DNA of 64,000 bases from Kocuria soli (GTDB lineage Bacteria > Actinomycetota > Actinomycetes > Actinomycetales > Micrococcaceae): assembly GCF_003797835.1 (NCBI RefSeq), contig NZ_RKMF01000006.1:124001-188000 (forward strand), read 5' to 3'. A program made the position numbers and the translations under genes. Shown here piece after piece: positions 1 through 64,000 of the stretch. Each line of letters begins with the position of its first letter. The stretch's first letter is position 1. The notes under the pieces are model-generated. The model was given only the letters and a program-made list of their open reading frames with translations. It searched no databases and had not been told where the DNA came from.

Positions 1-2
1 CC

Positions 3-1424
3 GGCAGCCAGGGGGTCCAGTCGCCCAATGCCGAGGTGCGCCGCGTGGTTCAGCTGGTCCTGCGGCACGCCTCGCGTACCCCGGACCGTTCGTTGGCCGT
101 GGTCACCCCGAGCGCCGCGCACGCGACGCGCGTGGCACAAGGCGTCCGCGCTGTCCTGCCGCAGCGCCCCGAGTTGGCCGAGTTCTTCAAGGCCGGTACG
201 GAGTCCTTCCGCGTGGTCGACCTGCGGCGTGCCGTGGGGCTGCAGCGTGACACCGTGATCTTCAGCCTGGGCTTCGGCCGGACCGACGACGGACGCGTGC
301 GCCCCTACTTCGGGGAGCTTTCGGAACGATTCGGCCGCCAGAACTTCGTCCTCGGGCTGACCCGAGCCAGGCACCAGACCCTGGTGGTTTCCTCCGTCCA
401 CCCGGACGACGTCGAACCGCACACCCTGCACCAGGGTGCGCGCGACTTCCATCGCCTGCTGGCGCGACTCGAGGAGCTCGGCAACGTCCAGCAACCCGCG
501 CAGCTGGATCCGCTGGTTCCCGCTCAGGACGAATCAACGGTCCCCGAGGAGGCCCCTGAGACGACGACGCCGGAGGCCGCCCAGCAGGAAGCCGCCGGAC
601 GGGACACCACGGAGCCGGAGGTCGAGGTGAGCGACGGGGCGTCTGAGGCAGGCGAGCCGACCACCGGTGACACGGAGTCCGAGTCCTCGGCTGACGCGGA
701 GGGCTCCGGCGCACAGGATTCCGAGATGCAGGGCTCCGAAGTGCAGGATTCGGAGGCGGAGGACGCAGCCACCGCGCCGCGGGACGAACCCACGACTTCT
801 CGGCCTGTGCTCTCCCTGGTGCGCAACGACGAGGCCGACGGTCCTGAAATCACCCGGCATCCCTCGTCACCGGAGGAACCGGGCGGGGAGGAACCCGCGG
901 CGCGGGGTGTTGAAGACGACGAGCGGGAGGCCCAGCCCGAACCGGTGCGCGCGGTCGTTCACGATCCCATGGAACTCGCGGACGCCGCCGTGCACGAGGA
1001 CGCCTTGGTGCAGGACCTGTCGCGTCGTCTGGTGCAGCGGGGCGCGGTGGTGCGCCACCACTTCCAGGACAAGATCGACCTGGTGGCCTGGGCCGAAACC
1101 GCGGAGTCGATGTCCGCCGGCGCTGTGGTCAACGGGCGGCGGCGCCCCGAGGGACAGCCCCTGCGCATCCCGGTGGCGGTCGAGTCCGACGGCTCCGAGG
1201 AGGCCGCCGCGATGTCCGTGCGCGAACGGTCGCGGCTGCGTCCGCAGAACCTGGAGCGAGCCGGGTGGAATTACCTCACCCTGTGGACCATCGAGGTGTT
1301 CACCGACCCGGACACGGTCGCGGACCTCATCCGTCGTTACCTGGGGCTGCCGACTCCCGGTGCCACCAAGCGTGGCCCGGTCCGGGACGACGCCGACGCG
1401 CAGGCGCCCGGGGACCAGGGGTGA
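3..1424 (+). CDS. SF1 DNA helicase with C-terminal REase-like domain (3' part only)
   Basis: The reading frame is open from base 3, so the start lies upstream of the window; about 473 residues are visible. The first 130 residues match the end of a superfamily 1 helicase core: a VVDLRRAVGLQRD-type stretch, then the motif VI-like GLTRAR (around base 354). A long acidic Glu/Ser/Asp-rich linker follows (bases 490-950). The last 120 residues (DKIDLVAW, PVAVESDGS, SVRERSRLR, then GW and W-FTDP) resemble the MTES_1575-type restriction-endonuclease fold found at the end of large actinobacterial DUF4011-type helicases. The inferred role is a nucleic-acid helicase/nuclease. The family name rests on recalled motifs. 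Its stop overlaps the next start (GTGA). Confidence 0.75.
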   Translation, partial: GSQGVQSPNAEVRRVVQLVLRHASRTPDRSLAVVTPSAAHATRVAQGVRAVLPQRPELAEFFKAGTESFRVVDLRRAVGLQRDTVIFSLGFGRTDDGRVRPYFGELSERFGRQNFVLGLTRARHQTLVVSSVHPDDVEPHTLHQGARDFHRLLARLEELGNVQQPAQLDPLVPAQDESTVPEEAPETTTPEAAQQEAAGRDTTEPEVEVSDGASEAGEPTTGDTESESSADAEGSGAQDSEMQGSEVQDSEAEDAATAPRDEPTTSRPVLSLVRNDEADGPEITRHPSSPEEPGGEEPAARGVEDDEREAQPEPVRAVVHDPMELADAAVHEDALVQDLSRRLVQRGAVVRHHFQDKIDLVAWAETAESMSAGAVVNGRRRPEGQPLRIPVAVESDGSEEAAAMSVRERSRLRPQNLERAGWNYLTLWTIEVFTDPDTVADLIRRYLGLPTPGATKRGPVRDDADAQAPGDQG

Positions 1425-1648
1425 CCGAGGGGCCCTCCGGACAGCGCCGTCCCCGCGGGACGAGGCGTGCGACGGGTGGGCGCCCCGCAAAGCCTGCGGA
1501 CCCAGGCGTCGCCCGTCGTGACTCACAGGGCGAGCCGCGGCTGCCCGGTTGGGAACCTGCTGCCGACCCGGAGTCCCCGATGGAACGGGACGGCGGTGAA
1601 TCCCGCGGGGACTGGCTCAAGTCGCAACGCCCCCCGCACTGGGGCTGA
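1421..1648 (+). CDS. small hypothetical protein coupled to the helicase
   Basis: A 75-residue protein starting with GTG inside the helicase stop (GTGA overlap), which implies translational coupling. It is very rich in Arg, Pro and Gly and has no predicted fold. The last residues, DWLKSQRPPHWG, recall a short C-terminal motif (WLxxQRPPHW) that I associate with small actinobacterial proteins of unknown function. An upstream ATG in the same frame at 1265 lies inside the helicase gene and is unlikely. No function is assigned. Confidence 0.6.
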   Translation: MTEGPSGQRRPRGTRRATGGRPAKPADPGVARRDSQGEPRLPGWEPAADPESPMERDGGESRGDWLKSQRPPHWG

Positions 1649-1712
1649 CTCCGGGCACAGCCCTGGGGGGCGCTGCGGACGCCGGGACGGACACCGTGGA
1701 ACGGCCTCCCGG

Positions 1713-2693
1713 TCATTCCTCCGGTGCGACCGTCCCGGGAACCTCGGTGCCGGATGACACCAGGACCGGGACCAACTCCTCTCCGTCGCTGGCGGCGATG
1801 CGCTGTGCGGTCTGGGCATCGGCTCCGACCACCAGCAGGTCCTGTTGCGAGTCCGTGGTCGATGACGAGAGCAACCCGTCGGTCGGTTCGGTCGGGTCGG
1901 CGACCCACAGGACGGTGACGTCTCCGGCCACGACCTCCTGCGTTTGCTCGGACCCGTCCGCCGCGCCCGATCCCCCGGGGGAGGCGCTTGCGCTCGCGTC
2001 CTCCCCGTCCGCGGGTGGATCGGCGCGATCGAAGGGGCTGTCCTGCGTCCCTTGGCGAACCAGGTCAACCGTCTGCCCCGGACGCAGATGCGTGAGCGAA
2101 CCGGAATCGGGAACTCTGATGGTGACCGCGGTGGTACCCGCGGGTTGGCCGTCCAGCAGATCGGGGCCGACCACGCTGGGGCCCGTGAGCGGCTGCCCCT
2201 CCACCACGGCGGTGGACAAGGTCCGACCCACCCAGTGCTCGATCGTCCCGGGGGCTGCTCCTGCGGCGGTGAGTTCCACGTCTCCGTCGGAGTCCGGTTC
2301 GGACGAGTCGCCTTCGGGCGCCAGCGTCACCGGATAGTCGACCACCTCCAGGTCTGCCTCCGTGAGGACTGCACCGGCGCCCAGGGAGTTGGCGGCAACG
2401 ACGACGGGCACGGTCTCACGCTCATCGGGACTGAGCTGCATGACGGCCGCCGCCACGGCGATGCTCAGGAGCGCGGCCGCGACCAGCCGACGCCGTCGGG
2501 AGACCGCGGTGCGCAGCTGAATGGCCAGGGGATAGCGCGGGCGTTGGTGCCGGCCACGGTGACGGAGACCGTTGAAAAGCCCCGAGGAGCGCGTGGGGCG
2601 TCGGGTGGGGCCGGAGCGTTGCCGTGAACCAGCCGTGGAGGCCCGGGAGGTCCGTGAAGACTGGGGCGAGCGAGTATGACCAGGGAGCCGCAT
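1713..2693 (-). CDS. SAF-domain protein, Flp pilus CpaB/RcpC-like
   Basis: A 326-residue protein. The N-terminal 65 residues are basic. A single membrane anchor follows (about residues 70-88, RRRRLVAAALLSIAVAAAV), then a periplasmic-side SAF domain (VPVVVAANSLGAGAVLTEADLEVV, then GRTLSTAVVEGQPLT and LRPGQTVDLV). SAF/CpaB proteins assist Flp-type pilus assembly, but in actinobacteria many lone SAF proteins sit next to fmdB and the 5-formyl-THF cyclo-ligase gene, as here, and their role is unproven. No other pilus genes are in the window. It is the last gene of a minus-strand run and lies 80 bp after fmdB. The start is the most upstream ATG; its SD is weak. Confidence 0.75.
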   Translation of the reverse strand: MRLPGHTRSPQSSRTSRASTAGSRQRSGPTRRPTRSSGLFNGLRHRGRHQRPRYPLAIQLRTAVSRRRRLVAAALLSIAVAAAVMQLSPDERETVPVVVAANSLGAGAVLTEADLEVVDYPVTLAPEGDSSEPDSDGDVELTAAGAAPGTIEHWVGRTLSTAVVEGQPLTGPSVVGPDLLDGQPAGTTAVTIRVPDSGSLTHLRPGQTVDLVRQGTQDSPFDRADPPADGEDASASASPGGSGAADGSEQTQEVVAGDVTVLWVADPTEPTDGLLSSSTTDSQQDLLVVGADAQTAQRIAASDGEELVPVLVSSGTEVPGTVAPEE

Positions 2694-2773
2694 ACGGGCA
2701 CGCTAGGTCCGGTGCGTCGACGTTCGTCGTTCTCCACCGGCGCCCGGACCGGCACCCTTGGCCGGGGCCGGGG

Positions 2774-3148
2774 TCAGGACCCTGTGGAGCCGGAACCGCC
2801 AGAGGCGGCCGAAGACTTCGTGGCGGAGGACGAGCCGGAGGAACCGGAACCCGTGGCGAAACCCGCGGAGGATCCCGAGGATGCCGTCGGGGAGGATTCG
2901 GCGCTGGACTTCTTGGCCGAGGACGCCTCTGAGCTTCCCGTGGATCCACCTCCGGACGTGGCAGTGGAGTCCTTGCGGGAATCGGTTCGGTAGAAGCCGG
3001 AGCCCTTGAACACGACGCCCACGGAGTTGAACTGCTTGCGCACCTCACCCGAGCACTCGGGGCAGACCTTGATGGGATCGTCCGAGAACGACTGACGAAC
3101 GTCGAACTGGTGGCCGCAGTTCTTGCACTTGTAGGCGTAGACGGGCAA
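2774..3148 (-). CDS. FmdB-family zinc-ribbon protein
   Basis: A 124-residue protein beginning MPVYAYKCKNCGHQF, the usual FmdB start. Two CxxC pairs (C8/C11 and C29/C32) form a zinc ribbon over the first 45 residues, followed by the typical VFKGSGFYRTDSR segment. The remaining 65 residues are a low-complexity Ser/Gly/Ala/Thr tail with no fold. FmdB proteins are named after a regulator near formamidase genes, but their function is not established. It lies between the cyclo-ligase and SAF genes in one direction, a neighbourhood common in actinobacteria. Confidence 0.88.
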   Translation of the reverse strand: MPVYAYKCKNCGHQFDVRQSFSDDPIKVCPECSGEVRKQFNSVGVVFKGSGFYRTDSRKDSTATSGGGSTGSSEASSAKKSSAESSPTASSGSSAGFATGSGSSGSSSATKSSAASGGSGSTGS

Positions 3149-3191
3149 GCGATGCTCCTGGGGTGTCGGTGGCCGGAATCGGGAAGTGATT

Positions 3192-3830
3192 CTACGCCGC
3201 GGTTTCGCGGATCCCGCGCTCGGTCAGCGCCCAGCGGAGACGGGCGTCCCACGAGTCGGTCGGGACGCCACCCGCAGGCAGCACCTCTCGATCGAAGAGG
3301 CAGGCCACACAGGGAACGGAGGAGTCCAGGGTGGCCAGGAACGTGTCGTAGTAGCCCCCGCCCATGCCCAAGCGCACACCGTTCGCGTCGACGGCCAGGG
3401 AGGGGACCAGGACGAACGCAGGATCAGCGACGACGGCGACCCGTTCGCCCGTCGGTTCCAGCAGCCCTCCGGGGCCGGTCGGTTCGAACCGCGTGGAGGG
3501 GAGCCAGCGGGACCAGGCGAGCTTCCGGCCGGGACGGGCAACGGGCAGCCATACCGGCCGTGACCGGGACAGCAGCCGTAGCCCGGGCTCCAACGGCGGC
3601 TCCTCGGAGGTCGGCAGGTATGCCAGGACGGGGCCCGATGGATGACGAAGGTCGAGTTCTGCCAGGCCCTTGCGGAAACCCCCCTCGGCCGTTTCCAGGT
3701 CCGTTGCGGAGGAGGCACGCCGCGCGGCCCGGAGGGACATGCGCAGAGTGCTCTTGCCCAGGGCCGGGGCCCCGGCCGGGTCGGGATGATCGGCGGCCGT
3801 GGGGGACACACCGTCCGAGTGGATGTTCAT
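3192..3830 (-). CDS. 5-formyltetrahydrofolate cyclo-ligase
   Basis: Converts 5-formyl-THF to 5,10-methenyl-THF with ATP, a folate salvage step in the cytosol. The signature GMGGGYYDTF (residues 155-164 from the chosen start) is the family's nucleotide/folate loop. The preceding FVLVPSLAVDANGVR is also typical. The chosen ATG at 3830 gives 212 residues, close to the family length of about 190-200; an ATG at 3860 would add ten residues. It is the first gene of the minus-strand set with fmdB and the SAF gene, and diverges from galU. The intergenic space to galU is about 200 bp. Confidence 0.88.
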   Translation of the reverse strand: MNIHSDGVSPTAADHPDPAGAPALGKSTLRMSLRAARRASSATDLETAEGGFRKGLAELDLRHPSGPVLAYLPTSEEPPLEPGLRLLSRSRPVWLPVARPGRKLAWSRWLPSTRFEPTGPGGLLEPTGERVAVVADPAFVLVPSLAVDANGVRLGMGGGYYDTFLATLDSSVPCVACLFDREVLPAGGVPTDSWDARLRWALTERGIRETAA

Positions 3831-4021
3831 GAACTCGCTTCTCGTCGTCGGTCCGTCCACAGTGCGGGGGACGATCCGCGCTGTGGCCTGCGGTGCAGGT
3901 CACGCGGATGGATTCCAGAAGGGGCAGAGGACCAGAATTCCTGGTCGTCTGCACCGGTCGCTGTGGGCCGACCGGCGGCCACATGCCGAAGCCGAGCCCC
4001 CGTCAACTCGTGTTCGTCCGA

Positions 4022-4027
4022 TAGTCT
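4022..4027 (+). promoter_or_regulatory. -10 box of a leaderless galU promoter
   Basis: TAGTCT ends 6 nt before the galU ATG at 4034, which puts the expected transcription start at or next to the A of the start codon. No Shine-Dalgarno sequence precedes the ATG. The same layout recurs at seven other genes here. Confidence 0.55.
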
Positions 4028-4033
4028 CAGCCC

Positions 4034-4948
4034 ATGACCCAAGAGAACACGCAACACCCCGTCCGGAAGGCCGTTCTACCAGCCGCCGGGCTCGGTACAC
4101 GCTTCCTCCCGGCCACGAAAGCGACTCCCAAGGAAATGCTCCCGGTGGTCGATCGCCCCGCCATTCAGTACGTCGTGCAGGAAGCCGTGGACGCCGGCCT
4201 GGACGACCTCCTGGTCATCACCGGCCGGTCCAAGCGCGCTCTCGAAGATCACTTCGACCGCATTCCCTCCCTCGAGGACCAGCTCGAGGCTTCCGGCAAG
4301 GACAAGCTGCTCGAGGCCGTTCAGCACGCCTCGGATCTTGGCGACCTCCACTACCTGCGCCAGGGTGACCCCAAGGGCCTGGGCCACGCCGTACTGCGGG
4401 CCAAGACCCACGTGGGCCACGAACCGTTCGCGGTGCTGCTGGGCGATGACCTGATCGACGAGAAGGAAACCCTGCTCGAAGACATGATCAAGGTCCAGGA
4501 GTCCACGGGCGCCACGGTCGTCGCGCTCATGGAGGTCCCGCAGGAAGCCATCAGCGCTTACGGTTGCGCCGACGTCTCCGTCGTCGAAGGCCAGGACTAT
4601 GTCAAGGTCAACCGTTTGGTCGAGAAGCCCAAGCCGGAGGAAGCCCCCTCCAACCTGGCGATCATCGGTCGCTACGTCCTGCACCCGGACGTGTTCGAGG
4701 TCTTGGAGCACACCGGCCCCGGCGCCGGTGACGAGATCCAGCTGACTGACGCTCTCCAGGAACTGGCGGGGCGCGACGGCGAAGGTGGCGGCGTCTACGG
4801 TGTGGTCTTCCGCGGCCGCCGTTACGACACCGGTGACAAGCTCTCCTACCTCAAGGCCAACATCACCATTGCTTCCGAGCGCGAGGACCTGGGTCCTGAG
4901 CTGCGTGAGTGGCTGGTGGAGTTCGCCAAGGGGCTTGAGACCGCATGA
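4034..4948 (+). CDS. galU: UTP-glucose-1-phosphate uridylyltransferase
   Basis: Makes UDP-glucose from UTP and glucose-1-phosphate for cell-wall glycans and trehalose/glycogen metabolism. The nucleotidyltransferase signature AAGLGTRFLPATKATPKEM (residues 17-35) holds the catalytic GxGTRxLPxTK loop. VLLGDDLID (about residue 136) binds metal and sugar, and the EKPKPEEAPSNLAIIGRYVL segment is GalU-typical. At 304 residues it is full length. It overlaps the following acetyltransferase gene by 4 bp (ATGA), so the two are co-transcribed. Confidence 0.95.
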   Translation: MTQENTQHPVRKAVLPAAGLGTRFLPATKATPKEMLPVVDRPAIQYVVQEAVDAGLDDLLVITGRSKRALEDHFDRIPSLEDQLEASGKDKLLEAVQHASDLGDLHYLRQGDPKGLGHAVLRAKTHVGHEPFAVLLGDDLIDEKETLLEDMIKVQESTGATVVALMEVPQEAISAYGCADVSVVEGQDYVKVNRLVEKPKPEEAPSNLAIIGRYVLHPDVFEVLEHTGPGAGDEIQLTDALQELAGRDGEGGGVYGVVFRGRRYDTGDKLSYLKANITIASEREDLGPELREWLVEFAKGLETA

Positions 4949-5583
4949 CCGGCCGGGCCATGTGGCCCGTGAGCCTGTCCTGGGGAGACCTGCGCCTGCG
5001 GCCTTTGCGCGCGGCCGACCGCGACGAATGGGACGCCGTGCGCTGGCGCAACCGTGAATGGCTGGCCCCCTGGGAGGCATCCCAACCCGAACCGTCCGAA
5101 CGACCGCCGTCGTTCGGACGGTTCGTTCGCGAACAGAACCGGGAGGCGCGGGCCGGGCGGTGCCTGCCCTGGCTGGTCACGGAACAGGACCCGGTCACGG
5201 GCAGGTTCCGCCTGGTCGGACAGCTCACGGTCTCGTCCATCACCCGGGGTGCCTTTCAGTCGGCGACCGTGGGGTACTGGATCGACGGGCGGGAGGCTGG
5301 TCGCGGCATCGCGCCGTTGGCGGTGGCCATGGCCACCGACTTCTGTTTCGAGCACCTCGGACTGCACCGGATGCAGGTCAACATCCGCCCGGAGAACGCA
5401 GCCTCTCTGCGTGTGGTCGAGAAGCTCGGCTTCCGGGAAGAGGGGTACTTCAAGGACTACCTGCACATCGCCGGGAGTTGGGCGGACCACCGAGCCTTTG
5501 CGTTGACCGCTCCTGAAGTGCCCGCCGGGCTGGTGCGGCCCTTCACGGGAACAGACACCGGGGTCACGGTCCACCCGCGCTGA
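4945..5583 (+). CDS. GNAT acetyltransferase, RimJ/RimL-like
   Basis: A 212-residue GNAT enzyme. The acetyl-CoA loop is GREAGRGIAPLAVAM (about residues 116-130). The segment FEHLGLHRMQVNIRPENAAS followed by LRVVEKLGFREEGYFKDYL is characteristic of the RimJ branch, which acetylates N-terminal alanine of ribosomal proteins. In actinobacteria rimJ-like genes commonly follow galU, and here the start overlaps the galU stop. The true substrate is not shown by the sequence. Confidence 0.85.
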   Translation: MTGRAMWPVSLSWGDLRLRPLRAADRDEWDAVRWRNREWLAPWEASQPEPSERPPSFGRFVREQNREARAGRCLPWLVTEQDPVTGRFRLVGQLTVSSITRGAFQSATVGYWIDGREAGRGIAPLAVAMATDFCFEHLGLHRMQVNIRPENAASLRVVEKLGFREEGYFKDYLHIAGSWADHRAFALTAPEVPAGLVRPFTGTDTGVTVHPR

Positions 5584-5672
5584 ACCGCACCTCGGTGGGC
5601 CCGTCCGTTCAGTGAATATGCCGGAAGGGCCATACCGGGAAAATCCGCGCAGACACGCCTGAGCGCGGCGCA

Positions 5673-5700
5673 TTACACGTGTGTGATTCTCGGTTAGTGT
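5673..5700 (+). promoter_or_regulatory. possible promoter
   Basis: TTACAC (5673-5678) and TAGTGT (5695-5700) are spaced 16 bp apart in the 246-bp gap before the membrane-protein gene. This would give a leader of about 120 nt. Support is base-pattern only. Confidence 0.3.
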
Positions 5701-5829
5701 TGTCCTCGATCGCGCGGCTGGACCTTTGGTCGAGGCCTCGGATCCACTTCCCACAAACGCCGAGATCTCGAAGACAACCGGCGCGGGTACACCTGAGCTC
5801 GCGTCCGATGACCCCCAAGGAGTCAGGAT

Positions 5830-6672
5830 ATGGCCATCAGTGCGACCAAGAAGGCTGCCACCGCCTTCGAGGGCCTGAACATCAAGTGGGACCGCACCAT
5901 CATTTTCATGCTTGGTTGCGCGGCCCTCTTCCTGGCCGTTGTCACGGGGATCTTGGCACCGCTGACCGCTGCGGTGACCTGGCCTTGGCCGGTGTTCCTG
6001 GTCCTGGTCGGCGCGGGCTCGATTGCAGCCCTGCGCTACTTGGCCGTGCAGGAGCGCCGCGAGCGTGCCGCAGGCACGCCCGAAGGCACCGCAGCGGACG
6101 GCGTGGTGGACACCAAGACCAACAGCGCGCGTGAGGCCGAGGACGACACCCGAGCCGGTGTGTTCAACAACGAGGAACACGTGGCGCAGGAGTCCGTACG
6201 TCGCGACCAGAAGCAGTTGGCCGATCTGGACCTCCCCGAAGACCGGGCGTTTCTGAACGATTTGCGTTTCGCGGAAGACGCCTCCGGCGTGCAGTACTCC
6301 ATACCCGCGGGGGAGCCGGCGCCGGCTGAACTGCCCGAGCGGCTCAGCGAGGCCGAGATCGAGGCCGCACCAGCCTCCGCAAACGTCGCCCGCGACCTGC
6401 CGACCCATGACGAACTCGTGGCCGCTGCCAAGATGGTTGCCGAGAAGTCCGCCCAGGCCTCCGGTTCCACCTGGGAACCGGTGCCCGTGCCGAAGCCGAC
6501 CTACGCCCGCACCGCCGTCGCCCACCGTGAAGCTCCCCAGGCGCTGACCGTTCCCAAGGCACCCGTTGCAGCCCGCGGTCAAAGCCTGAAGGATGCTGCC
6601 AAGGCTCCCGAGCCCGCAGCCAAGACGCCCGGCATTGATCTGGACGACGTTCTCAACCGACGCCGCGCCTGA
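5830..6672 (+). CDS. hypothetical two-TM membrane protein
   Basis: A 280-residue protein of unknown function. After a short cytoplasmic N-terminus there are two adjacent membrane helices (about residues 24-45 and 51-71). A long hydrophilic tail rich in Ala, Glu and Pro follows, predicted disordered in part. A good Shine-Dalgarno (AAGGAG) precedes the ATG. It sits 20 bp upstream of the CYTH-CHAD gene and is probably co-transcribed with it. I do not recognise the family. Confidence 0.72.
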   Translation: MAISATKKAATAFEGLNIKWDRTIIFMLGCAALFLAVVTGILAPLTAAVTWPWPVFLVLVGAGSIAALRYLAVQERRERAAGTPEGTAADGVVDTKTNSAREAEDDTRAGVFNNEEHVAQESVRRDQKQLADLDLPEDRAFLNDLRFAEDASGVQYSIPAGEPAPAELPERLSEAEIEAAPASANVARDLPTHDELVAAAKMVAEKSAQASGSTWEPVPVPKPTYARTAVAHREAPQALTVPKAPVAARGQSLKDAAKAPEPAAKTPGIDLDDVLNRRRA

Positions 6673-6692
6673 TTCCGACCTTAAGGAACCTC

Positions 6693-8462
6693 ATGACCCC
6701 GAACGTGCAGTTGGAGGTCGAGCGCAAGTACGAAGTGCCGACCGGTGCCGAGCCGGACTGGTCCGCGCTTCCCACCCTGGTTGTGGAGCCGGAGGTGGAG
6801 AGTCGGGCGTTGGAGGCCGTGTACTTCGACACCCCGACGGACCGGCTTGCCGCTTTCGGGATCGCGTTGCGCCGTCGCAAGGGCGGCCCGGATGCAGGGT
6901 GGCATCTGAAGTTCCGGGACGAACTCGGGAAACACGAACTGCACGTACCGCTGCTCAAGTCCTCGGATCGCATGCCCGCGCAGATGAAGCAGTACGTCGC
7001 CGGAATCGCTGCGGGCCAGGACTTCACACCGTTGGCCACCTTGCGCAACGATCGCTCGGTGCTCAAGGTGATGCACGCGGACTTCGGTCAGGTGGCGGAG
7101 ATCTGCGTCGACGACGTCGTGGCCACCGCCGAGCGCACCGGCGTGCAGCGGACCTGGGCTGAGTACGAGGTCGAGCTCGTCAACGGGACCTGGGCCGATG
7201 GTGAGGAGGTCTTCGCCGAGTTGGAGACCGTGCTGCTTGCGGCCGGGTTGACGCGCTCCGCGTCCACGGCCAAGATCGCCCGTGCACTGGGCGCGGAGGA
7301 CGACGCCCCCGCCGTGACCGTGACGGCCCCGGAGGACTCCGATCAGTCCGGGGCTCCGACGGAGCAGGGCTCCTCGAAGAAGGCCAAGAAGAGCCAGAAG
7401 AGCCAGAAGGCCAAGAAGGGCGCCAAGACCAAGAAGAACGACAAGCCCGGAAAGAGCAAGGCAGGGACGTCCGACAAGGCATCGGCAGCAGGAGAGACGA
7501 CGACCGACGCGGTCGAGGAACCCGCCGAGACACAGACGACCGCCGAGGATCAAGTCGTCGCCCTCGCCAACCATTCCGTGGCCCAGCTGCTCCACGCGGA
7601 CTTCCTGCTGCGCATCGGCGACCCCACGGGGGTGCACGCGGTTCGCGTGGCTGCCCGTCGCCTGATCGCCGTGATCCAGGGCATCGGGGAGGAGCTCGCG
7701 GGAATCAACCACCCCGGACTGGCGGACCAGTTGTCCGTGTTGAGCGACCGGCTCTCGGCGGCGCGTGACGCGGAAGTCGTGCTGGAACTGTTGCCCGGCC
7801 GTGCCGCCGTCGTGGCGGAGAACGTGAGCGACGCCGGGTTGGGGCAGCTCAAGGCCATGGCCGAGGACCACCGTGAGTCCACCCGGTCGGCCGCGGTTCG
7901 TCACCTCAACGGGCGGGCCCACATGCAGTTGTTGACCGAACTCGTGTCCTGGGCCGACGGTCTTGAGCTCACGACCGAGGCTCGCGAACTCTCGGCCAAG
8001 AAGCTCGCCACACGTGCCGTCAAGCGGTGGAGCCAGGCGGTTGGGGAGGCAGAATCATCCCTGCAGGCCGAATCCGACCAGGCCGCAGAGGGCGACTCGA
8101 AGGCTGGGGGCAAGAAGACCTCGGCGGCGGTGAACGCCGTGCACGCCCACCGCAAGGCCCTGCGGAACCTGCGCTACGGGTTCGAGGGGCTGTCCGCGAT
8201 CGCGGGACTGCAGCCCAAGAAGACGTGGCGCGGCCTGCTGGACAACACCCAGGACACCCAGGCCGAGCTGAGTGACATGATGGATTCGGCCGTCATGGAC
8301 GACTGGTTCGCACTGGCTGCGCGGTCCCTGATCCGCACGGGTGGGGATCGTTACGTGGTCGGGCTCCTGCACGGCCAGGAACGCGCACGACTGAGTGACT
8401 ACGAAGCGCGTGCGCCCGAGCTGATCGACAGGCTACTGTCGGAAGTGTCACCCGACGCCTGA
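6693..8462 (+). CDS. CYTH and CHAD domain protein
   Basis: A 589-residue protein. Residues 1-210 are a CYTH (triphosphate tunnel) domain with the diagnostic ExExK start (LEVERKYEVP) and later acidic/basic tunnel residues. Residues about 225-275 are a Lys/Ser/Thr-rich linker. The rest is a CHAD helical domain (HSVAQLLHADFLLRIGDPTGVHAVRVAARRL near residue 290). CYTH domains hydrolyse or bind triphosphates, and CHAD domains bind inorganic polyphosphate. The combined protein is therefore likely to act on polyphosphate or triphosphates. A good ribosome site (AAGGAAC) precedes the start. Confidence 0.9.
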   Translation: MTPNVQLEVERKYEVPTGAEPDWSALPTLVVEPEVESRALEAVYFDTPTDRLAAFGIALRRRKGGPDAGWHLKFRDELGKHELHVPLLKSSDRMPAQMKQYVAGIAAGQDFTPLATLRNDRSVLKVMHADFGQVAEICVDDVVATAERTGVQRTWAEYEVELVNGTWADGEEVFAELETVLLAAGLTRSASTAKIARALGAEDDAPAVTVTAPEDSDQSGAPTEQGSSKKAKKSQKSQKAKKGAKTKKNDKPGKSKAGTSDKASAAGETTTDAVEEPAETQTTAEDQVVALANHSVAQLLHADFLLRIGDPTGVHAVRVAARRLIAVIQGIGEELAGINHPGLADQLSVLSDRLSAARDAEVVLELLPGRAAVVAENVSDAGLGQLKAMAEDHRESTRSAAVRHLNGRAHMQLLTELVSWADGLELTTEARELSAKKLATRAVKRWSQAVGEAESSLQAESDQAAEGDSKAGGKKTSAAVNAVHAHRKALRNLRYGFEGLSAIAGLQPKKTWRGLLDNTQDTQAELSDMMDSAVMDDWFALAARSLIRTGGDRYVVGLLHGQERARLSDYEARAPELIDRLLSEVSPDA

Positions 8463-8479
8463 TCCGGTAGGAGCCCCGC

Positions 8480-9934
8480 ATGGCAGTCTTCGAATCCACC
8501 GAACACATCGGCCATCCGGCAGACAGGGTCTTCCAGTGGCATCGGCGCCCCGGAGCGCTGACGAGGTTGAGCCCGGAATGGGCGCAGAGCGTCCTCGAGG
8601 AGTCCTACCCGCCGCTGGCCCCCGGCGCGCGCGCCCGGCTCAGGACCTCGGTCCCCGGAACCGCGGGCACCGTTCGCGTACCCTTCGTCGCCGAGCACGA
8701 CGACGGCCCGACCCCTCGATCCTTCGTCGACCGTATGGTCAAGGGGCCGCTGAAGTCCTGGACACACACGCACGTGTTCGACGGGGAGCAGTCCTGTGTG
8801 GTGCGTGATCGGGTGGAGTATGAGGTGCTCCCAGGGCGCCTGGGCGGTGACAGGAACGCTCTGGGGAAGTACGCCGGGCGCTTCACCGACCGCGCCGTGC
8901 AGTCGATGCTGACCAAGACTTTTGCCGACCGCACCGCGCAGTTGCGTGCCGACCTGGACTTCCACGCGGCCTTGGCGGAACGCTCCGACCGGCGGTTGAA
9001 CATCCTGATCGGCGGCGCTTCGGGGCTTGTCGGATCGCAGGTTGCCGCATTGCTGTCCACGGGCGGTCACAGTGTCCGTCGGCTGGTCCGGGGCGAACCG
9101 CAGCGCGCAGACGAAGTCCGGTGGGATCCCGCCCGGGGTCAATTGGAGGCTTCCGCCGTTGCCTGGGCGGACGTCGTCGTCCACCTGGGTGGAGCTTCGA
9201 TCGCCACCCGATTCACGCCGAAGAACAAGCAGAAGATCCTGTCCTCGCGGGTGGACAGTACCGATCTGATCGTCCGTACCTGCGCGGCCCTTCCCTCCGA
9301 CGAACGCCCCGAGGCCTTCGTGTGTGCCTCCGCGGTGGGTGCTTACGGTGCCGACTGCGGCGACCGGGTGCTGACGGAGGAGGAGCCCTACGGGGAAGGA
9401 TTCCTGGCCGAGGTCTGCCGGGAATGGGAGGCTCGGGCCGCTGCGGTGGAGAACCTGGGGATGCGCCGGGTCTCGGTGCGGACGGGGCTGGTGCTCACGT
9501 CGCTGGGCGGTCTGCTGCGCGTCCAGCTCCCGCTCTACCTGGCGGGCATGGGCGGTCCGGTGGGCGGTGGACGCCAATGGCAGTCATGGATCTCCCTGGA
9601 CGACCTGGTACGCATTTACGCCACGGTGGTGGTCGACGGCGCCGTGACCGGCCCGGTCAACGCCGTGGCTCCGCATCCGGTGCGACAGTCCCAGTTCGCC
9701 GCCGAGCTGGCGCGGACGCTGCACCGCCCCGCCGTCGTTCCGGTTCCCCGCGTTGCGCCCGCGGTGTTGCTGGGGCAAGAGGGTGCCAAGGAGTTGGCGT
9801 TGGCCAATCAACGCGTGGCACCGACTGTGCTGGAGGCCGCGGGCTTCAGCTTCCGCCACCCGGACCTGCGCGATGCGCTGACCTGGACCCTGCCGCCGCG
9901 GGGGCCGGCTGACCCGGAATCGGCGCGGGCGTGA
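8480..9934 (+). CDS. TIGR01777-family NAD-dependent epimerase with N-terminal SRPBCC domain
   Basis: A 484-residue fusion. Residues 1-165 look like a SRPBCC/cyclase-type ligand-binding domain (FESTEHIGHPADRVFQW at the start). Residues 174-480 are an SDR-fold epimerase: NILIGGASGLVGSQVAALL is the Rossmann GGxxGxxG loop, with VHLGGASIATRFTPKNK and a YGEGFLAEVCREWE segment typical of the YfcH/SDR39U1 group. The substrate is unknown. The fused SRPBCC-YfcH form is common in actinobacteria. It starts 17 bp after the CYTH-CHAD stop. Confidence 0.85.
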   Translation: MAVFESTEHIGHPADRVFQWHRRPGALTRLSPEWAQSVLEESYPPLAPGARARLRTSVPGTAGTVRVPFVAEHDDGPTPRSFVDRMVKGPLKSWTHTHVFDGEQSCVVRDRVEYEVLPGRLGGDRNALGKYAGRFTDRAVQSMLTKTFADRTAQLRADLDFHAALAERSDRRLNILIGGASGLVGSQVAALLSTGGHSVRRLVRGEPQRADEVRWDPARGQLEASAVAWADVVVHLGGASIATRFTPKNKQKILSSRVDSTDLIVRTCAALPSDERPEAFVCASAVGAYGADCGDRVLTEEEPYGEGFLAEVCREWEARAAAVENLGMRRVSVRTGLVLTSLGGLLRVQLPLYLAGMGGPVGGGRQWQSWISLDDLVRIYATVVVDGAVTGPVNAVAPHPVRQSQFAAELARTLHRPAVVPVPRVAPAVLLGQEGAKELALANQRVAPTVLEAAGFSFRHPDLRDALTWTLPPRGPADPESARA

Positions 9935-9953
9935 AGGCGTGAGGCGGAACGCG

Positions 9954-10667
9954 ATGGCCAAGCACAGCAGCAAGCGTTCACCCGATGGCAAGCGGGTGCG
10001 CCGAGTCCGGCCACGCCTGGCTCTCCGGACGCCATTCTCTACGCAGCGTTCGACGCAGCAGGAGGTGCTGCGGGGCGCGGAGAATGTGTTGGCCGAGGTG
10101 GAACGAAGCACCGGGCTGCGAGCGGTCAAGCTCGTGGACCTTCGGCGGGGAGCCCGTGGGGGATCCATGGTGGTCGTGGAGGTCGAAAGCACCAGGTCCG
10201 GTGCCGATGCCGCCCCGGATTGGTACGTGGTCGGGCTGAACGCCGAGGGGCGGGTGGTCTCCTGCACGCTGACGCAGCGGCCCTCCCTGGAATCGGGTGC
10301 AACATCGGACGCACCGTTGGACGCAATGGGGGTGGTTCACCCGGCCCTGCCCGTGGAGCTTGGTCTGCGTGCAGACCTGGCCCGCAGAGACCTCCGGACG
10401 GCGCGGGGGCTTGGTCAGGAACGGGATGACGGCGCCCACCAGGGCCAGGACACCGATCACGGTGAAGGCCGTGGTGTAGCTGGACGAACCGATCAGCCAA
10501 GACGCGATCAACGGCCCGGCAACACCGCCGATGGACCATCCCACCAGCATGAGCCGGTAGATGCCGCCGGCGTTGGTCATGCCGAAGAACTTGCCGGCGG
10601 TGGACGGCATGGTTCCGAAACCGCCGCCGTAGCACGTGTAGATCACCGCGGCCAGGACGCTCCTTGA
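9954..10667 (+). pseudogene. chimeric ORF, 5' part possibly GvpO-like, 3' part antisense to an MFS remnant
   Basis: The first 110 residues look genuine: a basic start, then a domain with EVLRGAENVLAEVERSTG, MVVVEVES and DWYVVGLNAEGRVVSCTLTQR. This weakly recalls the gas-vesicle accessory protein GvpO (low certainty). From about base 10350 the frame runs through DNA whose opposite strand encodes a transporter fragment, so the C-terminal half is not the original protein. The most likely history is loss of the 3' end in a rearrangement that also cut the transporter gene. The ATG at 9954 follows GAGGCGGAA. Confidence 0.5.
10370..10661 (-). pseudogene. C-terminal remnant of an MFS (OFA-type) transporter
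   Basis: On the minus strand the frame encodes VIYTCYGGGFGTMPSTAGKF, then GIYRLMLVGWSIGGVAGPLI and YTTAFTVIGVLALVGAVIPF, ending in TKPPRRPEVSA. These are the last membrane helices of an oxalate/formate-antiporter-like MFS protein. Everything N-terminal is missing. Homology stops at 10661, right beside the copper-operon promoter. It is a dead fragment. Confidence 0.75.
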
Positions 10668-10692
10668 CCTATACCTATAGGGGGTATAGGTT
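10664..10692 (+). promoter_or_regulatory. copper-responsive promoter with CsoR-type operator
   Basis: CCTATACC (10668-10675) and GGTATAGG (10683-10690) form a perfect 8-bp inverted repeat around a 7-bp centre. This is the G-tract/TATA palindrome expected for CsoR repressors. It overlaps a promoter: TTGACC (10664-10669), 17 bp, then TAGGTT (10687-10692). CsoR leaves DNA when it binds Cu(I), so the operon below should be copper-induced. No csoR gene is in the window. Confidence 0.75.
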
Positions 10693-10727
10693 TGATGTGA
10701 TTCGTTCGAGAGAAAGGCCGGAAGACC

Positions 10728-10946
10728 ATGGCAACCACCAGCGATTATCAGGTGACCGGGATGACCTGTGGGCACTGCGAAGCGGCAGTCCGTGAGGAAG
10801 TGTCCGGGATTGCAGGGGTGACGGGCATCGATGTCAGCGCAGAGACGGGTGAACTCACCATCACCTCGGAACAGCCGCTTGCCGACGCCGAGGTAATCTC
10901 CGCCGTGGAAGAAGCCGGGTACTCCGCAGTCCCCAGGCAGGCGTGA
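10728..10946 (+). CDS. copZ: copper chaperone, HMA domain
   Basis: A 72-residue Atx1-like protein. The metal loop MTCGHC (residues 12-17, ligands C14 and C17) and the fold pattern VxGMTCGHCEAAVREEVSGI ... VTGIDVSAETGELTI are canonical. It carries Cu(I) in the cytosol to P-type ATPases. It is the first gene behind the copper-type operator, and its stop lies just before the next ATG. Confidence 0.93.
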   Translation: MATTSDYQVTGMTCGHCEAAVREEVSGIAGVTGIDVSAETGELTITSEQPLADAEVISAVEEAGYSAVPRQA

Positions 10947-10951
10947 GACCC

Positions 10952-11551
10952 ATGGCGACGAACCTGCGAATGACCCTGGCTGGAGCAGCAGTGGTTGGAA
11001 CGATCGCACTGGTCGGCTGCGGGGACGGTGGGTCCTCCCCGCAGGGAGAGGAGTCGGCGTCGTCGAGCTCTTCGTCTGCCCACGCCGGGCACGGGGGCGC
11101 GACCGAACAGGAGTCCATGGACCATCCCATGGACGGTGGCCCGGTGCCTGCAGGAATGACCGAGGCCTCCGACCCCAAATACCCGGTGGGCAGCCACGTG
11201 ACTCTGACGGCAGATCACATGGAGGGGATGGACGGAGCGTCGGCCACGATCGTGGGTGCTTATGACACCTACACCTATGCGGTGGATTACACGCCGACCT
11301 CCGGCGGCGATCCGGTCACGGACCACAAATGGGTGGTGCAGGAGGAACTCGAGGAAGCCGGTGACCAACGCTTGGCCGATGGCAGCGAAGTGACGTTGAC
11401 GGCTGATCACATGGACGGGATGGAGGGTGCTCAGGCTACCATCGCTTCCTCGACGGACGAGACGGTATACGTCGTGGATTACGAAGCCGACGGCATGACC
11501 ATGACCAATCACAAATGGGTGGTCGAGAGCGAGATCGAACCGGCGCACTGA
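10952..11551 (+). CDS. YdhK-family lipoprotein with two DUF1541 repeats
   Basis: A 199-residue exported lipoprotein with a signal peptide and lipobox L-V-G-C (C23). A Ser/His/Gly-rich spacer with HAGHGG and MDHPMDGG follows. Two tandem YdhK (DUF1541) domains come next, each with VTLTADHM-(E/D)GM-(D/E)GA-ATI and (T/D)HKWVV. YdhK proteins are metal-linked extracellular proteins usually encoded near copper or heavy-metal ATPases; a copper-binding role is inferred from this location and the His/Met content. The ATG at 10952 is preferred over a GTG at 10943 that overlaps the copZ stop. Confidence 0.85.
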   Translation: MATNLRMTLAGAAVVGTIALVGCGDGGSSPQGEESASSSSSSAHAGHGGATEQESMDHPMDGGPVPAGMTEASDPKYPVGSHVTLTADHMEGMDGASATIVGAYDTYTYAVDYTPTSGGDPVTDHKWVVQEELEEAGDQRLADGSEVTLTADHMDGMEGAQATIASSTDETVYVVDYEADGMTMTNHKWVVESEIEPAH

Positions 11552-11628
11552 CCTCGAGAACGAGGTCTGACCAGTGCCGGCCCCGAGCCCACGCACGGGT
11601 TCGACTACGGCTGAAAGGCATCAGCAAG

Positions 11629-13635
11629 ATGAACGGCGGACACGAAGGCCATTCCGGACATGCCGACCACGTCGGGCAGTTCCGGCGAATGTTCTGGATC
11701 ATGCTCGCGTTGGCTGTTCCCACGGTCGGTTTCAATCACATGTTCGCCCACCTCATTGGCTACGACCTCCCCCAAGGGAGCTGGGTTTCCTGGGTTTCAC
11801 CTCTCGTGGGGACCCTCATGTACTTCTGGGGTGGGCGGCCGTTCCTCTCAGGGGGCTGGAGCGAACTGAAGGCGCGCAAGCCGGGGATGATGCTGCTCAT
11901 CGCCCTGGCCATCACGGTGGCTTTCGTGGCCTCCTGGGGTTCGACCCTCGGCATTCTGGGGGCGGAACTGAACTTCTGGTGGGAACTCGCCCTCCTAGTG
12001 GTCATCATGCTGCTGGGTCACTGGATCGAGATGCGGTCCTTGGCCCAGACCAGTTCGGCTCTGGATTCCCTCGCGGCATTGCTTCCGGACGAAGCCGAGA
12101 AGGTGGATGGCGACGACGTCGTCACAGTGGCCCCCTCAGACCTGCTGGTCGGGGACGTTGTGATCATCCGCCCCGGTGCGTCGGTACCGGCTGATGGGCG
12201 CATCGTGGACGGACGGGCCGCCATGGATGAGTCCATGGTCACCGGTGAGTCTCGGACCGTGCGGCGTGAGATCGGCGACGACGTCGTGGCGGGGACAGTT
12301 GCCACCGACTCCGGACTGCGGGTCGAGGTCACGGCCACCGGAGACGACACCACTTTGGCGGGAATTCAGAAACTGGTGGTCGACGCGCAGTCCTCGTCCT
12401 CGCGCGCGCAGCGGATTGCGGACAGAGCTGCCGCCCTTTTGTTCTGGTATGCCCTCGGGGCTGCCGTGATCACCGCAGCGGTCTGGTCGGTCCTGGGCAC
12501 GCCGGACAGCGCGGTCGTTCGGACGATCACGGTCCTGGTGATTGCCTGTCCTCACGCCCTGGGCCTGGCCATTCCCCTGGTGGTCTCCATCGCCACCGAA
12601 CGCGCTGCCCGAGGGGGAGTGTTGATCAAAGACCGGCTTGCACTGGAGTCGATGCGCACGGTGGACACCGTGCTGTTCGACAAGACCGGCACCCTCACCA
12701 AGGGGGAGCCAGCGGTGACTGGAGTCGACCCGGCCGATGACAGCGACCGCATTCTGGCTCTCGCGGCCGCGGCGGAAGAAGGAAGCGAACATCCGCTGGC
12801 CCGTGCGATCGTGGGGACTGCCGGGGCCCGCCAGCTCAAGGTACCCGCATCAGAGGGCTTTTCCTCGGCGCCAGCCGTTGGGGTCAAGGCCACGGTTGAC
12901 GGTCAGGTGGTGGAGGTCGGTGGACCGCACCTCCTGGAGCAACACAATCTGCAAGAACGGGCCGTGGCGGATCAGTGGCGGGCGGAAGGCGCGATCATCC
13001 TGCACGTGGTGGTGGACGGGCAAGTGATCGGTGCGTTGCGGCTGACAGATGAGGTGCGTTCCGAGTCGAGGGACGCTGTCGATGCCCTCCATGCCGCGGG
13101 GATCCAGGTGGTCATGATCACCGGGGACGCCGAAGCCGTGGCGAACACCGTGGCGAGGGATCTGGAGATCGACCGTGTCTTCGCCGGTGTGCGACCGGAG
13201 GACAAAGCGGCCAAGGTCCAGAAGCTGCAGGGGGAAGGGCACAGGGTCGCGATGGTCGGCGACGGCGTCAACGATGCTCCCGCACTGGCCCAGGCCGACG
13301 TCGGTGTCGCCATCGGTGCCGGGACGGACGTGGCGATCGCGTCCGCGGGCGTGGTCCTGGCGTCTTCAGATCCCCGGTCCGTGCTGTCCGTGATCGAGTT
13401 GTCGCACCGCACCTACCGCAAGATGAAGCAGAACCTGTGGTGGGCTGCCGGATACAACCTGGTCGCGGTTCCGCTGGCGGCCGGTGTGCTGGCGCCGGTG
13501 GGTTTCGTCCTCCCCATGAGCGTGGGGGCGATACTGATGTCAGCCTCCACCGTCGTGGTCGCGTTGAACGCGCAGCTGTTGCGTCGCCTGGACCTGCGAC
13601 CGGAGGCGAGCACGGAGTCGTTCCTGAATCGCTGA
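11629..13635 (+). CDS. copB: copper-translocating P-type ATPase, CopB-like
   Basis: A 668-residue P1B ATPase. It has no N-terminal HMA domain but a His-rich start (HEGHSGHADH). The intramembrane motif is CPH (C307), typical of the CopB subgroup rather than CPC. Other motifs are TGES (about residue 205), the phosphorylation site DKTGT (D351), HP in EGSEHPLA, and GDGVNDAP (about 544). Eight membrane helices are expected. It exports copper from the cytosol and is the third gene of the copper operon. The ATG follows GAAAGG. The frame extends upstream to 11515, overlapping ydhK; that start is rejected. Confidence 0.93.
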   Translation: MNGGHEGHSGHADHVGQFRRMFWIMLALAVPTVGFNHMFAHLIGYDLPQGSWVSWVSPLVGTLMYFWGGRPFLSGGWSELKARKPGMMLLIALAITVAFVASWGSTLGILGAELNFWWELALLVVIMLLGHWIEMRSLAQTSSALDSLAALLPDEAEKVDGDDVVTVAPSDLLVGDVVIIRPGASVPADGRIVDGRAAMDESMVTGESRTVRREIGDDVVAGTVATDSGLRVEVTATGDDTTLAGIQKLVVDAQSSSSRAQRIADRAAALLFWYALGAAVITAAVWSVLGTPDSAVVRTITVLVIACPHALGLAIPLVVSIATERAARGGVLIKDRLALESMRTVDTVLFDKTGTLTKGEPAVTGVDPADDSDRILALAAAAEEGSEHPLARAIVGTAGARQLKVPASEGFSSAPAVGVKATVDGQVVEVGGPHLLEQHNLQERAVADQWRAEGAIILHVVVDGQVIGALRLTDEVRSESRDAVDALHAAGIQVVMITGDAEAVANTVARDLEIDRVFAGVRPEDKAAKVQKLQGEGHRVAMVGDGVNDAPALAQADVGVAIGAGTDVAIASAGVVLASSDPRSVLSVIELSHRTYRKMKQNLWWAAGYNLVAVPLAAGVLAPVGFVLPMSVGAILMSASTVVVALNAQLLRRLDLRPEASTESFLNR

Positions 13636-13646
13636 CGGAAGCCGCC

Positions 13647-14231
13647 CTACAGGTCCCGCAGGTGTTTGGCCGGGATACCGCCGACCACGGTGTTCGGGGC
13701 GACGTCCTTTGTCACGACGGAACCCGCACCAACCACGGCGTTCTCGCCCACGGTCACTCCGGGGCAGATGGTGGCACCGGCTCCGATCCAGGCATTGCGG
13801 CCGATGTGCACGCCGGCGGTGATCACGCTGCGGCGTGCAATCGGATCGGGGTCGTGGTTCACGGACAGGATGGTCACGCGCGGGGCGATCAGGGCGTCGT
13901 CGTCAATGGTGATACCGCCCAGGTCGACGAAGAAGCAGTCGGCGTTGACGAAGGCGCGCTCGCCGATCGTGATGTGTCGGCCGAAGTCCGATCGGAAGGG
14001 GAGAGCAACGGAGGCGCTTTCCGGTATGCGCTTGCCCGTGATCTCTCCCAGCATGGTGCGGATTTCTGCGGGGGAGCGGTAGCCGGTGTTCAACTCCGCC
14101 AGGATCTTGGCGTTGTCCTGCACGATCTGGTCCACCAGGCGGAAGGACGGATGGTGGAAATCGACGAAGCCACCGGCCAGGCAGCGATCCAGGACGTCGT
14201 TGTCATCCATGGGGTCGGGGGTGGAGGTCAT
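13647..14231 (-). CDS. hexapeptide-repeat sugar O-acetyltransferase (Maa/LacA family)
   Basis: A 194-residue left-handed beta-helix acetyltransferase. It has an N-terminal Mac domain (FRLVDQIVQDNAKILAELN), then hexapeptide repeats with GRHITIGERAFVN, SVNHDPDPIARR (the catalytic-His loop), IGAGATICPGVTVGENAVVG and the common ending TVVGGIPAKHLRDL. It transfers acetyl from acetyl-CoA to maltose- or galactoside-like sugars; the real acceptor is not known. It converges on copB with 11 bp between stops. The ATG at 14231 is chosen over an in-frame GTG at 14240. Confidence 0.88.
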   Translation of the reverse strand: MTSTPDPMDDNDVLDRCLAGGFVDFHHPSFRLVDQIVQDNAKILAELNTGYRSPAEIRTMLGEITGKRIPESASVALPFRSDFGRHITIGERAFVNADCFFVDLGGITIDDDALIAPRVTILSVNHDPDPIARRSVITAGVHIGRNAWIGAGATICPGVTVGENAVVGAGSVVTKDVAPNTVVGGIPAKHLRDL

Positions 14232-14369
14232 GAACTTCACCGTACCCAGAGGCGGGGTCGTGTAGGGAGGTGCTGCCGGTGCCTGGTTGAGGACGTTCGG
14301 GCGGGTGTTGGATGGCGGTGGAAGCCCTTGAAAGTCGTTGGCCTCGCAGAGAAGGACGGTCGCGCCGGT

Positions 14370-15125
14370 ATGAGTACGAACGCTGAACGTGAGATCTCAC
14401 GGATTCTGATCACGGGATCGGCTGACGGTTTGGGGCTGGGCGCTGCTGAGCGTGCCCTGGAGTCGGGGCACGAGGTGATCGTCGACGTGCGCAACGAAAG
14501 GCGCCGGTCAGCGGTAGAGGACCTGGTGGCCCGCGGCGCACGGGTTGTGGTCGGTGATCTCGCTGATCTGGACCAGATGCGGGAGCTGGCCGAGCAAGCC
14601 CGTGCCCTGGGGCAGGTGGATGCGGTCATTCACAACGCCGGCACCATGAACGGCTCCGCGATTCTGCCCGTCAACGTGGTGGCTCCTTACGTCCTGACAG
14701 TCTTGCTCCCGGACGCAAGGCGGCACGTGTACCTGAGCAGCAGCATGCACGTCGGTGGTCATGCCAGGTTGGAAGGCCTGGATTGGTCGGGATCGACGAC
14801 GACAGCCACGTACTCCGATGCAAAGCTTCTGGTGACCACCCTCATGGCGGGGTTGGCGCGTCGTCGGCCGGAAGTCCTCTTCAATGCCGTGGATCCCGGA
14901 TGGGTTCCCACACGCATGGGTGGGCCCTCCGCACCGGATGATCTGGACCTCGGGCATCTCACGCAGTTCTGGTTGGCCACCTCCGATGACGCCGAAGCGC
15001 TCACCACTGGCGGGTACTGGCACCACCAGCGCCGGGCCAAACCGCACGAAGCGGTGGCGGACGAGGAGCTCCAGGACCGGCTCATCGAGGTGCTGGGCAA
15101 CAACACGGGAGTTACCCTCCCATGA
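14370..15125 (+). CDS. short-chain dehydrogenase/reductase
   Basis: A 251-residue classical-fold SDR. The cofactor loop is LITGSADGLGLG (TGxxxGxG, near residue 12). IHNAG matches the NNAG structural motif. The active site is a serine in VYLSSSMHVGG with YSDAK as the YxxxK pair. The N-terminal DVRNERR after strand beta-2 suggests NADP(H) preference. The substrate is unknown. It is divergent from the acetyltransferase gene. The ATG lies behind a weak ribosome site; longer in-frame extensions run antisense through the acetyltransferase and are rejected. Confidence 0.85.
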   Translation: MSTNAEREISRILITGSADGLGLGAAERALESGHEVIVDVRNERRRSAVEDLVARGARVVVGDLADLDQMRELAEQARALGQVDAVIHNAGTMNGSAILPVNVVAPYVLTVLLPDARRHVYLSSSMHVGGHARLEGLDWSGSTTTATYSDAKLLVTTLMAGLARRRPEVLFNAVDPGWVPTRMGGPSAPDDLDLGHLTQFWLATSDDAEALTTGGYWHHQRRAKPHEAVADEELQDRLIEVLGNNTGVTLP

Positions 15126-15193
15126 GCCGCGGATGCAGACGATGTTGCGCTCACGGTCGTTGAAACCCGGGTGCCAGACACCCTCCGGACAGC

Positions 15194-15225
15194 GAAAAAC
15201 CCGGACCCACACAGAGTTCCGGGTT
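15194..15225 (-). terminator. intrinsic terminator of the tRNA-Ala gene
   Basis: Read on the minus strand, AACCCGGA and TCCGGGTT form a perfect 8-bp stem (15225-15218 and 15205-15198) with a 12-nt loop. The second arm runs straight into a run of T (complement of bases 15195-15199). It begins 28 bp after the tRNA. Confidence 0.85.
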
Positions 15226-15252
15226 GGCACTGATCTCCTGAGAGATCAATTG

Positions 15253-15325
15253 TGGAGCTAAGGGGAATCGAACCCCTGACCTTTTCATTGCGAACGAAAC
15301 GCTCTACCAACTGAGCTATAGCCCC
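15253..15325 (-). tRNA. tRNA-Ala (anticodon CGC)
   Basis: A 73-nt cloverleaf read on the minus strand. The acceptor GGGGCTA pairs with TAGCTCC and includes the G3:U70 pair that identifies alanine tRNAs. The D-arm is GCTCAGTTGGTAGAGC. The anticodon stem TTTCG/TGAAA closes the loop TTCGCAA with anticodon CGC, reading GCG codons. The T-arm is AGGGG TTCGATT CCCCT. The discriminator is A73. CCA is not encoded (the next bases are CAA). Confidence 0.96.
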
Positions 15326-15388
15326 GTGCCGCTTGTGCAGCGCGGTCCATGGTACGCCTGCCGGGGCGAACGCCCAAAGTCGGGCGTC

Positions 15389-15394
15389 TAGGGT
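15389..15394 (+). promoter_or_regulatory. -10 box of a leaderless promoter
   Basis: TAGGGT ends 6 nt before the ATG at 15401. No ribosome-binding site is present. The spacing places the transcription start at the start codon. Confidence 0.5.
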
Positions 15395-15400
15395 TGTGGC

Positions 15401-16342
15401 ATGACTGAATCCACCGAGCAGACCTCGGGCCCCCTGCTGCGCGTCGGCTACGAACCCGGGATGATGCCCGGCAAGTGGTTCGACCGTTGGCGCGAGCGCC
15501 TGCCCGGGGCCGAGCTGGTGGACCAGCAACTGGACCCCGGACTGTGGCGCGAGCACCTGGGCACCGCCGTCGACGTCTGCCTGGTCCGCCTCCCCGCGCA
15601 CCCCAAGCCGGGGCTCGAGGACCTCGAAGGTCTCCGCGGACACTTCCTTGCCATCCCGGCCTACACGGAACTCCAGGTGGTCGTGCTGCCCATCGATCAC
15701 GAACTCACCCTCTTGGACGAGGTTCCCATCGGTGAATTGGTCGACGAGTACCTGGTCCAGGACCTCTCCGACCTCCCCGAACACCGCCCCTCACCGCACG
15801 GCGCCGGGACCGACGACGACGGCGCAGTCCGCCCACCGCTGGACGCCCGGGACGACGGCGACCTGGTCGAATACGTGGCGGCGGGCACCGGGCTAGCCGT
15901 TCTGCCCATGTCGGTTGCGCGATTCCACCATCGCAAGGACCTGACCTACCGGGTGGTCCCGGACCTGCCGGGCCGCGACGTCGTCGTCGTCTGGCCACAG
16001 GACCTGGACGAGGAGAAGGAGGCGATGGTCCAGGACCTGGTGGGGGTGGTCCGCGGACGCAAGAAGGACAGTTCGCGCGGGGAGGCCACCCACTTGGCGA
16101 GCGGGAACGCCCAGGACGGCGGCAAGGAGATGGCGGCACTCAAGAAGCGGAAGCAGTCCACCAAGGCCAAACCCGGAACGGCGAAGGCCAAGCCGGGGGA
16201 GGCGCCGTCGCGAACCGCCAAAGGAACCAGCCGCGGGGACCAGCTCAAGGGCAAACGCCTGGCGGGCGGCAAGGCGCGCCGTCCCTCCGGCGGGAGGGCG
16301 GGTGGCAGGCCCCGCCGCCCCGGTGGTCGCGGGACACGTTGA
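15401..16342 (+). CDS. LysR-type substrate-binding domain protein lacking an HTH
   Basis: A 313-residue protein. Residues 10-215 match the LysR effector-binding domain (LRVGYEPGMMPGKWFDRWRERLPG at the start; YVAAGTGLAVLPMSVARF near residue 165). There is no N-terminal winged helix. The final 90 residues are an extremely basic, low-complexity Lys/Arg/Gly/Pro tail (KKRKQSTKAKPGTAKAKPG, then GGRAGGRPRRPGGRG) that could bind nucleic acid. The likely role is a regulator-like protein that senses a ligand and reaches DNA or RNA through its tail; this is inference. Start support is the leaderless promoter box. Confidence 0.75.
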   Translation: MTESTEQTSGPLLRVGYEPGMMPGKWFDRWRERLPGAELVDQQLDPGLWREHLGTAVDVCLVRLPAHPKPGLEDLEGLRGHFLAIPAYTELQVVVLPIDHELTLLDEVPIGELVDEYLVQDLSDLPEHRPSPHGAGTDDDGAVRPPLDARDDGDLVEYVAAGTGLAVLPMSVARFHHRKDLTYRVVPDLPGRDVVVVWPQDLDEEKEAMVQDLVGVVRGRKKDSSRGEATHLASGNAQDGGKEMAALKKRKQSTKAKPGTAKAKPGEAPSRTAKGTSRGDQLKGKRLAGGKARRPSGGRAGGRPRRPGGRGTR

Positions 16343-16361
16343 CCTGACACGACGCCAAGGT

Positions 16362-16406
16362 CATGCTTTGCCGCAGAATCAGCGCCTCGATCAGCGGGAA
16401 AGCATG
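16362..16406. terminator. hairpin between convergent genes
   Basis: CATGCTTTGCCGC (16362-16374) and GCGGGAAAGCATG (16394-16406) pair with a single mismatch around a 19-nt loop. The site lies between the stops of two converging genes. There is no clear T-run, so factor-independent termination is uncertain. Confidence 0.5.
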
Positions 16407-16442
16407 CTTTGGACGGTGAGCACCGGGTGACGACGGCGGAGG

Positions 16443-17420
16443 TCAGGTCTGGTCAGTGGGTGCGGCGTCCGCCGGGGGCGCGTACAGGTTTCCTCCGCCG
16501 CGGACCATGGTCTGGTTGACCAGCGGGACCGACAGTCCCGCGGCATCCAGCATCTTCTTGACCCGCACGCGCATGACCCGGCTGACCGCCCACTGCTCGG
16601 CCGGGGCGGTCTTGACGACCACTCGCACCGTCACGGACTCACCGGTCAGGGCCTCAACGCCCCAGACCTCCGGGTCACCCAGTACGAATTCACCCACCGT
16701 GGCGTCCTCCCGCAGGTTCGCGAGCGTGTTCGTGAGGCGTTCGATCATGGCGTCCAGGTCGCCGTCGTAGGGCAGCGGAATGTCCAGGACCGCGCGGGCC
16801 CAGCCCTGTGACTGATTGCCCACGCGCAGGATCTCGCCGTTGCGCACATGCCAGAGCGTGCCCTGGACATCGCGGACCTGGGTGACGCGCAAACCGACGT
16901 CCTCGACCACACCGGAGGCCTCTCCCAGGTCCACCACGTCGCCGATGCCCAGCTGGTCCTCGGCCACCATGAAGATCCCGGAGAGGTAGTCCTTGACCAG
17001 GGACTGCGCGCCGAAGGACAGCGCCACACCGGCAATGCCCGCCGATGCCAGCACGGGTGCGATGTTGAACCCGAGTTCGGAGACAATCATGAGCAATGCC
17101 ACGGCCCAGATCGTCAGCGTGAGCACGGAGGCCAGTACAGACCCCACCGTTTGTGCGCGTTGGGCCTGACGCTTGCGTGCCAGTCCGGCGTCCTCGACCC
17201 ACTGCGGCCGCCCGGAGTCCAGTTTCCGGATCACACGGGAGCGGGTGCCTTTCTCGATGCCGCGTGTGATTCTGCGGATAATCAGACGAATCGCAGCGGA
17301 TGCGACCACGGCAATGAGTAGGATCATCAGGACCCTTGCGGGTACCCCGAGCCAGAACTCCCAGGACGCCATCTCCGGCATGGTTGTGCTCACATTCGCC
17401 AATAGGTCCATGAAGGGCAC
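16443..17420 (-). CDS. small-conductance mechanosensitive channel (MscS family)
   Basis: A 325-residue inner-membrane channel. Three to four helices lie in the first 160 residues, including the pore-lining helix in APVLASAGIAGVALSFGAQSLVKDYLSG, the conserved MscS TM3 signature. The cytoplasmic beta domain (VVDLGEASGVVEDVGLRVTQVRDVQGTLWHVRNGEILRVGNQSQ) follows. It opens under membrane tension to release solutes during osmotic down-shock. The ATG at 17420 is the most upstream in frame. Confidence 0.9.
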   Translation of the reverse strand: MPFMDLLANVSTTMPEMASWEFWLGVPARVLMILLIAVVASAAIRLIIRRITRGIEKGTRSRVIRKLDSGRPQWVEDAGLARKRQAQRAQTVGSVLASVLTLTIWAVALLMIVSELGFNIAPVLASAGIAGVALSFGAQSLVKDYLSGIFMVAEDQLGIGDVVDLGEASGVVEDVGLRVTQVRDVQGTLWHVRNGEILRVGNQSQGWARAVLDIPLPYDGDLDAMIERLTNTLANLREDATVGEFVLGDPEVWGVEALTGESVTVRVVVKTAPAEQWAVSRVMRVRVKKMLDAAGLSVPLVNQTMVRGGGNLYAPPADAAPTDQT

Positions 17421-17539
17421 CGTAATCGGCCCGTCTCAACGCCAACTTAATACCCGCTTGCTGCCCGCGCAGTGAGCGCTGACCACCTGACCTCACACGA
17501 ACCCTGTTGCCCCACCGGGCACAGCTTTCAAGGAGTGCT

Positions 17540-18346
17540 ATGGCTGTAGCAGCCCTCACCAACCTGACCATCCAGACCTCGATGACGACGGTCCCGTCGC
17601 AGAGCGCATCGGAGGAGGCCGGTCTCAGCGGTATCGCCGGCTGGGCAGTGGACGTCATGGACGTGATTGGGGCGCCGGGGGCGGGGCTGCTCGTGGCCCT
17701 AGAGAACCTGTTTCCGCCGTTGCCCTCCGAGATCATCCTGCCGTTGGCCGGGTTCACCGCAGCCCAGGGGGGATTCACCCTGTGGGAGGCGCTGTTCTGG
17801 ACCACCCTCGGTTCGGTCGTGGGAGCCATGGCCCTCTACGGACTGGGAGCATGGTTGGGGCGCCGCCGGTTGTACCGGATCGTGGATGCCATGCCGTTGG
17901 TCGACATTCACGACGTCGAAAAGACCGAGAACTGGTTCGACAAGTACGGGCCCTACACGATCTTCTTCGGCCGGATGATCCCGCTGTTCCGTTCCCTGAT
18001 CTCCATCCCGGCAGGCGTCGAGCGCATGAACTTTGCCAAGTTCACGGTCCTGAGCCTGGTGGGTTCCCTCATCTGGAACACCATCTTCGTGTTGGCCGGG
18101 TGGTTCCTGGGCGAGCAGTGGCACCTGGCGGAGCAGTACGCGGGGCTGTTCTCCAACCTGGTCTACGTGCTGATCGTCGTGTTCATCGTCTGGTGGGTGG
18201 CCAAGCGCATCATCCGAAACCGCAAGGGCTTGTCCGACAACGCGCGGAAGGAATCCGTGGACGAGGTCCTGGCGCGTCGTGACCGCACGATCGCCGCCCA
18301 CGCAGAGGCCAAGGCGCAGCGTAAGGCCGCCCGACACGACGCGTGA
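17540..18346 (+). CDS. DedA-family membrane protein
   Basis: A 268-residue DedA/SNARE-associated family protein. After a short non-conserved N-terminus, the family core runs from GAPGAGLLVALENLFPPLPSEIILPLAGF through ALYGLGAWLGRRR to FGRMIPLFRSLISIPAGVERM (the conserved F/GR...P..R....AG). Several membrane helices follow, ending in a basic tail. DedA proteins act in membrane homeostasis and lipid-carrier flipping (undecaprenyl phosphate in some members). The ATG at 17540 has a strong AAGGAG and is chosen over 17507. Confidence 0.9.
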   Translation: MAVAALTNLTIQTSMTTVPSQSASEEAGLSGIAGWAVDVMDVIGAPGAGLLVALENLFPPLPSEIILPLAGFTAAQGGFTLWEALFWTTLGSVVGAMALYGLGAWLGRRRLYRIVDAMPLVDIHDVEKTENWFDKYGPYTIFFGRMIPLFRSLISIPAGVERMNFAKFTVLSLVGSLIWNTIFVLAGWFLGEQWHLAEQYAGLFSNLVYVLIVVFIVWWVAKRIIRNRKGLSDNARKESVDEVLARRDRTIAAHAEAKAQRKAARHDA

Positions 18347-19417
18347 CTACAACCAATCCTTGTTCTTGAACACCAGGTACAGGCCCACCCCGACCGCAAG
18401 CATCAGAGCCAGGGCGAACGGGTAACCGTAGGTCCAGCGCAACTCGGGCATGTCGTGGAAGTTCATGCCGTAGATGGACCCGATCATCGACGGCGCGAAC
18501 AGGATCGCGGCCCAGGCCGAGATCTTCTTGGTCTGTTCGTTCAACTCCATCGCGGCGTCGTTCTGGCGAGCGGCGGTGAGGGTCGCGTCCAACTGCATCG
18601 CATCGTTGAGCTGTGCACGGAAGGACTCGATGCGGCTGTTGGCCACCACCACGTGGTCACGGACGTCGCGCAGCATGTGCTGCAGCTCCTCGTCCGTGTG
18701 CCATTTCTGGAAGCCCGCCTCGAACTGGTCGGCCACCAGGGGCAGCGGCGCCACCGCGCGATGGAAGAGGTTGACCTGGCGCGCGAGTTCGTAGATGCGC
18801 TGGGAAACGTCGGAGCGGCCTGAAAACAGGGCGTCTTCGATCTCGTCGATGTCTTCCTCGACCGATTCCAAGATCGGGAAGTAGTCGTCCACGACCTGGT
18901 CGATCAGAGCATAGAGAATCGCCTCGGGTCCGCGGGCCAGCAATTGGGGTTCTGACTCCACGCGGTGCCGCACCTTGCCTACGCCGGCCGTCTCTGCGTG
19001 GCGGACCGTGATCACGAAGTTGGGTCCGGTGAACACGTGGATCTCACCCAGCCGGATGGACTCCGCGGAGTCGTTGTACGTGGCGGGGCGTAGCGCGGTG
19101 AACAAGGTGGAACCGTAGCGTTCCGTCTTGGGCCGCTGATGAGCCAGAACCGTGTCCTCCACCGCGAGCTCGTGCAGGTGGAACTGTGCTTGCAGGGCAG
19201 CGATCTCGGCCTTGCCGGGGCGATAGAGCCCGATCCAGGCCATGGCACTGTGCTGATGGTGGTGGTCGGAGTCGCGGCACGGGGTGTGCGGAGCACCATA
19301 TGAATGGTCGTGCGCACCCCCGTCCAGTTCGGCCAGCAGTCTGAAGGTCTCTTCGAGAGAGGTGGGGGAGGCGACCCGTTCCCCGTCCTTGTACACGGCG
19401 TTGTCCACGATGCTCAC
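18347..19417 (-). CDS. corA: magnesium/cobalt transporter CorA
   Basis: A 356-residue CorA channel subunit. It has a large cytoplasmic domain, two C-terminal helices and the selectivity motif GMNF after the first (IYGMNFHDMPELRW). The C-terminus is YLVFKNKDWL. It forms a pentameric Mg2+ channel. The GTG at 19417 gives the usual SIVDNAVYKDGERV start; an ATG at 19444 is possible. The stop abuts the DedA stop with no gap, so the two genes are directly convergent with no visible terminator. Confidence 0.9.
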   Translation of the reverse strand: MSIVDNAVYKDGERVASPTSLEETFRLLAELDGGAHDHSYGAPHTPCRDSDHHHQHSAMAWIGLYRPGKAEIAALQAQFHLHELAVEDTVLAHQRPKTERYGSTLFTALRPATYNDSAESIRLGEIHVFTGPNFVITVRHAETAGVGKVRHRVESEPQLLARGPEAILYALIDQVVDDYFPILESVEEDIDEIEDALFSGRSDVSQRIYELARQVNLFHRAVAPLPLVADQFEAGFQKWHTDEELQHMLRDVRDHVVVANSRIESFRAQLNDAMQLDATLTAARQNDAAMELNEQTKKISAWAAILFAPSMIGSIYGMNFHDMPELRWTYGYPFALALMLAVGVGLYLVFKNKDWL

Positions 19418-19510
19418 CGACCCATTATCGGGGCCGTGAGCCATTCCCGTGCAATGACCCCACCGGGCCCGCCCGTGGCTTGCTGTCGGCGGACCCATTG
19501 GCATGCTCCT

Positions 19511-19516
19511 TAGACT
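19511..19516 (+). promoter_or_regulatory. -10 box of a leaderless promoter
   Basis: TAGACT ends 7 nt before the ATG at 19524. This favours that ATG over the one at 19503, which would lie upstream of the box. Confidence 0.5.
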
Positions 19517-19523
19517 GTTCCGC

Positions 19524-20063
19524 ATGGCTCACGAGCAGGCGGCGCAGCAGCGCCCGGAACAAACCGACAGGGGACCCCAGGCACCCCGAGGCAGCTCCGG
19601 GCACTCGGGTGGCTCCGGGACCACCATGGCTACGCGAGCCGGTGCCTACGCCGTCGTCGTGGAGGACGGGAAGATCCTGCTGTCCCGGTGGGTCCCGCGC
19701 AACCCAGCCATGCAGCCATCCTGGACCCTGCCCGGCGGAGGCATGGAGGCGCGGGAACAACCCGAGGACACCGCGGTCCGCGAAGTGTTCGAGGAGACCG
19801 GCTACACCGTGGAATTACAAGAACTCCTGGGCGTGAGCAGCTTCTACATCGACGCCGAACGCCGGGTCACCCCCGGGGACGGTCTCCTACACGCATTGCG
19901 GGTGGTCTACAGGGCCCGGGTCACGGGCGGCAGTCTCACACCCGAGGTCGACGGGTCCTCCGACGACGCCCGCTGGATCCCGATCGCCGACCTGCATCAG
20001 TACCCGCACCTGGACCTGGTGGAGGTCGGACTGACCATGGCAGGGTTGGAGGTCAACGCATGA
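19524..20063 (+). CDS. NUDIX hydrolase
   Basis: A 179-residue NUDIX enzyme. The box GGGMEAREQPEDTAVREVFEETGY fits Gx5Ex7REUxEExGU exactly. A 35-residue low-complexity Gln/Pro/Gly/Ser region precedes the fold, which begins at ATRAGAYAVVVEDGKILLSRW. It hydrolyses a nucleoside diphosphate linked to another moiety; the substrate is not predictable. Its stop overlaps the next start (ATGA), tying it to a compatible-solute binding lipoprotein. Confidence 0.88.
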   Translation: MAHEQAAQQRPEQTDRGPQAPRGSSGHSGGSGTTMATRAGAYAVVVEDGKILLSRWVPRNPAMQPSWTLPGGGMEAREQPEDTAVREVFEETGYTVELQELLGVSSFYIDAERRVTPGDGLLHALRVVYRARVTGGSLTPEVDGSSDDARWIPIADLHQYPHLDLVEVGLTMAGLEVNA

Positions 20064-21139
20064 GGCCGCAGACCGGACGCGCAGCCGGTTCCCGGCCGCC
20101 GTTGCCGGGTGTGATCGCCGCGGCGCTCGCCGCCGTGACGTTGACCCTGGCTGGGTGCGACGGCGACCAGCCCACGAACGACCCCACGGCAACGGCCGAG
20201 GCATCCGCCCCCCGCGTCGTGGTGGGAGCAGGCCCCACGAACCAGACGGAAACCGTGGCATACGCGTGGTCGAAGGCCCTCGAGGACGCCGGGATGACCG
20301 TCGAGGTGCGAGAGATCGAAGGTGGGCGCGCCGGCTACCTGAAAGCGGTGGAGGACGGGGAGATCGACGTCTTCCCCGACTACTCGGGGGATCTCTACCT
20401 GGAACTGCGCGGAAACCAGCCCCAAGGGGCGGGCACGGTGGAAGCCCAGGAACCTACCCAGTCCCCGAGCTCGACCACCGTGCCCTCCGACGAGGCGAAT
20501 GGCAGTGATGAGAACATCGTGGACACCCTGGCCGACATGCTCGGCAGCGGCCAAGAGGGTGTCACGGACGGCGACGTCGAGTCCGGCGTGGACGAGCAGC
20601 TCCCGGAGACCGTGCAGATCCTGGACGCCGCACCCGCGGAGAACAAGCGCGTCCTGGCCACCACGGCGGCCACGGCTGCTCGATTGGAGGTCACCTCGAT
20701 CGACGACCTCGCGGAGCACTGTGGAGACCTCACCTTCGGTGCGATCAAGGGCGAGGACCAGGCCTCCGTGACTGCCGCCGCCGTGGCAGACACCTACGAG
20801 TGCACCCCGGGTGAGGTTCGTGAGTTCGACTCGCAGGCCGATGTGGTCCAGGCGCTGCTGGAGGGTCAGATCGACGTCGCAGGGGTCCTGTCCGCGACCC
20901 CGGCGATCGAAGACAATTCGCTGGAGGTTCTCGAGGACAACCAGGAAGCACTGGTCCCGGAGCGCGTGCTGCCGGTGGCGAGCGCGGACCTGTCGGACCA
21001 GGCGGTCAGCGAGATCAACGGGATCTCCGGTCAGTTGGACACGGAGGCGCTGGTGTTGCTCACCCGGATGACGACGTCGTCGACCCCCTACACGCCCGAG
21101 GAAGCCGCGGACTACTGGTACGGAACCGTGCGACCGTAG
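20060..21139 (+). CDS. OpuAC/ProX-type osmoprotectant-binding lipoprotein
   Basis: A 359-residue exported lipoprotein with signal peptide and lipobox L-A-G-C (near residue 33). The fold matches the glycine betaine/choline OpuAC group: VVVGAGPTNQTETVAYAW near the N-terminus, then EIDVFPDYSGDLYLEL, which is the family's eIDvypEYtG motif. A Ser/Glu-rich insert (residues about 120-185) interrupts the domain. These proteins bind quaternary amines for an ABC importer. No permease or ATPase gene is adjacent, so this is an orphan or works with a distant transporter. Confidence 0.82.
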   Translation: MRPQTGRAAGSRPPLPGVIAAALAAVTLTLAGCDGDQPTNDPTATAEASAPRVVVGAGPTNQTETVAYAWSKALEDAGMTVEVREIEGGRAGYLKAVEDGEIDVFPDYSGDLYLELRGNQPQGAGTVEAQEPTQSPSSTTVPSDEANGSDENIVDTLADMLGSGQEGVTDGDVESGVDEQLPETVQILDAAPAENKRVLATTAATAARLEVTSIDDLAEHCGDLTFGAIKGEDQASVTAAAVADTYECTPGEVREFDSQADVVQALLEGQIDVAGVLSATPAIEDNSLEVLEDNQEALVPERVLPVASADLSDQAVSEINGISGQLDTEALVLLTRMTTSSTPYTPEEAADYWYGTVRP

Positions 21140-21197
21140 GCAGGTTCGACGCACGACCCCGTGCGCCGCGGGCCGGTCGGGTGCGGGTACCCGGATG

Positions 21198-21203
21198 TAT
21201 CGT
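21198..21203 (+). promoter_or_regulatory. -10 box of a leaderless promoter
   Basis: TATCGT ends 6 nt before the ATG at 21210 and supports that start over the ATG at 21195. Confidence 0.5.
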
Positions 21204-21209
21204 GAACTC

Positions 21210-22436
21210 ATGCCGAAGAAGGTCACTCAGTCCGAAAAGCTGTCCAACGTTCGCTACGACGTCCGGGGTCCGGTCCTGGAACAGGCCGAGAAGATGGAGG
21301 ACGCGGGCCATCGCATCCTGCGCCTGAACATCGGAAATCCAGCGCCCTTCGGCTTCGAAGCACCCGATGCGGTGCTCGTGGACATGATCAAGAACCTGCC
21401 CTACGCCCAGGGTTATTCGGATTCGCGCGGGATCTTCTCGGCACGGACCGCCGTCGTGCAGTACTACCAGACCAAGGGCGTCCGGAACCTGGACGTGGAT
21501 GACGTCTTCCTGGGCAACGGTGTTTCCGAGATGATCACCCTGACCCTGCAGGCCCTGTGCGACCCGGGTGACGAGATTCTGGTGCCCTCCCCGGACTACC
21601 CGCTGTGGACGGGCGCCACGACGCTCTCCGGCGGAACCGCCGTGCACTACAACTGCGTGGAAGAGGACGGGTGGAATCCCGACCTGGAGGACATCCGTTC
21701 GAAGGTCACGGACCGGACCCGCGGCATCGTGGTGATCAACCCCAACAACCCCACGGGTGCTGTGTACTCCCGGGAAACGTTGCAGGGGATCGTGGACATC
21801 GCCAAGGAGCACGAACTCGTCCTGTTCTCCGACGAGATCTACGAGAAGATCACCTACGACGACGCCGAGATGATCAACCTGGCCACACTGACCGGCGAGG
21901 ACGTTCTGTGCCTGACGTTCTCCGGGCTCTCCAAGGCCTACCGGGTGGCCGGCTACCGCGCCGGGTGGGTGGCGATCACCGGACCCAGCTGGAAGGCCGA
22001 GTCCTATCTGGAGGGCATCAAGCTGCTGGCCAACATGCGCATGTGCGCCAACGTTCCGGCCCAGCACGCGATCCAGACGGCGTTGGGCGGGTACCAGTCG
22101 ATCAACGATCTGATCCTGCCGGGTGGTCGCCTCAAGGCACAGCGCGATCTGGCCTACGAACGTCTCAACCAGATCGACGGCGTGACCTGCGAGCCTGCTG
22201 TCGGTGCGCTGTACCTGTTCCCCAAGCTCGACGTGGAGAAGTTCAACATCACAGACGACGAGCGGTTCGCCCTGGACCTACTGAAGGAGCAGAAGATCCT
22301 GGTCAGCCACGGGTCGGCGTTCAACTTCGACACCCCGGACCACTTCCGGTTGGTGTTCCTGCCCTCGGTCGAGCAGCTTGAACCGGCGCTGGACCGGATC
22401 GAGGAGTTCCTGGGCGGTTACAAGCAGGTCCAGTGA
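21210..22436 (+). CDS. PLP-dependent alanine aminotransferase (AlaA-like)
   Basis: A 408-residue fold-type I aminotransferase very close to E. coli AlaA along its length: KLSNVRYDVRGPV, LRLNIGNPAPFGFEAPD, FLGNGVSEMITLTLQALCDPGDE and VPSPDYPLWTGATTLSGG. The PLP lysine lies in SGLSKAYRVAGYRAGW. RMCANVPAQHAIQTALGGYQ and HFRLVFLP, with the carboxylate-binding Arg, also match. It interconverts pyruvate and alanine with glutamate. A strong terminator follows the stop. Confidence 0.92.
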   Translation: MPKKVTQSEKLSNVRYDVRGPVLEQAEKMEDAGHRILRLNIGNPAPFGFEAPDAVLVDMIKNLPYAQGYSDSRGIFSARTAVVQYYQTKGVRNLDVDDVFLGNGVSEMITLTLQALCDPGDEILVPSPDYPLWTGATTLSGGTAVHYNCVEEDGWNPDLEDIRSKVTDRTRGIVVINPNNPTGAVYSRETLQGIVDIAKEHELVLFSDEIYEKITYDDAEMINLATLTGEDVLCLTFSGLSKAYRVAGYRAGWVAITGPSWKAESYLEGIKLLANMRMCANVPAQHAIQTALGGYQSINDLILPGGRLKAQRDLAYERLNQIDGVTCEPAVGALYLFPKLDVEKFNITDDERFALDLLKEQKILVSHGSAFNFDTPDHFRLVFLPSVEQLEPALDRIEEFLGGYKQVQ

Positions 22437-22471
22437 GGCACTGCCCGGCTCACCCGCTCACCGATGGACTT

Positions 22472-22532
22472 TCGTCACGGCTTTCTGCCACACACGTGTT
22501 GTTCGTGGCAGAAAGCCGTGACGAGAGTTTTT
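22472..22532 (+). terminator. very strong intrinsic terminator
   Basis: A perfect 20-bp stem (22472-22491 with 22505-22524) encloses a 13-nt loop and is followed by a T-run at 22528-22532. It terminates the aminotransferase transcript. The T-run reaches into the stop codon of the converging MFS gene. On the minus strand the stem has no T-run. Confidence 0.88.
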
Positions 22533-24081
22533 AGTCGGCCTCCGGCGCTGGGACCATGGTCAGCTGGCCGGTTCGGGTGTCCAGCTCCATCACCTTGCGC
22601 GGGGTGCGCAGCAGCCAGAACACCAGGAGTGTGAAGGCCAGACCCGTGAGTCCCACGATCAGGCCTGTCATGGAGATCGCCTGGTTGTAGGCACTGGCGG
22701 CGGCCGTGACGAGTTCGCTGCCGTTGGGGAGGTTCTCGGCCACGGCGTAGGCGCCGCCCAGCGTCTCGCGGGCGGTGTCTGCCGACTCGTTGTCCACCCC
22801 GGCGGGGATGTTCAGGAAGGCTTGGTAGAACCCGGTCACCAGGCCTCCGACGACGGCGGTTCCGAGCACCGCGCCGACCTCGTATCCCGTCTCCGAGATG
22901 GCCGAGGCGGCCCCGGACTTCTCGGGCGGGACGGAGCCCACCACGAGTTCGGTGGAGAGCGTGGTCGCAAAGCCGATGCCCACACCCAGCACGCAGTAGG
23001 CGACCACCATGGGCCAGGCGGCGTTGCCCACCGTGGCGGCGATGACCAGGTAGCCGGCCGAGGCAAGCACCAGGCCAACCACCACGACCGCCCGCGGCCC
23101 CACGACGCCGGCCCAGCGAGCGCCGAGCAACCCGGACACGATGGCCAACACCATCCCCGGGATGATCAACAGTCCGGCGGTGAAGGCATCCATGCCCACC
23201 ACCAACTGCAGGTGCTGGGTGATGAAGAACAGGAAGCCGAACTGGACCAGGTTTCCCATGACGTTGACCAGCACGCCGCCGGTGAACCGGCCGCTCTGGA
23301 ACAGCGCCAGCTCGACCATGGGTGCCGCCAGCCGGTTCTGGCGCAGCACGAAGATCACGCCGAATGCCAGGCCCAGGACCAGGGCGACCGCACCGGCCAG
23401 CAGCGCGCCACCGGTGGCCAGCGTCTTGATCCCGTAGACGATCGGCGTCATGGTCAGGATGGCCAGGAAGGCGGAGGTCACGTCCAGCTTGCCGGGGCGC
23501 GGGTCCTTGGACTCGGGCAGCGTGAACGGTGCGATGACGGCGAACGCCAGGCACACCGGCACCGCGACCAGGATGGCCGCGTGCCAGCTGAAGGCGTGCA
23601 GCATGGCCCCACCGACGATCGGACCCAGGGCGGCGCCGGCACTGAAGCCTGCGGTCCAGATGGCGATCGCGGTGCGTCGGGCGTCGTCGTCCTCGAAGAT
23701 CACGCGGATCAGGGACAGGGTCGCGGGCAGCAGCATGGAGCCGAACACGGCGATGGCCACGCGGGAAGCGATCAGCATTTCGGCGCTGGTGGACAGGCCG
23801 CCCGCCACCGAGGCGGCGGCGAAGCCCACGGACCCGATGATCAGCAGAAGTCGGCGCCCGGCGCGGTCGCCCACCGTGCCCATGGGGATCAGGAGCCCCG
23901 CCAGGATCAGCGGGTAGATGTCCACGATCCACAGGAGCTGGGCGGCGCTGGGGCGCAGGTCGGCGGCGATGTCCGGCAGCGCGAAGCTCAACGCGGTGGT
24001 GGTCACGGACACCGTGAGCACAGGAAACATGAGGGTCGCCAGAGCCAACCAGGGGTGGACTCGGCGCTGTTCAGGTCGCAT
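22531..24081 (-). CDS. MFS drug exporter, 14-TM DHA2-type
   Basis: A 516-residue major facilitator. Motif A is present as LIPMGTVGDRAGRRLLL in the loop between helices 2 and 3, with FEDDDARRTAIAIWTAGFSAGAALGPIVGG (motif C region) further on. About 14 helices fit the DHA2 (SmvA/EmrB-like) group that exports cationic biocides and antibiotics by proton exchange. The start at 24081 is fixed by a strong AGGAGGT; an in-frame ATG at 24165 is rejected. It is divergent from a TetR gene, with a shared operator between. Confidence 0.88.
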   Translation of the reverse strand: MRPEQRRVHPWLALATLMFPVLTVSVTTTALSFALPDIAADLRPSAAQLLWIVDIYPLILAGLLIPMGTVGDRAGRRLLLIIGSVGFAAASVAGGLSTSAEMLIASRVAIAVFGSMLLPATLSLIRVIFEDDDARRTAIAIWTAGFSAGAALGPIVGGAMLHAFSWHAAILVAVPVCLAFAVIAPFTLPESKDPRPGKLDVTSAFLAILTMTPIVYGIKTLATGGALLAGAVALVLGLAFGVIFVLRQNRLAAPMVELALFQSGRFTGGVLVNVMGNLVQFGFLFFITQHLQLVVGMDAFTAGLLIIPGMVLAIVSGLLGARWAGVVGPRAVVVVGLVLASAGYLVIAATVGNAAWPMVVAYCVLGVGIGFATTLSTELVVGSVPPEKSGAASAISETGYEVGAVLGTAVVGGLVTGFYQAFLNIPAGVDNESADTARETLGGAYAVAENLPNGSELVTAAASAYNQAISMTGLIVGLTGLAFTLLVFWLLRTPRKVMELDTRTGQLTMVPAPEAD

Positions 24082-24170
24082 GTGGCGCACCTCCTGGGCG
24101 TGCGTTGCAACTGTTGACACGAAAGACCTCCCCACGTGATCGGACTGGACGGGACGGGATTTCACCCGTA

Positions 24171-24198
24171 AAACTATACCGACCAGACGGTACAGTTT
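24171..24198. promoter_or_regulatory. TetR-family operator between exporter and regulator
   Basis: AAACTATACCG (24171-24181) and CGGTACAGTTT (24188-24198) are inverted repeats matching at 10 of 11 positions around 6 bp. The site lies in the divergent region between the MFS and TetR genes, where the regulator would repress both. Confidence 0.75.
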
Positions 24199-24295
24199 GA
24201 GTCACCCGGAGGCAACATGCTGATGACGTGCGGTTGACCACCCTCCGATGCTGACAAGCTGTGAGATCTTGGAGCTGAGGAAAGGACCATCGATC

Positions 24296-24847
24296 GTGTC
24301 GCGTAAACCCGTTGCCCGTGATCGCCTGCTGGAGGCATTCCAGGCGATCCTCGTCGACGACGGCGAACGCGCGGCCACCCTGGACGCAGTCGCTGCCCGC
24401 GCCGGGGTCTCCAAGGGTGGACTGCTGTACCACTTCGCGAATCGTGGAGAACTGGTGCAGGCCCTGCTGGAACACATGCGCGTGCTGGGGGAGGAGGACT
24501 GCCGGTCGATGGCGCAGTCCCCCGAAGGCGCCGCACGACAGTTCCTACGCAACTCCGTGTGGGCCGGATCAGACATTGATCTGGCCATCGTGGCCGTGAC
24601 CCGCCTGGCCCAGGGTGGGGACGAATCAGCGCGTCACGCGCTGCAGGAACTCAAGGAGAGCTGGTACGAGTTGCTCCTAGCGGACCTGGGGGAACCCGCC
24701 GTGGCCAACGCCGTGCTGCACATGGGTGACGGGCTGTACTACAACGCCAGCATCGGTTGGCTGCCCGCCAACCGCAAGGAGAGCAAGGCCACCCTGGAGC
24801 AGTTGCTCGGCGTCCTGGAACGGCTGCGTCCAGCCGGTTCAGCGTGA
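24296..24847 (+). CDS. TetR-family regulator of the adjacent exporter
   Basis: A 183-residue TetR protein. The N-terminal HTH is typical: ARDRLLEAFQAILVDDGERAATLDAVAARAGVSKGGLLYHFANRGELVQAL. The C-terminal domain resembles TetR_C-type drug sensors. A GTG start at 24296 is chosen because GAGGAAAGGA precedes it and it gives the usual short N-terminus; an in-frame ATG at 24248 is rejected. It most likely represses the divergent MFS gene through the 24171-24198 palindrome. Confidence 0.87.
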   Translation: MSRKPVARDRLLEAFQAILVDDGERAATLDAVAARAGVSKGGLLYHFANRGELVQALLEHMRVLGEEDCRSMAQSPEGAARQFLRNSVWAGSDIDLAIVAVTRLAQGGDESARHALQELKESWYELLLADLGEPAVANAVLHMGDGLYYNASIGWLPANRKESKATLEQLLGVLERLRPAGSA

Positions 24848-24862
24848 GGTCAAGACCCGACG

Positions 24863-25153
24863 TCAGCTGACGGGCTCCGCGCCCTCCGACGAGTCCTCAC
24901 CCTGTGCCTCTTCGCGGCGTTCGCGCGCAGCTTCCAAGCGTTCCCGGGCGCCGTCGAGCCACTGCTCGCAGCGGTTGGCCAGGGCCTCCCCGCGCTCCCA
25001 CAGTGCCAGCGATTCCTCCAGGGCGGTTCCGCCCGCTTCGAGTTGCGCCACGGTGCGCACGAGTTCCTCGCGGGCTTCCTCGTAGCCCATCGATTCGATG
25101 TCGGACAGGTCCGGGGCGGACGGGTTCTGGGTCGAGGTCTTCTTCTGTGCCAT
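24863..25153 (-). CDS. xseB: exodeoxyribonuclease VII small subunit
   Basis: A 96-residue helical protein with the family pattern GYEEAREELVRTVAQLEAGGTALEESLALWERGEALANRCEQWLDGARERLE. It binds XseA and is needed for single-strand DNA exonuclease activity. The gene lies 84 bp after xseA in the same direction. The acidic C-terminal tail is variable. Confidence 0.94.
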   Translation of the reverse strand: MAQKKTSTQNPSAPDLSDIESMGYEEAREELVRTVAQLEAGGTALEESLALWERGEALANRCEQWLDGARERLEAARERREEAQGEDSSEGAEPVS

Positions 25154-25237
25154 GAGGTCTCTTCCTTCGGCTGAGGCGGGGTGGGTCGTTGTGGCGGGGT
25201 CGCTCTGAACGGTGGGGACGACGTCGGAGGGGTCCGG

Positions 25238-26560
25238 TCAGTCCGTGGGTTCTCCCGGTTGGCGGGAGGATGTGGAGTCCGTGCGCACCGCCAGCTCTCC
25301 GTGGGCCAGGCGGATGCCCAGACGGTCCCCGACGGTCACCTGCTCGGAGGACTTCACCACAGCGCCCCCCTCGGTCATGACCACGGCGTAACCGCGGGAC
25401 AGGGTCTCCTGGGGTGAGAGCGCTCGCACGCGGTGCTTCATCTGGACGATCGTGTCCTTCTCCCGTTCGGTGCGGTGCAGGACCGTGCGCAGTGCCCGTT
25501 CCCGGAGCCGGTCCACGTCTTCTTCGCGGACCAGGACCATGCCCTCCGGCTGGTCCAGAACCGGGCGGGACCGGATGGAGTCCAGGGCGGCCTGTTCACG
25601 GTCCAGGAACTGCAGCACCGCGCGGTCCAGGACCACGCGGGCGCGGGCCACCTGAGCCTTTTCCTCCGCCCAGTCCGGGACCACGCGTTTCCCCGCGTCC
25701 GTGGGGGTGGAGGCGCGCAGGTCGGCCACGAAGTCCAGCAGGGGCTGGTCGTTCTCGTGTCCGATCGCGGAGACCACCGGGGTGGTGGCTGCTGCGACGG
25801 CGCGCAACAACATCTCGTCGCTGAACGGCAAGAGGTCCTCGAAGGCGCCACCACCGCGGGCGATGATGATGACGTCCACCTCCGGATCGGCGTCAAGGTC
25901 CTCCAAGGCGCCCATGACCCCGCGGACCGCGCTTGTGCCCTGTACCGCGACGTTACGGATCTCGAATTCGACCGACGGCCACCGCAGCCGGGCATTTCGG
26001 ACAACGTCCTTCTCGGCGTCCGAGTTGCGTCCGGTGATGAGTCCCACGCGGTTGGGCAAGGGTGGCAGGGGTTTCTTGCGGTCGGCGTCGAACAGGCCCT
26101 CCTCGGCCAAGGCCCGGCGGAGTCGTTCGATCCTGACCAACAGATCGCCCAGGCCCACGGGTCGCACACCCTGCGCGATCATGGACAGGCGCCCCGTCTT
26201 GGTCCAGAAATCGGGCTTGACCTGCGCCACCACGCGCATCCCACGTTCCAGAGGGGTCTCCATCTGGGCCATTTCCCGGGCGAACAGGGTCACGGGGACG
26301 GAGATCTCTTCGTCCACGTCCCGCAGAGTCAGGTAGGTCACTCGGGCGCGTTGGTTCAGCTCCACCACCTGCCCTTCGACCCAGGTGGGATCGCAGCGGG
26401 CGATGTAGGCGTGCAGGTTCTCCGACAACAACCTGAGCGGCCAGGGGTTTTCGGGGGTGGTCAACCCGGCACGTGGCGGCAGGACTCGCTCCACCGTCGG
26501 CGGCGCGGTGTCCTGGGGCTGCTCCGTGTCGCCGGGTCGCCCGGCGTCTTCGGGGTTCAT
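25238..26560 (-). CDS. xseA: exodeoxyribonuclease VII large subunit
   Basis: A 440-residue protein. It has an N-terminal OB-fold (WPLRLLSENLHAYIARCDPTWVEGQVVELNQRARVTYLTLRDVDEEI) and the catalytic region VGLITGRNSDAEKDVVRNARLRWP, DVIIIARGGGAFEDLLPF, PVVSAIGHENDQPLLDFVADLRASTPTDAGKRVVPD. A coiled-coil C-terminal part ends with SPQETLSRGYAVV. It degrades single-stranded DNA with XseB. The ATG at 26560 is chosen; an ATG at 26605 is possible. Confidence 0.95.
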   Translation of the reverse strand: MNPEDAGRPGDTEQPQDTAPPTVERVLPPRAGLTTPENPWPLRLLSENLHAYIARCDPTWVEGQVVELNQRARVTYLTLRDVDEEISVPVTLFAREMAQMETPLERGMRVVAQVKPDFWTKTGRLSMIAQGVRPVGLGDLLVRIERLRRALAEEGLFDADRKKPLPPLPNRVGLITGRNSDAEKDVVRNARLRWPSVEFEIRNVAVQGTSAVRGVMGALEDLDADPEVDVIIIARGGGAFEDLLPFSDEMLLRAVAAATTPVVSAIGHENDQPLLDFVADLRASTPTDAGKRVVPDWAEEKAQVARARVVLDRAVLQFLDREQAALDSIRSRPVLDQPEGMVLVREEDVDRLRERALRTVLHRTEREKDTIVQMKHRVRALSPQETLSRGYAVVMTEGGAVVKSSEQVTVGDRLGIRLAHGELAVRTDSTSSRQPGEPTD

Positions 26561-26705
26561 AAGCACATACCTACCATTTGCCGCGGACACCACAGGGGAC
26601 GCCACGGGGTCACCGCCCTGGCGGTGGACAAGGCCCCGACAGCGCTCACGCTCGTAACACCGTGGAGCAGCGCGGACCCGGGCGGTCCTACCCGGTCCGG
26701 GCCGT

Positions 26706-26711
26706 TACGGT
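26706..26711 (+). promoter_or_regulatory. -10 box of a leaderless promoter
   Basis: TACGGT ends 7 nt before the ATG at 26719, supporting that start. Confidence 0.45.
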
Positions 26712-26718
26712 GGGAGCC

Positions 26719-27819
26719 ATGGCTTCGAGAACCGGATGGGCACAGCGCTGGCGTGAGCGGCGCCGTGTCCAGATCGACGGAATCGAAGGCGATGCCGTTC
26801 CGAGCCGCTTCCGCCCCGAACACCAGGGCCGCTTCTCCCGCGGCTGGTGGGGTCTGCTCCGCACGATTCTGGCTGTACTGCTGGCATTGACCGGTGCGCT
26901 GGCGATGGTGGCCGGAATCAGCCTGCAATGGCTTCAGGACTCCGTGGTGGACCGGGACGGATTCGCCAAGGTTTCCGAGGAGCTGGCTGCGGACCAGTCA
27001 CTCCAAGAAGAGCTGGTGGCCACTGCCCTCGACAACGCATCCCGGTCCGTCCAGCAACAGGACCTGGGCGGGATCCCCTTCGGGGGGTCGATCCTGGACA
27101 TCGTGGACCAGCGGGTTGCCTCCGGTATCCAGGAGTATGCGGGGACCGAGCAGTACACGGACGACTGGAACCAGGTGGTCCTGACCACCCACGAACTCAA
27201 CCTCGAGAACGCCGGAGAGGGTGAGGGGCAGGGGGCACCGGAGGACCTGGAAATCGGCACGGGCCCGGTCGTGGATTCGATCGAGCACCACATCGAAGAC
27301 CGCATCGGATTCGGAGTCGATCTCGACCTGCGTTCGCAGGAATCGCTCGGCGGAGCGGACGGGATCGTGGTGGTGGGTGACTCCCACACGGGCCCCACGT
27401 TCGACACCATCGTGGATTCCACGAGGGCCGCCCCTTACCTTCTGTGGGGCGGTGTGGTCGCGATGGGCCTTGCGCTTCTCCTCGGGCGGCACCGGGAATG
27501 GGCCGTGGCCGCGGCCGGCGCGGGCTTGATCGTCGGGGTGCTCTACACCCGGTCCCAGGCCGACAGCCTGACGACGTCCGTGACCTCCTCCCCGAACCTG
27601 CAGGACGTCGGCCGTACGGTCATCGAGCGGATCTTCGAGATCCTGCTCACGGGCTTGGACCAGGCCCTCACGCCCTACCTGTGGGCGGGTGTGGCCGCCC
27701 TCGTTGTCGGGTTGATCGCGGCAGCCGCGCGCACCCTGTGGCACTGGGGAGCTGACGACGGGTGGGAGGACGCGCACACCCCGGGCGACGGACGACGACG
27801 GCGCGTGGTCGAGGTCTGA
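26719..27819 (+). CDS. hypothetical membrane protein
   Basis: A 366-residue protein. An N-terminal cytoplasmic basic stretch is followed by a membrane helix at about residues 49-68 ([20 protein letters not shown]). A long extracytoplasmic domain follows (residues 70-235). Three helices near the C-terminus (about 238-258, 263-280 and 310-335) and a basic end complete it. The arrangement is seen in actinobacterial proteins of unknown function near ispH. The start is set by the leaderless box and the position of the first helix. No function is assigned. Confidence 0.75.
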
Positions 27820-27847
27820 GTCATACCAGGGCCCTGGGCTCACCCCG

Positions 27848-27853
27848 TACGAT
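27848..27853 (+). promoter_or_regulatory. -10 box of a leaderless ispH promoter
   Basis: TACGAT ends 7 nt before the ATG at 27861. It would make that ATG the mRNA 5' end and argues against the ATG at 27852. Confidence 0.5.
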
Positions 27854-27860
27854 GGAGCCC

Positions 27861-28943
27861 ATGTCCACCCCCGTCGCTCTTGCCATGCCGACCGTTCCCC
27901 GGACCCGCCGAAGCCCCGATGACATCGCTTCCGCGGCGCCCGTCGAAGGCCCCAAGAAGGTCCTGTTGGCCTCACCTCGCGGGTACTGCGCGGGCGTGGA
28001 CCGGGCCGTGATCGCCGTCGAGAAGGCTTTGGAGCACTACGGCGCCCCCGTGTACGTGCGCAAACAGATCGTGCACAACAAGCACGTGGTCGAGACCCTG
28101 GAATCCCAGGGGGCCGTGTTCGTGGACGAGGTGGACGAGGTTCCCGAAGGTTCGCTGCTGGTGTTCTCCGCACACGGCGTGTCACCCGCTGTGGTCCAGT
28201 CCGCGGCCGAACGCAATCTGGAAACCATTGATGCGACGTGCCCCTTGGTGACCAAGGTCCACCGAGAGGCCGTGCGCTTCGCCAAGCGTGGCCAGCAGAT
28301 CCTGCTGATCGGTCACGTCGGACACGAGGAAGTCGAAGGCACGTTCGGGGAGGCCCCGGAGCAGACGATCATCGTCAACAGCCCGGCGGACGTCGACACC
28401 CTTGAGGTGGAGGACCCGGACAACCTGGTGTGGCTCTCGCAGACCACGCTGAGCGTGGACGAAGCCCTGGAAACGGTCTCCCGCTTGCGGGAACGGTTCC
28501 CCAACCTGCAGGACCCACCCTCCGACGACATCTGCTACGCGACCTCCAACCGTCAGGGCGCGATCAAGGAGATCGCGCCGCGTGCGGACCTGGTGATCGT
28601 GGTCGGGTCCTCCAACTCCTCCAACTCCGTGCGCCTCAAGGAGGTTGCCGCGGAGTACGGCGCCAAGCGCGCAGAGCGCGTGGACAACGCGAACCAGGTG
28701 GACGAAGCGTGGTTCGAAGGAACCGCCACCGTGGGCGTGACCTCGGGGGCATCGGTGCCGGAGGTCCTGGTCCGCGACGTCCTGGGCCTGCTGGCCGATT
28801 ACGGCTACGGCGAAATCGAGGAAGTCGTGACCGCCGAGGAGGACATCCTGTTCTCCCTTCCCAAGGAACTACGGGCGCGTTTGACGGCCGACGGCGACGC
28901 CGACCGCAACCTGGGCGGCCGCGGCGCCCGGCCCGCGCGCTGA
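27861..28943 (+). CDS. ispH: 4-hydroxy-3-methylbut-2-enyl diphosphate reductase
   Basis: Last step of the MEP isoprenoid pathway: a [4Fe-4S] enzyme that reduces HMBPP to IPP and DMAPP. The three cluster cysteines are in [24 protein letters not shown] and [21 protein letters not shown] and [11 protein letters not shown] shape the diphosphate site. At 360 residues it is slightly long because of a variable N-terminal 33 residues. It converges with rmuC, 18 bp apart. Confidence 0.95.
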
Positions 28944-28961
28944 CAGATCCGCGCGTCACGT

Positions 28962-30191
28962 TCAGGACTCCGGGAGATCCCGTAGCAGTTCAGGGGCCGT
29001 GAGGGCCTGCGGCTGGATTTCGACGGCGGAGGAGACCAGACGCTCGTCATCGGCGGCCGTGGGGTCCAGATCGTTGAGCTTGCGCGCGGTGGGCAGCACT
29101 CGACGTTCGAGGGAGCCGACCAACTGGTTGTACTGCTCCACGCTGCGCCTGATCGAGCCGCCCATCTTGCTGAGGTGACCGCCCATGGTGCCCAGCCGGT
29201 CGTACAACTCCCGTGACAGACGCAGGAGTTCCGTGGCGTCCTGCGCCAGGGATTCCTGCCGCCAGGAGAACGCCACAGCCTTCAAGGAGGCCAGGAGGGA
29301 CACGGGGGAGACCAGGGCGATGTTTCGGCTTGCCGCGTGGTCCAACAGCGTGGGATCCGTGTCCAAGGCCACGGCGAGGGCCGACTCCACGGGGATGAAA
29401 CACAGCACCAGATCGGGTGAACCGGGCAGCGTGTCCCAGTACTTCTTCTTGCCGAGCGCGTCCACGTGCGCTCGCACGGCCTTGGCGTGGAGCGCCAACT
29501 GCTCGGATCGTCGGCGGGCACCGGAGGCGGAAGGGTCGCTGATGTCCTGCGCTTCCAGGTAGGCGGACAAGGGTGCTTTGGCGTCGACGACGATCTGCTG
29601 GTCTCCCGGGAGATGGACCACCATGTCCGGACGCACTTGAGCCTGTTCGGAGGCCACAGTGACCTGTTCGGTGAAATCGACGTGCCGGAGCATGCCTGCT
29701 GCCTCCACGACGCGCCGCAGCTGCATCTCTCCCCAGACGCCACGTGCCGAGTTGGAACGCAGGGATCCCTCCAAGGCGCCGGTGACCTGCTGGAGCTTGA
29801 CGTCCGACTCCCGGGCCGCCGCTAGGGCGCGGGAGACGTCGCCGAACTGTTCGGAGCGGTCCCGTTCAAGCCGGGTCACGTGGTCCTGCATCTGCCGCAT
29901 GCGGTCCGTGAGAGGGGCCAGGGCACGGAGCAGGTCCTGGTCCTGTGCGGCACGGTCCTCCAGCTCCTCAACACGTGAGGTCTGCAACCGCGCCGTCTCC
30001 ACGGCCGCGGCGTGTTCCGTGGCCAGTCGCTGGTTGGACTGCGTCAGTGACTCCAGCCGACCGGCCATGCCGTCGTCGGACTGTGCCCCCTTGCGCTGGC
30101 CCAGGACCCACCCGACCACGAAGCCCGCGACCGACCCCACCACGAGCAACACCAGGGGGAGGACCAGGAGAGTCAGGGCGTTCGATTCCAT
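28962..30191 (-). CDS. rmuC: DNA recombination protein RmuC
   Basis: A 409-residue RmuC. It has an N-terminal membrane helix (LTLLVLPLVLLVVGSVAGFVVGW), a coiled coil (residues about 40-130), then the PD-(D/E)XK-like core: RGVWGEMQLRRVVEAAGML, VRPDMVVHLPGDQQIVVDAKAPLSAYL (catalytic D...DAK), VLCFIPVESALAVAL and ALVSPVSLLASLKAVA. RmuC limits inversions at short repeats. Its place beside ispH and near ychF is a common actinobacterial arrangement. Confidence 0.93.
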   Translation of the reverse strand: MESNALTLLVLPLVLLVVGSVAGFVVGWVLGQRKGAQSDDGMAGRLESLTQSNQRLATEHAAAVETARLQTSRVEELEDRAAQDQDLLRALAPLTDRMRQMQDHVTRLERDRSEQFGDVSRALAAARESDVKLQQVTGALEGSLRSNSARGVWGEMQLRRVVEAAGMLRHVDFTEQVTVASEQAQVRPDMVVHLPGDQQIVVDAKAPLSAYLEAQDISDPSASGARRRSEQLALHAKAVRAHVDALGKKKYWDTLPGSPDLVLCFIPVESALAVALDTDPTLLDHAASRNIALVSPVSLLASLKAVAFSWRQESLAQDATELLRLSRELYDRLGTMGGHLSKMGGSIRRSVEQYNQLVGSLERRVLPTARKLNDLDPTAADDERLVSSAVEIQPQALTAPELLRDLPES

Positions 30192-30231
30192 GCCACCAGG
30201 TTGCCAGCGCCCTCGGACAACTCAACGCCCC

Positions 30232-30846
30232 TCAGAGCCAGCCGTTCTCCCTGGCCTTCAGTGCGGCTTCCGTCCGGTTGCCCGTGTGGGTCTTGCCGAT
30301 GGCCGAGGACAGGTGATTGCGCACGGTCCCGGGGGAGAGGCTGAGGCGGCTGGCCAGTTCCTTGACCGAATGGCCGTCCAGGGCGGCCCGCAGCACGTCC
30401 TGCTCGCGCTCCGTCAGGGGGTTGTTTCCGGAGACCAGGGACTCCTCGGCCAGGCTGGGGTCGATCACCCGCCGACCCGCATGGACCGCGCGGACCGCTT
30501 CGGCCAACTGGTCTGCGGGAGTGTCCTTGACGACGAAGCCCATGGCACCGGCGTCCAAGGCGCGCCGCAGATACCCCGGGCGGCCGAACGTGGTGACCAC
30601 CAGGCACTTGCAGGCAATCCCCGCGTCGCGGATCGCCCGTAGGGCATCGATGCCGTCGCGGCCCGGCATCTCGATGTCCAGGAGGGCGACGTCCACCTGG
30701 TGCTCGCGGATCGTCTCCACGATCGCCTCCCCGGAGGACAGTTGGGCGACCACATCCAGGTCGTCTTCCAGGGACAGCAACGCGGCCAATGCGCCGCGGA
30801 CCAGCGCCTGGTCATCGGCCAACAGAAGGCGGATGGGATCGCTCAC
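30232..30846 (-). CDS. LuxR/NarL-family response regulator (DesR-like)
   Basis: A 204-residue regulator. The receiver domain has D11/D12, phospho-acceptor D57 in ALLDIEMPG, and switch residues (TTF, K in VVKDTPA). The LuxR HTH at the C-terminus runs PLTEREQDVLRAALDGHSVKELASRLSLSPGTVRNHLSSAIGKTHTGNRTEA. It is translationally coupled to the kinase gene (GTGA overlap) and is the last gene of the ABC-kinase-regulator operon. The likely target is the operon's own promoter, where a 7-7-7 palindrome is found. Confidence 0.93.
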   Translation of the reverse strand: MSDPIRLLLADDQALVRGALAALLSLEDDLDVVAQLSSGEAIVETIREHQVDVALLDIEMPGRDGIDALRAIRDAGIACKCLVVTTFGRPGYLRRALDAGAMGFVVKDTPADQLAEAVRAVHAGRRVIDPSLAEESLVSGNNPLTEREQDVLRAALDGHSVKELASRLSLSPGTVRNHLSSAIGKTHTGNRTEAALKARENGWL

Positions 30847-31967
30847 GGGAGGGTGATCTCCAATCGGGTGCCGGTGGAGTCCGACGAATCGGGGTTCGGG
30901 GTCACCGTGAGGCTACCGCCGGCCGCTTCCACGCGTTCCCTCATGCCGGTCAGGCCGTTGCCGTGGCGGAACTGCGCGGGGTCGCCGTCGCCGTCGTCGG
31001 TCACCGTGAGTCGCCCGGGCCCTGCCTCCACCACGCAGGTGGACGCGCGCGAATGGCGAATCACGTTGGTCACGGCCTCCCGCAGGCACCAGGCCAGTAG
31101 CGGCTTCTGCTCTTCGGGGATTTCGACGACGGCGGGCGGCAGCTTGGCCTCGATCCGCGCGGCCCGCAGGGCGGTACGTGTGGCGGCGACCTGGGAGGAC
31201 CAGGCCGGGGTCCGCAGCTGCCCCACGGTGGCTCGGACCTCCCCGAGGGCTTGTCTGGACAGCTCCAGGACCTCGTCCAGCTCGGCCGCTGCCTTGCCGG
31301 GGTCGCGGTCCACGAGTTTGCGCGCGAGTTCGGTCTTGAGCGTGATGACGGTCAGGGAATGGCCCAGGAGGTCGTGGACGTCCCGGCCGATGGACTCGCG
31401 TTGCCGGGCCAGATCGAGTTCATGGGTCAGCTGACGTGAGCGGTCTTCCCGGTCGATCATGAGCGAGATCCCGGCCATCAAGAATGTGGACCCCAACATC
31501 ATGGGCGGCACCCAGTAGCTCAGCGGCGGCCCGGCCCACACGGCAAGGCCCACGTACACCAGGACCAGGGCCAAAACCGACGGAATGAAGATCCGTGGGC
31601 GCAACTTGAAGGTCAGGGAGGCGATCAGGAACGGGCCTGTGCCCATCGTGCTGAGACCGATGGCCGGATAGGTGGCCGCTGACAAGGCAGCCAGAACCAG
31701 GGCCCAGGCAAAGGTGTTCCCGGTGGGACCGAGCGAGCGGAACGGCCGGGTGAACCACCAGGAAGCCGCGTAGGCCACGGCGAAGACGCCCAAGGCGATC
31801 AGGGACAGGATGCGCCAACCCAGGGGCGCGTCGGAGGCGAAGGTTCCGGCGATCGGGAAGATCAGGAAGACCAGCCAGACGGACGGATACCCCAGGGCGT
31901 AGAGCAGGCCTTCGGACGGACGACCCCATCGGTCGTCCGTCCGAGCCTGGGGGGTGTCGCAACTCAT
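30843..31967 (-). CDS. sensor histidine kinase, DesK-like (HisKA_3)
   Basis: A 374-residue kinase with six predicted membrane helices in the first 170 residues. The dimerisation/phosphoacceptor motif is RESIGRDVHDLLGHSLTVITLKTELA (His in RDVHD). The HATPase end has HSRASTCVVEAGPGRLTVTDDGDGD and NGLTGMRERVEAAGGSL. Relatives sense membrane state or cell-envelope stress. The ATG at 31967 overlaps the permease stop (ATGA), which decides the start over an ATG at 32027. Confidence 0.92.
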   Translation of the reverse strand: MSCDTPQARTDDRWGRPSEGLLYALGYPSVWLVFLIFPIAGTFASDAPLGWRILSLIALGVFAVAYAASWWFTRPFRSLGPTGNTFAWALVLAALSAATYPAIGLSTMGTGPFLIASLTFKLRPRIFIPSVLALVLVYVGLAVWAGPPLSYWVPPMMLGSTFLMAGISLMIDREDRSRQLTHELDLARQRESIGRDVHDLLGHSLTVITLKTELARKLVDRDPGKAAAELDEVLELSRQALGEVRATVGQLRTPAWSSQVAATRTALRAARIEAKLPPAVVEIPEEQKPLLAWCLREAVTNVIRHSRASTCVVEAGPGRLTVTDDGDGDPAQFRHGNGLTGMRERVEAAGGSLTVTPNPDSSDSTGTRLEITLP

Positions 31968-32803
31968 GCGCGCTTGGTTCCGCGACGAGCGGCGAGGAGG
32001 GCCAACAGCCCGAAGATCACGGTCCACACCACCACACTAGTGATCAGCATCCCCAGGGTGTCCGGGTCCATCGGTTCACCCATCGTGGACATGATTTCCC
32101 CTTCCATCTGCGGCCAGGTGGCCAAACCGTGGACGCCGTAGAGCGGGGTGAACTTGGCGATCTCCAGCATGGTTCCGGAGAGCGGGGTGAAGAGGTTCCC
32201 GAAGAACCCGAGCACCACGAGCAGGCCGCTCGCGGCACCCACGGCTGCCTCGGAGCGGAACATGAGTCCGAAGAAGAGGCCGTACAGGGCGAACATGGTG
32301 GAGCACAGCACCGCAAGTGCGCCCGCGGAGAGCCAGATGTTCCAGGGCCCGAGTTCTGCCCCGGTCAGGGCCGCCACGGTGAACACCACGATCACGGGCA
32401 GCACGGCGATGGCCAGGGCCACCAGGACCTTTGCCGCCACGTACTGCCATTGGGCCATCGGTGTCAGGGCCAGCAACCGCCCCCAGCCCTTGGACCGCTC
32501 GACGGCGGCGGACCCGGCGATGTTGGTGGTGGCAACAACGGCGCCGTAGACCGCCATGGACGTGGCGATGGATCCGGAAACCGTGCCGTGGCCGGCGGGG
32601 AGGTCCCCGTAGGCGGTGATCGAACCGAACATGACGAACAGGGCGGCCGGCAGCACGATGATGAAGAACAGGCTTTCGACCATGCGCAGCTGGCGGCGGA
32701 AGTCGTAGGCGGCGTACTTGAGGATGCCCATCAGCGCGTTGGGGCCGGCAGAGTCGGCGGTGGTGGGACGTTCGGTGCGATCGGTGGCGGTTCCGGTGGT
32801 CAT
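31964..32803 (-). CDS. ABC exporter permease (ABC-2 type)
   Basis: A 279-residue membrane protein with about six helices: LRMVESLFFIIVLPAALFVMFGS, SMAVYGAVVATTNIAGSAAVERSKGWGRLLALTPM (the ABC-2 conserved loop) and FGNLFTPLSGTMLEIAKFTPLYGV. It pairs with the ATPase gene upstream. The substrate is unknown; in DesKR-linked operons these transporters export peptides or drugs. The ATG at 32803 follows AAGGAG and is preferred to an in-frame start at 32857. Confidence 0.88.
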   Translation of the reverse strand: MTTGTATDRTERPTTADSAGPNALMGILKYAAYDFRRQLRMVESLFFIIVLPAALFVMFGSITAYGDLPAGHGTVSGSIATSMAVYGAVVATTNIAGSAAVERSKGWGRLLALTPMAQWQYVAAKVLVALAIAVLPVIVVFTVAALTGAELGPWNIWLSAGALAVLCSTMFALYGLFFGLMFRSEAAVGAASGLLVVLGFFGNLFTPLSGTMLEIAKFTPLYGVHGLATWPQMEGEIMSTMGEPMDPDTLGMLITSVVVWTVIFGLLALLAARRGTKRA

Positions 32804-32888
32804 GTCTGCTGCGCTCCTTCTGGGGAACTGAGTTCTGGGTACTCGGGTACTGAGCAACGGGGTACTGGCGTAGGGGGTGTCGGTGACT

Positions 32889-33842
32889 TCAGGCTGCTGA
32901 TTGCTGGGCCTGGTGGGTGAGCCCGACGAACGCTTCTTCGAGCGGCACCTGGACGATCAAGAGGTCACTGGACTTGGTGTGCGTCAGCAGGTGGTGGGCG
33001 ATGGCATCCGTGTCCGGGCCGGTGAACACGGTGCGCTCGCCTTCGCCCCGCACGGATTCGGCCCCGGGGATCTCGGCCAGCGCGGTGGCGGCGTCGCCGT
33101 CGTCGCTGTTCCAGCGGACGGACACGGTGCGGAGGCCGCCCAGGGCGCGGATCTCCTCCGTGGTGCCGTCGGCCAGGATGCGACCGGCGCCCATGACCAC
33201 GATGCGGTCGGCGAATTGGTCCGCTTCCTCCAGGTAGTGCGTGGCGAAGACGATGGTGCGGCCGCGTTCGGCTTCGGCGTGCATGGCGGCCCAGAAGTCG
33301 CGGCGGGCGTTGACGTCCATTCCCGCGGTGGGTTCGTCCAGGATCAGCAGGTCCGGTTCGGGGAGCAGTGCCAGGGCGAAGCGCAGGCGTTGCTGCTCGC
33401 CACCCGAGCACTTGGAGACCTTGCGATCCGCGAAGCTGGTGGCGCCCGCGCGATCCAAGGCCTGATCGATGGGCATGTGATGCGAGTGTTGGGTGGCGAT
33501 CATGGCCAAGGTCTCGCGAACAGTCAGGTCGTCCAGCAGCGCTCCGGTCTGCAGGACGGCCGACACCCGACCGTGCTGTACGGCGTGCCGCGGGGATCCG
33601 CCGTACACCAGGCACGTCCCGGACGTGGGGCTGGTGAAACCGAGGATCATGTCCAGGGCCGTGGTCTTGCCGGCGCCGTTGGGGCCCAGGAGGGCCACGA
33701 TCTCGCCGGAGTCGATGGTGAGGTCCACACCGTCGACCGCGCGGACCTTGCCGCCTTTGCCGGTGAGCGGGGTGAACGATTTGTGGAGGTTGATCAGTTC
33801 GACGGCGGGGGTGTTGTGTTCGATGTGTGTTCCCGTGTTCAT
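32889..33842 (-). CDS. ABC exporter ATP-binding protein
   Basis: A 317-residue ATPase: Walker A GPNGAGKTT (about residues 54-62), signature CSGGEQQRL (residues 145-153), Walker B LLILDEPTAGMD and H-loop ATHYLEEAD. The C-terminal 90 residues form a regulatory extension typical of drug/lantibiotic ABC-2 exporters. SD TGGAGGC lies just upstream. It is the first gene of a four-gene operon (ATPase, permease, kinase, regulator). Confidence 0.93.
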   Translation of the reverse strand: MNTGTHIEHNTPAVELINLHKSFTPLTGKGGKVRAVDGVDLTIDSGEIVALLGPNGAGKTTALDMILGFTSPTSGTCLVYGGSPRHAVQHGRVSAVLQTGALLDDLTVRETLAMIATQHSHHMPIDQALDRAGATSFADRKVSKCSGGEQQRLRFALALLPEPDLLILDEPTAGMDVNARRDFWAAMHAEAERGRTIVFATHYLEEADQFADRIVVMGAGRILADGTTEEIRALGGLRTVSVRWNSDDGDAATALAEIPGAESVRGEGERTVFTGPDTDAIAHHLLTHTKSSDLLIVQVPLEEAFVGLTHQAQQSAA

Positions 33843-33885
33843 GCCTCCAGAATCCGCTGTTTCCCGGGGCGGGGGATCTGGCGGG

Positions 33886-33906
33886 TGTCATGACTTGGGC
33901 ATGACA
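33886..33906. promoter_or_regulatory. candidate response-regulator binding site
   Basis: TGTCATG (33886-33892) and CATGACA (33900-33906) are perfect 7-bp inverted repeats with a 7-bp centre, 44 bp upstream of the ABC ATPase start. The two-fold symmetry suits a NarL/DesR-type dimer, such as the regulator made by this operon. Confidence 0.55.
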
Positions 33907-33912
33907 AATGAC

Positions 33913-33937
33913 ACGGGCACATTGACTTGGTGCCCGT
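33913..33937. repeat. 8-bp inverted repeat in the divergent promoter region
   Basis: ACGGGCAC (33913-33920) and GTGCCCGT (33930-33937) pair perfectly around 9 bp. The repeat lies 43 bp upstream of the HD-domain gene and may be an operator or an RNA hairpin in its leader. Confidence 0.45.
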
Positions 33938-33980
33938 TGCGCGATGGTCTTGAAGAACCACCCGAGTTCAGGAGGTACCC

Positions 33981-34610
33981 ATGTCCGAAACCATCGCCGG
34001 AATCCAGATCCCCGACAGCACGTTGGCCCGTGAAGCCACCGCATTGGTGCGGGATGCCGCGGAACCCCTGGTGTACGACCACTCCCGACGCGTGTACTTG
34101 TTCGGTGCTTTGCGCGGGACCAAGGACGGCCTCGACTACGACCCCGAACTGCTCTACGTCGGGGCCATGTTCCACGACCTCGGCCTGACGCAGACGTTCC
34201 GCCGGACCGATCAGCGCTTCGAGATCGACGGCGCTGACGAGGCCCGCAAGTTCCTGTCCTCCCACGGCATCGACGACGCGCTCGCCGACCGAGTCTGGAC
34301 CGCCATCGCACTGCACACCACCCCCGAAATTCCGCTGCACATGGCCCCGGAGATCGCTTTGGTCACGCACGGGGTCGAATTCGACGTGCTCGGAATGGGC
34401 ATGGACGCCGCTTCCGATGAGGAACGCGAAGCGATCGTTGCCGCCCACCCGCGCCCCGATTTCAAGCGCGGCATCCTGGCGGCCTTCACCGACGGGCTCA
34501 AGGACCGCCCGGAGACCACGTTTGGCAACGTCAAGGCCGATGTGCTCGAGCATTTCGTGCCCGGCTTCCAACGCGGCGACTTCGTAGAGGTCATCCAGAA
34601 CAACGACTGA
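33981..34610 (+). CDS. HD-domain phosphohydrolase-like protein
   Basis: A 209-residue single HD domain. Metal ligands are H34 (VYDHSRRVYLFG), the H65-D66 pair (GAMFHDLGLT) and a later His (ALHTTPEIPLH). The HTTPEIPLHMAPEIALVTHGVEFDVLG region resembles proteins annotated as HD-domain or cyanamide-hydratase-like. The chemical role is not predictable. A strong AGGAGGT (33970-33976) precedes the ATG. The product is cytoplasmic. Confidence 0.85.
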   Translation: MSETIAGIQIPDSTLAREATALVRDAAEPLVYDHSRRVYLFGALRGTKDGLDYDPELLYVGAMFHDLGLTQTFRRTDQRFEIDGADEARKFLSSHGIDDALADRVWTAIALHTTPEIPLHMAPEIALVTHGVEFDVLGMGMDAASDEEREAIVAAHPRPDFKRGILAAFTDGLKDRPETTFGNVKADVLEHFVPGFQRGDFVEVIQNND

Positions 34611-34640
34611 CCGGAGTGAGGTGCGGTCGCCGGGAGTGAG

Positions 34641-34672
34641 CACGACGACGGCGGGTGGGGGTCGTCGTCGTG
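34641..34672. terminator. perfect 10-bp hairpin between convergent genes
   Basis: CACGACGACG (34641-34650) and CGTCGTCGTG (34663-34672) flank a 12-nt G-rich loop, 30 bp after the HD gene and 19 bp past the Doc stop. No T-run is seen. The right arm overlaps the direct repeat at 34660-34689. Confidence 0.5.
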
Positions 34673-34689
34673 AATCGTGGCGTGTCCGG
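34660..34689. repeat. 30-bp direct repeat, left copy flanking the Doc module
   Basis: This matches 35333-35362 at 27 of 30 positions; the first 19 bases are identical (GGTCGTCGTCGTGAATCGT). It ends 1 bp before the Doc stop codon. The copies frame the whole toxin-antitoxin module. Confidence 0.8.
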
Positions 34690-34690
34690 T

Positions 34691-35080
34691 TCAGATCCAG
34701 TCGCGGAGTGTTGCGGCAGCTCTTGTGTGGTCGATCGAACCTGCTGCCAGGCCGATGACGACGTTGTAGGCGGCATCGTCGAGCGCGTCCAATTCGATCC
34801 CGTTGAGCCCCAGAAAAACCACCGTGCTGAGCCACCCCAACCGCTTGTTGCCGTCCACCAAGGGGTGATTGCGGACGATGGATTCCAGGAGAACGGCGGC
34901 CTTCTCCTCCAGACTCGGGTAGGCATCCACGCCGAATGGGGCCACGCCGTGCCGATGAAGTGCGGAGTCGAGCAGCCCAATGTCCCGGATCGGGCCGACA
35001 CCCAGGTCGTCGATCAGAGTCAGGGCATCCTCGAGGGTGAGGTACTGGACGGGAGCCTTTGCAGGCTGCGTGGGTGTCAC
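34691..35080 (-). CDS. Doc-type Fic-fold toxin
   Basis: A 129-residue protein with the Doc/Fic core: YLTLEDALTLIDDLG at the N-terminus and catalytic loop HPLVDGNKR (residues 72-80). Phage P1 Doc with a similar loop phosphorylates EF-Tu and stops translation; that activity is inferred here. The GTG at 35080 gives the usual Doc length (126 in P1); an ATG at 35242 would run over the antitoxin gene. It follows the antitoxin by 10 bp on the same strand. Confidence 0.85.
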   Translation of the reverse strand: MTPTQPAKAPVQYLTLEDALTLIDDLGVGPIRDIGLLDSALHRHGVAPFGVDAYPSLEEKAAVLLESIVRNHPLVDGNKRLGWLSTVVFLGLNGIELDALDDAAYNVVIGLAAGSIDHTRAAATLRDWI

Positions 35081-35090
35081 GGGGCTGGAG

Positions 35091-35294
35091 TCACTGGGCC
35101 AGACGCTTGAGGAGGTCGGCGTAGCGGTCCCGTCCTCGGGCGGAGAGGTCACGGACTTGGTCCGCCCGGGTACGACGTTGCGCGGCCTCATGGATGGCGC
35201 GCACCGTGGCCTCCTGACGCGAAATCCCTTCCGCTTCGGCAAGGAGAGCCAGTGCCTTCTCGTCCTCCGGGGTGAGCCGCAATGTCATGGCCAT
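35091..35294 (-). CDS. ribbon-helix-helix (CopG-like) antitoxin of the Doc pair
   Basis: A 67-residue protein starting MAMTLRLTPEDEKALALLAEAEGISRQEATVRAIHEAA, the RHH DNA-binding fold. The basic C-terminus (QRRTRADQVRDLSARGRDRYADLLKRLAQ) is the likely toxin-neutralising part. Antitoxin-first order with a 10-bp gap to the toxin is standard. The product should neutralise Doc and repress its own promoter. A start at 35288 is also possible. Confidence 0.85.
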   Translation of the reverse strand: MAMTLRLTPEDEKALALLAEAEGISRQEATVRAIHEAAQRRTRADQVRDLSARGRDRYADLLKRLAQ

Positions 35295-35332
35295 GGCTGA
35301 ATGGTACCAAAGTGGTATCAGGGAGGCGCTGT

Positions 35333-35362
35333 GGTCGTCGTCGTGAATCGTTGTGCGTCCGG
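35333..35362. repeat. 30-bp direct repeat, right copy, in the ychF promoter region
   Basis: The partner of 34660-34689 (27/30 identical). It lies 23 bp upstream of the ychF start codon and just upstream of the ychF -10 box, so it may carry original ychF promoter sequence. Confidence 0.8.
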
Positions 35363-35371
35363 GGTGGCCGG

Positions 35372-35377
35372 TAGACT
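35372..35377 (+). promoter_or_regulatory. -10 box of a leaderless ychF promoter
   Basis: TAGACT ends 8 nt before the GTG at 35386. No ribosome site is present. Confidence 0.5.
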
Positions 35378-35385
35378 CGCGTTCC

Positions 35386-36483
35386 GTGGCTTTAACTATC
35401 GGAATCGTGGGGCTGCCGAACGTCGGCAAGTCGACCCTCTTCAACGCACTGACCCGTAACACCGTGCTCGCGGCGAACTACCCGTTCGCCACCATCGAGC
35501 CGAACGTGGGTGTGGTGAACCTGCCCGACGAACGGCTGGGCCAGCTGGCCTCCGTGTTCGGCTCGGAGCGGGAGGTACCGGCCACGGTGTCCTTCGTTGA
35601 CATCGCGGGCATCGTGAAGGGCGCGTCCGAGGGCGAGGGGTTGGGGAACCAGTTCCTGGCCAACATTCGCGAGGCCGACGCGATTGCCCAGGTGGTACGG
35701 GCGTTCGAGGACCCGGATGTGGTCCATGTGGACGGGAAGATCGATCCCGCCTCCGACATCGAGACCATCAACACCGAGCTGATCCTGGCGGACATGCAGA
35801 CGCTGGAGAACGCCATCCCGCGCCTGGAGAAGCAGGTCAAGATCAAGAAGGCCGACCCGGCCAAGCTCTCGGCTTACCAGGCTGCCCTGGAGGTGCTGGG
35901 GGAGGGGCACACGGTGTTCTCCCGCGCTTCCGACCTGGACATGGAGCAGCTGCGGGACCTGACCCTGCTGTCCGCCAAGCCGTTCATTTTCGTTTTCAAC
36001 GCCGACGACGGCGTGCTGGGTTCGCCCGAGCGCCAGGCCGAGTTGGCGGCATTGGTCGCCCCGGCTGAGTGCGTGTTCTTGGACGCCAAGCTGGAGTCCG
36101 AGCTGGTGGAGCTCTCCGAGGAGGAGGCCCGCGAGATGCTGGAGATGTCCGGCCAGGAGGAATCCGGCCTGGACAAGCTGGCAAGGGTGGGCTTCTCAAC
36201 CCTTGGCCTGCAGACCTACCTGACGGCCGGTCCCAAGGAATCCCGTGCCTGGACCGTGCGCAAGGGTGCAACGGCGCCGCAGGCCGCCGGAGTAATCCAC
36301 ACGGACTTCGAGCGGGGCTTCATCAAGGCCGAAGTGGTGTCCTTCGACGACCTGCTTGCTGCCGGTTCCATGGCCGACGCCAAAGCTGCGGGCAAGGTCA
36401 GGATGGAGGGCAAGGACTACGTCATGCAGGACGGGGACGTGGTGGAGTTCCGGCACGGACAAACGTCTGGAAGCAAGAAGTGA
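35386..36483 (+). CDS. ychF: redox-regulated ATPase YchF with altered C-terminus
   Basis: A 365-residue Obg-family P-loop protein: G1 GLPNVGKST (residues 9-17), switch region DIAGIVKGASEGEGLGNQFLANIREADAI, a non-canonical G4 (FVFNADD) typical of YchF's ATP preference, and a C-terminal TGS domain (GVIHTDFERGFIKAEVV ... GKVRMEGKDYVMQDGDVVEFR). YchF binds ribosomes and affects stress responses. The family normally ends FRFNV; here FR is followed by HGQTSGSKK, supplied by the inserted island. The GTG start matches the family N-terminus. Confidence 0.95.
   Translation: MALTIGIVGLPNVGKSTLFNALTRNTVLAANYPFATIEPNVGVVNLPDERLGQLASVFGSEREVPATVSFVDIAGIVKGASEGEGLGNQFLANIREADAIAQVVRAFEDPDVVHVDGKIDPASDIETINTELILADMQTLENAIPRLEKQVKIKKADPAKLSAYQAALEVLGEGHTVFSRASDLDMEQLRDLTLLSAKPFIFVFNADDGVLGSPERQAELAALVAPAECVFLDAKLESELVELSEEEAREMLEMSGQEESGLDKLARVGFSTLGLQTYLTAGPKESRAWTVRKGATAPQAAGVIHTDFERGFIKAEVVSFDDLLAAGSMADAKAAGKVRMEGKDYVMQDGDVVEFRHGQTSGSKK
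36421..36483 (+). repeat. ychF 3'-end copy A (left attachment junction)
   Basis: The genuine end of ychF. Sequence to the left of GAGTTCCG (36445-36452) is native (encodes MQDGDVVEFR). To the right it changes from the expected FNV-stop to HGQTSGSKK-stop. It shares GAGTTCCG with C and D (B has GAGTTTCG), and its right side resembles that of copy B. Interpreted as attL of an element inserted in ychF. Confidence 0.75.
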
Positions 36484-37286
36484 GCTCTCAAACCCTTCCC
36501 GGGGATGGTCAGCTCGAGTCCGCAAGAGAGGACTGGTCAACGGCGGAGTGGGACGCTCATGTCCTTGCTGGTGGAGGCGTAGCCGCGGGTCGTGCGCGAT
36601 ATGACCGTAATGGTGGCTTGAACAGCTACAAGAATCCAAATAATGACGTCATAAAGCTCGCCTTGTTCAAACTCTCGAAAGGAAGGTGCTGGTGGCAAGG
36701 GGGAGAGTGTCGGTCGAGGGCTGTGCCTCCTCGTGAGGCCCAAATTGATCACCTCGTACCGAAGACCGCTAATGGGGCGCAACTTCGGGCTGCTCTCCAG
36801 TTGGGGACACAGCAGAAGACTTTCTTCGACGTTCATGATCCAGCCAATCTCGCCTATATCTGTGGTCCGTGCAATCTTGCCAAGAGCGACACTTTCCCGG
36901 AGACTGCCGCTGAGTTGGATGAAGTCCGGCGTGGCAATTCACGGCGGAAAGACGTCATCGAACTCGTCAATAAGTGGTACGAGAATGTTGTTCTCGATGA
37001 GTCAGGACTGAGCCTGAAGAGCATGGACATCTCAGACGAAGACGTGAGAGAGATCTATGCGGACCTGATCGCCGAGATGATCGAAAATCTTGCAGCAGCC
37101 TCTGGTTCGAGTGACACACTGACGAATTTTGGTGATGTGACTGTCACGTCTGAATCGTGGGAGTTCTACGTGCGTCCTTCAGATGATGTCATTGAGGCTG
37201 AAATTGAATCACGCGCCGAGATGGCGGCCGACGATCGCCGAGCAGAGTTGCGCGATGAGGAGATGCAAGATGACACTGCGCCCTGA
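36480..37286 (+). CDS. HNH endonuclease, first gene of the island
   Basis: A 268-residue protein, visibly AT-richer than its neighbours. The central HNH/zinc core is GRCWWQGGECRSR, then AQIDHLVPK (catalytic DH), DPANLAYICGPCNLAKSD (Asn and the second Cys pair). The C-terminal 100 residues are acidic, helical and unassigned. The GTG at 36480 lies within the ychF stop (GTGA), so it would be translated by coupling to ychF. HNH proteins here are likely DNases used in defence or mobility; the target is unknown. It sits between two copies of the ychF end (A and B). Confidence 0.8.
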   Translation: MSSQTLPGDGQLESAREDWSTAEWDAHVLAGGGVAAGRARYDRNGGLNSYKNPNNDVIKLALFKLSKGRCWWQGGECRSRAVPPREAQIDHLVPKTANGAQLRAALQLGTQQKTFFDVHDPANLAYICGPCNLAKSDTFPETAAELDEVRRGNSRRKDVIELVNKWYENVVLDESGLSLKSMDISDEDVREIYADLIAEMIENLAAASGSSDTLTNFGDVTVTSESWEFYVRPSDDVIEAEIESRAEMAADDRRAELRDEEMQDDTAP

Positions 37287-37349
37287 TGCGGGCGGCGACG
37301 TGGTTGAGTTTCGTTAACAGGCAACAGTCTGGGGCCGGCAAAAAGTAGC
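37287..37349 (+). repeat. ychF 3'-end copy B (left junction of inner element)
   Basis: Similar to ychF bases 36424-36483. GGCGACGTGGTTGAGTTTCG encodes GDVVEFR. After a small deletion comes AACAGGCAACAGTCTGG...GGCAAAAAGTAG, reading NRQQSGAGKK-stop in the shifted frame, close to the HGQTSGSKK end at copy A. It is left-type, like A. Joined to the right half of copy C it would restore GDVVEFRFNV-stop in frame. Confidence 0.75.
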
Positions 37350-37438
37350 GCGCTTCCTACTCCCGTTCGGTGGGCCGGCTTAGGCGACTGCTGCGGGCTG
37401 AGTGTGGACCAGTCGGAGCCATTTGAGAAGGGGACGCT

Positions 37439-40400
37439 GTGGTCGAGGACGATCCAGAGCAGGAGGGGACAGAATCGCGCAGCGTCACGCTCCGATCGCT
37501 TGGCCCCGAGTACGACAAGGACCATCACGGTACCTACCTTCGGCACCTCGAAGAGGCGGTCCTCGAGAAGAGGAACCGCAATATCGCCCTCACGGGCCGT
37601 TACGGGGCCGGCAAGTCCAGCGTCCTCGACGCTTTCGAGAAGAAGCACCCGGAGTCGACTGTCCGGATCAGTATCAATACGCTCGGTCCTGACGAGCACG
37701 ACGAGGATCTGACAAACCGGATCCAGAAGGAACTGGTCAAGCAGCTCGTCTATCGGCTCGAGCCCGGCAAGGTCCGTCGCTCGAGGTTCGCCCGTCCAAA
37801 GCCGTTGACGAAGCTCAGGGCGTTCTTCCAGGCGTTCGGGGCGAGCGCGGTCGGTTTGGGTATCCTATGGCTGCTCGGCGTACGCCCGATGGCGGGCTGG
37901 CCTGGCGAGGGCGCGAACACCGCGGTTCACCTTGCACTGGCGGCGCTGTTCTTCGCTCTTGTCCTGATCGCAGCGTGGGCGATCCGCTGGATCGTTGGGG
38001 ACCGGATAGTCTCCGAGGTCACAACGGCGGGCACGAAGATCGCGCTCGGCGAGGGCCCGACCACCTACTTCGACAGCTTCCTCGATGAGATCGTCGCGTT
38101 CTTTGACGCGGTGAAGCCGGAGTTCGTGATCTTCGAGGACCTTGACAGGTTCGACGACCCGCAGATCTTCGACTCACTTCGCGAGCTCAACACCCTCGTC
38201 AACGCATCCGTGGGCTGGCGGGATCAGGCGCAGCCGCTGCGCTTCATCTATGCAATCAAGGACAGCCTGTTCGAACAACTCGGCGCGGAAGCGGACACAA
38301 CGCCTGACGGTACGAAACCACGACTCGACGTCGCCACCGCGGCGGTGCAGCGGGCCAATAGGACCAAGTTCTTCGAGATGGTCATCCCGATCGTCCCGTT
38401 CATCTCGCACCGCAACGCGCGCGACCACCTCGTCGGGGCGCTGGTATCACTCGGTTTCGAGAGTGACCTCGTGTCGCGCCCCCTTCTCGACCTGATCGCG
38501 CGGCACACAACCGACATGCGTCTGATGATCAACATCTGCAACGAGTTTGCGGTGTTCGCCGAGCACCTGCTGTGGACCGAGAACCCCGCGCCCGGTATGA
38601 CGGCCGATCACCTCTTCGCCCTCGTCGCGTACAAGAATTTCCACCTCGCCGATTTCGAGGCTATCTCGCAGCGTTCAAGCACGCTTGACGAACTCGAGCG
38701 ACATCACCGCGACGAGGTCAGAGCCCTCATCGCGGGACTGCAGGCGCAGCGGCGCAAGCGGCAACGTACCGAGGAGCAGCGCGACAGCCGAGAACGGACC
38801 GCGGCAGAACTGGGTGCTCGACTGCGCGACGTTAAGGACATGTTCCCGCCTGCGAACGGGTGGCCCTACCAATCGGTGACGGTGGGTGGACAGAGCTTCG
38901 CCTTCAATGCGGTCGGCACCATCGAGTTCTGGGAACTGGTCGCCAAGGAGAAGTCCTTTGCCGTGACCCAGCGGCACAACTCGAGCCCTTTGGTGCTCGA
39001 CCAGGAGCGTATCAGCAGGGTCTTCCCGGAGATCACCAACGCCGCGGAGTGGCTTCCCCCCGATCCTGCCGAGCTCGCGAGGTTGACCCATCAGTATGAC
39101 AGCGACATCTCGACATTACGCGGAGCCGATTTCGACGGGTTGGCCCGCTACGAGCGCGTGCCGAACGGGCACATTCGGTTCGACCAGCGGATAGAGGATG
39201 TGCTCGAGTCGGAGCTGGCGCGCGATCTCGTTCGGCGGGGTTTCATCACGCGCAACTACGCGGAGTACTCGGCGATTTTCTACGGCAGTTTCGTTGGCGT
39301 CGACGTCGCGTTCTTCTACAACCACGCGGTCCAACCGAACGAGATGTACCTCGACTACGAGTTCACCTCCGAGAATGCGATGAGCAATCTCCTCGAACAG
39401 GTCCCGGCCGACTTCACGAGCAGTGTGAGCGCCCTGAACATCCAGGTGATGGCCTACCTGCTCGAGGAGCGGCCCGACGATGCAAAGCGGCTCGTGACGT
39501 ACGTGGTCACGCACGACGATGATGACGCCCGGACCTTCCTAGACGCCTTCCTCAACGCTCCGGACGCCCCGAGGGACAGGCTCGTGAGGCAGTTGGCCCA
39601 GCACCCGTGGCGCGAGGTTCTTGAGTACCTTGCAAGTCATCAGGGGATCCCCGACGCGAAGACGCGGCTCGAACTTTTCGATGCTGCGTTGCTGAGCGCT
39701 CAGCACGTCGACTCGTACGAGATCGGGGAGTCCGTCCGTTCGTTGATCACGACCTCATACCCGCTCCTGGCCGCTGTGAGCGAGGACCTGCCCGCTGAGC
39801 AGACCGAGCGGGTCTTCGAGGTCCTCCAGTCAGTGGGAGTCGTCGTCGACGATCTCAGCAGTCTGAGCGCTCTACTGCGGGATCGTGTGGTGGATGCCCA
39901 GATGTACGAGATCAACGTGCGGAACCTGCGTCTGGCGCTTGGGATCGATACCGAGCCAGTTCTCGACGCGGTGCGCGCGGAGGACAGCGTGTGGAAGTTC
40001 TGCAGGGTCCAAATTGCGGACTACGTCTCCGCCATGGATGCGGACCTGCCGGACCAGCCGATCATCCTGACCGAGACCGCGCTGGTTGGGCTCATTGGTG
40101 AGCAGCATGAGGTGTGGACGGAGGAGCAACTGGTCGATGTGATCTGGCGTAGTGCCTCGTCCGCTGCGATCGTGGATGTCGAGGACATCCCGCAGGCGAC
40201 CTGGCGTGCCGTCGTCGACGCGGGCCTCATGGTCCCGACGGTGGGGAATGTGTTCGCCTACTTCGAGGCCCATGGGATCGACGAGGTGCTGTCGCGCATG
40301 CTCAACGGCAACGGGGCCGATCCGATCGAGCTCACTGCTAGCGAGGAGGTCACGGACGAGGATCGGAACGCGCTTGCCGTCGGTCTGCTGAACGCTTCGG

Positions 40401-41074
40401 CGTACCTGACGGCGCGTGCTCGGGTCCAGCTCGTCGAGCAGTTGGAGCTTGAGTCCGAGATCGAGTTGACGGCCGTGACGTCGAGCCCTGACCAGCTTCT
40501 CGCCCGTGCGCTGGAAGCGAAGCTGTTCCCGGACTCCGCCGAGACCTTCGCGCATTTCGCGACGGGTGGGTGGGCGTCCGTCTCCGAGGCGTTCGCAGTG
40601 TCCGAGCGGGTCGAGGGATTCATGACGCCCGCGCTCGTGGAGGGCTTCGTCGGCGAGTTCCTCGAGAGTCGGCAGACCCCGGCTGCGCTGCAGCGGATGG
40701 TCCTGGGGCACCTCGATGAGTACGTGCCTGGTGACGACCGGCGCGCACTCCGCGCTGCTGGTCGGTTTGCGCTCGACAACCAGATCTGGCTCCCCTTCGA
40801 CGAGGTCCGCCGAATTGCCCGCGTGACACGAGATCCGGAGGTGGTCCTGCGCCAGCTGACGCACGCGAAGGACATCTCCGCGGGCGACCTCTCGGATGTC
40901 CTCGTGTCCCTCGGTCAGCCGTACGACAAGCTGTCGGCGGGGCCAGACGTTGAGTTCGACCTCCCGGTGGGCTCATCGAACGAGACACTGTTCAAGCGCC
41001 TTGAGTCCGCGGGGCGGATCGCGATCATCAAGAAGGTCATCGGGCGCGGCAGGAAGATCCGGACCCTTGTGTGA
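37439..41074 (+). CDS. YobI-like membrane-inserted P-loop NTPase
   Basis: A 1211-residue protein. SLGPEYDKDHHGTYLRHLEEAVLEKRNRNIALTGRYGAGKSS holds Walker A (residues 53-60). Walker B/sensor is FVIFEDLDRFDD (229-240). Two membrane helices (about 132-148 and 162-185) are inserted between them, as in KAP-type NTPases. The remaining 900 residues are helical and unassigned, likely a sensor or scaffold. The domain resembles the YobI-like P-loop NTPase family as I recall it. KAP/STAND-type NTPases often act in anti-phage defence; that role is inferred from the type I RM neighbour. The GTG follows GAAGGGG. Confidence 0.78.
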   Translation: MVEDDPEQEGTESRSVTLRSLGPEYDKDHHGTYLRHLEEAVLEKRNRNIALTGRYGAGKSSVLDAFEKKHPESTVRISINTLGPDEHDEDLTNRIQKELVKQLVYRLEPGKVRRSRFARPKPLTKLRAFFQAFGASAVGLGILWLLGVRPMAGWPGEGANTAVHLALAALFFALVLIAAWAIRWIVGDRIVSEVTTAGTKIALGEGPTTYFDSFLDEIVAFFDAVKPEFVIFEDLDRFDDPQIFDSLRELNTLVNASVGWRDQAQPLRFIYAIKDSLFEQLGAEADTTPDGTKPRLDVATAAVQRANRTKFFEMVIPIVPFISHRNARDHLVGALVSLGFESDLVSRPLLDLIARHTTDMRLMINICNEFAVFAEHLLWTENPAPGMTADHLFALVAYKNFHLADFEAISQRSSTLDELERHHRDEVRALIAGLQAQRRKRQRTEEQRDSRERTAAELGARLRDVKDMFPPANGWPYQSVTVGGQSFAFNAVGTIEFWELVAKEKSFAVTQRHNSSPLVLDQERISRVFPEITNAAEWLPPDPAELARLTHQYDSDISTLRGADFDGLARYERVPNGHIRFDQRIEDVLESELARDLVRRGFITRNYAEYSAIFYGSFVGVDVAFFYNHAVQPNEMYLDYEFTSENAMSNLLEQVPADFTSSVSALNIQVMAYLLEERPDDAKRLVTYVVTHDDDDARTFLDAFLNAPDAPRDRLVRQLAQHPWREVLEYLASHQGIPDAKTRLELFDAALLSAQHVDSYEIGESVRSLITTSYPLLAAVSEDLPAEQTERVFEVLQSVGVVVDDLSSLSALLRDRVVDAQMYEINVRNLRLALGIDTEPVLDAVRAEDSVWKFCRVQIADYVSAMDADLPDQPIILTETALVGLIGEQHEVWTEEQLVDVIWRSASSAAIVDVEDIPQATWRAVVDAGLMVPTVGNVFAYFEAHGIDEVLSRMLNGNGADPIELTASEEVTDEDRNALAVGLLNASAYLTARARVQLVEQLELESEIELTAVTSSPDQLLARALEAKLFPDSAETFAHFATGGWASVSEAFAVSERVEGFMTPALVEGFVGEFLESRQTPAALQRMVLGHLDEYVPGDDRRALRAAGRFALDNQIWLPFDEVRRIARVTRDPEVVLRQLTHAKDISAGDLSDVLVSLGQPYDKLSAGPDVEFDLPVGSSNETLFKRLESAGRIAIIKKVIGRGRKIRTLV

Positions 41075-41203
41075 GTGCTCGTCGTGCGCTGGGAGGAACA
41101 GATCCGAACCCCGTACGAGCAGCTGACACCGGAAGAACAGGCGAGTGACCGGGAACAGGTCCGCCGCTACCTGCCGACGGTCATCGACGTCTTGAGCTCC
41201 TGA
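41075..41203 (+). CDS. 42-residue ORF, RyR-domain-like
   Basis: A GTG directly follows the NTPase stop (TGA then GTG), implying coupling. The product contains RWEEQIRTPYEQLTPEEQ and SDREQVRRYLP, resembling the W...P...L.ee...DReq...iP pattern of RyR-like domains in phage and conflict-linked proteins. It may be a small partner of the NTPase, or the tail of a decayed larger gene. Evidence is pattern-level only. Confidence 0.45.
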   Translation: MLVVRWEEQIRTPYEQLTPEEQASDREQVRRYLPTVIDVLSS

Positions 41204-41266
41204 CCGCCGTCCGTGCGGGCCCCCGGAGCACATGCTCCCGGGGCGCTGCCGCGGCTGCATCTTCTG

Positions 41267-41340
41267 TTCATCTTTCGGCCATACGCTACATATCTGATAC
41301 GTCGTCATGTAAAGTTACTGATACAAGACGACAGCGATCA
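41267..41340 (+). promoter_or_regulatory. AT-rich promoter region of the hsd operon
   Basis: A locally AT-rich stretch before hsdM with two CTGATAC direct repeats (41294-41300 and 41318-41324, 24 bp apart), plausible operator half-sites. No single -35/-10 pair stands out. Confidence 0.35.
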
Positions 41341-41353
41341 GAGACGAGCCAGC

Positions 41354-43300
41354 ATGACCGGACAGTCGACAGCCACGACCGCGACCACTGCGCGCATCGT
41401 ATGGGACACCGCGGACAAGTTCCTCCGCAACGTGGTCGAGCCGCAGGAGTACGGCGACTACATCCTCCCGTTCACCGTCCTGCGCCGCCTGGAGTGTCTG
41501 CTCGCAGAGACAAAGAGCGACGTGATCGCGTTCGTGCGTGATCTCGGCGAGATGCCGCCGCACCTGATCGACATCGCGGTCCGCGACCGGTTCAAGCTGA
41601 GCTTCTTCAACGTCTCGGAGCTTGATCTGGCGACGATCGCGTCGGTCGACGACAACGTGGACAAGTCGCTGACGAGCTACGTCGCAGGCTTCTCGAACAA
41701 CATCGCCGACATCTGGAACGCCTTCGAGTTCCCGACGCTCGTGACCAAGCTCGCCTCGGCGAACCGGCTGCACGCCGTCGTGAAGCACTTCTCGACCCTT
41801 CCGCTCGGACCCGACCAGGTCTCGAACACCGCGATGGGCGACATCTTCGAGGACGTCATGTACCGGGCCTTCGACAAGAAGGGCAAGGGCGCGGGTGCGT
41901 TCTACACCCCGCGCGACGCGATCAAGCTCATGGTCGACGTGCTGTTCGCCGCGGACGAGGACTCGCTCGTGGGGGAGAGCACGCTGCGCTCGATCTACGA
42001 CCCCACCGCGGGATCGGGCGGCATGCTGCTCGTAGGCCAGGACGCGCTCAAGGCGCTGAACCCCGACATCAGGGTGACACTCTTCGGCCAGGAGCTCATG
42101 CCGTCTGCGTATGCGCTCGGCAAGGCGGACCTGCTTATCCAGGGCGGCCGGCCCGATGCGATCCGCATGGGTGACACGCTCATCCACGATGAGTACGAGG
42201 GGCAGACCTTCGACTACGTGCTGTCGAACCCTCCGTTCGGCAGCGACTGGGGCGTACAGGAGAAGGAGGTCCGCGCGCAGGCGAAGGTCGATGGCTCGAG
42301 GTTCAGCCACGGCCTGCCGTCGAAGTCCGACGGGCAGATGCTCTTCCTCGCGCACTGCGCCTCGAAGCTCACCCCGGCCGGTAAGCATGGCCACGGCGGG
42401 CGCGCCGCGGTGGTCTCGAACGCCTCTCCGCTGTTCACCAGCGACAAGGGCCCGAACCAGATCAGGCAGTGGCTGTTCGACGAGGACCTCATCGACGCGA
42501 TCATCGCGCTGCCCACGCAAATGTTCTACGGCACCGGGATCGCGACGTACATCTGGATCCTCGACACCAACAAGGACACCAAGCGCCAGGGCAAGATCCA
42601 GCTCATCGACGGATCGGACCTCTGGGATCCGATGCGCAAGCCCATGGGTGACAAGCGTCGCTACGTCTCCGATGGCAAGCGCGAGGCGATCCTGCGCGCG
42701 TACCGCGACTTCGAGTACGCGGACGAGACGATCTCGAAGGTGCTGCGGCCTGCGGACTTCCAGTTCCTCGACGTGCCGGTGTACAAGCAGGCGCGGCTCG
42801 CCACTGTCGTGAGCGACGAGGCGATCGAGACGCTTCTCGAGCGCAAGGACTTCACCGAGGAGCACGCGGACGTGCTGCGCTCGCTCGACGGCTCGCCGTG
42901 GAACGGCCTCGCCACTGCCTGGCCGCAGCGTGCGAAGGTGTCGGGGCTGAAGGTGCCCGTGACGCAGATCGACGCCGTCATGAAGGCCGTCGGCGTCGAG
43001 GATGAGGGCGCACCCGTTGCGGTCGACCGCAAGGGGAACGCCGTCATCGCCGACGGGTGGAAGATCACCGAGCGCGTGCCCCTCAGTGAAGACCTCGACG
43101 AGCACATGAAGCGGGAGGTGCTTCCGTTCGCTCCCGACGCGCAGTGGGACGAGAGTGCGGCGAAGGCCGGCAACGAGGTCCCGTTCACGCGCCTGTTCTA
43201 CGTGCCGGAGGAGCCGCGCGACCTCGCCGAGATCGACGCCGACGTCAAGCGTGTCATGGGTGAGCTTGCCGCGATGTTCGAGGCGGTGAGTGGAAAGTGA
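41354..43300 (+). CDS. hsdM: type I restriction-modification DNA methyltransferase (M subunit)
   Basis: A 648-residue N6-adenine methyltransferase subunit. An N-terminal helical HsdM_N domain (IVWDTADKFLRNVVEPQEYGDYILPFTVLRRLE) is followed by the SAM motif DPTAGSGGMLL (motif I) and catalytic NPPFGSDW (motif IV). The C-terminus extends about 130 residues beyond common HsdM proteins. It methylates host sites with HsdS and forms the restriction complex with HsdR. The ATG at 41354 is chosen as the family-like start; an in-frame GTG at 41213 is rejected. It overlaps hsdS by 4 bp. Confidence 0.95.
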   Translation: MTGQSTATTATTARIVWDTADKFLRNVVEPQEYGDYILPFTVLRRLECLLAETKSDVIAFVRDLGEMPPHLIDIAVRDRFKLSFFNVSELDLATIASVDDNVDKSLTSYVAGFSNNIADIWNAFEFPTLVTKLASANRLHAVVKHFSTLPLGPDQVSNTAMGDIFEDVMYRAFDKKGKGAGAFYTPRDAIKLMVDVLFAADEDSLVGESTLRSIYDPTAGSGGMLLVGQDALKALNPDIRVTLFGQELMPSAYALGKADLLIQGGRPDAIRMGDTLIHDEYEGQTFDYVLSNPPFGSDWGVQEKEVRAQAKVDGSRFSHGLPSKSDGQMLFLAHCASKLTPAGKHGHGGRAAVVSNASPLFTSDKGPNQIRQWLFDEDLIDAIIALPTQMFYGTGIATYIWILDTNKDTKRQGKIQLIDGSDLWDPMRKPMGDKRRYVSDGKREAILRAYRDFEYADETISKVLRPADFQFLDVPVYKQARLATVVSDEAIETLLERKDFTEEHADVLRSLDGSPWNGLATAWPQRAKVSGLKVPVTQIDAVMKAVGVEDEGAPVAVDRKGNAVIADGWKITERVPLSEDLDEHMKREVLPFAPDAQWDESAAKAGNEVPFTRLFYVPEEPRDLAEIDADVKRVMGELAAMFEAVSGK

Positions 43301-44439
43301 CGAGCTACGCACCGTTCTGGTCCTTGGCGACGCTCATCTCTGATTCCGCAGATCCGGCGGACTTCCAGGTCTCCCTCGAGGACATGATCTCGGACTCGGG
43401 CCGGCTTGTCGATGATGAGCTCTCCCATTACGCCTCGAAAGGAACCCCCTTCATCGCCGGGGACGTGCTGTTCGGCAAGCTGCGGCCCTACCTCGCGAAG
43501 TACTGGCACGCAGATCGCTCAGGAACCGCGGGCGGCGATATCCATGTGTATCGCCCCACCGCTGGCATCGACTCCACATACCTCAGCTACGTCGTAGGCA
43601 GCCGCAACTTCGTCAAGTTCGCGGATGCGGCTTCCAAGGGTGTCAAGATGCCACGCGCTGAATGGATGGGACTTCGCGAGCTGAGCGTCTATCGGCCCGA
43701 CCTTCGCACCCAGAAGCGCATCGCCGACTACCTCGACCGCGAGACGGGCGAGATCGACGCGATGTTGGCGAGGATGGACGAGCTCACGCAGACGTTGGAG
43801 GCGCGTCGGAGATCCGTGATTGATCGCGAGTTGATGCCGTATGTCGGTGTTTCGACGGCTCGTCTCGGTCTTGTGGCCGAGGCGATCACCGGCCTGACAT
43901 ATGCGCCGGCTGACGTAGTGGACTTAGGTGGGACCGTCGTGCATCGGTCTGGAAGCATCCAGAACTCACGGATCGACAGAAGTGATCTTGTCCGCGTTGC
44001 GACTTCGATCCCTGAAAGGCTTCGACTCCGCAACGGAGACCTGCTCGTGTGCAGTCGGAACGGAAGCGCACACCTGGTCGGTAAGAACGCACTTATCGGT
44101 GCTGGAGAAGTGGACGAGACCTGGGGAGCCTTCATGACGGTGCTCCGTTCACCCAACAACCGGTACGTGCGGTGGTACTTGCAGTCCACGTTATTTGCGG
44201 ATGAGCGCAGCCAGTACTCGACCTCGACGATCAATCAGCTCACGATTGGAATGATCAATCGGATGGAGATCCCGTTCCCGGACCCCACTGAACAGACTCG
44301 CATCGCCGATCACCTCGATGAGGTCACCGGAAAGATCGAGCAGCTGGTCGCGAAGACCGCGGAGCTGAAGAACCTCCTCATCGAGCGCCGAGCGGCGCTC
44401 ATCACCGACGTTGTCACCGGAAAGAAGCAGGTGCCCTGA
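43297..44439 (+). CDS. hsdS: type I restriction-modification specificity subunit
   Basis: A 380-residue HsdS with two target-recognition domains and two conserved spacers. TRD1 is residues 1-140, then helix QKRIADYLDRETGEIDAM. TRD2 is residues about 185-335, then QTRIADHLDEVTGKIEQL. The paired helices set the gap in a bipartite recognition site. The TRD2 segment is less GC-rich than the rest, consistent with domain exchange. The start overlaps the hsdM stop (ATGA). Confidence 0.94.
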   Translation: MTSYAPFWSLATLISDSADPADFQVSLEDMISDSGRLVDDELSHYASKGTPFIAGDVLFGKLRPYLAKYWHADRSGTAGGDIHVYRPTAGIDSTYLSYVVGSRNFVKFADAASKGVKMPRAEWMGLRELSVYRPDLRTQKRIADYLDRETGEIDAMLARMDELTQTLEARRRSVIDRELMPYVGVSTARLGLVAEAITGLTYAPADVVDLGGTVVHRSGSIQNSRIDRSDLVRVATSIPERLRLRNGDLLVCSRNGSAHLVGKNALIGAGEVDETWGAFMTVLRSPNNRYVRWYLQSTLFADERSQYSTSTINQLTIGMINRMEIPFPDPTEQTRIADHLDEVTGKIEQLVAKTAELKNLLIERRAALITDVVTGKKQVP

Positions 44440-47400
44440 TGAGCGATGCTCAGCTGATGGAGCTCGAGTTCGAGCAGAACCTCTGCGAGGAGCTTGCCGA
44501 GCGCGGCTGGCTCTACGAGGCGGGCGGTAGCCCGCAGGCCGCTGGCTGGGACGTGACACTGGCCATGGTTTCCCGAGATGTGCTCGCCTGGCTCGAGGCG
44601 CAGTACCCGGACGAGTACGAGAAGGCCGTGCCGGCCGATCTCGTCAACGGCCAGCGAGACGCTGCCGAGAAGAAGCTCCTGGTCCACATCACCAAGGAGC
44701 TGGCGAAGCAGACGAAGATGGACCCGATCACCGGGCACCCGGTCGGGGGGCTCCTCGGCGTGCTCCGCAAGGGTTTCTCGTACGCGCAGGTCGGTCGGCC
44801 CGCGGCGAAGTTCGGCCCTCTGATGGCGTTCCCGCCGGCGAACCCGAATCTCACTGAGGTCGTCGAGCAGGCGGACGCGGTCCGGCTGCGGATCCTGCGA
44901 CAGGTCCGCTTCGACATCACGACGAACGAGACGATCGACGTCGTGCTCACCGCGAACGGCCTGCCGATTGTGACGATGGAGCTGAAGACTGACAACACCC
45001 AGAGCGTCCAGCACGCGATCCGGCAGTACCAGCAGGATCGCGTGCCCGGCAAGAACCGTGCGCTGCTCGCGCCGGGCCGGGCGCTGGTTCACTTCGCCGT
45101 CTCGAACGACCTGGTGTTCATGGCGACGAAGCTCGCCGGGGCCGACACCGTGTTCCTGCCGTTCAACCAGGGCGACGACGGACACGAGGGCAACCCGCCC
45201 TCGAAGACCGGCTCGGCGACGAACTACCTGTGGCGCGAGATCCTCGACCGTCCGACGTTCATGCGCATCCTCAAGGACTACGCCCTCTTCGAGCCCGGCA
45301 AGTCGGGTAAGAAGGACGGCCGCCTGGTCTTCCCGCGCTTCCACCAGCTGCGCGCTGTCGAGCGCGTCGTCGCTGACATCGAGAAGAACGGGCCGGGAGC
45401 CAAGTATCTCATCTGGCACTCTGCGGGCTCGGGCAAGACGAAGACGATCGCGTGGCTGAGCCACCGCCTCATCCGGCACATGGACGCGCAGAGCCGGTCG
45501 ACGTTCGACTCGGTCATCGTCGTCACCGATCGCACGGTGCTGGACGAGAACATCCGCGATGACATGAGCCTCGTCCAGTCCTCCAAGGGCCTGGTGGTCT
45601 CGGTCGGGGAGAAGTCCGGGGCGAAGTCGCCGCAGCTGAAGAAGGCGCTCCTCGAGGGTGACCACGTCATCACCTGCACGCTGCAGACCTTCCCCGAGGT
45701 CATGAAGCTCATCGAGAACACGGATGCTCTGCGTGGCCGCCGCTGGGCGGTCATCGCCGACGAGGCCCACTCCTCGCAGACCGGAGCGAGCGCCCGCAAG
45801 CTCAAGGAGCTGCTCGCCGACACCGTGGGCGTCGACTTCGACGAGGACGACATCGACGCCGAGCTGTCGGCCGAGGATCTGCTGCGCGCGAAGAACAGCG
45901 CCGTAGCGAACGCCGCGAACATCACCTTCGTCGCCCTGACTGCGACCCCGAAGGCGAAGACGCTGCGCCTTTTCGGCACCCGCGACGAGGAGACCGACCG
46001 CTGGGAGGCCTTCGACACCTACACGATGGCTCAGGCGATCGAGGAGGGCTTCATCCTCGACGTGCTGCAGAACTACTCCACCTACGACATGTTCCTGCGT
46101 GTGAAGAACGCTCTCGGTGAGACCGAGGAGATGCAGGTCAACACCGGCGAGGCTGTGACGAACATCGTCAAGTACGCCCGGCTCCACCCGACCTCGGTCG
46201 CGCAGAAGGTGCGCGTGGTCGTCGAGCACTTCCGCCGCAACGTCATGCACCTGCTCGGCGGCGAGGCGCGCGCCATGGTCGTCACCGGCACGCGCATGGA
46301 GGCCTACACCTGGTGGCAGAAGATGAACGAGTACATCGCCGAGTCCGGGTACACCGACATGGAGACCCTCGTCGCGTTCTCCGGCTCGCTTCCCGGTCCG
46401 ACGGGCGAGCAGGTCACCGAGGTGTCGCTGAACGGCCTCAGCGATGTCGCCAGCGCCTTCCGCGAGGAGGGCGTCTACAAGGTGCTGATCGTCGCGAACA
46501 AGTTCCAGACCGGGTTCGACGAGCCGCGCCTGATGGCGATGTATGTCGACAAGGTCCTCACCGGGATCACGACCGTGCAGACGCTCTCGCGGTTGAACCG
46601 GATGTATCCAGGCAAGACTGCGCCGATGGTCGTGGACTTCATGAACTCCCCGGCGCAGATCCAGGAGGACTTCAAGCTCTACTACGAGGACGCGCACGTC
46701 AGCGGTGAGATCGACCCGAATGCGCTCTACACGCTTGCCGAGCGCCTGGACACCGCGGGCCATTACGACGAAAGCGGACTCGAAGCCGTGGTCCGGGCCT
46801 ACCTCGACGGCCTCGGTGGTGAGAAGATCTCACGCGCCATCACGCCCATCGTCCAGAGCTGGCAGGGTGCGTGGAATCAGGCGGTGCTCGCCAAGGACAA
46901 GGAGGCCCGTGAGCGTCTCGAGGCGTTCCGCTCGGACGTGATCAGCTATCGCAACGCCTGGCAGTTCCTCAGCCAGATCGTCGACTACGACGACGCGTTC
47001 CTGGCCGAACGTGCCGTGCTCACCACGCTGCTCGCGCGTCGGCTCCACACCGACGGCGTCACGGTCGACTTCAGCTACCTCGACGGCGTCCAGCTCTCCG
47101 GCGTGAGCCTGCGTCCCTCGGCGATCGAGGAGGACCACTCTCTGAGCGAGGGAAGTGACCAGGGGATCAAGCTCCCCGCGTTCGACAGCGAGCCCGGCGG
47201 CGGCAAGGCCGCACCGAAGCGCGGGCCGCTGGAAGAGGCGATCGACGCCGTCAACGCACTCTTCTCTGCCAAGGGCATCGATGTCAGCGGCGACAGCGTC
47301 GCCGGATTCATCACGACGTTCTGGGGCTACCTCGACGGCGACGACGAGGCTGTGGCGATGGCGAGGAACAACACCGCGGCGCAGCTGAAGTCCTCCGAGG

Positions 47401-47567
47401 ACTTCTCCAACGCCGTGGGCCTGGCGATGTACAGGGCCGTGCGCGAGTCCCAGGAGATCCAGGCGTACATGGCTGACCCGGCGTTCCTCAATGAGATCGC
47501 CGACATCGCGGCAGATGCGCTGCGCGCTCAGCACACGCGGAACGAGCAGGCCGGAGTCGGCGCATGA
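44439..47567 (+). CDS. hsdR: type I restriction endonuclease R subunit
   Basis: A 1042-residue HsdR. The N-terminal nuclease is about residues 20-260 with the DxxL...ExK core (IDVVLTANGLPIVTMELKTDN). An SF2 translocase follows: Walker A HSAGSGKTKT (near 327), DEAH (near 441), ALTATPK, and helicase C-terminal motifs including NKFQTGFDEPRLMAMYVDK and QTLSRLNR. A helical C-terminal domain contacts HsdM/HsdS. It cuts unmodified DNA after ATP-driven translocation. Its ATG overlaps the hsdS stop by one base (TGATG). Confidence 0.96.
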   Translation: MSDAQLMELEFEQNLCEELAERGWLYEAGGSPQAAGWDVTLAMVSRDVLAWLEAQYPDEYEKAVPADLVNGQRDAAEKKLLVHITKELAKQTKMDPITGHPVGGLLGVLRKGFSYAQVGRPAAKFGPLMAFPPANPNLTEVVEQADAVRLRILRQVRFDITTNETIDVVLTANGLPIVTMELKTDNTQSVQHAIRQYQQDRVPGKNRALLAPGRALVHFAVSNDLVFMATKLAGADTVFLPFNQGDDGHEGNPPSKTGSATNYLWREILDRPTFMRILKDYALFEPGKSGKKDGRLVFPRFHQLRAVERVVADIEKNGPGAKYLIWHSAGSGKTKTIAWLSHRLIRHMDAQSRSTFDSVIVVTDRTVLDENIRDDMSLVQSSKGLVVSVGEKSGAKSPQLKKALLEGDHVITCTLQTFPEVMKLIENTDALRGRRWAVIADEAHSSQTGASARKLKELLADTVGVDFDEDDIDAELSAEDLLRAKNSAVANAANITFVALTATPKAKTLRLFGTRDEETDRWEAFDTYTMAQAIEEGFILDVLQNYSTYDMFLRVKNALGETEEMQVNTGEAVTNIVKYARLHPTSVAQKVRVVVEHFRRNVMHLLGGEARAMVVTGTRMEAYTWWQKMNEYIAESGYTDMETLVAFSGSLPGPTGEQVTEVSLNGLSDVASAFREEGVYKVLIVANKFQTGFDEPRLMAMYVDKVLTGITTVQTLSRLNRMYPGKTAPMVVDFMNSPAQIQEDFKLYYEDAHVSGEIDPNALYTLAERLDTAGHYDESGLEAVVRAYLDGLGGEKISRAITPIVQSWQGAWNQAVLAKDKEARERLEAFRSDVISYRNAWQFLSQIVDYDDAFLAERAVLTTLLARRLHTDGVTVDFSYLDGVQLSGVSLRPSAIEEDHSLSEGSDQGIKLPAFDSEPGGGKAAPKRGPLEEAIDAVNALFSAKGIDVSGDSVAGFITTFWGYLDGDDEAVAMARNNTAAQLKSSEDFSNAVGLAMYRAVRESQEIQAYMADPAFLNEIADIAADALRAQHTRNEQAGVGA

Positions 47568-47764
47568 ACGCGGTCGGCCTGGGCGCGGTGATTCGCGACG
47601 CGCGGAAGAAGCAGGGGCTCTCTCAGGACGAGCTCGCCGAGAAGGCGGGTCTGTCCCGGCCGACCGTCGCCCGCGTCGAGCGCGGCGACGACGTGTCGAC
47701 GGCGACCATCACCAAGCTCGCCGAGGTGCTCGGCCTGGCACTCAAGCTCGAGGAGCGCGGTTGA
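47564..47764 (+). CDS. XRE-family HTH protein, last gene of the hsd operon
   Basis: A 66-residue lone helix-turn-helix: RDARKKQGLSQDELAEKAGLSRPTVARVERGDDVSTATITKLAEVLGL. The ATG overlaps the hsdR stop (ATGA). A controller role for the RM operon is likely, perhaps at the CTGATAC repeats upstream of hsdM. The sequence has no toxin partner, so a HipB-like role is less likely. Confidence 0.85.
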   Translation: MNAVGLGAVIRDARKKQGLSQDELAEKAGLSRPTVARVERGDDVSTATITKLAEVLGLALKLEERG

Positions 47765-47923
47765 TCTGAGCTGACATCACAGTCGGCAGCGCAATCAGCC
47801 CCTGACTGGGCAAGCTCTATCGATCGTTGAGCATAGACCGATCTCATGGAAGAGGGGCCAAGGTGATGCCCTCCACGCTGTCATCGCACAGAGCCATACC
47901 ACGCAGAGGGGCGCGGCACGCCG

Positions 47924-49417
47924 ATGAATGAGCCCGGCGTGCACCGCGTGGCGCTGTATGCCCGTCAGTCCAAGGCCGATGCGATGGGCATCGACCGCCA
48001 GCTCTCGGCGATGCGGGTCCTGGTGCGCTCGCGGGGCTGGGAAGCCGTCGAGTCGTTCGTCGACGACGACGTCTCCGCGAGTGCGAGCCGCGGCGGGGAC
48101 ACAGCCTGGGCCAGGATGCTCGCGGCGGCGGATGCAGGCAAGGTCGACACCGTCGTCGCGGTCGATCTGGACCGGCTGCTGCGCAGCACGCAAGACCTGA
48201 TCACCCTGATCGACCACAGCCTCGTCGCAGTGACCCTGGACGGCGAGATCGACCTCTCCACAGGTGACGGCGAGTTCCGCGCGACCATGCTCGCCGCTAT
48301 CGCCCGCTTCGAGGTCAGACGCAAGTCCGAACGCCAGGTCCGCGCCTCGGTGCAGCGCGCCCGACGCGGTCAGGTCCCCTCGGGCATGCGCTCCCTTGGA
48401 TACGCCACGGATGGCGCGGTGATCGAGCGCGAGGCCGACGTCGTGCGGGAGATCTTCCGGCTGTTCGCCAGTTACGAGGCACCTTCGCGCTCATCCATCG
48501 CCCGTGCGCTGTCTGGGGAGCGGAGTCCGGGCCTGCCCTCGACCTTGACGCATGTGCCCAAGCAGAGCCGGACGGTGGCGATCGAGCGCAACGAGCGCCG
48601 ACTCGCGGCCGGCCTTGAGCTGAAGCCCGTGCCGCACGACGGGGCGTGGTCTCCCAACACCATCCGGGCCCTGCTGGTGAACCCGCGGTACGCCGGTTAC
48701 GCGGTGTACACGGGCAAGGATGCGGCCGGGGCCCGGGCCGGTCCGATCGTCCGCGACGAGAACGGCGATCCGGTTCGGGGTCGGTGGGAGCCGATCGTGG
48801 ACGAGGCGATCTGGCGCGCGGCGCAGCGTCGTCTGGCTGGCCAAGCCGAGGCGGCGGGGAGCGCTGGCATGCTGGAACGCCGGCACCTCGGATCGGGCCT
48901 CTACCTCTGCGACACGTGCAGCTCGTTGGTGAGTGCGCACAGCCGCAGCTACCGGCGTCGAGGCCATATCGCACGCTCGCGCGACCTCGTCGAGGCCTAC
49001 GTGCTCGTCGCCGTGGCCGAGCGTGTCGTCGATGTCGAGCCGATCGACCTCGTGCCGGCGGGGGAGAGCCCACATCTGCTGCAGTTGCGGACCGAGGTGG
49101 TCAGATACCGAGCGCGTCTGCGGAGAGTCGAGGCCGACTACGACGAGGGTTTCGTCGAGGCACACGACCTGGCCCGAGTCCGACGGAGCCTCGGGCCCTT
49201 GCTCGCCGAGCTGGAGAGCGAGGCTCAGTCGCTGGTCGCCGACGAGGACCTTGCGCAGCTCTTGGCGTCACAGGATCGGGCGCAGGAACTGCGGCTCGCT
49301 CCGCTCGAGGTGCAGCGCAAGATCGTCGCGACCTTGTACGAGGTGCGCCTCAAGAAGCAGAGTCGAGGCCGCAAGGGTCTCGACCCCGACACGGTCGTGC
49401 TGGTGCCCCGGCGCTGA
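47924..49417 (+). CDS. serine recombinase (large, resolvase/integrase type)
   Basis: A 497-residue site-specific recombinase. The catalytic domain is residues 8-150 with RVALYARQSKADAMGIDRQL (Ser16) and VAVDLDRLLRSTQDL. The recombinase domain follows (PSGMRSLGYATDGAVIEREADVVREIFRLF; IRALLVNPRYAGYAVYTGK). The zinc-ribbon region keeps only one pair (LCDTC), and the second Cys pair expected before RRRGHI is missing. A coiled coil lies near residues 385-440. Its stop is 206 bp from the ychF-end copy C, so it is the best candidate integrase of the inner element. Confidence 0.9.
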   Translation: MNEPGVHRVALYARQSKADAMGIDRQLSAMRVLVRSRGWEAVESFVDDDVSASASRGGDTAWARMLAAADAGKVDTVVAVDLDRLLRSTQDLITLIDHSLVAVTLDGEIDLSTGDGEFRATMLAAIARFEVRRKSERQVRASVQRARRGQVPSGMRSLGYATDGAVIEREADVVREIFRLFASYEAPSRSSIARALSGERSPGLPSTLTHVPKQSRTVAIERNERRLAAGLELKPVPHDGAWSPNTIRALLVNPRYAGYAVYTGKDAAGARAGPIVRDENGDPVRGRWEPIVDEAIWRAAQRRLAGQAEAAGSAGMLERRHLGSGLYLCDTCSSLVSAHSRSYRRRGHIARSRDLVEAYVLVAVAERVVDVEPIDLVPAGESPHLLQLRTEVVRYRARLRRVEADYDEGFVEAHDLARVRRSLGPLLAELESEAQSLVADEDLAQLLASQDRAQELRLAPLEVQRKIVATLYEVRLKKQSRGRKGLDPDTVVLVPRR

Positions 49418-49753
49418 CGGATCGCAGCGGTACCGATGCCGGGCCCCAGAAACGATGCCTTCCGAACGAGCGTCACGGTCCCCGCCGAGACCGTCTGATA
49501 TCACTCGAATGCCCCCAGAAGAGCGATCTCGCATACTGTTTCCAGGTCACCTGGTCTTCCTTCTGGCCAACGCAAACGCTGAGATCTGAGCCTTCTCGCA
49601 GGTCGTGAACCAACCCGAGACACACGGTGGAGTTCCGGTTCAACGTGTGAGCGAGTCGCCGTTCACCCTCGCGACCGGGTGAGTTCCTCTGCGAACTCCG
49701 TCAGGAACTGGTCGCCAGCCGCCGTGCTGCGGGGGGTGCCTCTATGGTTTCCG
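49418..49753. other. non-coding stretch with copy C and the IS110 3' flank
   Basis: No gene is supported in these 336 bases. They hold the ychF-end copy C at 49624-49650 and the end-proximal flank of the IS110 element (after C). The exact IS boundary cannot be fixed, because IS110 elements lack the usual inverted repeats. Confidence 0.6.
49624..49650 (+). repeat. ychF 3'-end copy C (right attachment junction)
   Basis: ACGGTGGAGTTCCGG then TTCAACGTGTGA reads TVEFRFNV-stop, the native YchF C-terminus. GGTGGAGTTCCGG (13 bp) is identical to copy A, but the right side is the native FNV ending rather than the element ending seen at A and B. It is right-type. Confidence 0.8.
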
Positions 49754-50980
49754 TCAAGCGGCCAGGGCCACCGGTGACGGGGTCTGAGACTCGGTGGGGT
49801 CTTGGTAGAGGGTGCCGTCGCGAAGCATCGCGTAGAGGACGTCGGTCCGGCGGCGGGCCAGGGCGATGATTGCCTGGTTGTGGCGTTTGCCCTGGGCCCG
49901 TTTCCGGTCGTAGTAGGCCCTCGAGGGACCGTGGCTGAGTGAGGCGAAGGCCGAGAGGAACAGCGCCCGCTTCAGTCTCTTGTTCCCGCCTCTCGGGGCG
50001 TGTTCGCCGCGGATCGAGGTTCCCGACCGTCTCGTGACGGGGGCGATTCCGGCGTAGGAGGCCAGGTGCCCGGCATCTTGAAAGTCCTTGCCGACGACCT
50101 CGGTGAGGATCCTTGCGGCGGTCCTGACGCCGACGCCGGGCATCGAGGTCAGGACCGGGGAAAGAGGGTGGGCCTCCACGAGGGCCTCGATCTGGGTCGC
50201 CACCTGCGTCCGCTGAGCGGTGAGGGCAGCCAGCTGCCCGGCCAGGATCGGGATCACGGTGGCAGCGGCCTCGGTTCCGGCGACCACCACGGTCTGCTGC
50301 CCCAGGGCGGTGAAAATTTCCTCGGTGAGGGCCTCGGCCAACCGCGGTGCGTGTTTCTTCAGCCTCGCCCGCACATGCCCGCGCCCGGCGACCTGCAGCT
50401 TCCCCGGGGTCGGATAGCGACTGAGCAGGTCGGTCACCGCCGGGTGCGTCACCCGCGGCCCCAGGACCCGCTCCAGTGCCGGATGGATCTGGGTGAGTAT
50501 GCCTCGCAACCGGTTCGAGGTCGCGGTGATCTGGGCGGCGAGGTCATCATCGAAGCCGGCCAGCACTCCCAGCTCGGCGATCTGTTCCTCGTCCACCCGG
50601 ATGTCGCGCAGGGTGTGCGGCATCGTGCGGGCCGCCTCGGCGATGATCGCCGCGTCGCGGGCATCGGTCTTGGCCGCGCCCGGGTGCAGGTCCGCGATCC
50701 GGCGCATCGCCAGCCCGGGCAGGTACGCCACGTGTACGCCGTCGGTGGCTTGGGCGAGGGCCACCGGCAGCGCCCCGATGGTGGCCGGCTGGTCCACGAC
50801 CATCAGCACCGGCCCGTGCACGGTGGCCAGCTCCTCAAGGATGGCCCGCAGCCGAGCCTCGTCGTTGGGCAGGGACTTGTCGTAGACCGTGTTCCCAGCA
50901 GTGGTCACGGCCACGGCGTGGTGCTCGGACTTGCCGACGTCGAGGCCGACGAACACCGCCGGCAGTGGTTGCTCCGCCAT
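49754..50980 (-). mobile_element. IS110-family transposase gene
   Basis: A 408-residue DEDD transposase. The N-terminal RuvC-like domain has VFVGLDVGKSEHHAVAV (D14), VDQPATIG and the KTDARDAAIIAE motif. The C-terminal Transposase_20 domain has LTSMPGVGVRTAARILTEVVGKDF, ASYAGIAPVTRRSGTSIRGEHAPRGGNKRLKRALFLSA with the catalytic serine region. It is intact. It lies immediately beside copy C. IS110 elements use a non-coding end RNA (bridge RNA) to choose target and donor DNA. Confidence 0.95.
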
Positions 50981-51377
50981 GGACTCATTCCCTTCTACTG
51001 CACCGGCATCTGCACATGCTGGCCGGCCGGGAGGTGGTCACGCTCGGCATCCACGTTACGAAGGTCCCTCAAGAAGAAGGTCGCGCCTCTATCAGCGATC
51101 CGTGACCACCGGACCGGTCCTCGGTGACAACACCCCCCGGATCATGGGTGACTGGGGGCAAACGATCATGCCGAGGACCGGCCGGTCAGCACCCTCCCAT
51201 CCTGATGGACGGACGAGCTGGGAAGAAGGTAACGGGGCGACGGTGCCCAGGGGACATTGCCCTCGAGGTGATGTTAGGCCGCGAGATGGGCGATGAGGGC
51301 CCGGGTGGAGTCGCTGGCGAGGCCTATGGTCTGGGTGCTCCGGCGCGCGCCAGCGATGCTCCGAGATCCGTCGCCGC
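50981..51377 (-). other. non-coding 5' flank of the IS110 transposase
   Basis: 397 bases without a supported gene. The part nearest the transposase start is where IS110-group elements encode their bridge RNA, and it contains a strong long-range hairpin (51114-51181). The rest, towards the RelE-type toxin gene, shows no clear feature; the element's outer end probably lies near 51200-51260 but cannot be placed. Confidence 0.55.
51114..51181 (-). ncRNA. candidate bridge-RNA stem-loop of the IS110 element
   Basis: CCGGTCCTCGG (51114-51124) pairs perfectly with CCGAGGACCGG (51171-51181). Inside the 46-nt loop, CCCCC (51133-51137) can pair with GGGGG (51154-51158), leaving unpaired internal loops. 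A stem broken by internal loops, upstream of the transposase, is the layout of IS110 bridge RNAs. No covariance or expression evidence is available. Confidence 0.4.
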
Positions 51378-51635
51378 TCATCGATAGACCTCTCTGCGGT
51401 GCCCGACCCGGAGGATCAGCACGACCAGCTCATCATCCACAACGTCATAGACGACTCGGTAGTCACCGATTCGGATGCGCAACTCGCCCTCGCCGCCCTG
51501 AAGCTTGATGCAACCGGGTGGGCGAGGGTCATCAGCAAGGGCGTCGAGTGCCTCGAGAATACGTCGGGCGGTCTGACGATCGAGCTTCCGAAGGGCTTTC
51601 GCCGCCGAAGCGACGTAGGTGACGCGATACGCCAC
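51378..51635 (-). CDS. RelE/ParE-type toxin
   Basis: An 85-residue protein with the RelE fold signature: YRVTYVASAAKALRKLDRQTARRILEALDALADDPRPPGCIKLQGGEGELRIRIGDYRVVYDVVDDELVVLILRVGHRREVY. The C-terminal His-Arg pair suggests ribosome-dependent mRNase activity; that is family inference. It follows its antitoxin gene with a 3-bp gap. Confidence 0.93.
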   Translation of the reverse strand: MAYRVTYVASAAKALRKLDRQTARRILEALDALADDPRPPGCIKLQGGEGELRIRIGDYRVVYDVVDDELVVLILRVGHRREVYR

Positions 51636-51638
51636 GGA

Positions 51639-51884
51639 TCAGAGTCCGAGCTCGGCGACCAGATCCTCATGGGAGACGCGCTCGGTCTCTTCACGCGCGG
51701 CCGCCGCCGCACGGATGTCGGCCTGATCTTCCAACGCCTGGAGTGCGCGATCGTAGAACTCCGGGGACACGACGACCGCGCGACGACCAGCGCCGCGCGA
51801 GGTGATCTCGACGGGCTCGCGCTGTGCTGCGGCGATCAGATCGGCCTGGCGGCTGCGGAAGTCGGAGAGCGTCACGGAAGTCAT
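51639..51884 (-). CDS. Phd/YefM-family antitoxin
   Basis: An 81-residue antitoxin: MTSVTLSDFRSRQADLIAAAQREPVEITSRGAGRRAVVVSPEFYDRALQALEDQADIRAAAAAREE, the Phd/YefM dimer domain followed by a helical toxin-binding tail. It neutralises the RelE-type partner and represses the pair through the palindrome at 51897-51912. The ATG at 51884 is the family-like start; an ATG at 51899 lies inside the palindrome. Confidence 0.9.
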   Translation of the reverse strand: MTSVTLSDFRSRQADLIAAAQREPVEITSRGAGRRAVVVSPEFYDRALQALEDQADIRAAAAAREETERVSHEDLVAELGL

Positions 51885-51896
51885 GTCCTGATGGTA

Positions 51897-51912
51897 CATC
51901 TTGTACAAGATG
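51897..51912. promoter_or_regulatory. toxin-antitoxin operator palindrome
   Basis: CATCTTGTACAAGATG is a perfect 16-bp palindrome 13 bp upstream of the antitoxin start. TGTAC-centred palindromes of this kind are bound by YefM-type antitoxins. Confidence 0.75.
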
Positions 51913-52110
51913 GCGTGATGGTCACTTGCAGGAGCCGCTCCGCGCGGCGCCGTGATCGGGATGTCGAGGACCTGAGGATCCCGCCGGGGAACCAACCGTC
52001 TGGAGAGGCTTGCAGGCGATCGTCGCGGACAGCTCCGTCGGGCGGTCCGAGGCAAGGCGGCGCGCTTCCATGATCCCGTGCAGATCGGGGCCTGGGCCCA
52101 GGGTGGCGAG

Positions 52111-52251
52111 ATGGAGCTCGCGAACGCGATCTTCGAGTACCTCGAGGTGTTCTACAACCGTCGTCGACGGCACTGCTGCCTCGAGTACGCGACACCCCAC
52201 GACTACGACCTCGCCGGCATCCCGCGGGCACTGACCACCACCGGAAGCTAG
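52111..52251 (+). pseudogene. IS3-family transposase OrfB, C-terminal remnant
   Basis: Forty-six residues, MELANAIFEYLEVFYNRRRRH then EYATPHDYDLAG, match the last part of IS3 OrfB. The catalytic DDE core is missing. The following bases (GTAGGGCAGGTCA near 52277-52289) resemble an IS3 terminal repeat. It is a decayed insertion sequence; the rest of 51913-52322 shows no gene. Confidence 0.7.
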
Positions 52252-52322
52252 CGACCAAAAGTGGAAACCAAACCGTAGGGCAGGTCAAACTGTCACCGGA
52301 TCGTGCAGCAGACCCAACTGAC

Positions 52323-52892
52323 ATGGCAGCAGATCTGCAGGGCAAGAGAGTCGCGATCCTCGCCGCGGACGGGGTCGAGCGCGTCGAACTCGAGCAACCC
52401 CGTGAGGCTCTGGACAGGGCCGGCGCTCGGACCGAGGTTCTCGCGGTCGATGAGGGCGAGATCCAGGCCCGCGAGAACGACCTGGATCCGGCGGGGACGT
52501 CCGGCGTCGACGGGCTGGTGGCTGAGGCCTCGGTGGCCGACTACGACGCCTTGGTGCTTCCGGGCGGCACGGTGAACCCCGACAAGCTCCGGATCGACGG
52601 GGACGCTGTCGCCTTCGTCCGGGACTTCGTCGAGAGCGGCAAGCCGGTGGCGGCGATCTGTCACGGACCGTGGACGTTGATCGAGGCCGACGTGGCCACC
52701 GGTCGCACCCTGACGTCCTTCCCGAGCATCCGCACGGATCTGCGCAATGCCGGCGCGAACGTCGTCGACCAGGAGGTCGTGATCGACAAGAATCTCATCA
52801 CCAGCCGCTCGCCGGAGGACCTGCCGGCGTTCTCCGAGGCGATCGTGTCCCAACTCGCGGGCACCACGACAAAGGAAGAGGAGACATCATGA
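52323..52892 (+). CDS. DJ-1/PfpI-family protein
   Basis: A 189-residue type 1 glutamine-amidotransferase-like protein with the nucleophile elbow AICHGPW (C113) and acidic partner in the N-terminal GVERVELEQPREAL. This subgroup (YhbO/PfpI-like) is linked to stress protection, deglycase or chaperone-like activities; the exact reaction is debated. Its stop overlaps the next ATG, forming a two-gene unit. Confidence 0.9.
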   Translation: MAADLQGKRVAILAADGVERVELEQPREALDRAGARTEVLAVDEGEIQARENDLDPAGTSGVDGLVAEASVADYDALVLPGGTVNPDKLRIDGDAVAFVRDFVESGKPVAAICHGPWTLIEADVATGRTLTSFPSIRTDLRNAGANVVDQEVVIDKNLITSRSPEDLPAFSEAIVSQLAGTTTKEEETS

Positions 52893-53197
52893 GTGTGACC
52901 AAGGGATTGCTGGTCAGGTTTGATGCGTTGCCCGGCAGGGAGGACGACGTGAAGGAGTTCCTTGACAGCGGCCGTGCGCTTTTTGAGGAAGAGCCGGCGA
53001 CCACCGCGTGGTTCGCGATCCGCCTCGGGCCCTCCTCCTTCGGGATCTTCGACGTTTTCCCCGATGACGCCGGACGTGACGCTCACCTGTCTGGCCCTGT
53101 TGCGGTAGCTCTCGGCGAGCAGGCCGGTGCGGGTGCGTTGTTCTCCGAACCGACGATCGAGAAGCTCGACGTGTTGGGCTCCAAACTTCCCGCCTGA
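52889..53197 (+). CDS. antibiotic-biosynthesis-monooxygenase-fold protein
   Basis: A 102-residue dimeric alpha-beta barrel protein: SVTKGLLVRFDALPGREDDVKEFLDSGRALFEEEPATTAWFAIRLGPSSFGIFDVFPDDAGRDAHLSG. Related proteins are quinol monooxygenases or small-molecule binding proteins. The strong GGAAGAGGAG ribosome site and overlap with the DJ-1 gene indicate co-expression, perhaps in oxidative or carbonyl stress. Confidence 0.85.
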   Translation: MSVTKGLLVRFDALPGREDDVKEFLDSGRALFEEEPATTAWFAIRLGPSSFGIFDVFPDDAGRDAHLSGPVAVALGEQAGAGALFSEPTIEKLDVLGSKLPA

Positions 53198-53339
53198 CAC
53201 CACAGACCGGGAGTGCTGACCCCGACATGAGGGGTCGTTGCGCGCGGTGACTTCGGGCTGACACAGCCCGTTGACGTCGTGGCAGCGGCCCCGTACTTTC
53301 GAGGTCTATCTCACATCCCTAACAGATCGAGGAACCACG

Positions 53340-54467
53340 ATGACAGGAACTGACGACGTTGCCCCGACGCGTTCACCCGAGGTAGCAGTGATCGGGGGCG
53401 GGATCGTCGGTCTGTCGACGGCGTACGCGCTGCGGGAGCAGGGCGTGCCGGTGCGCTTGTACGAGGCCGGTCTGCCCGGATCGGGTCAGTCCGCGGGCGA
53501 GTCGCGGATCTTCCGGCATGCTCACGACGACCCGCGACTCGTCGCTTTCGCGCGCGAAAGCCGCGGTGTATGGGATGAGTGGGCCGAACACTTCGACGTC
53601 GAGCTGGTCTCATCAGACGGTGTCGTGGCGATCGGCGACAGCGCCCTGGCGCGGCTGCGGGTGCTCGACGAGGTCGGCGGCGTGGAAGCGCACGAGATCG
53701 ATGCAGTCGAGCTCGCCCAGCGAATGCCGCTGCTCGCTGGGTACTCGGGGCCAGCGATGCTCGACGAGTCGGGCGGCGCGATCCGCACCCGCGCCGCGAT
53801 CACGGCACTCGCGGGTGCCCTCGGAGATGCCGTCACCACCGCAGAGGTCATCTCCATCGATCCCCGCGCCGATGGGACGGTCGAGGTGCGCAGCGTCACC
53901 GACCGGGCTGTCTACTCCAAGGTGGTCGTGTGCGCCGGCCGCGAAACCGCCCGCCTGGCCCGCAGCGTCGGCCTGTCGCTGCCGGTTCGCCTTGCCGCAC
54001 ACGTCCGGCTGACCTTCGACGTGAAAGACGCCGCCCCGGCACGAGTCGCGTGCCTGCAGGACAGTAGCGGCGTCTTCGGCGAAGTCGGCGTGTACGCGAC
54101 GCCGCTACCGGGCAACAGCAGTTATTCGGTCGGACTCAGCGACACCGTCGGCGTCCGCGACGACGGAACGTTCATCGACCCTGCGGCGATTCGATCGCTG
54201 GACGAACGCGCGCGCGAATACGTGACACGGGCGCTGCCCGGTCTCCACCCAGAGCCGCGCGACTTTCTTCACTGCTGGGTGACCGACCTCCCATGGAGCG
54301 AGGACGGCGTTGCCGTGTGGGAGGCAGACTCTGTCCTTTTTGTGGCCGGTCACAATCTGTTCAAGCAGGCACCTGCGCTGGGTCGCGCTCTTGCCCGGGC
54401 TGCGACCGGCGGCGGTCTCGCCGACGACCTCACGCCCGCCGCTCGCCTCGGCGAAGCCCTGCGATAG
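53340..54467 (+). CDS. FAD-dependent amino-acid/sarcosine oxidase-like protein (DAO family)
   Basis: A 375-residue flavoenzyme. The FAD-binding start is VAVIGGGIVGLSTAYALREQGVPVRLYEAG, with GQSAGESRIFRHAHDDPRLVAFARES typical of the MTOX/SoxA group (N-methyl amino acid oxidation). Near the C-terminus HCWVTDLPWSEDGVAVWEADSVLFVAGHNLFKQAPALGRALA corresponds to the covalent-FAD/substrate region, but the usual cysteine is not evident. The substrate is unknown. The ATG at 53340 follows GAGGAAC and is preferred to 53271. Confidence 0.85.
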   Translation: MTGTDDVAPTRSPEVAVIGGGIVGLSTAYALREQGVPVRLYEAGLPGSGQSAGESRIFRHAHDDPRLVAFARESRGVWDEWAEHFDVELVSSDGVVAIGDSALARLRVLDEVGGVEAHEIDAVELAQRMPLLAGYSGPAMLDESGGAIRTRAAITALAGALGDAVTTAEVISIDPRADGTVEVRSVTDRAVYSKVVVCAGRETARLARSVGLSLPVRLAAHVRLTFDVKDAAPARVACLQDSSGVFGEVGVYATPLPGNSSYSVGLSDTVGVRDDGTFIDPAAIRSLDERAREYVTRALPGLHPEPRDFLHCWVTDLPWSEDGVAVWEADSVLFVAGHNLFKQAPALGRALARAATGGGLADDLTPAARLGEALR

Positions 54468-54734
54468 TTCGCCTGACCCCAGAACGGACGCACTCAATGG
54501 GTTAACGTCTCCTCGTCGAGGACGACGGCAGCCCGCCCTGGGTCAACTCAAAAGTCGCGGCTGGACAGCAGTCGCAGGCTCAACCACCTTGTCATGGGGT
54601 GTCTTCATCGTGAGGATCGGTACGCGGAGGTGCCGCAGCGGGATCCGTCACTGCGGGATCCGCTCGCGGTGCGACCCGGCGCGGGATGACGAAACCGCGT
54701 CGCAGTGCGGGGTTCGGACCTAGCCGTCAGGTTG

Positions 54735-54825
54735 TGAATCGGCCCGGGTTTGATGCCGCTGCTGTTTGAGTCCGCAAGGATGGACAGCATGCCGAAGAAG
54801 ATCGATCCCCAGCTGCGCGCGAGGT
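54735..54825 (+). pseudogene. IS3-family left end and OrfA N-terminus
   Basis: TGAATCGGCCCGGGTTTGATG resembles an IS3-family terminal repeat. The ATG at 54789 then encodes MPKKIDPQLRARC, the classic IS3 OrfA start. Homology stops after about 13-18 codons, where other DNA begins. It is a broken insertion sequence. The 267 bases before it (54468-54734) show no gene. Confidence 0.65.
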
Positions 54826-54831
54826 GCGCCG

Positions 54832-54930
54832 ATGCTCACCGAATTCGCCCGCGACCATGCATTCACGATCGCGTGGTTCGGCCTCATGTCCTTCGTCTGG
54901 TTCGGGGTCGTGGTCGGAATCATTCCCTAC
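54832..54930 (+). pseudogene. fragment of a small membrane protein
   Basis: MLTEFARDHAFTIAWFGLM then SFVWFGVVVGIIPY looks like the first membrane helix of a small actinobacterial membrane protein (RDHAxTIAWFGLMxxVWFG pattern). It is fused directly to the IS3 remnant on the left and to an ATPase fragment on the right, so only an N-terminal piece survives. Confidence 0.4.
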
Positions 54931-54944
54931 ACGGGGAATGGGAC

Positions 54945-55425
54945 TGTGGAAGGGCACGGATGCGGGGTCTCGCGAGATCTACGAGTGGGCGCTCCAGTCG
55001 TTCGACCTCGTGAAGATCCCCTCCATCAGGGTGGGCAGTGCCGACCAGGGCGATGCAGACCAGTCGTTGACGCGGCTCCACGACACCCTGGAGGGGGTGC
55101 TCGTCCGTTCGGGCAACTCCCGCTCCACGCAGCTCCAGAAGGACTTCGCGAAGGCGATGGAGCCGGTCGAGGATCTGGTGCGGGAGGTCCTCAGCGAGTC
55201 GGTGAACTCGGTGGCGACCGAGCTGCCCTTCCAGGATCCGGTCCTCGGAGTCGACCTGTCTGCGCCCCAGCACGCGCTGCGCGGAATGCTCCGAGAAGCA
55301 GTGATCACCAGTCACGACGACGTCGTGGTGCCGATTGCCGAGCGCGGCACCGGATTCCAGTCCGCCCTGGTGCTCGGCATCCTTCGCTACGTCTCGTCGA
55401 AGAGCAGGCAGGCGGGGCGGGCGAC
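54945..55425 (+). pseudogene. AAA-family ATPase (OLD-like) internal fragment
   Basis: About 155 codons remain open: REIYEWALQSFDLVKIPSIRV, then LQKDFAKAMEPVEDLVREVLSESVN, and PIAERGTGFQSALVLGILRYVS. The last resembles the signature-motif region (GxGxQ-A) of OLD-type ATP-dependent nucleases. Both the Walker A end and the nuclease end are missing. It may be the relic of a defence gene; family assignment is tentative. Confidence 0.45.
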
Positions 55426-55442
55426 TTGGGACCAGCCCAGGC

Positions 55443-55468
55443 GCGCCTCGGGACCGTGCCCGAGGCGC
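55443..55468. terminator. perfect 10-bp hairpin after the oleate hydratase gene
   Basis: GCGCCTCGGG (55443-55452) and CCCGAGGCGC (55459-55468) enclose a 6-nt loop, 18 bp beyond the minus-strand stop at 55487. There is no T-run. Confidence 0.55.
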
Positions 55469-55486
55469 ACCCGCGGTGGGCGGGGC

Positions 55487-57244
55487 TCAGATGAGGCCGT
55501 GCTCCTCGAGGAGCTGGCCGATCTCCCCGTGCTCGAGCCTGCCGCGCAGGTAGCCGCGCAGCGCGGCCGGGCCGGGGACCTCCACCTTCTTGCCGTCGCG
55601 CATGCGCGCCGAGGCCTCGAGCAGGTCGCGCACATCGTACGTGGAGCCCCAGGTCTCCGGCACGCCGCGCTCCACGTCGAGGAGTTGGTAGACGGCCTCC
55701 ATGCCGGTGCGCACCGAGTACTCGGTTGTGAAGATCGTGTCGCGGCCGGTCTCCGCGAACTGCCCGAGGAACGCGAAGTTCGCCGCCCCCTCCGGCACGA
55801 CCTGCGGCCGGTCACCCGCGCGGCGGGGCATGAAGAAGCTCGTCACGTAGGGCATCATGACCGGCACGCACCGGGCGCCTGTCGCCGCGAGCTCGGGGAT
55901 CTCCTCGACGGGCACGCCCAGGTGGTAGAGCCACTCCTGGGTGATCTCCTCGCCGGTGCACTGCGCCAGGGGCTTCTTCACGTAGTCGCCGTCGACGTCG
56001 ACGAACAGACCGTAGACCCAGACGACGATCTGATCCTTCGGCTGCTTCTTGAAGTGCGGCTGGCGATTGACCGTCCAGCTCAGCAGCCAGGAGGAGTCCT
56101 CGGCGGTGACGATGCCGCCAGTGACCACGCGGCCGCTGAACGGATCGCGCTGGGCGATGCGCTCGATGTAGGCGGGGATGCGCTGATCGAGCGTCGTGAC
56201 GGTGGCCGATTCCCACTTCGTTTCTTCGATCGAGGAGCAGAAGACCTCCGGGCGCCCGAACGACGGGTCCTTCTTCGCGATGCGCTTCCACAGGTCCCAG
56301 GCCGGGGCCGGGCCCTCGTTGAGGGCAGCGGGCGTGTGGTGGTCGCCGTCATCGGAGTTGTCCACGAGCGATCCGATCGTCATCAGCGCGAGGTCGTGCT
56401 CACCGAGCTCGATGGTCTCCTCGGCGCCGTCGCGGCGGCAGTGGATCGCGGTGGCGCGGATCTCGCCGTTGCGGTGGGCGAAGTCCGCATCGAGTACCTC
56501 GGTGCCGGAGCGGAAGACGACGCCGTGTTCGGTGAGGTAGTGCATGAGCGGCAGGACGAAGGACTCGTACTGGTTGTACTTCGTGAACTTCAGCGCCGTG
56601 AAGTCGGGCAGTCCGCCGATGTGGTGGATGAAGCGGTGGAGGTAGAGCTTGAACTCGAGCGCGGAGTGCCACTCCTCGAAGGCGAACATCGTCCGCCAGT
56701 ACATCCAGAACGGCGAGTCGAGGAACTCGCGGCCCATCACCTCGTCGATGCGCTTGCCCTCCATCTCCGCGCGCTCGGCGAGGAAGATCTTCAGCAGGTC
56801 CTTCTGCGCCCGCTTCGGCAGGCTGAAGCGGCCCTCGTGGCCGGCGTCCTCGCCCTGACGGACGGTGGCGCGACGCAGCGAGTAGTTGGGGTCGTCCTTG
56901 TTGAGCCAGTAGAACTCGTCGAGCACGGAGGCGTCCTCAAGCTCCAGGGAGGGGATGGAGCGCATCATGTCCCACAGGCACTCCATGTGGTTCTCCAGCT
57001 CCCGGCCGCCGCGGATGACGAAGCCCTTCTCCGGGACGTCGAGGCCGTCGAGGGCACCGCCGGCGATGTCGCCCTTCTCGAGGATCGTGACGTTGGCACC
57101 GGGGACCCCGGCGTCGCGGATCAGGAAGACGGCCGCCGCGAGCCCGGCCAGCCCGCTGCCGACGATGTAGGCCTTCGTCTCCTGGGCGTGCTGTGCGGGG
57201 CGGGGGCGCGCGAACGCCTCGTAGTTACCTGCTGTGTGCTGCAT
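55487..57244 (-). CDS. ohyA: oleate hydratase (myosin-cross-reactive antigen family)
   Basis: A 585-residue FAD enzyme that adds water to the cis-9 double bond of oleate, giving 10-hydroxystearate. The FAD loop is AYIVGSGLAGLAAAVFLIRDAGVPGANVTILEKGDIAGGALDG. Family blocks GFVIRGGRELENHMECLWDMM, FWMYWRTMFAFEEWHSALEFKLYLHRFIHHIGGLPDF and YNQYESFVLPLMHYL are present. Hydration protects Gram-positive cells from toxic unsaturated fatty acids. It is divergent from a TetR gene likely to control it. SD GGAAGG precedes the ATG. Confidence 0.95.
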   Translation of the reverse strand: MQHTAGNYEAFARPRPAQHAQETKAYIVGSGLAGLAAAVFLIRDAGVPGANVTILEKGDIAGGALDGLDVPEKGFVIRGGRELENHMECLWDMMRSIPSLELEDASVLDEFYWLNKDDPNYSLRRATVRQGEDAGHEGRFSLPKRAQKDLLKIFLAERAEMEGKRIDEVMGREFLDSPFWMYWRTMFAFEEWHSALEFKLYLHRFIHHIGGLPDFTALKFTKYNQYESFVLPLMHYLTEHGVVFRSGTEVLDADFAHRNGEIRATAIHCRRDGAEETIELGEHDLALMTIGSLVDNSDDGDHHTPAALNEGPAPAWDLWKRIAKKDPSFGRPEVFCSSIEETKWESATVTTLDQRIPAYIERIAQRDPFSGRVVTGGIVTAEDSSWLLSWTVNRQPHFKKQPKDQIVVWVYGLFVDVDGDYVKKPLAQCTGEEITQEWLYHLGVPVEEIPELAATGARCVPVMMPYVTSFFMPRRAGDRPQVVPEGAANFAFLGQFAETGRDTIFTTEYSVRTGMEAVYQLLDVERGVPETWGSTYDVRDLLEASARMRDGKKVEVPGPAALRGYLRGRLEHGEIGQLLEEHGLI

Positions 57245-57293
57245 GGTCCATCCTTCCCGACGCGTGCCGGATGCCGATCACCCGGCCTGCATA

Positions 57294-57307
57294 TTGAGCG
57301 TACTCAA
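57294..57307. promoter_or_regulatory. candidate TetR operator between ohyA and its regulator
   Basis: TTGAG (57294-57298) and CTCAA (57303-57307) are inverted around 4 bp. A third TTGAG follows at 57310-57314, leading into the palindrome AGTCGACT. The site sits in the 87-bp divergent gap. Confidence 0.5.
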
Positions 57308-57319
57308 GATTGAGTCGAC

Positions 57320-57325
57320 TACAAT
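57320..57325 (+). promoter_or_regulatory. -10 box of a leaderless TetR-gene promoter
   Basis: TACAAT ends 6 nt before the ATG at 57332, so the transcript should begin at the start codon. It is downstream of the TTGAG palindrome, so repressor binding would block it. Confidence 0.55.
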
Positions 57326-57331
57326 GGTTGT

Positions 57332-58009
57332 ATGGAAACTCGAGATGGCATGGGGCTGGGGCTGTCGGCGACGCTGGGCAGACGCGAGCGGGCGAAGGAG
57401 GAGAAGCGCGCCCGCATCCTCGCCGCGGCGCGCGCGCTGTTCGAGGAGCGCGGATTCCAGCGGACCTCGATGAGCGAGGTCGCGCGCGCGGCCGACGTGG
57501 CTGAGGGGACCGTCTTCCAGTACGCGGCGACGAAGACGGAGCTGCTCATGATGGTCGTCGATGCGCTCTGGGGAGCCCACGAGCAAGCGATGACCACCCC
57601 TGCGCGCGCCACGTCCGCCGCGCCCGACGGAGCCGCTGCGGCGCCGCCGGCAGGGGAGACCGCGGACCAGATCGCGGCGCTCGTCTCGCCGTTCGTCGCC
57701 GCGATGCGCCGCTGGCCGGAGCCCACGACGTGGGTCGCCCGCGAGATCCTCTTCGGTGCGGATATGCCGCACCGCCAGCGGGTCCTCGGTCGCGTCGAGG
57801 GGCTCGAGGAGCAGATCGCCGCGCGCCTGCGCGACGACCGGGTCGGCGCCCCCGGCGCGGCGGCGGCAACCGGCGCCCGGCTCATCGTCACCGGGGTGCT
57901 CGCCGAGCTCAACCGCTCCCGGCAGGGGCGCATCGACGGCGAGGACGTCGATGTGGTGCTCCGCCGGCTCATCGACCTCGTGGTGGCGGGGGCGGGCGCC
58001 TCCCGGTGA
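57332..58009 (+). CDS. TetR-family regulator
   Basis: A 225-residue TetR protein: RRERAKEEKRARILAAARALFEERGFQRTSMSEVARAADVAEGTVFQYAATKTELLMMVVDAL is the HTH domain. The ligand domain is Ala/Pro-rich. It is divergent from oleate hydratase, the usual place for a fatty-acid-responsive repressor of that gene; ligand identity is inference. Confidence 0.88.
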   Translation: METRDGMGLGLSATLGRRERAKEEKRARILAAARALFEERGFQRTSMSEVARAADVAEGTVFQYAATKTELLMMVVDALWGAHEQAMTTPARATSAAPDGAAAAPPAGETADQIAALVSPFVAAMRRWPEPTTWVAREILFGADMPHRQRVLGRVEGLEEQIAARLRDDRVGAPGAAAATGARLIVTGVLAELNRSRQGRIDGEDVDVVLRRLIDLVVAGAGASR

Positions 58010-58134
58010 CCCGGAAGCCGTCCGGGCCGTTCAGGCCGCCCCTGGCACCGGCCGGCGCCGCCGCGATTGCCCACCGCGCGGCCGACAGGCGCGTGCCCGC
58101 CGCGGTCGTGTAGGGCCCCACGGTCAGGTCCTCG

Positions 58135-58337
58135 CCCAGCAGGGCGGGGCGATGGCGCCACCGGGGAACTCCACTGCCGGAGATGTCGTTGTCCTCGTAG
58201 ACGCCTGCTGGAGTCCATCCTCTAGCCTTGATGAGCACCGCGGCGTCCTCCCTGTGGCGGTCCACACCCAGGCGACGGTTCTCGCGATCCTGAGAGATCC
58301 GCAGGTAGACGGCGGCCCGCCGAGGCTCAGCACTCAT
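58135..58337 (-). pseudogene. truncated serine recombinase (N-terminal 55-65 residues)
   Basis: MSAEPRRAAVYLRISQDREN, then RLGVDRHREDAAVLIKARGW and YEDNDISGSG, is the start of a large serine recombinase, with the catalytic Ser in YLRIS. Homology fades after about residue 65, and the rest of the gene is gone. It begins only 34 bp from the ychF-end copy D, mirroring the intact recombinase beside copy C. Confidence 0.8.
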
Positions 58338-58370
58338 GAAGCCAATCTGCGTCAAAGGTTATTCGGCTAC

Positions 58371-58399
58371 GGAACGTGGTCGAGTTCCGCTTCAACGTG
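58371..58399 (+). repeat. ychF 3'-end copy D (right attachment junction)
   Basis: GGAACGTGGTCGAGTTCCGC then TTCAACGTG reads NVVEFRFNV, the native YchF C-terminus. Seventeen of 19 bases up to the core match ychF copy A. It is followed by CAATTG rather than a stop codon. It is right-type; joined to the left half of A it restores DGDVVEFRFNV. Confidence 0.8.
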
Positions 58400-58438
58400 C
58401 AATTGAGGTCGTGCTCGGGCGGGGTGATTCGAATTCAG

Positions 58439-58789
58439 TCAGGATGTCCCGGTGGTGCCCCGGTTGTGGGACATCGCAATCGTGACCCACTCAGCCAGCT
58501 TCTTGTCCGAGGTGAGTTCATCTTGTTCAACGGTGATCCACCCGGGTCCCATGGTGCGTCCGATACCCATTTCTGCTTGGGAGGTTCCAGGCTGTTGGAG
58601 CAGCTTTTCGTGCTGCTGGGCATCCACCCGGACCAGCAGTCTGCCGTCCTTGCCAGCGCTGACGAGCATCTTGTCATTCACCATGATCGCGCGGCCACCG
58701 AACATCGAAACCTCGCGCACGGGAAGAGTGGGATCGAGAAGACGCCGGATCCGATCCACGAGCGAGTCCTGCGCTCTCGTCGTCGCCAC
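58439..58789 (-). CDS. TfoX/Sxy N-terminal-domain protein
   Basis: A 116-residue single-domain protein: IRRLLDPTLPVREVSMFGGRAIMVNDKMLVSAGKDGRLLVRVD, the TfoX_N signature with SMFGG. Lone TfoX_N proteins are common outside competent bacteria and their role is unknown. It is last in a run of four minus-strand genes and starts 4 bp after the SnoaL-like gene. Confidence 0.9.
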   Translation of the reverse strand: MATTRAQDSLVDRIRRLLDPTLPVREVSMFGGRAIMVNDKMLVSAGKDGRLLVRVDAQQHEKLLQQPGTSQAEMGIGRTMGPGWITVEQDELTSDKKLAEWVTIAMSHNRGTTGTS

Positions 58790-58793
58790 GGTC

Positions 58794-59144
58794 TCACCCC
58801 TCCGACGGCGGCCCGTACGAGAGCCGGTCGAAGACGAGGATGCTGTCCACGATCAGCCCGTCGCGCACGGTGAACAGTTCGGCGGCCGGTGTTGTGCTGG
58901 TGGCTGTGGTCTGGGGGTAGTAGAACAGGGCGACGCGCTCGTCGTCGACGAACTCAGCGATCTCTCCGATACCCGTGAGGCTGGGAGCGAATCCCGCAAT
59001 GAAGCGTTGGTAGTCCTGTTTGCCGGTCAGATCGATGCCTGGGGCCCGGCAGGTGATGTCATCGGCGACATGGCTCATGGCGGCCTGGATGTCTCCGGTG
59101 GTCCACGCTTGGTGGTAGCTGCGGACGACGTCGCACGGGGTCAT
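58794..59144 (-). CDS. SnoaL-like / NTF2-fold protein
   Basis: A 116-residue protein: DVVRSYHQAWTTGDIQAAMSHVADDITCRAPGIDLTGKQDYQRFIAGF, then ELFTVRDGLIVDSILVFDR. It is a SnoaL_2-type cone fold used by polyketide cyclases, isomerases and many uncharacterised proteins. No catalytic assignment is possible. It is co-directional with the SRPBCC and ArsR genes (13-bp gap). Confidence 0.87.
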   Translation of the reverse strand: MTPCDVVRSYHQAWTTGDIQAAMSHVADDITCRAPGIDLTGKQDYQRFIAGFAPSLTGIGEIAEFVDDERVALFYYPQTTATSTTPAAELFTVRDGLIVDSILVFDRLSYGPPSEG

Positions 59145-59157
59145 GATCGGAGTCCTT

Positions 59158-59625
59158 TCACGGCACTGTAGGGGTCGATTTGGTGGCGAGTCGGTCCGGC
59201 AGGGGAGTCCATGTGTCCGGCTCGGGGGCGCCGCCCGCTGCGGCGATGGTCAGCCGGGGGAGGAAGTTCGCCCAGCCATCGGCGTGCCCTTGAACGGCGG
59301 TGTCAGGCAAGTTGCGGTGGTGGAGATCGACGCGCGTGCCGCCGGGTATCTCCGTGAGACGGAACTCCACGACCGAAGCCCCGGCCGGCAACTCGTCGCT
59401 CCCGACGAAGCCCCAGGACACCACCACTCGCCGGTGAGGCTCGACGACGACGAACTCCCCACGCACCGGATGCCCAGCGATGTCGACGGCGAACCGTCCG
59501 CCCGGAGTGGGATCGAGGTCGGCGAACTCGCCCATCCAGGCGGTCATGCCCTGGTTCGTGGTGAGGTGCCGGAAGACCGCCTGCGGGGTCGCGGCAATCT
59601 CGATGGAATCGGTGAACTCAGCCAT
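59158..59625 (-). CDS. SRPBCC (AHSA1-like) protein
   Basis: A 155-residue START-superfamily protein: TDSIEIAATPQAVFRHLTTNQGMTAWMGEFADLDPTPGGRFAVDIAGHPVRGEFVVVEPHRRVVVSWGF. It overlaps the ArsR gene by 8 bp. ArsR-SRPBCC pairs are frequent in actinobacteria, where the regulator controls the small binding protein; ligand unknown. Confidence 0.9.
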   Translation of the reverse strand: MAEFTDSIEIAATPQAVFRHLTTNQGMTAWMGEFADLDPTPGGRFAVDIAGHPVRGEFVVVEPHRRVVVSWGFVGSDELPAGASVVEFRLTEIPGGTRVDLHHRNLPDTAVQGHADGWANFLPRLTIAAAGGAPEPDTWTPLPDRLATKSTPTVP

Positions 59626-59950
59626 CCTGAATGTCCTCGCTTGCTTCCACGGCAGATTTCAAAGCGGCCAGCTTGGAGGGCCAGAAGTCGTCAAGATAGG
59701 AGCGCACCGCGGCAAATCCGTCGGTGTTCACCACGTACAGATGCCTGGTCCCGTCCTGCCTGCTGGCCGCCAACCCGGCGCGAGTGAGCGCACGTAGGTG
59801 ATGCGAGGTTGCTTGCTGGGAGAGTCCAACCTGGTGGGCCACTTCGCCCACGGCTCGAGCTTCGGTGCGTATTGCCCGAAGGATCGCGCGACGGTTCCCA
59901 TCGGCCAGCGCGCGCAACGAACGATCCAGATCTGCCGCTTCGGCGCCCAT
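59618..59950 (-). CDS. ArsR-family regulator
   Basis: A 110-residue winged-helix protein: DLDRSLRALADGNRRAILRAIRTEARAVGEVAHQVGLSQQATSHHLRALTRAGLAASRQDGTRHLYVVNTDGF. Metal-binding Cys residues are absent, so it is probably a non-metal ArsR. It is the first gene of the ArsR-SRPBCC-SnoaL-TfoX operon. Confidence 0.92.
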   Translation of the reverse strand: MGAEAADLDRSLRALADGNRRAILRAIRTEARAVGEVAHQVGLSQQATSHHLRALTRAGLAASRQDGTRHLYVVNTDGFAAVRSYLDDFWPSKLAALKSAVEASEDIQDG

Positions 59951-59984
59951 TCGATGCTCCTCACACTCGGTGCTCCAAGGCTAG

Positions 59985-60002
59985 TACAAACGCCTATTTG
60001 TG
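59985..60002. promoter_or_regulatory. candidate ArsR operator
   Basis: ACAAA (59986-59990) and TTTGT (59997-60001) are inverted around 6 bp, 36 bp upstream of the ArsR start. The spacing fits ArsR-type sites; the arms are short. Confidence 0.4.
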
Positions 60003-60080
60003 CAAGAGTGGGTTTGTGGAGTGTGCTTGGCCCGACGCCGTCGTTGCTTACCTGGGCCGAATGGCGGGTGTCAGTTCACC

Positions 60081-60719
60081 TCAGACGCGCACCAGCCGGA
60101 CGACCAAATCGTGGGAATGGTGAGCCCCGGCGCCCTCGGCCACGTGGCGTTCGCGGCGATCATTCGTGACGACCTTCCATTCGCCCGTAGCCACCGCATA
60201 ATCCCTCACGTGACTTGGCGTGATGAATTCGTCCGGATTGAAGCCGTGCGCCAGAGTGTGCTCCCGGTCGACTTCGTGATGCACGAACAACAACGTTCCA
60301 CGCGGGGCAACCAAGTCGAGCAGGCGGCGTTCGGCAACATGCTGCCGGGTATTGGGCAGGACCGGATATTGGGCGCTGACCAGGTCAAAGGTTCCAGGCG
60401 GGAGGTCGGATTCAAGCAGCCCCTCGGCAACTGCCGTGATGGTCACTCCGGCCGCCGAAGCAGCGGCGAGCGTCCGCGCGATCGCCTGCGAGGAGATGTC
60501 CAGGGCGGTCACGTCCCATCCCTGGCCGGCGAGCCAGACCGAGTCGGCGCCCTCTCCGCATCCCACGTCCAAGGCTCGCCCCAACGGCAGGTCGGCCACC
60601 TCGGTCATCAGGGTGGCGTTCGGCTGCCCGCTCCACACCTGATCACCGGAGTACCGTTCGTCCCAGTGCTCGGCTGTGTGTACGTCGGACTGAGGTGCTT
60701 GGTGCTCGTCGAAGTTCAT
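60081..60719 (-). CDS. class I SAM-dependent methyltransferase
   Basis: A 212-residue methyltransferase: AEHWDERYSGDQVWSGQPNATLMTEVADLPLGRALDVGCGEGADSVWLAGQGWDVTALDIS with motif I DVGCGEGAD, and FDLVSAQYPVLP as motif IV region. This resembles the small-molecule group near TPMT/tellurite-type (WSGxPN) enzymes. The acceptor is unknown. The ATG at 60719 is preferred to a GTG at 60725. Confidence 0.88.
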   Translation of the reverse strand: MNFDEHQAPQSDVHTAEHWDERYSGDQVWSGQPNATLMTEVADLPLGRALDVGCGEGADSVWLAGQGWDVTALDISSQAIARTLAAASAAGVTITAVAEGLLESDLPPGTFDLVSAQYPVLPNTRQHVAERRLLDLVAPRGTLLFVHHEVDREHTLAHGFNPDEFITPSHVRDYAVATGEWKVVTNDRRERHVAEGAGAHHSHDLVVRLVRV

Positions 60720-60786
60720 CCACACAGTGTGTCAGCGCAAGTAGTTCTTGACGGTCGGCACGACGGCGTGCGGGGCCCGGACCTCT

Positions 60787-61476
60787 TCAATCGATCGTCT
60801 CACCCGCGAGCGCCTTGGCTGCCAGGCGTTCCTCCTCACTGAATTCCCACACCTCGTGGGCGGCGTGGAGCGCAAGCAGGATGATGAAGCAGCCAAGGAC
60901 CAGATCTGGCCACCCGGATCCGGTCCGCGCGGTGGTCAGCGCCATGGCGATCACCGCAATGTTCACCAATACGTCGTTGCGTGCCGACAGGAACGCTGCC
61001 CGGCTCAGTGAGCCGCCGTGTGTGCGGACACGGGCGATCAGCCAAGCGCTCGTTGCGTTGATGACCATTGCCCCGAGTGACGCGAGAATCACGGGGGTCG
61101 CGTCCGGTGCCTGCGGTGCAGTGAATCGCCGGAGGGCTTCCCACGCTGCAAATGCCGCCGGGGTGATGATGGCCAAGCTCATGAGCTTGCCCATGACGGC
61201 GCGCTTGGTAAGGGGCCAGCCAAGCGCAATGAATATCAGCAGATTGATAGAGGTGTCTTCCAGGAAATCGACGCTGTCTGCCAGTAGGGAGACAGATCCG
61301 GCTCCCAGGGCGACCAGGAACTCGACGAAGAAGTACCCGAAATTCAGGATCGCGACGGCCAGGACCGTACGTCGGACGCGGCTGAAGTCGAAGGTGTTGG
61401 GTACGTCCGCGGAGTTCTGGTCCTTCTTGGGTGATCTCAAAGTCACCTCACTCGTCTCATGGTCGGATTCCGCCAC
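60787..61476 (-). CDS. cation-efflux (CDF-like) membrane protein
   Basis: A 229-residue protein with five to six helices: VRRTVLAVAILNFGYFFVEFLVALGAGSVSLLADSVDFLEDTSINLLIFIALGW carries the CDF TM2 pattern with D residues (LLADSVDFLED) that bind metal. It ends without the cytoplasmic metal-binding domain of larger CDF proteins. It probably moves a divalent cation or forms part of a short CzcD-like group. The GTG at 61476 has GGAG upstream. Confidence 0.8.
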   Translation of the reverse strand: MAESDHETSEVTLRSPKKDQNSADVPNTFDFSRVRRTVLAVAILNFGYFFVEFLVALGAGSVSLLADSVDFLEDTSINLLIFIALGWPLTKRAVMGKLMSLAIITPAAFAAWEALRRFTAPQAPDATPVILASLGAMVINATSAWLIARVRTHGGSLSRAAFLSARNDVLVNIAVIAMALTTARTGSGWPDLVLGCFIILLALHAAHEVWEFSEEERLAAKALAGETID

Positions 61477-61528
61477 AATTCTCCATGGTGACGGACGACG
61501 GCGGCAGCGCTGGGGTTGCGTCCTATTG

Positions 61529-61936
61529 CTAAGCCGGAAGCCTGCCCGTTCGTAGCAAGTGGCCGAACTCAAACGCGAACCGTTCGGCGTCGTCGCGGTG
61601 ATTCGGCAACATTCGGATGTCACGGCCCAGGGAGGTCTGAACGTGAATCCGAGTGAACACTCCCGATCGATATTGCACTCCGGTAATCGCTGATGCCGGG
61701 ACCTCGCGCTTGACTTTTGCCCTCTTGATGGGCCCTGCAACTGCCGCCAGCAAGACGCGGTTGGAGGCTGCGACCAGGACATTCGGGAAATCGCCCGCAA
61801 CCCCCGGGAGGACGAGCAATACCTCCTCGTCCGCATGGAGCAATTTTGGGATGTCCTGCTGCAGGCCGTAGTTCGCGAAGAGCTGGTTGCGATTGAGGGC
61901 GGCGGCGTAGGTGGATGTTGCCCGGGAGGTCGGCAT
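61529..61936 (-). CDS. PH-like (YokE-type) domain protein
   Basis: A 135-residue protein: LQQDIPKLLHADEEVLLVLPGVAGDFPNVLVAASNRVLLAAVAGPIKRAKVKREVPASAITGVQYRSGVFTRIHVQTSLGRDIRMLPNHRDDAERFAFEF. This is a bacterial PH-like fold of the YokE/SHOCT-associated kind, function unknown. It follows the RCC1 gene by 9 bp. Confidence 0.72.
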   Translation of the reverse strand: MPTSRATSTYAAALNRNQLFANYGLQQDIPKLLHADEEVLLVLPGVAGDFPNVLVAASNRVLLAAVAGPIKRAKVKREVPASAITGVQYRSGVFTRIHVQTSLGRDIRMLPNHRDDAERFAFEFGHLLRTGRLPA

Positions 61937-61945
61937 GGCCTGAGT

Positions 61946-62806
61946 CTAGATTCTTGGGCTGTGCCCCGAATCGCTCAGGGACATTCGCCATCCTTCGGTG
62001 TTGCACTGACCATCAGCATTGTTGCCGGTTGCCACGGCTGTGCCGTCAGCAAGCAACCCAACGGTATGCGTGGATCCAGCCGCGATGTCCACGACTCCAG
62101 CCCATTCGTGGACATCGCACTGGCCGAAGTCGTTGTTCCCGACGGCGCGCACGGTCCCGTCGTCGAAGAGCGCAACCGTGTGGTGGCTGCCCGCAGAAAT
62201 TCCCGTGACACTTGACCATCCCAGGGTGTCGCAGGCGCCGGCTCCATGTTCGCCGACCGCCACCACGGTGCCGTCGGTGCGCAGACCAACGGTGTGGAGC
62301 GAGCCGGCCGACACGGAGGCGAGGTGGCTCCATGTCGACACGTCGCACTGGCCACGTCGGTTGCTGCCGACGGCGACCGCCGTGCCGTCGAAGTGAATGC
62401 CAACCGAGTGCCAATCCCCTGCGGCGAAGGCGACGATCTCCCGCCACTGCTCGATCGAGAGCTGACCCTCTCGCGCGCGTCCCGCTGCCACCACTGTTCC
62501 GTCCGAGCGAAGTCCAAGGCTGGTGCGCCAACCGGCTGCCACGTCGGTGATGTCACGCCAAGCGGACAGGTTCGCCTGACCGTCACCATTCCATCCGGTG
62601 GCCAGGACGGTGCCGTCGCGGCGAAGCCCGATGGTGTGCGAACGGCCGGTGTTGGGGGCGGTGTGCACGTTGCCCGCTGCCACGGCGGCGACATCAGTCC
62701 ACGAATCGACACCGCATTCGCCGGCTCGGCTGCTGCCCCAAGCAGCCACTGTTCCATCCGGGCGACATGTCACAGAGTGCCTGCGACCGGCGGCTACTAC
62801 GCTCAT
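61946..62806 (-). CDS. RCC1-like seven-repeat beta-propeller protein
   Basis: A 286-residue protein made almost entirely of seven repeats of about 38 residues, each with (A/S)AG--HT(V/I)GLR-DGTV-AVG-N--GQC-V--W. Repeat 2 carries a short insert. Seven such repeats should close one RCC1-type propeller. No signal peptide is visible, so it is probably cytoplasmic. A binding platform is the likely role; the partner is unknown. GGGGAG precedes the ATG. It probably shares a transcript with the PH-like gene. Confidence 0.85.
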   Translation of the reverse strand: MSVVAAGRRHSVTCRPDGTVAAWGSSRAGECGVDSWTDVAAVAAGNVHTAPNTGRSHTIGLRRDGTVLATGWNGDGQANLSAWRDITDVAAGWRTSLGLRSDGTVVAAGRAREGQLSIEQWREIVAFAAGDWHSVGIHFDGTAVAVGSNRRGQCDVSTWSHLASVSAGSLHTVGLRTDGTVVAVGEHGAGACDTLGWSSVTGISAGSHHTVALFDDGTVRAVGNNDFGQCDVHEWAGVVDIAAGSTHTVGLLADGTAVATGNNADGQCNTEGWRMSLSDSGHSPRI

Positions 62807-62927
62807 AGGGCTCCCCTTGGGCTCAGTTCAGGTGGTCCCATCATTGAACCATCGGTTAGAATTTGCAATAGCACACGATTGAACCTAGAATTGAGTTGTT
62901 CAATTGAAGTGACCAGGGGGAGTCGCA

Positions 62928-63440
62928 ATGGAGTGGATCATTATCGCAATTCCGCTACTCTTGGTCCTTGGCATCCTGGGTCTGGTTGCCTGGCGTCTCC
63001 ACCGTTCGTTTGCCGGGATTCGCCGATCCGGGGATCAGCCTGAAATGCTGCCGCATCCACGTGGGCGGGCTGTCCGATTCCCCGTGATGCAAATTGGGCA
63101 TGCGCTTCCAGTGTTGCCCACGATATCCACTGCTCGGTCAATGCATCCGGAATCCATTGACGTCACCCCGGACGGGCTCGACTATGCGGTGTGGGGGCGG
63201 TGTCACGTGCCGCCTGATCGCGTCCACTACGTCGATGTGCCCTATCGCTCGGCAGATTCATTCCTCACCATTCACCTGCATGACCGCAGCCTCGTGATTT
63301 CCATCATGATGATCTCTCCCTTGGCGGCCGAGGATCTCATCACGGAGCTGGCGTTGTACTACCCGCTGACGCGTAATGCGTGGGAGATGGTCGCCTATCG
63401 CTACGGACCGTATGACCGCAAGCCCTGGGTCATGCCGTGA
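62928..63440 (+). CDS. hypothetical single-TM protein
   Basis: A 170-residue protein with an N-terminal membrane helix (WIIIAIPLLLVLGILGLVAW, residues 3-22) and a soluble domain (MHPESIDVTPDGLDYAVWGRCHVPPDRVHYVDVPYRSADSFLTIHL) resembling bacterial PH-like folds only loosely. GGGGGAG lies before the ATG. The AT-rich leader holds the palindrome TTCAATTGAA (62899-62908). Function unknown. Confidence 0.7.
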   Translation: MEWIIIAIPLLLVLGILGLVAWRLHRSFAGIRRSGDQPEMLPHPRGRAVRFPVMQIGHALPVLPTISTARSMHPESIDVTPDGLDYAVWGRCHVPPDRVHYVDVPYRSADSFLTIHLHDRSLVISIMMISPLAAEDLITELALYYPLTRNAWEMVAYRYGPYDRKPWVMP

Positions 63441-63482
63441 AGGGCTGTTGGTATGCGCGGCACGGGATTCGATGCACACGGC

Positions 63483-63840
63483 TCACCTCACACGGCGTGC
63501 CGACACCTGCTCGATGAGGGCGCGCAGCTGATCGGCGTCGGCGGTGGGTGATCCCACCTCCACCGAGCCATCGGGTGTTTCCAGGAACAAGGTGGGGTAA
63601 TGATCGGCGCCCGTGGTGGAAGAAGGCTTCCTGCATGACGCTCGCCGCCGCCAGTTGCCGTTCGGTTCCGGCCACTGAGCGCAACGCTGCCAAGCCACGG
63701 GCGGCGTCGTCGGAGTTCATCAGGGTGGTGCCGTGGGCGAGCATGTCCTGGTAGCCCGCGCCGAAGTCCACGCCGGTCAGGGTGAAGATCCGCGCATTGG
63801 CTTCAGCGATGTGACGGAATGCGCCGATGGGTGCTCCCAT
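63483..63840 (-). pseudogene. DsbA-family oxidoreductase, 5'-truncated and frameshifted
   Basis: From 63840 the frame reads APIGAFRHIAEANARIFTLTGVDFGAGYQ, then DDAARGLAALRSVAGTERQLAAASVMQEAFFHHG, typical of the helical insert of DsbA/FrnE-like proteins. Near 63610-63625 the match moves to another frame: DHYPTLFLETPDGSVEVG, ending SARRVR-stop at 63483. The N-terminal thioredoxin part with CxxC is missing. It is a decayed gene, unless the shift is a sequencing error. Confidence 0.7.
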
Positions 63841-63860
63841 CGAGTTCCTGAGTGGAGTGC

Positions 63861-63888
63861 GGCGGGCACGTCACGTTCCGTGCCCGCC
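63861..63888. terminator. perfect 10-bp hairpin
   Basis: GGCGGGCACG (63861-63870) and CGTGCCCGCC (63879-63888) enclose an 8-nt loop. On the minus strand it follows the stop at 63909 by about 20 bp and is probably the terminator of the gene cut by the window edge. No T-run. Confidence 0.6.
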
Positions 63889-63908
63889 ACATGGATGCCG
63901 CGGTGGGC

Positions 63909-64000
63909 TCAGCCGCGCGCGGCGGCCTCGTCAGCAGAGGCGACGCTGAATCGACGACCCGCATGGCTTCCGCTCTCTGCCTCGTCAACGGCAGCGACGG
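63909..64000 (-). CDS. C-terminus of an unidentified protein (cut by window edge)
   Basis: The last 30 codons of a minus-strand frame ending at 63909 (VAAVDEAESGSHAGRRFSVASADEAAARG-stop). The start lies outside the window. A hairpin just downstream supports a real gene end. The family is not recognisable from this piece. Confidence 0.4.
   Translation of the reverse strand, partial: VAAVDEAESGSHAGRRFSVASADEAAARG

Follow-up and report, generated by a model that had tools for sequence, protein, structure and literature searches.

What is a reading frame of 42 codons that abuts the stop codon of an NTPase gene and lies in front of a type I restriction-modification (RM) operon? The frame lies at 41075-41203 on the forward strand of a 64,000-nucleotide stretch of DNA from Kocuria soli (the window), where it opens with GTG at 41075 and closes with TGA at 41201-41203. 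Two features that the initial annotation had described are borne out: the TGA of the NTPase gene (41072-41074) is followed immediately by the GTG, and the short product contains the W/P/L/E/DREQVRRYLP pattern. A point absent from that annotation is that the ORF and the NTPase gene share one reading frame. We conclude that the ORF is very probably a truncated relic of a gene of ~93 codons that encoded a ryanodine-receptor-like (RyR) domain, stood last in a TIR-caspase-RyR operon and was followed by a type I RM operon. The features of the locus are the following:

35353-36483, forward strand: GTPase gene, named ychF here; match in 27 of 27 genomes of the genus
36069-37286, forward strand: ORF with an HNH-nuclease-like gene (36483-37286), between ychF and the NTPase gene
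37439-41074, forward strand: YobI-type P-loop NTPase (PF20693, E 4.7e-100; partial PADLOC Tmn match, E 4.8e-44); first cassette
41072-41077, no strand: junction; NTPase stop at 41072-41074, similarity to an intact RyR gene from 41077
41075-41203, forward strand: very probably the 3' stump of a RyR-domain gene that held the third place in a TIR-caspase operon, approximately the last 41-42 of ~93 residues
41307-41325, forward strand: ATGTAAAGTTACTGATACA box before hsdM; matching pattern before hsdM of genome G695
41354-43300, forward strand: hsdM of the second cassette, a type I methyltransferase that shares 72% identity with the hsdM after the intact TIR-caspase-RyR operon of G695
43297-44439, forward strand: hsdS, specificity subunit; 34% identical in G695
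44439-47567, forward strand: hsdR, restriction subunit; 74% identical in G695
47564-47764, forward strand: HTH regulator, which closes the RM cassette; 62% identity to its G695 counterpart

The ORF is coding-derived sequence and no chance match, because the profile of its full-length relatives scores 55.4 bits on it and 5.2 bits on the runner-up among the frames of at least 25 aa in the window, and because tblastn with the 42 residues recovered 25 plasmid records at E ≤ 1 (best E 7e-9; top identity 66.7% over 33 residues) and one phage record (E 1e-6). Used alone, the 42 residues found only an E of 0.16 as best match in Pfam (and no PF02026 match at E ≤ 1), nothing in NCBIfam and PADLOC, no PHROG better than E 0.22, and at most weak matches (best E 0.13) in 58 related genomes besides their own. 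With the RyR profile, the genome of the window and one other (G192) were the sole matches among 394 genomes of the class, and a second match within the window genome was not found. Promoter and terminator scans of 40700-41500 returned none. Between the ORF and hsdM a GC-rich inverted repeat (41217-41243) was spotted by eye, at which the terminator scan reports nothing.

The plasmid and phage relatives are proteins of ~90 aa, and apart from its first residue the ORF aligns throughout with their C-terminal half. The RyR-like character that had been claimed for the product stands, with a reservation: four intact relatives from TIR-caspase operons match PF02026 with E values of 3e-4 to 0.2, but at 12-21 bits all of them stay under the curated cut-off of 27.4. 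The best E among the viral relatives is 2e-4, and 14 of the 17 members of the alignment match at E ≤ 0.1. The HxxW and D-R motifs of the intact relatives can be aligned, if weakly (E 0.014), to those of a RyR chimera of solved structure. A full-length viral relative (L051), modelled from a 17-row alignment with pLDDT 95, is predicted to form three helices (residues 2-26, 39-50 and 58-75), the first of which contains the HxxW motif in the form HERW. Foldseek with this model returned ryanodine-receptor entries in 25 of 25 rows, at weak scores (best E 0.27, TM-scores about 0.5), and the best Z in the structural comparison was 6.1; these results agree with a RyR fold in kind but score weakly.

HERW occurs in all six aligned intact relatives and is absent from the ORF, which, by the L051 model, would begin within the second helix. 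With the last helices retained but the first helix and HERW gone, the product should be unable to adopt a RyR-type fold or to hold a nucleotide; it would present the SDR side of the ligand site only, and it is probably inert. Of the 16 columns in this stretch that do not vary among six intact copies, the stump does keep 15, with V in place of I in the remaining one, and its pN/pS against seven intact actinobacterial copies (0.36-0.62) gives no sign of decay when set beside the values among the intact copies themselves (0.21-0.74; 39 codons). Since the values are within the range of intact copies, either the cut is recent or the stump is still constrained, 39 codons being too few to tell; this counts to some degree against a relic, in that it fits retained function as well as a recent cut.

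Of the 25 plasmid loci recovered by tblastn, 17 were inspected, and in 13 of these a profile scan placed TIR and caspase genes immediately before the RyR gene, which is third. Here the initial annotation, which had tied RyR-like domains to conflict systems, is supported. The four exceptions are: i) L080, where the caspase gene lies behind the RyR gene; ii) L071, where by annotation a different TIR gene stands in front and the caspase is found farther upstream on the same record; iii) L077 (Sphingobium), where the RyR gene follows an IS and the tail of a caspase alone; and iv) L082, which has a partial RyR match only. The phage record and the genome G192, which was found via the RyR profile, have TIR-caspase-RyR too, as have the genomes G695 and G443; the latter two were both found by a caspase search and for that reason are no independent evidence of the linkage, which weakens the case for a relic to that extent. 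The adjoining genes around the intact relatives are a TIR gene of the ThsB_TIR type and a caspase gene of the Peptidase_C14 type, and the RyR gene occupies the third place in L014-L019, L020, L072-L076, L078, L079, L081, L105 and L106. In two of these the gene table is incomplete: the RyR frame is open in L075 (2297-2635) and L081 (2839-3126), yet no gene is listed there. In L073, L074, L075 and L076 a metallophosphoesterase gene lies directly 3' of the RyR gene and is a possible fourth component of the operon.

A RyR match was present in 20 of the 52 plasmid records with a caspase (nine of the 52 being 39% partial caspases) and was lacking at E ≤ 1e-3 in the other 32; the third gene therefore seems optional in TIR-caspase operons. 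One of the records without a RyR match (L111) was opened and holds TIR and caspase, without RyR. Two of the five genomes of the order with a caspase match, G048 and G687, have distant caspases, and neither TIR nor RyR was matched in the flanks of these (~1.5 kb). Conversely, a full-length RyR query found 26 plasmid records: the 20 with a caspase, five with a partial match to the gene, and the record of L077. Comparable RyR fragments thus exist elsewhere, namely on four Rhodococcus plasmids and one Arthrobacter plasmid (the five partial matches) and in Sphingobium. In the window genome, the TIR profile gave no match at E ≤ 1, though it does find the TIR genes of the plasmid loci, and the caspase query gave none at E ≤ 10, though within the order it has matches in 5 of 396 genomes.

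The key counterpart of the locus is found in G695, a genome of the same taxonomic order as the window, with the gene order TIR-caspase-RyR-hsdM-hsdS-hsdR-HTH-NTPase, where the window has ychF-HNH-NTPase-(RyR half)-hsdM-hsdS-hsdR-HTH. The DNA similarity to the RyR gene of G695 starts at 41077, three bases after the NTPase stop, with 78 of 111 bases identical, and in both genomes a box ATGTAANGTTNNTGATACA precedes hsdM; the ATGTAAAGTTACTGATACA box of the window is a candidate operator for the HTH gene of the operon itself. The neighbourhood of a RyR gene and this kind of hsdM is rare among the genomes examined, which speaks against the relic: among three other hsdM relatives from 297 genomes of the order only G695 has the RyR gene upstream, the two remaining close relatives (L107 and L108) give no RyR match in ~6.5 kb upstream, and of ten listed plasmid records with hsdM a single one (NZ_CP093327) carries RyR, as a piece that is far from hsdM.

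The gene in front of the ORF belongs to another context. Five relatives of the NTPase were compared, four of full length (58-70% identical) and a fifth, L007, that is cut by the end of its contig. All four full-length relatives terminate at the identical ..LV-stop, and what follows is unrelated to the ORF. The idea that the ORF is the C-terminal part of the NTPase, severed by a nonsense mutation or reached via stop-codon readthrough, could appeal to its position in frame directly after the stop; the stop codon shared by the four relatives contradicts this C-terminal-extension or readthrough idea, and we regard it as having next to no probability. Genus and family searches added eleven more NTPase loci (ten places, L089 being the same as L109), and a RyR-profile scan of 15 other NTPase loci (14 places), ten of which reach just ~1.5 kb past the gene, gave a match in none.

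These comparisons also bear on the proposal that the ORF is a small partner of the NTPase, normally overlooked by gene callers. In its strongest form it would be a functional protein that is translated by termination-reinitiation after the NTPase stop, with the half RyR domain regulating the NTPase or acting as its antitoxin. The abutting GTG in the same frame, the open frame itself, the retained conserved residues and the pN/pS values all agree with such a partner, and a junction that falls on the NTPase stop itself invites a story of coupling and is to that extent awkward for a relic. The 14 other places, however, lack a RyR match, the first helix with HxxW is missing, and the intact gene is part of a different operon, which makes a functional partner very improbable. 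As an accessory gene of YobI-type NTPases the ORF was rejected, as it is missing from four of four close relatives and the profile has no match at 15 of 15 loci. The initial annotation had itself proposed to look for the ORF behind homologous NTPase genes and had named its absence there, which is what was found, as the refuting outcome. The partner reading is unsupported; the ORF is very probably half of a gene that, where intact, is part of another system. What remains of the initial annotation is the RyR-like domain and its link to conflict systems, without the partnership with the NTPase. Likewise, the resemblance to PF20693 and PADLOC Tmn concerns the gene before the ORF, whereas the relatives of that gene that were examined are without the ORF.

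The NTPase looks like a separate cassette on the 3' side of ychF, because in L007 (Actinomyces dentalis) and in L109 (genome G521, of the same family) it comes immediately after ychF. The NTPase of the window is 69% identical to each of these ychF-linked copies, versus 58% to the NTPase of the G695 island (L009, taken as being on the same contig), which argues against a locus formed simply by rearranging a single island like that of G695. The NTPase cassette seems to have settled repeatedly on the 3' side of ychF (the window from 36483 onward; L007; L109). Six congeners have sequence in common with the window as far as the 3' end of ychF or close to it (36452-36487), and in the pieces of these congeners that were compared, one of which extends just ~5 kb past ychF, the NTPase-RM stretch was not seen; two congeners (L083 and L086) share more pieces with the window beyond 49 kb. 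Unlike in L007 and L109, in the window ychF is separated from the NTPase gene by the HNH-like gene, the true start of which is probably after ychF. HNH and NTPase were considered as a conserved pair and rejected: in eight NTPase loci tested the sole match to the HNH query (in L007) fell in the part of the query that overlaps ychF.

A TIR-caspase operon is not the only conceivable source of the stump, and it could instead derive from a RyR gene of a phage or prophage, of the RyDEP-like counter-defence kind. RyR genes are present in 21 viral loci, none of which has a TIR or caspase match (some of the loci end near a contig end), and some viral copies score near the stump (L064 and L065, 20 of 36 residues identical). 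Against this, the seven top-scoring relatives are all TIR-linked copies (the best two being identical to the stump at 25 of 40 and 24 of 41 residues), and G695 carries exactly this gene upstream of a similar hsdM, for which reasons we give a phage origin little chance. Even less probable is an assembly chimera of two defence loci: the junction is abrupt, as judged from the assembly alone, but TIR, caspase and the N-terminal half of RyR are unmatched elsewhere in the assembly, which is rated 100% complete with 0.1% contamination.

A relic of the third gene of a TIR-caspase-RyR operon is thus the preferred reading, on account of the alignment with the C-terminal half, the 13 of 17 loci with TIR and caspase, the gene order in G695, the start of the similarity at 41077 and the absence of TIR and caspase matches from the genome. 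The ancestral arrangement would have been TIR-caspase-RyR-hsdM-hsdS-hsdR-HTH, which is still present in G695. A recombination or deletion, an event that we infer from the arrangements compared, would then have fused the stop codon of a YobI-type NTPase linked to ychF with a point midway through the RyR gene, and the cut would have taken away TIR, caspase and the N-terminal half of RyR. On this reading the frame of the ORF stays open because it is the final half of an old gene, and it is located at the NTPase stop because the junction fell there.

Two known systems are related to the intact operon. Type IV Thoeris consists of a TIR protein and a caspase-like protease that communicate by the signal N7-cADPR (Rousset et al. 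2025, as reported in PMC12847820 and PMC13373217), and in the operons around the intact relatives TIR likewise lies beside a caspase; the differences are that here a RyR third gene accompanies the caspase in 20 of 52 plasmid records and that the window genome is without TIR or caspase match. RyR-domain phage proteins cleave or soak up 2'cADPR and 3'cADPR, and the ligand residues of one of them, RyDEP, are H75, W78, H100 and D117 (both from a preprint, PMC13232231). The likeness to RyDEP and PF02026 consists of the weak profile matches, the HxxW and D-R motifs and the exclusively RyR-type Foldseek rows of the viral relative. Judged by spacing and not by comparison with the RyDEP sequence itself, H75 and W78 would correspond to HERW and D117 to the D of SDR, and H100 is apparently not kept. 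RyDEP is found in phage, whereas the bacterial copies are found in defence operons, the window holding the C-terminal half only. A RyR third gene in TIR-caspase operons was not found described in the literature, of which subscription journals were thinly covered and the main paper on type IV Thoeris may describe it; the portion of PMC7159879 that was available has no mention of RyR.

The stump itself is an ordinary genome scar, and the interest is in the three-gene operon behind it. By analogy with the phage proteins of PMC13232231, the intact RyR gene product is probably a binder, and perhaps also a cleaver, of the ADP-ribose-type signal that TIR makes, and would so buffer or reset the caspase. 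More specifically, and with somewhat less than even confidence, we suggest that the operon has in its intact third gene a regulator of its own that would bind or cleave N7-cADPR, thereby holding the suicidal caspase off below a threshold or resetting it, that the phage RyR proteins such as RyDEP would be counter-defence versions of it, and that the stump would be a fossil of the three-gene system. If this is true, the system would be a defence with its own signal control, and the host copy within the TIR operon would be a cellular relative of the phage RyR family.
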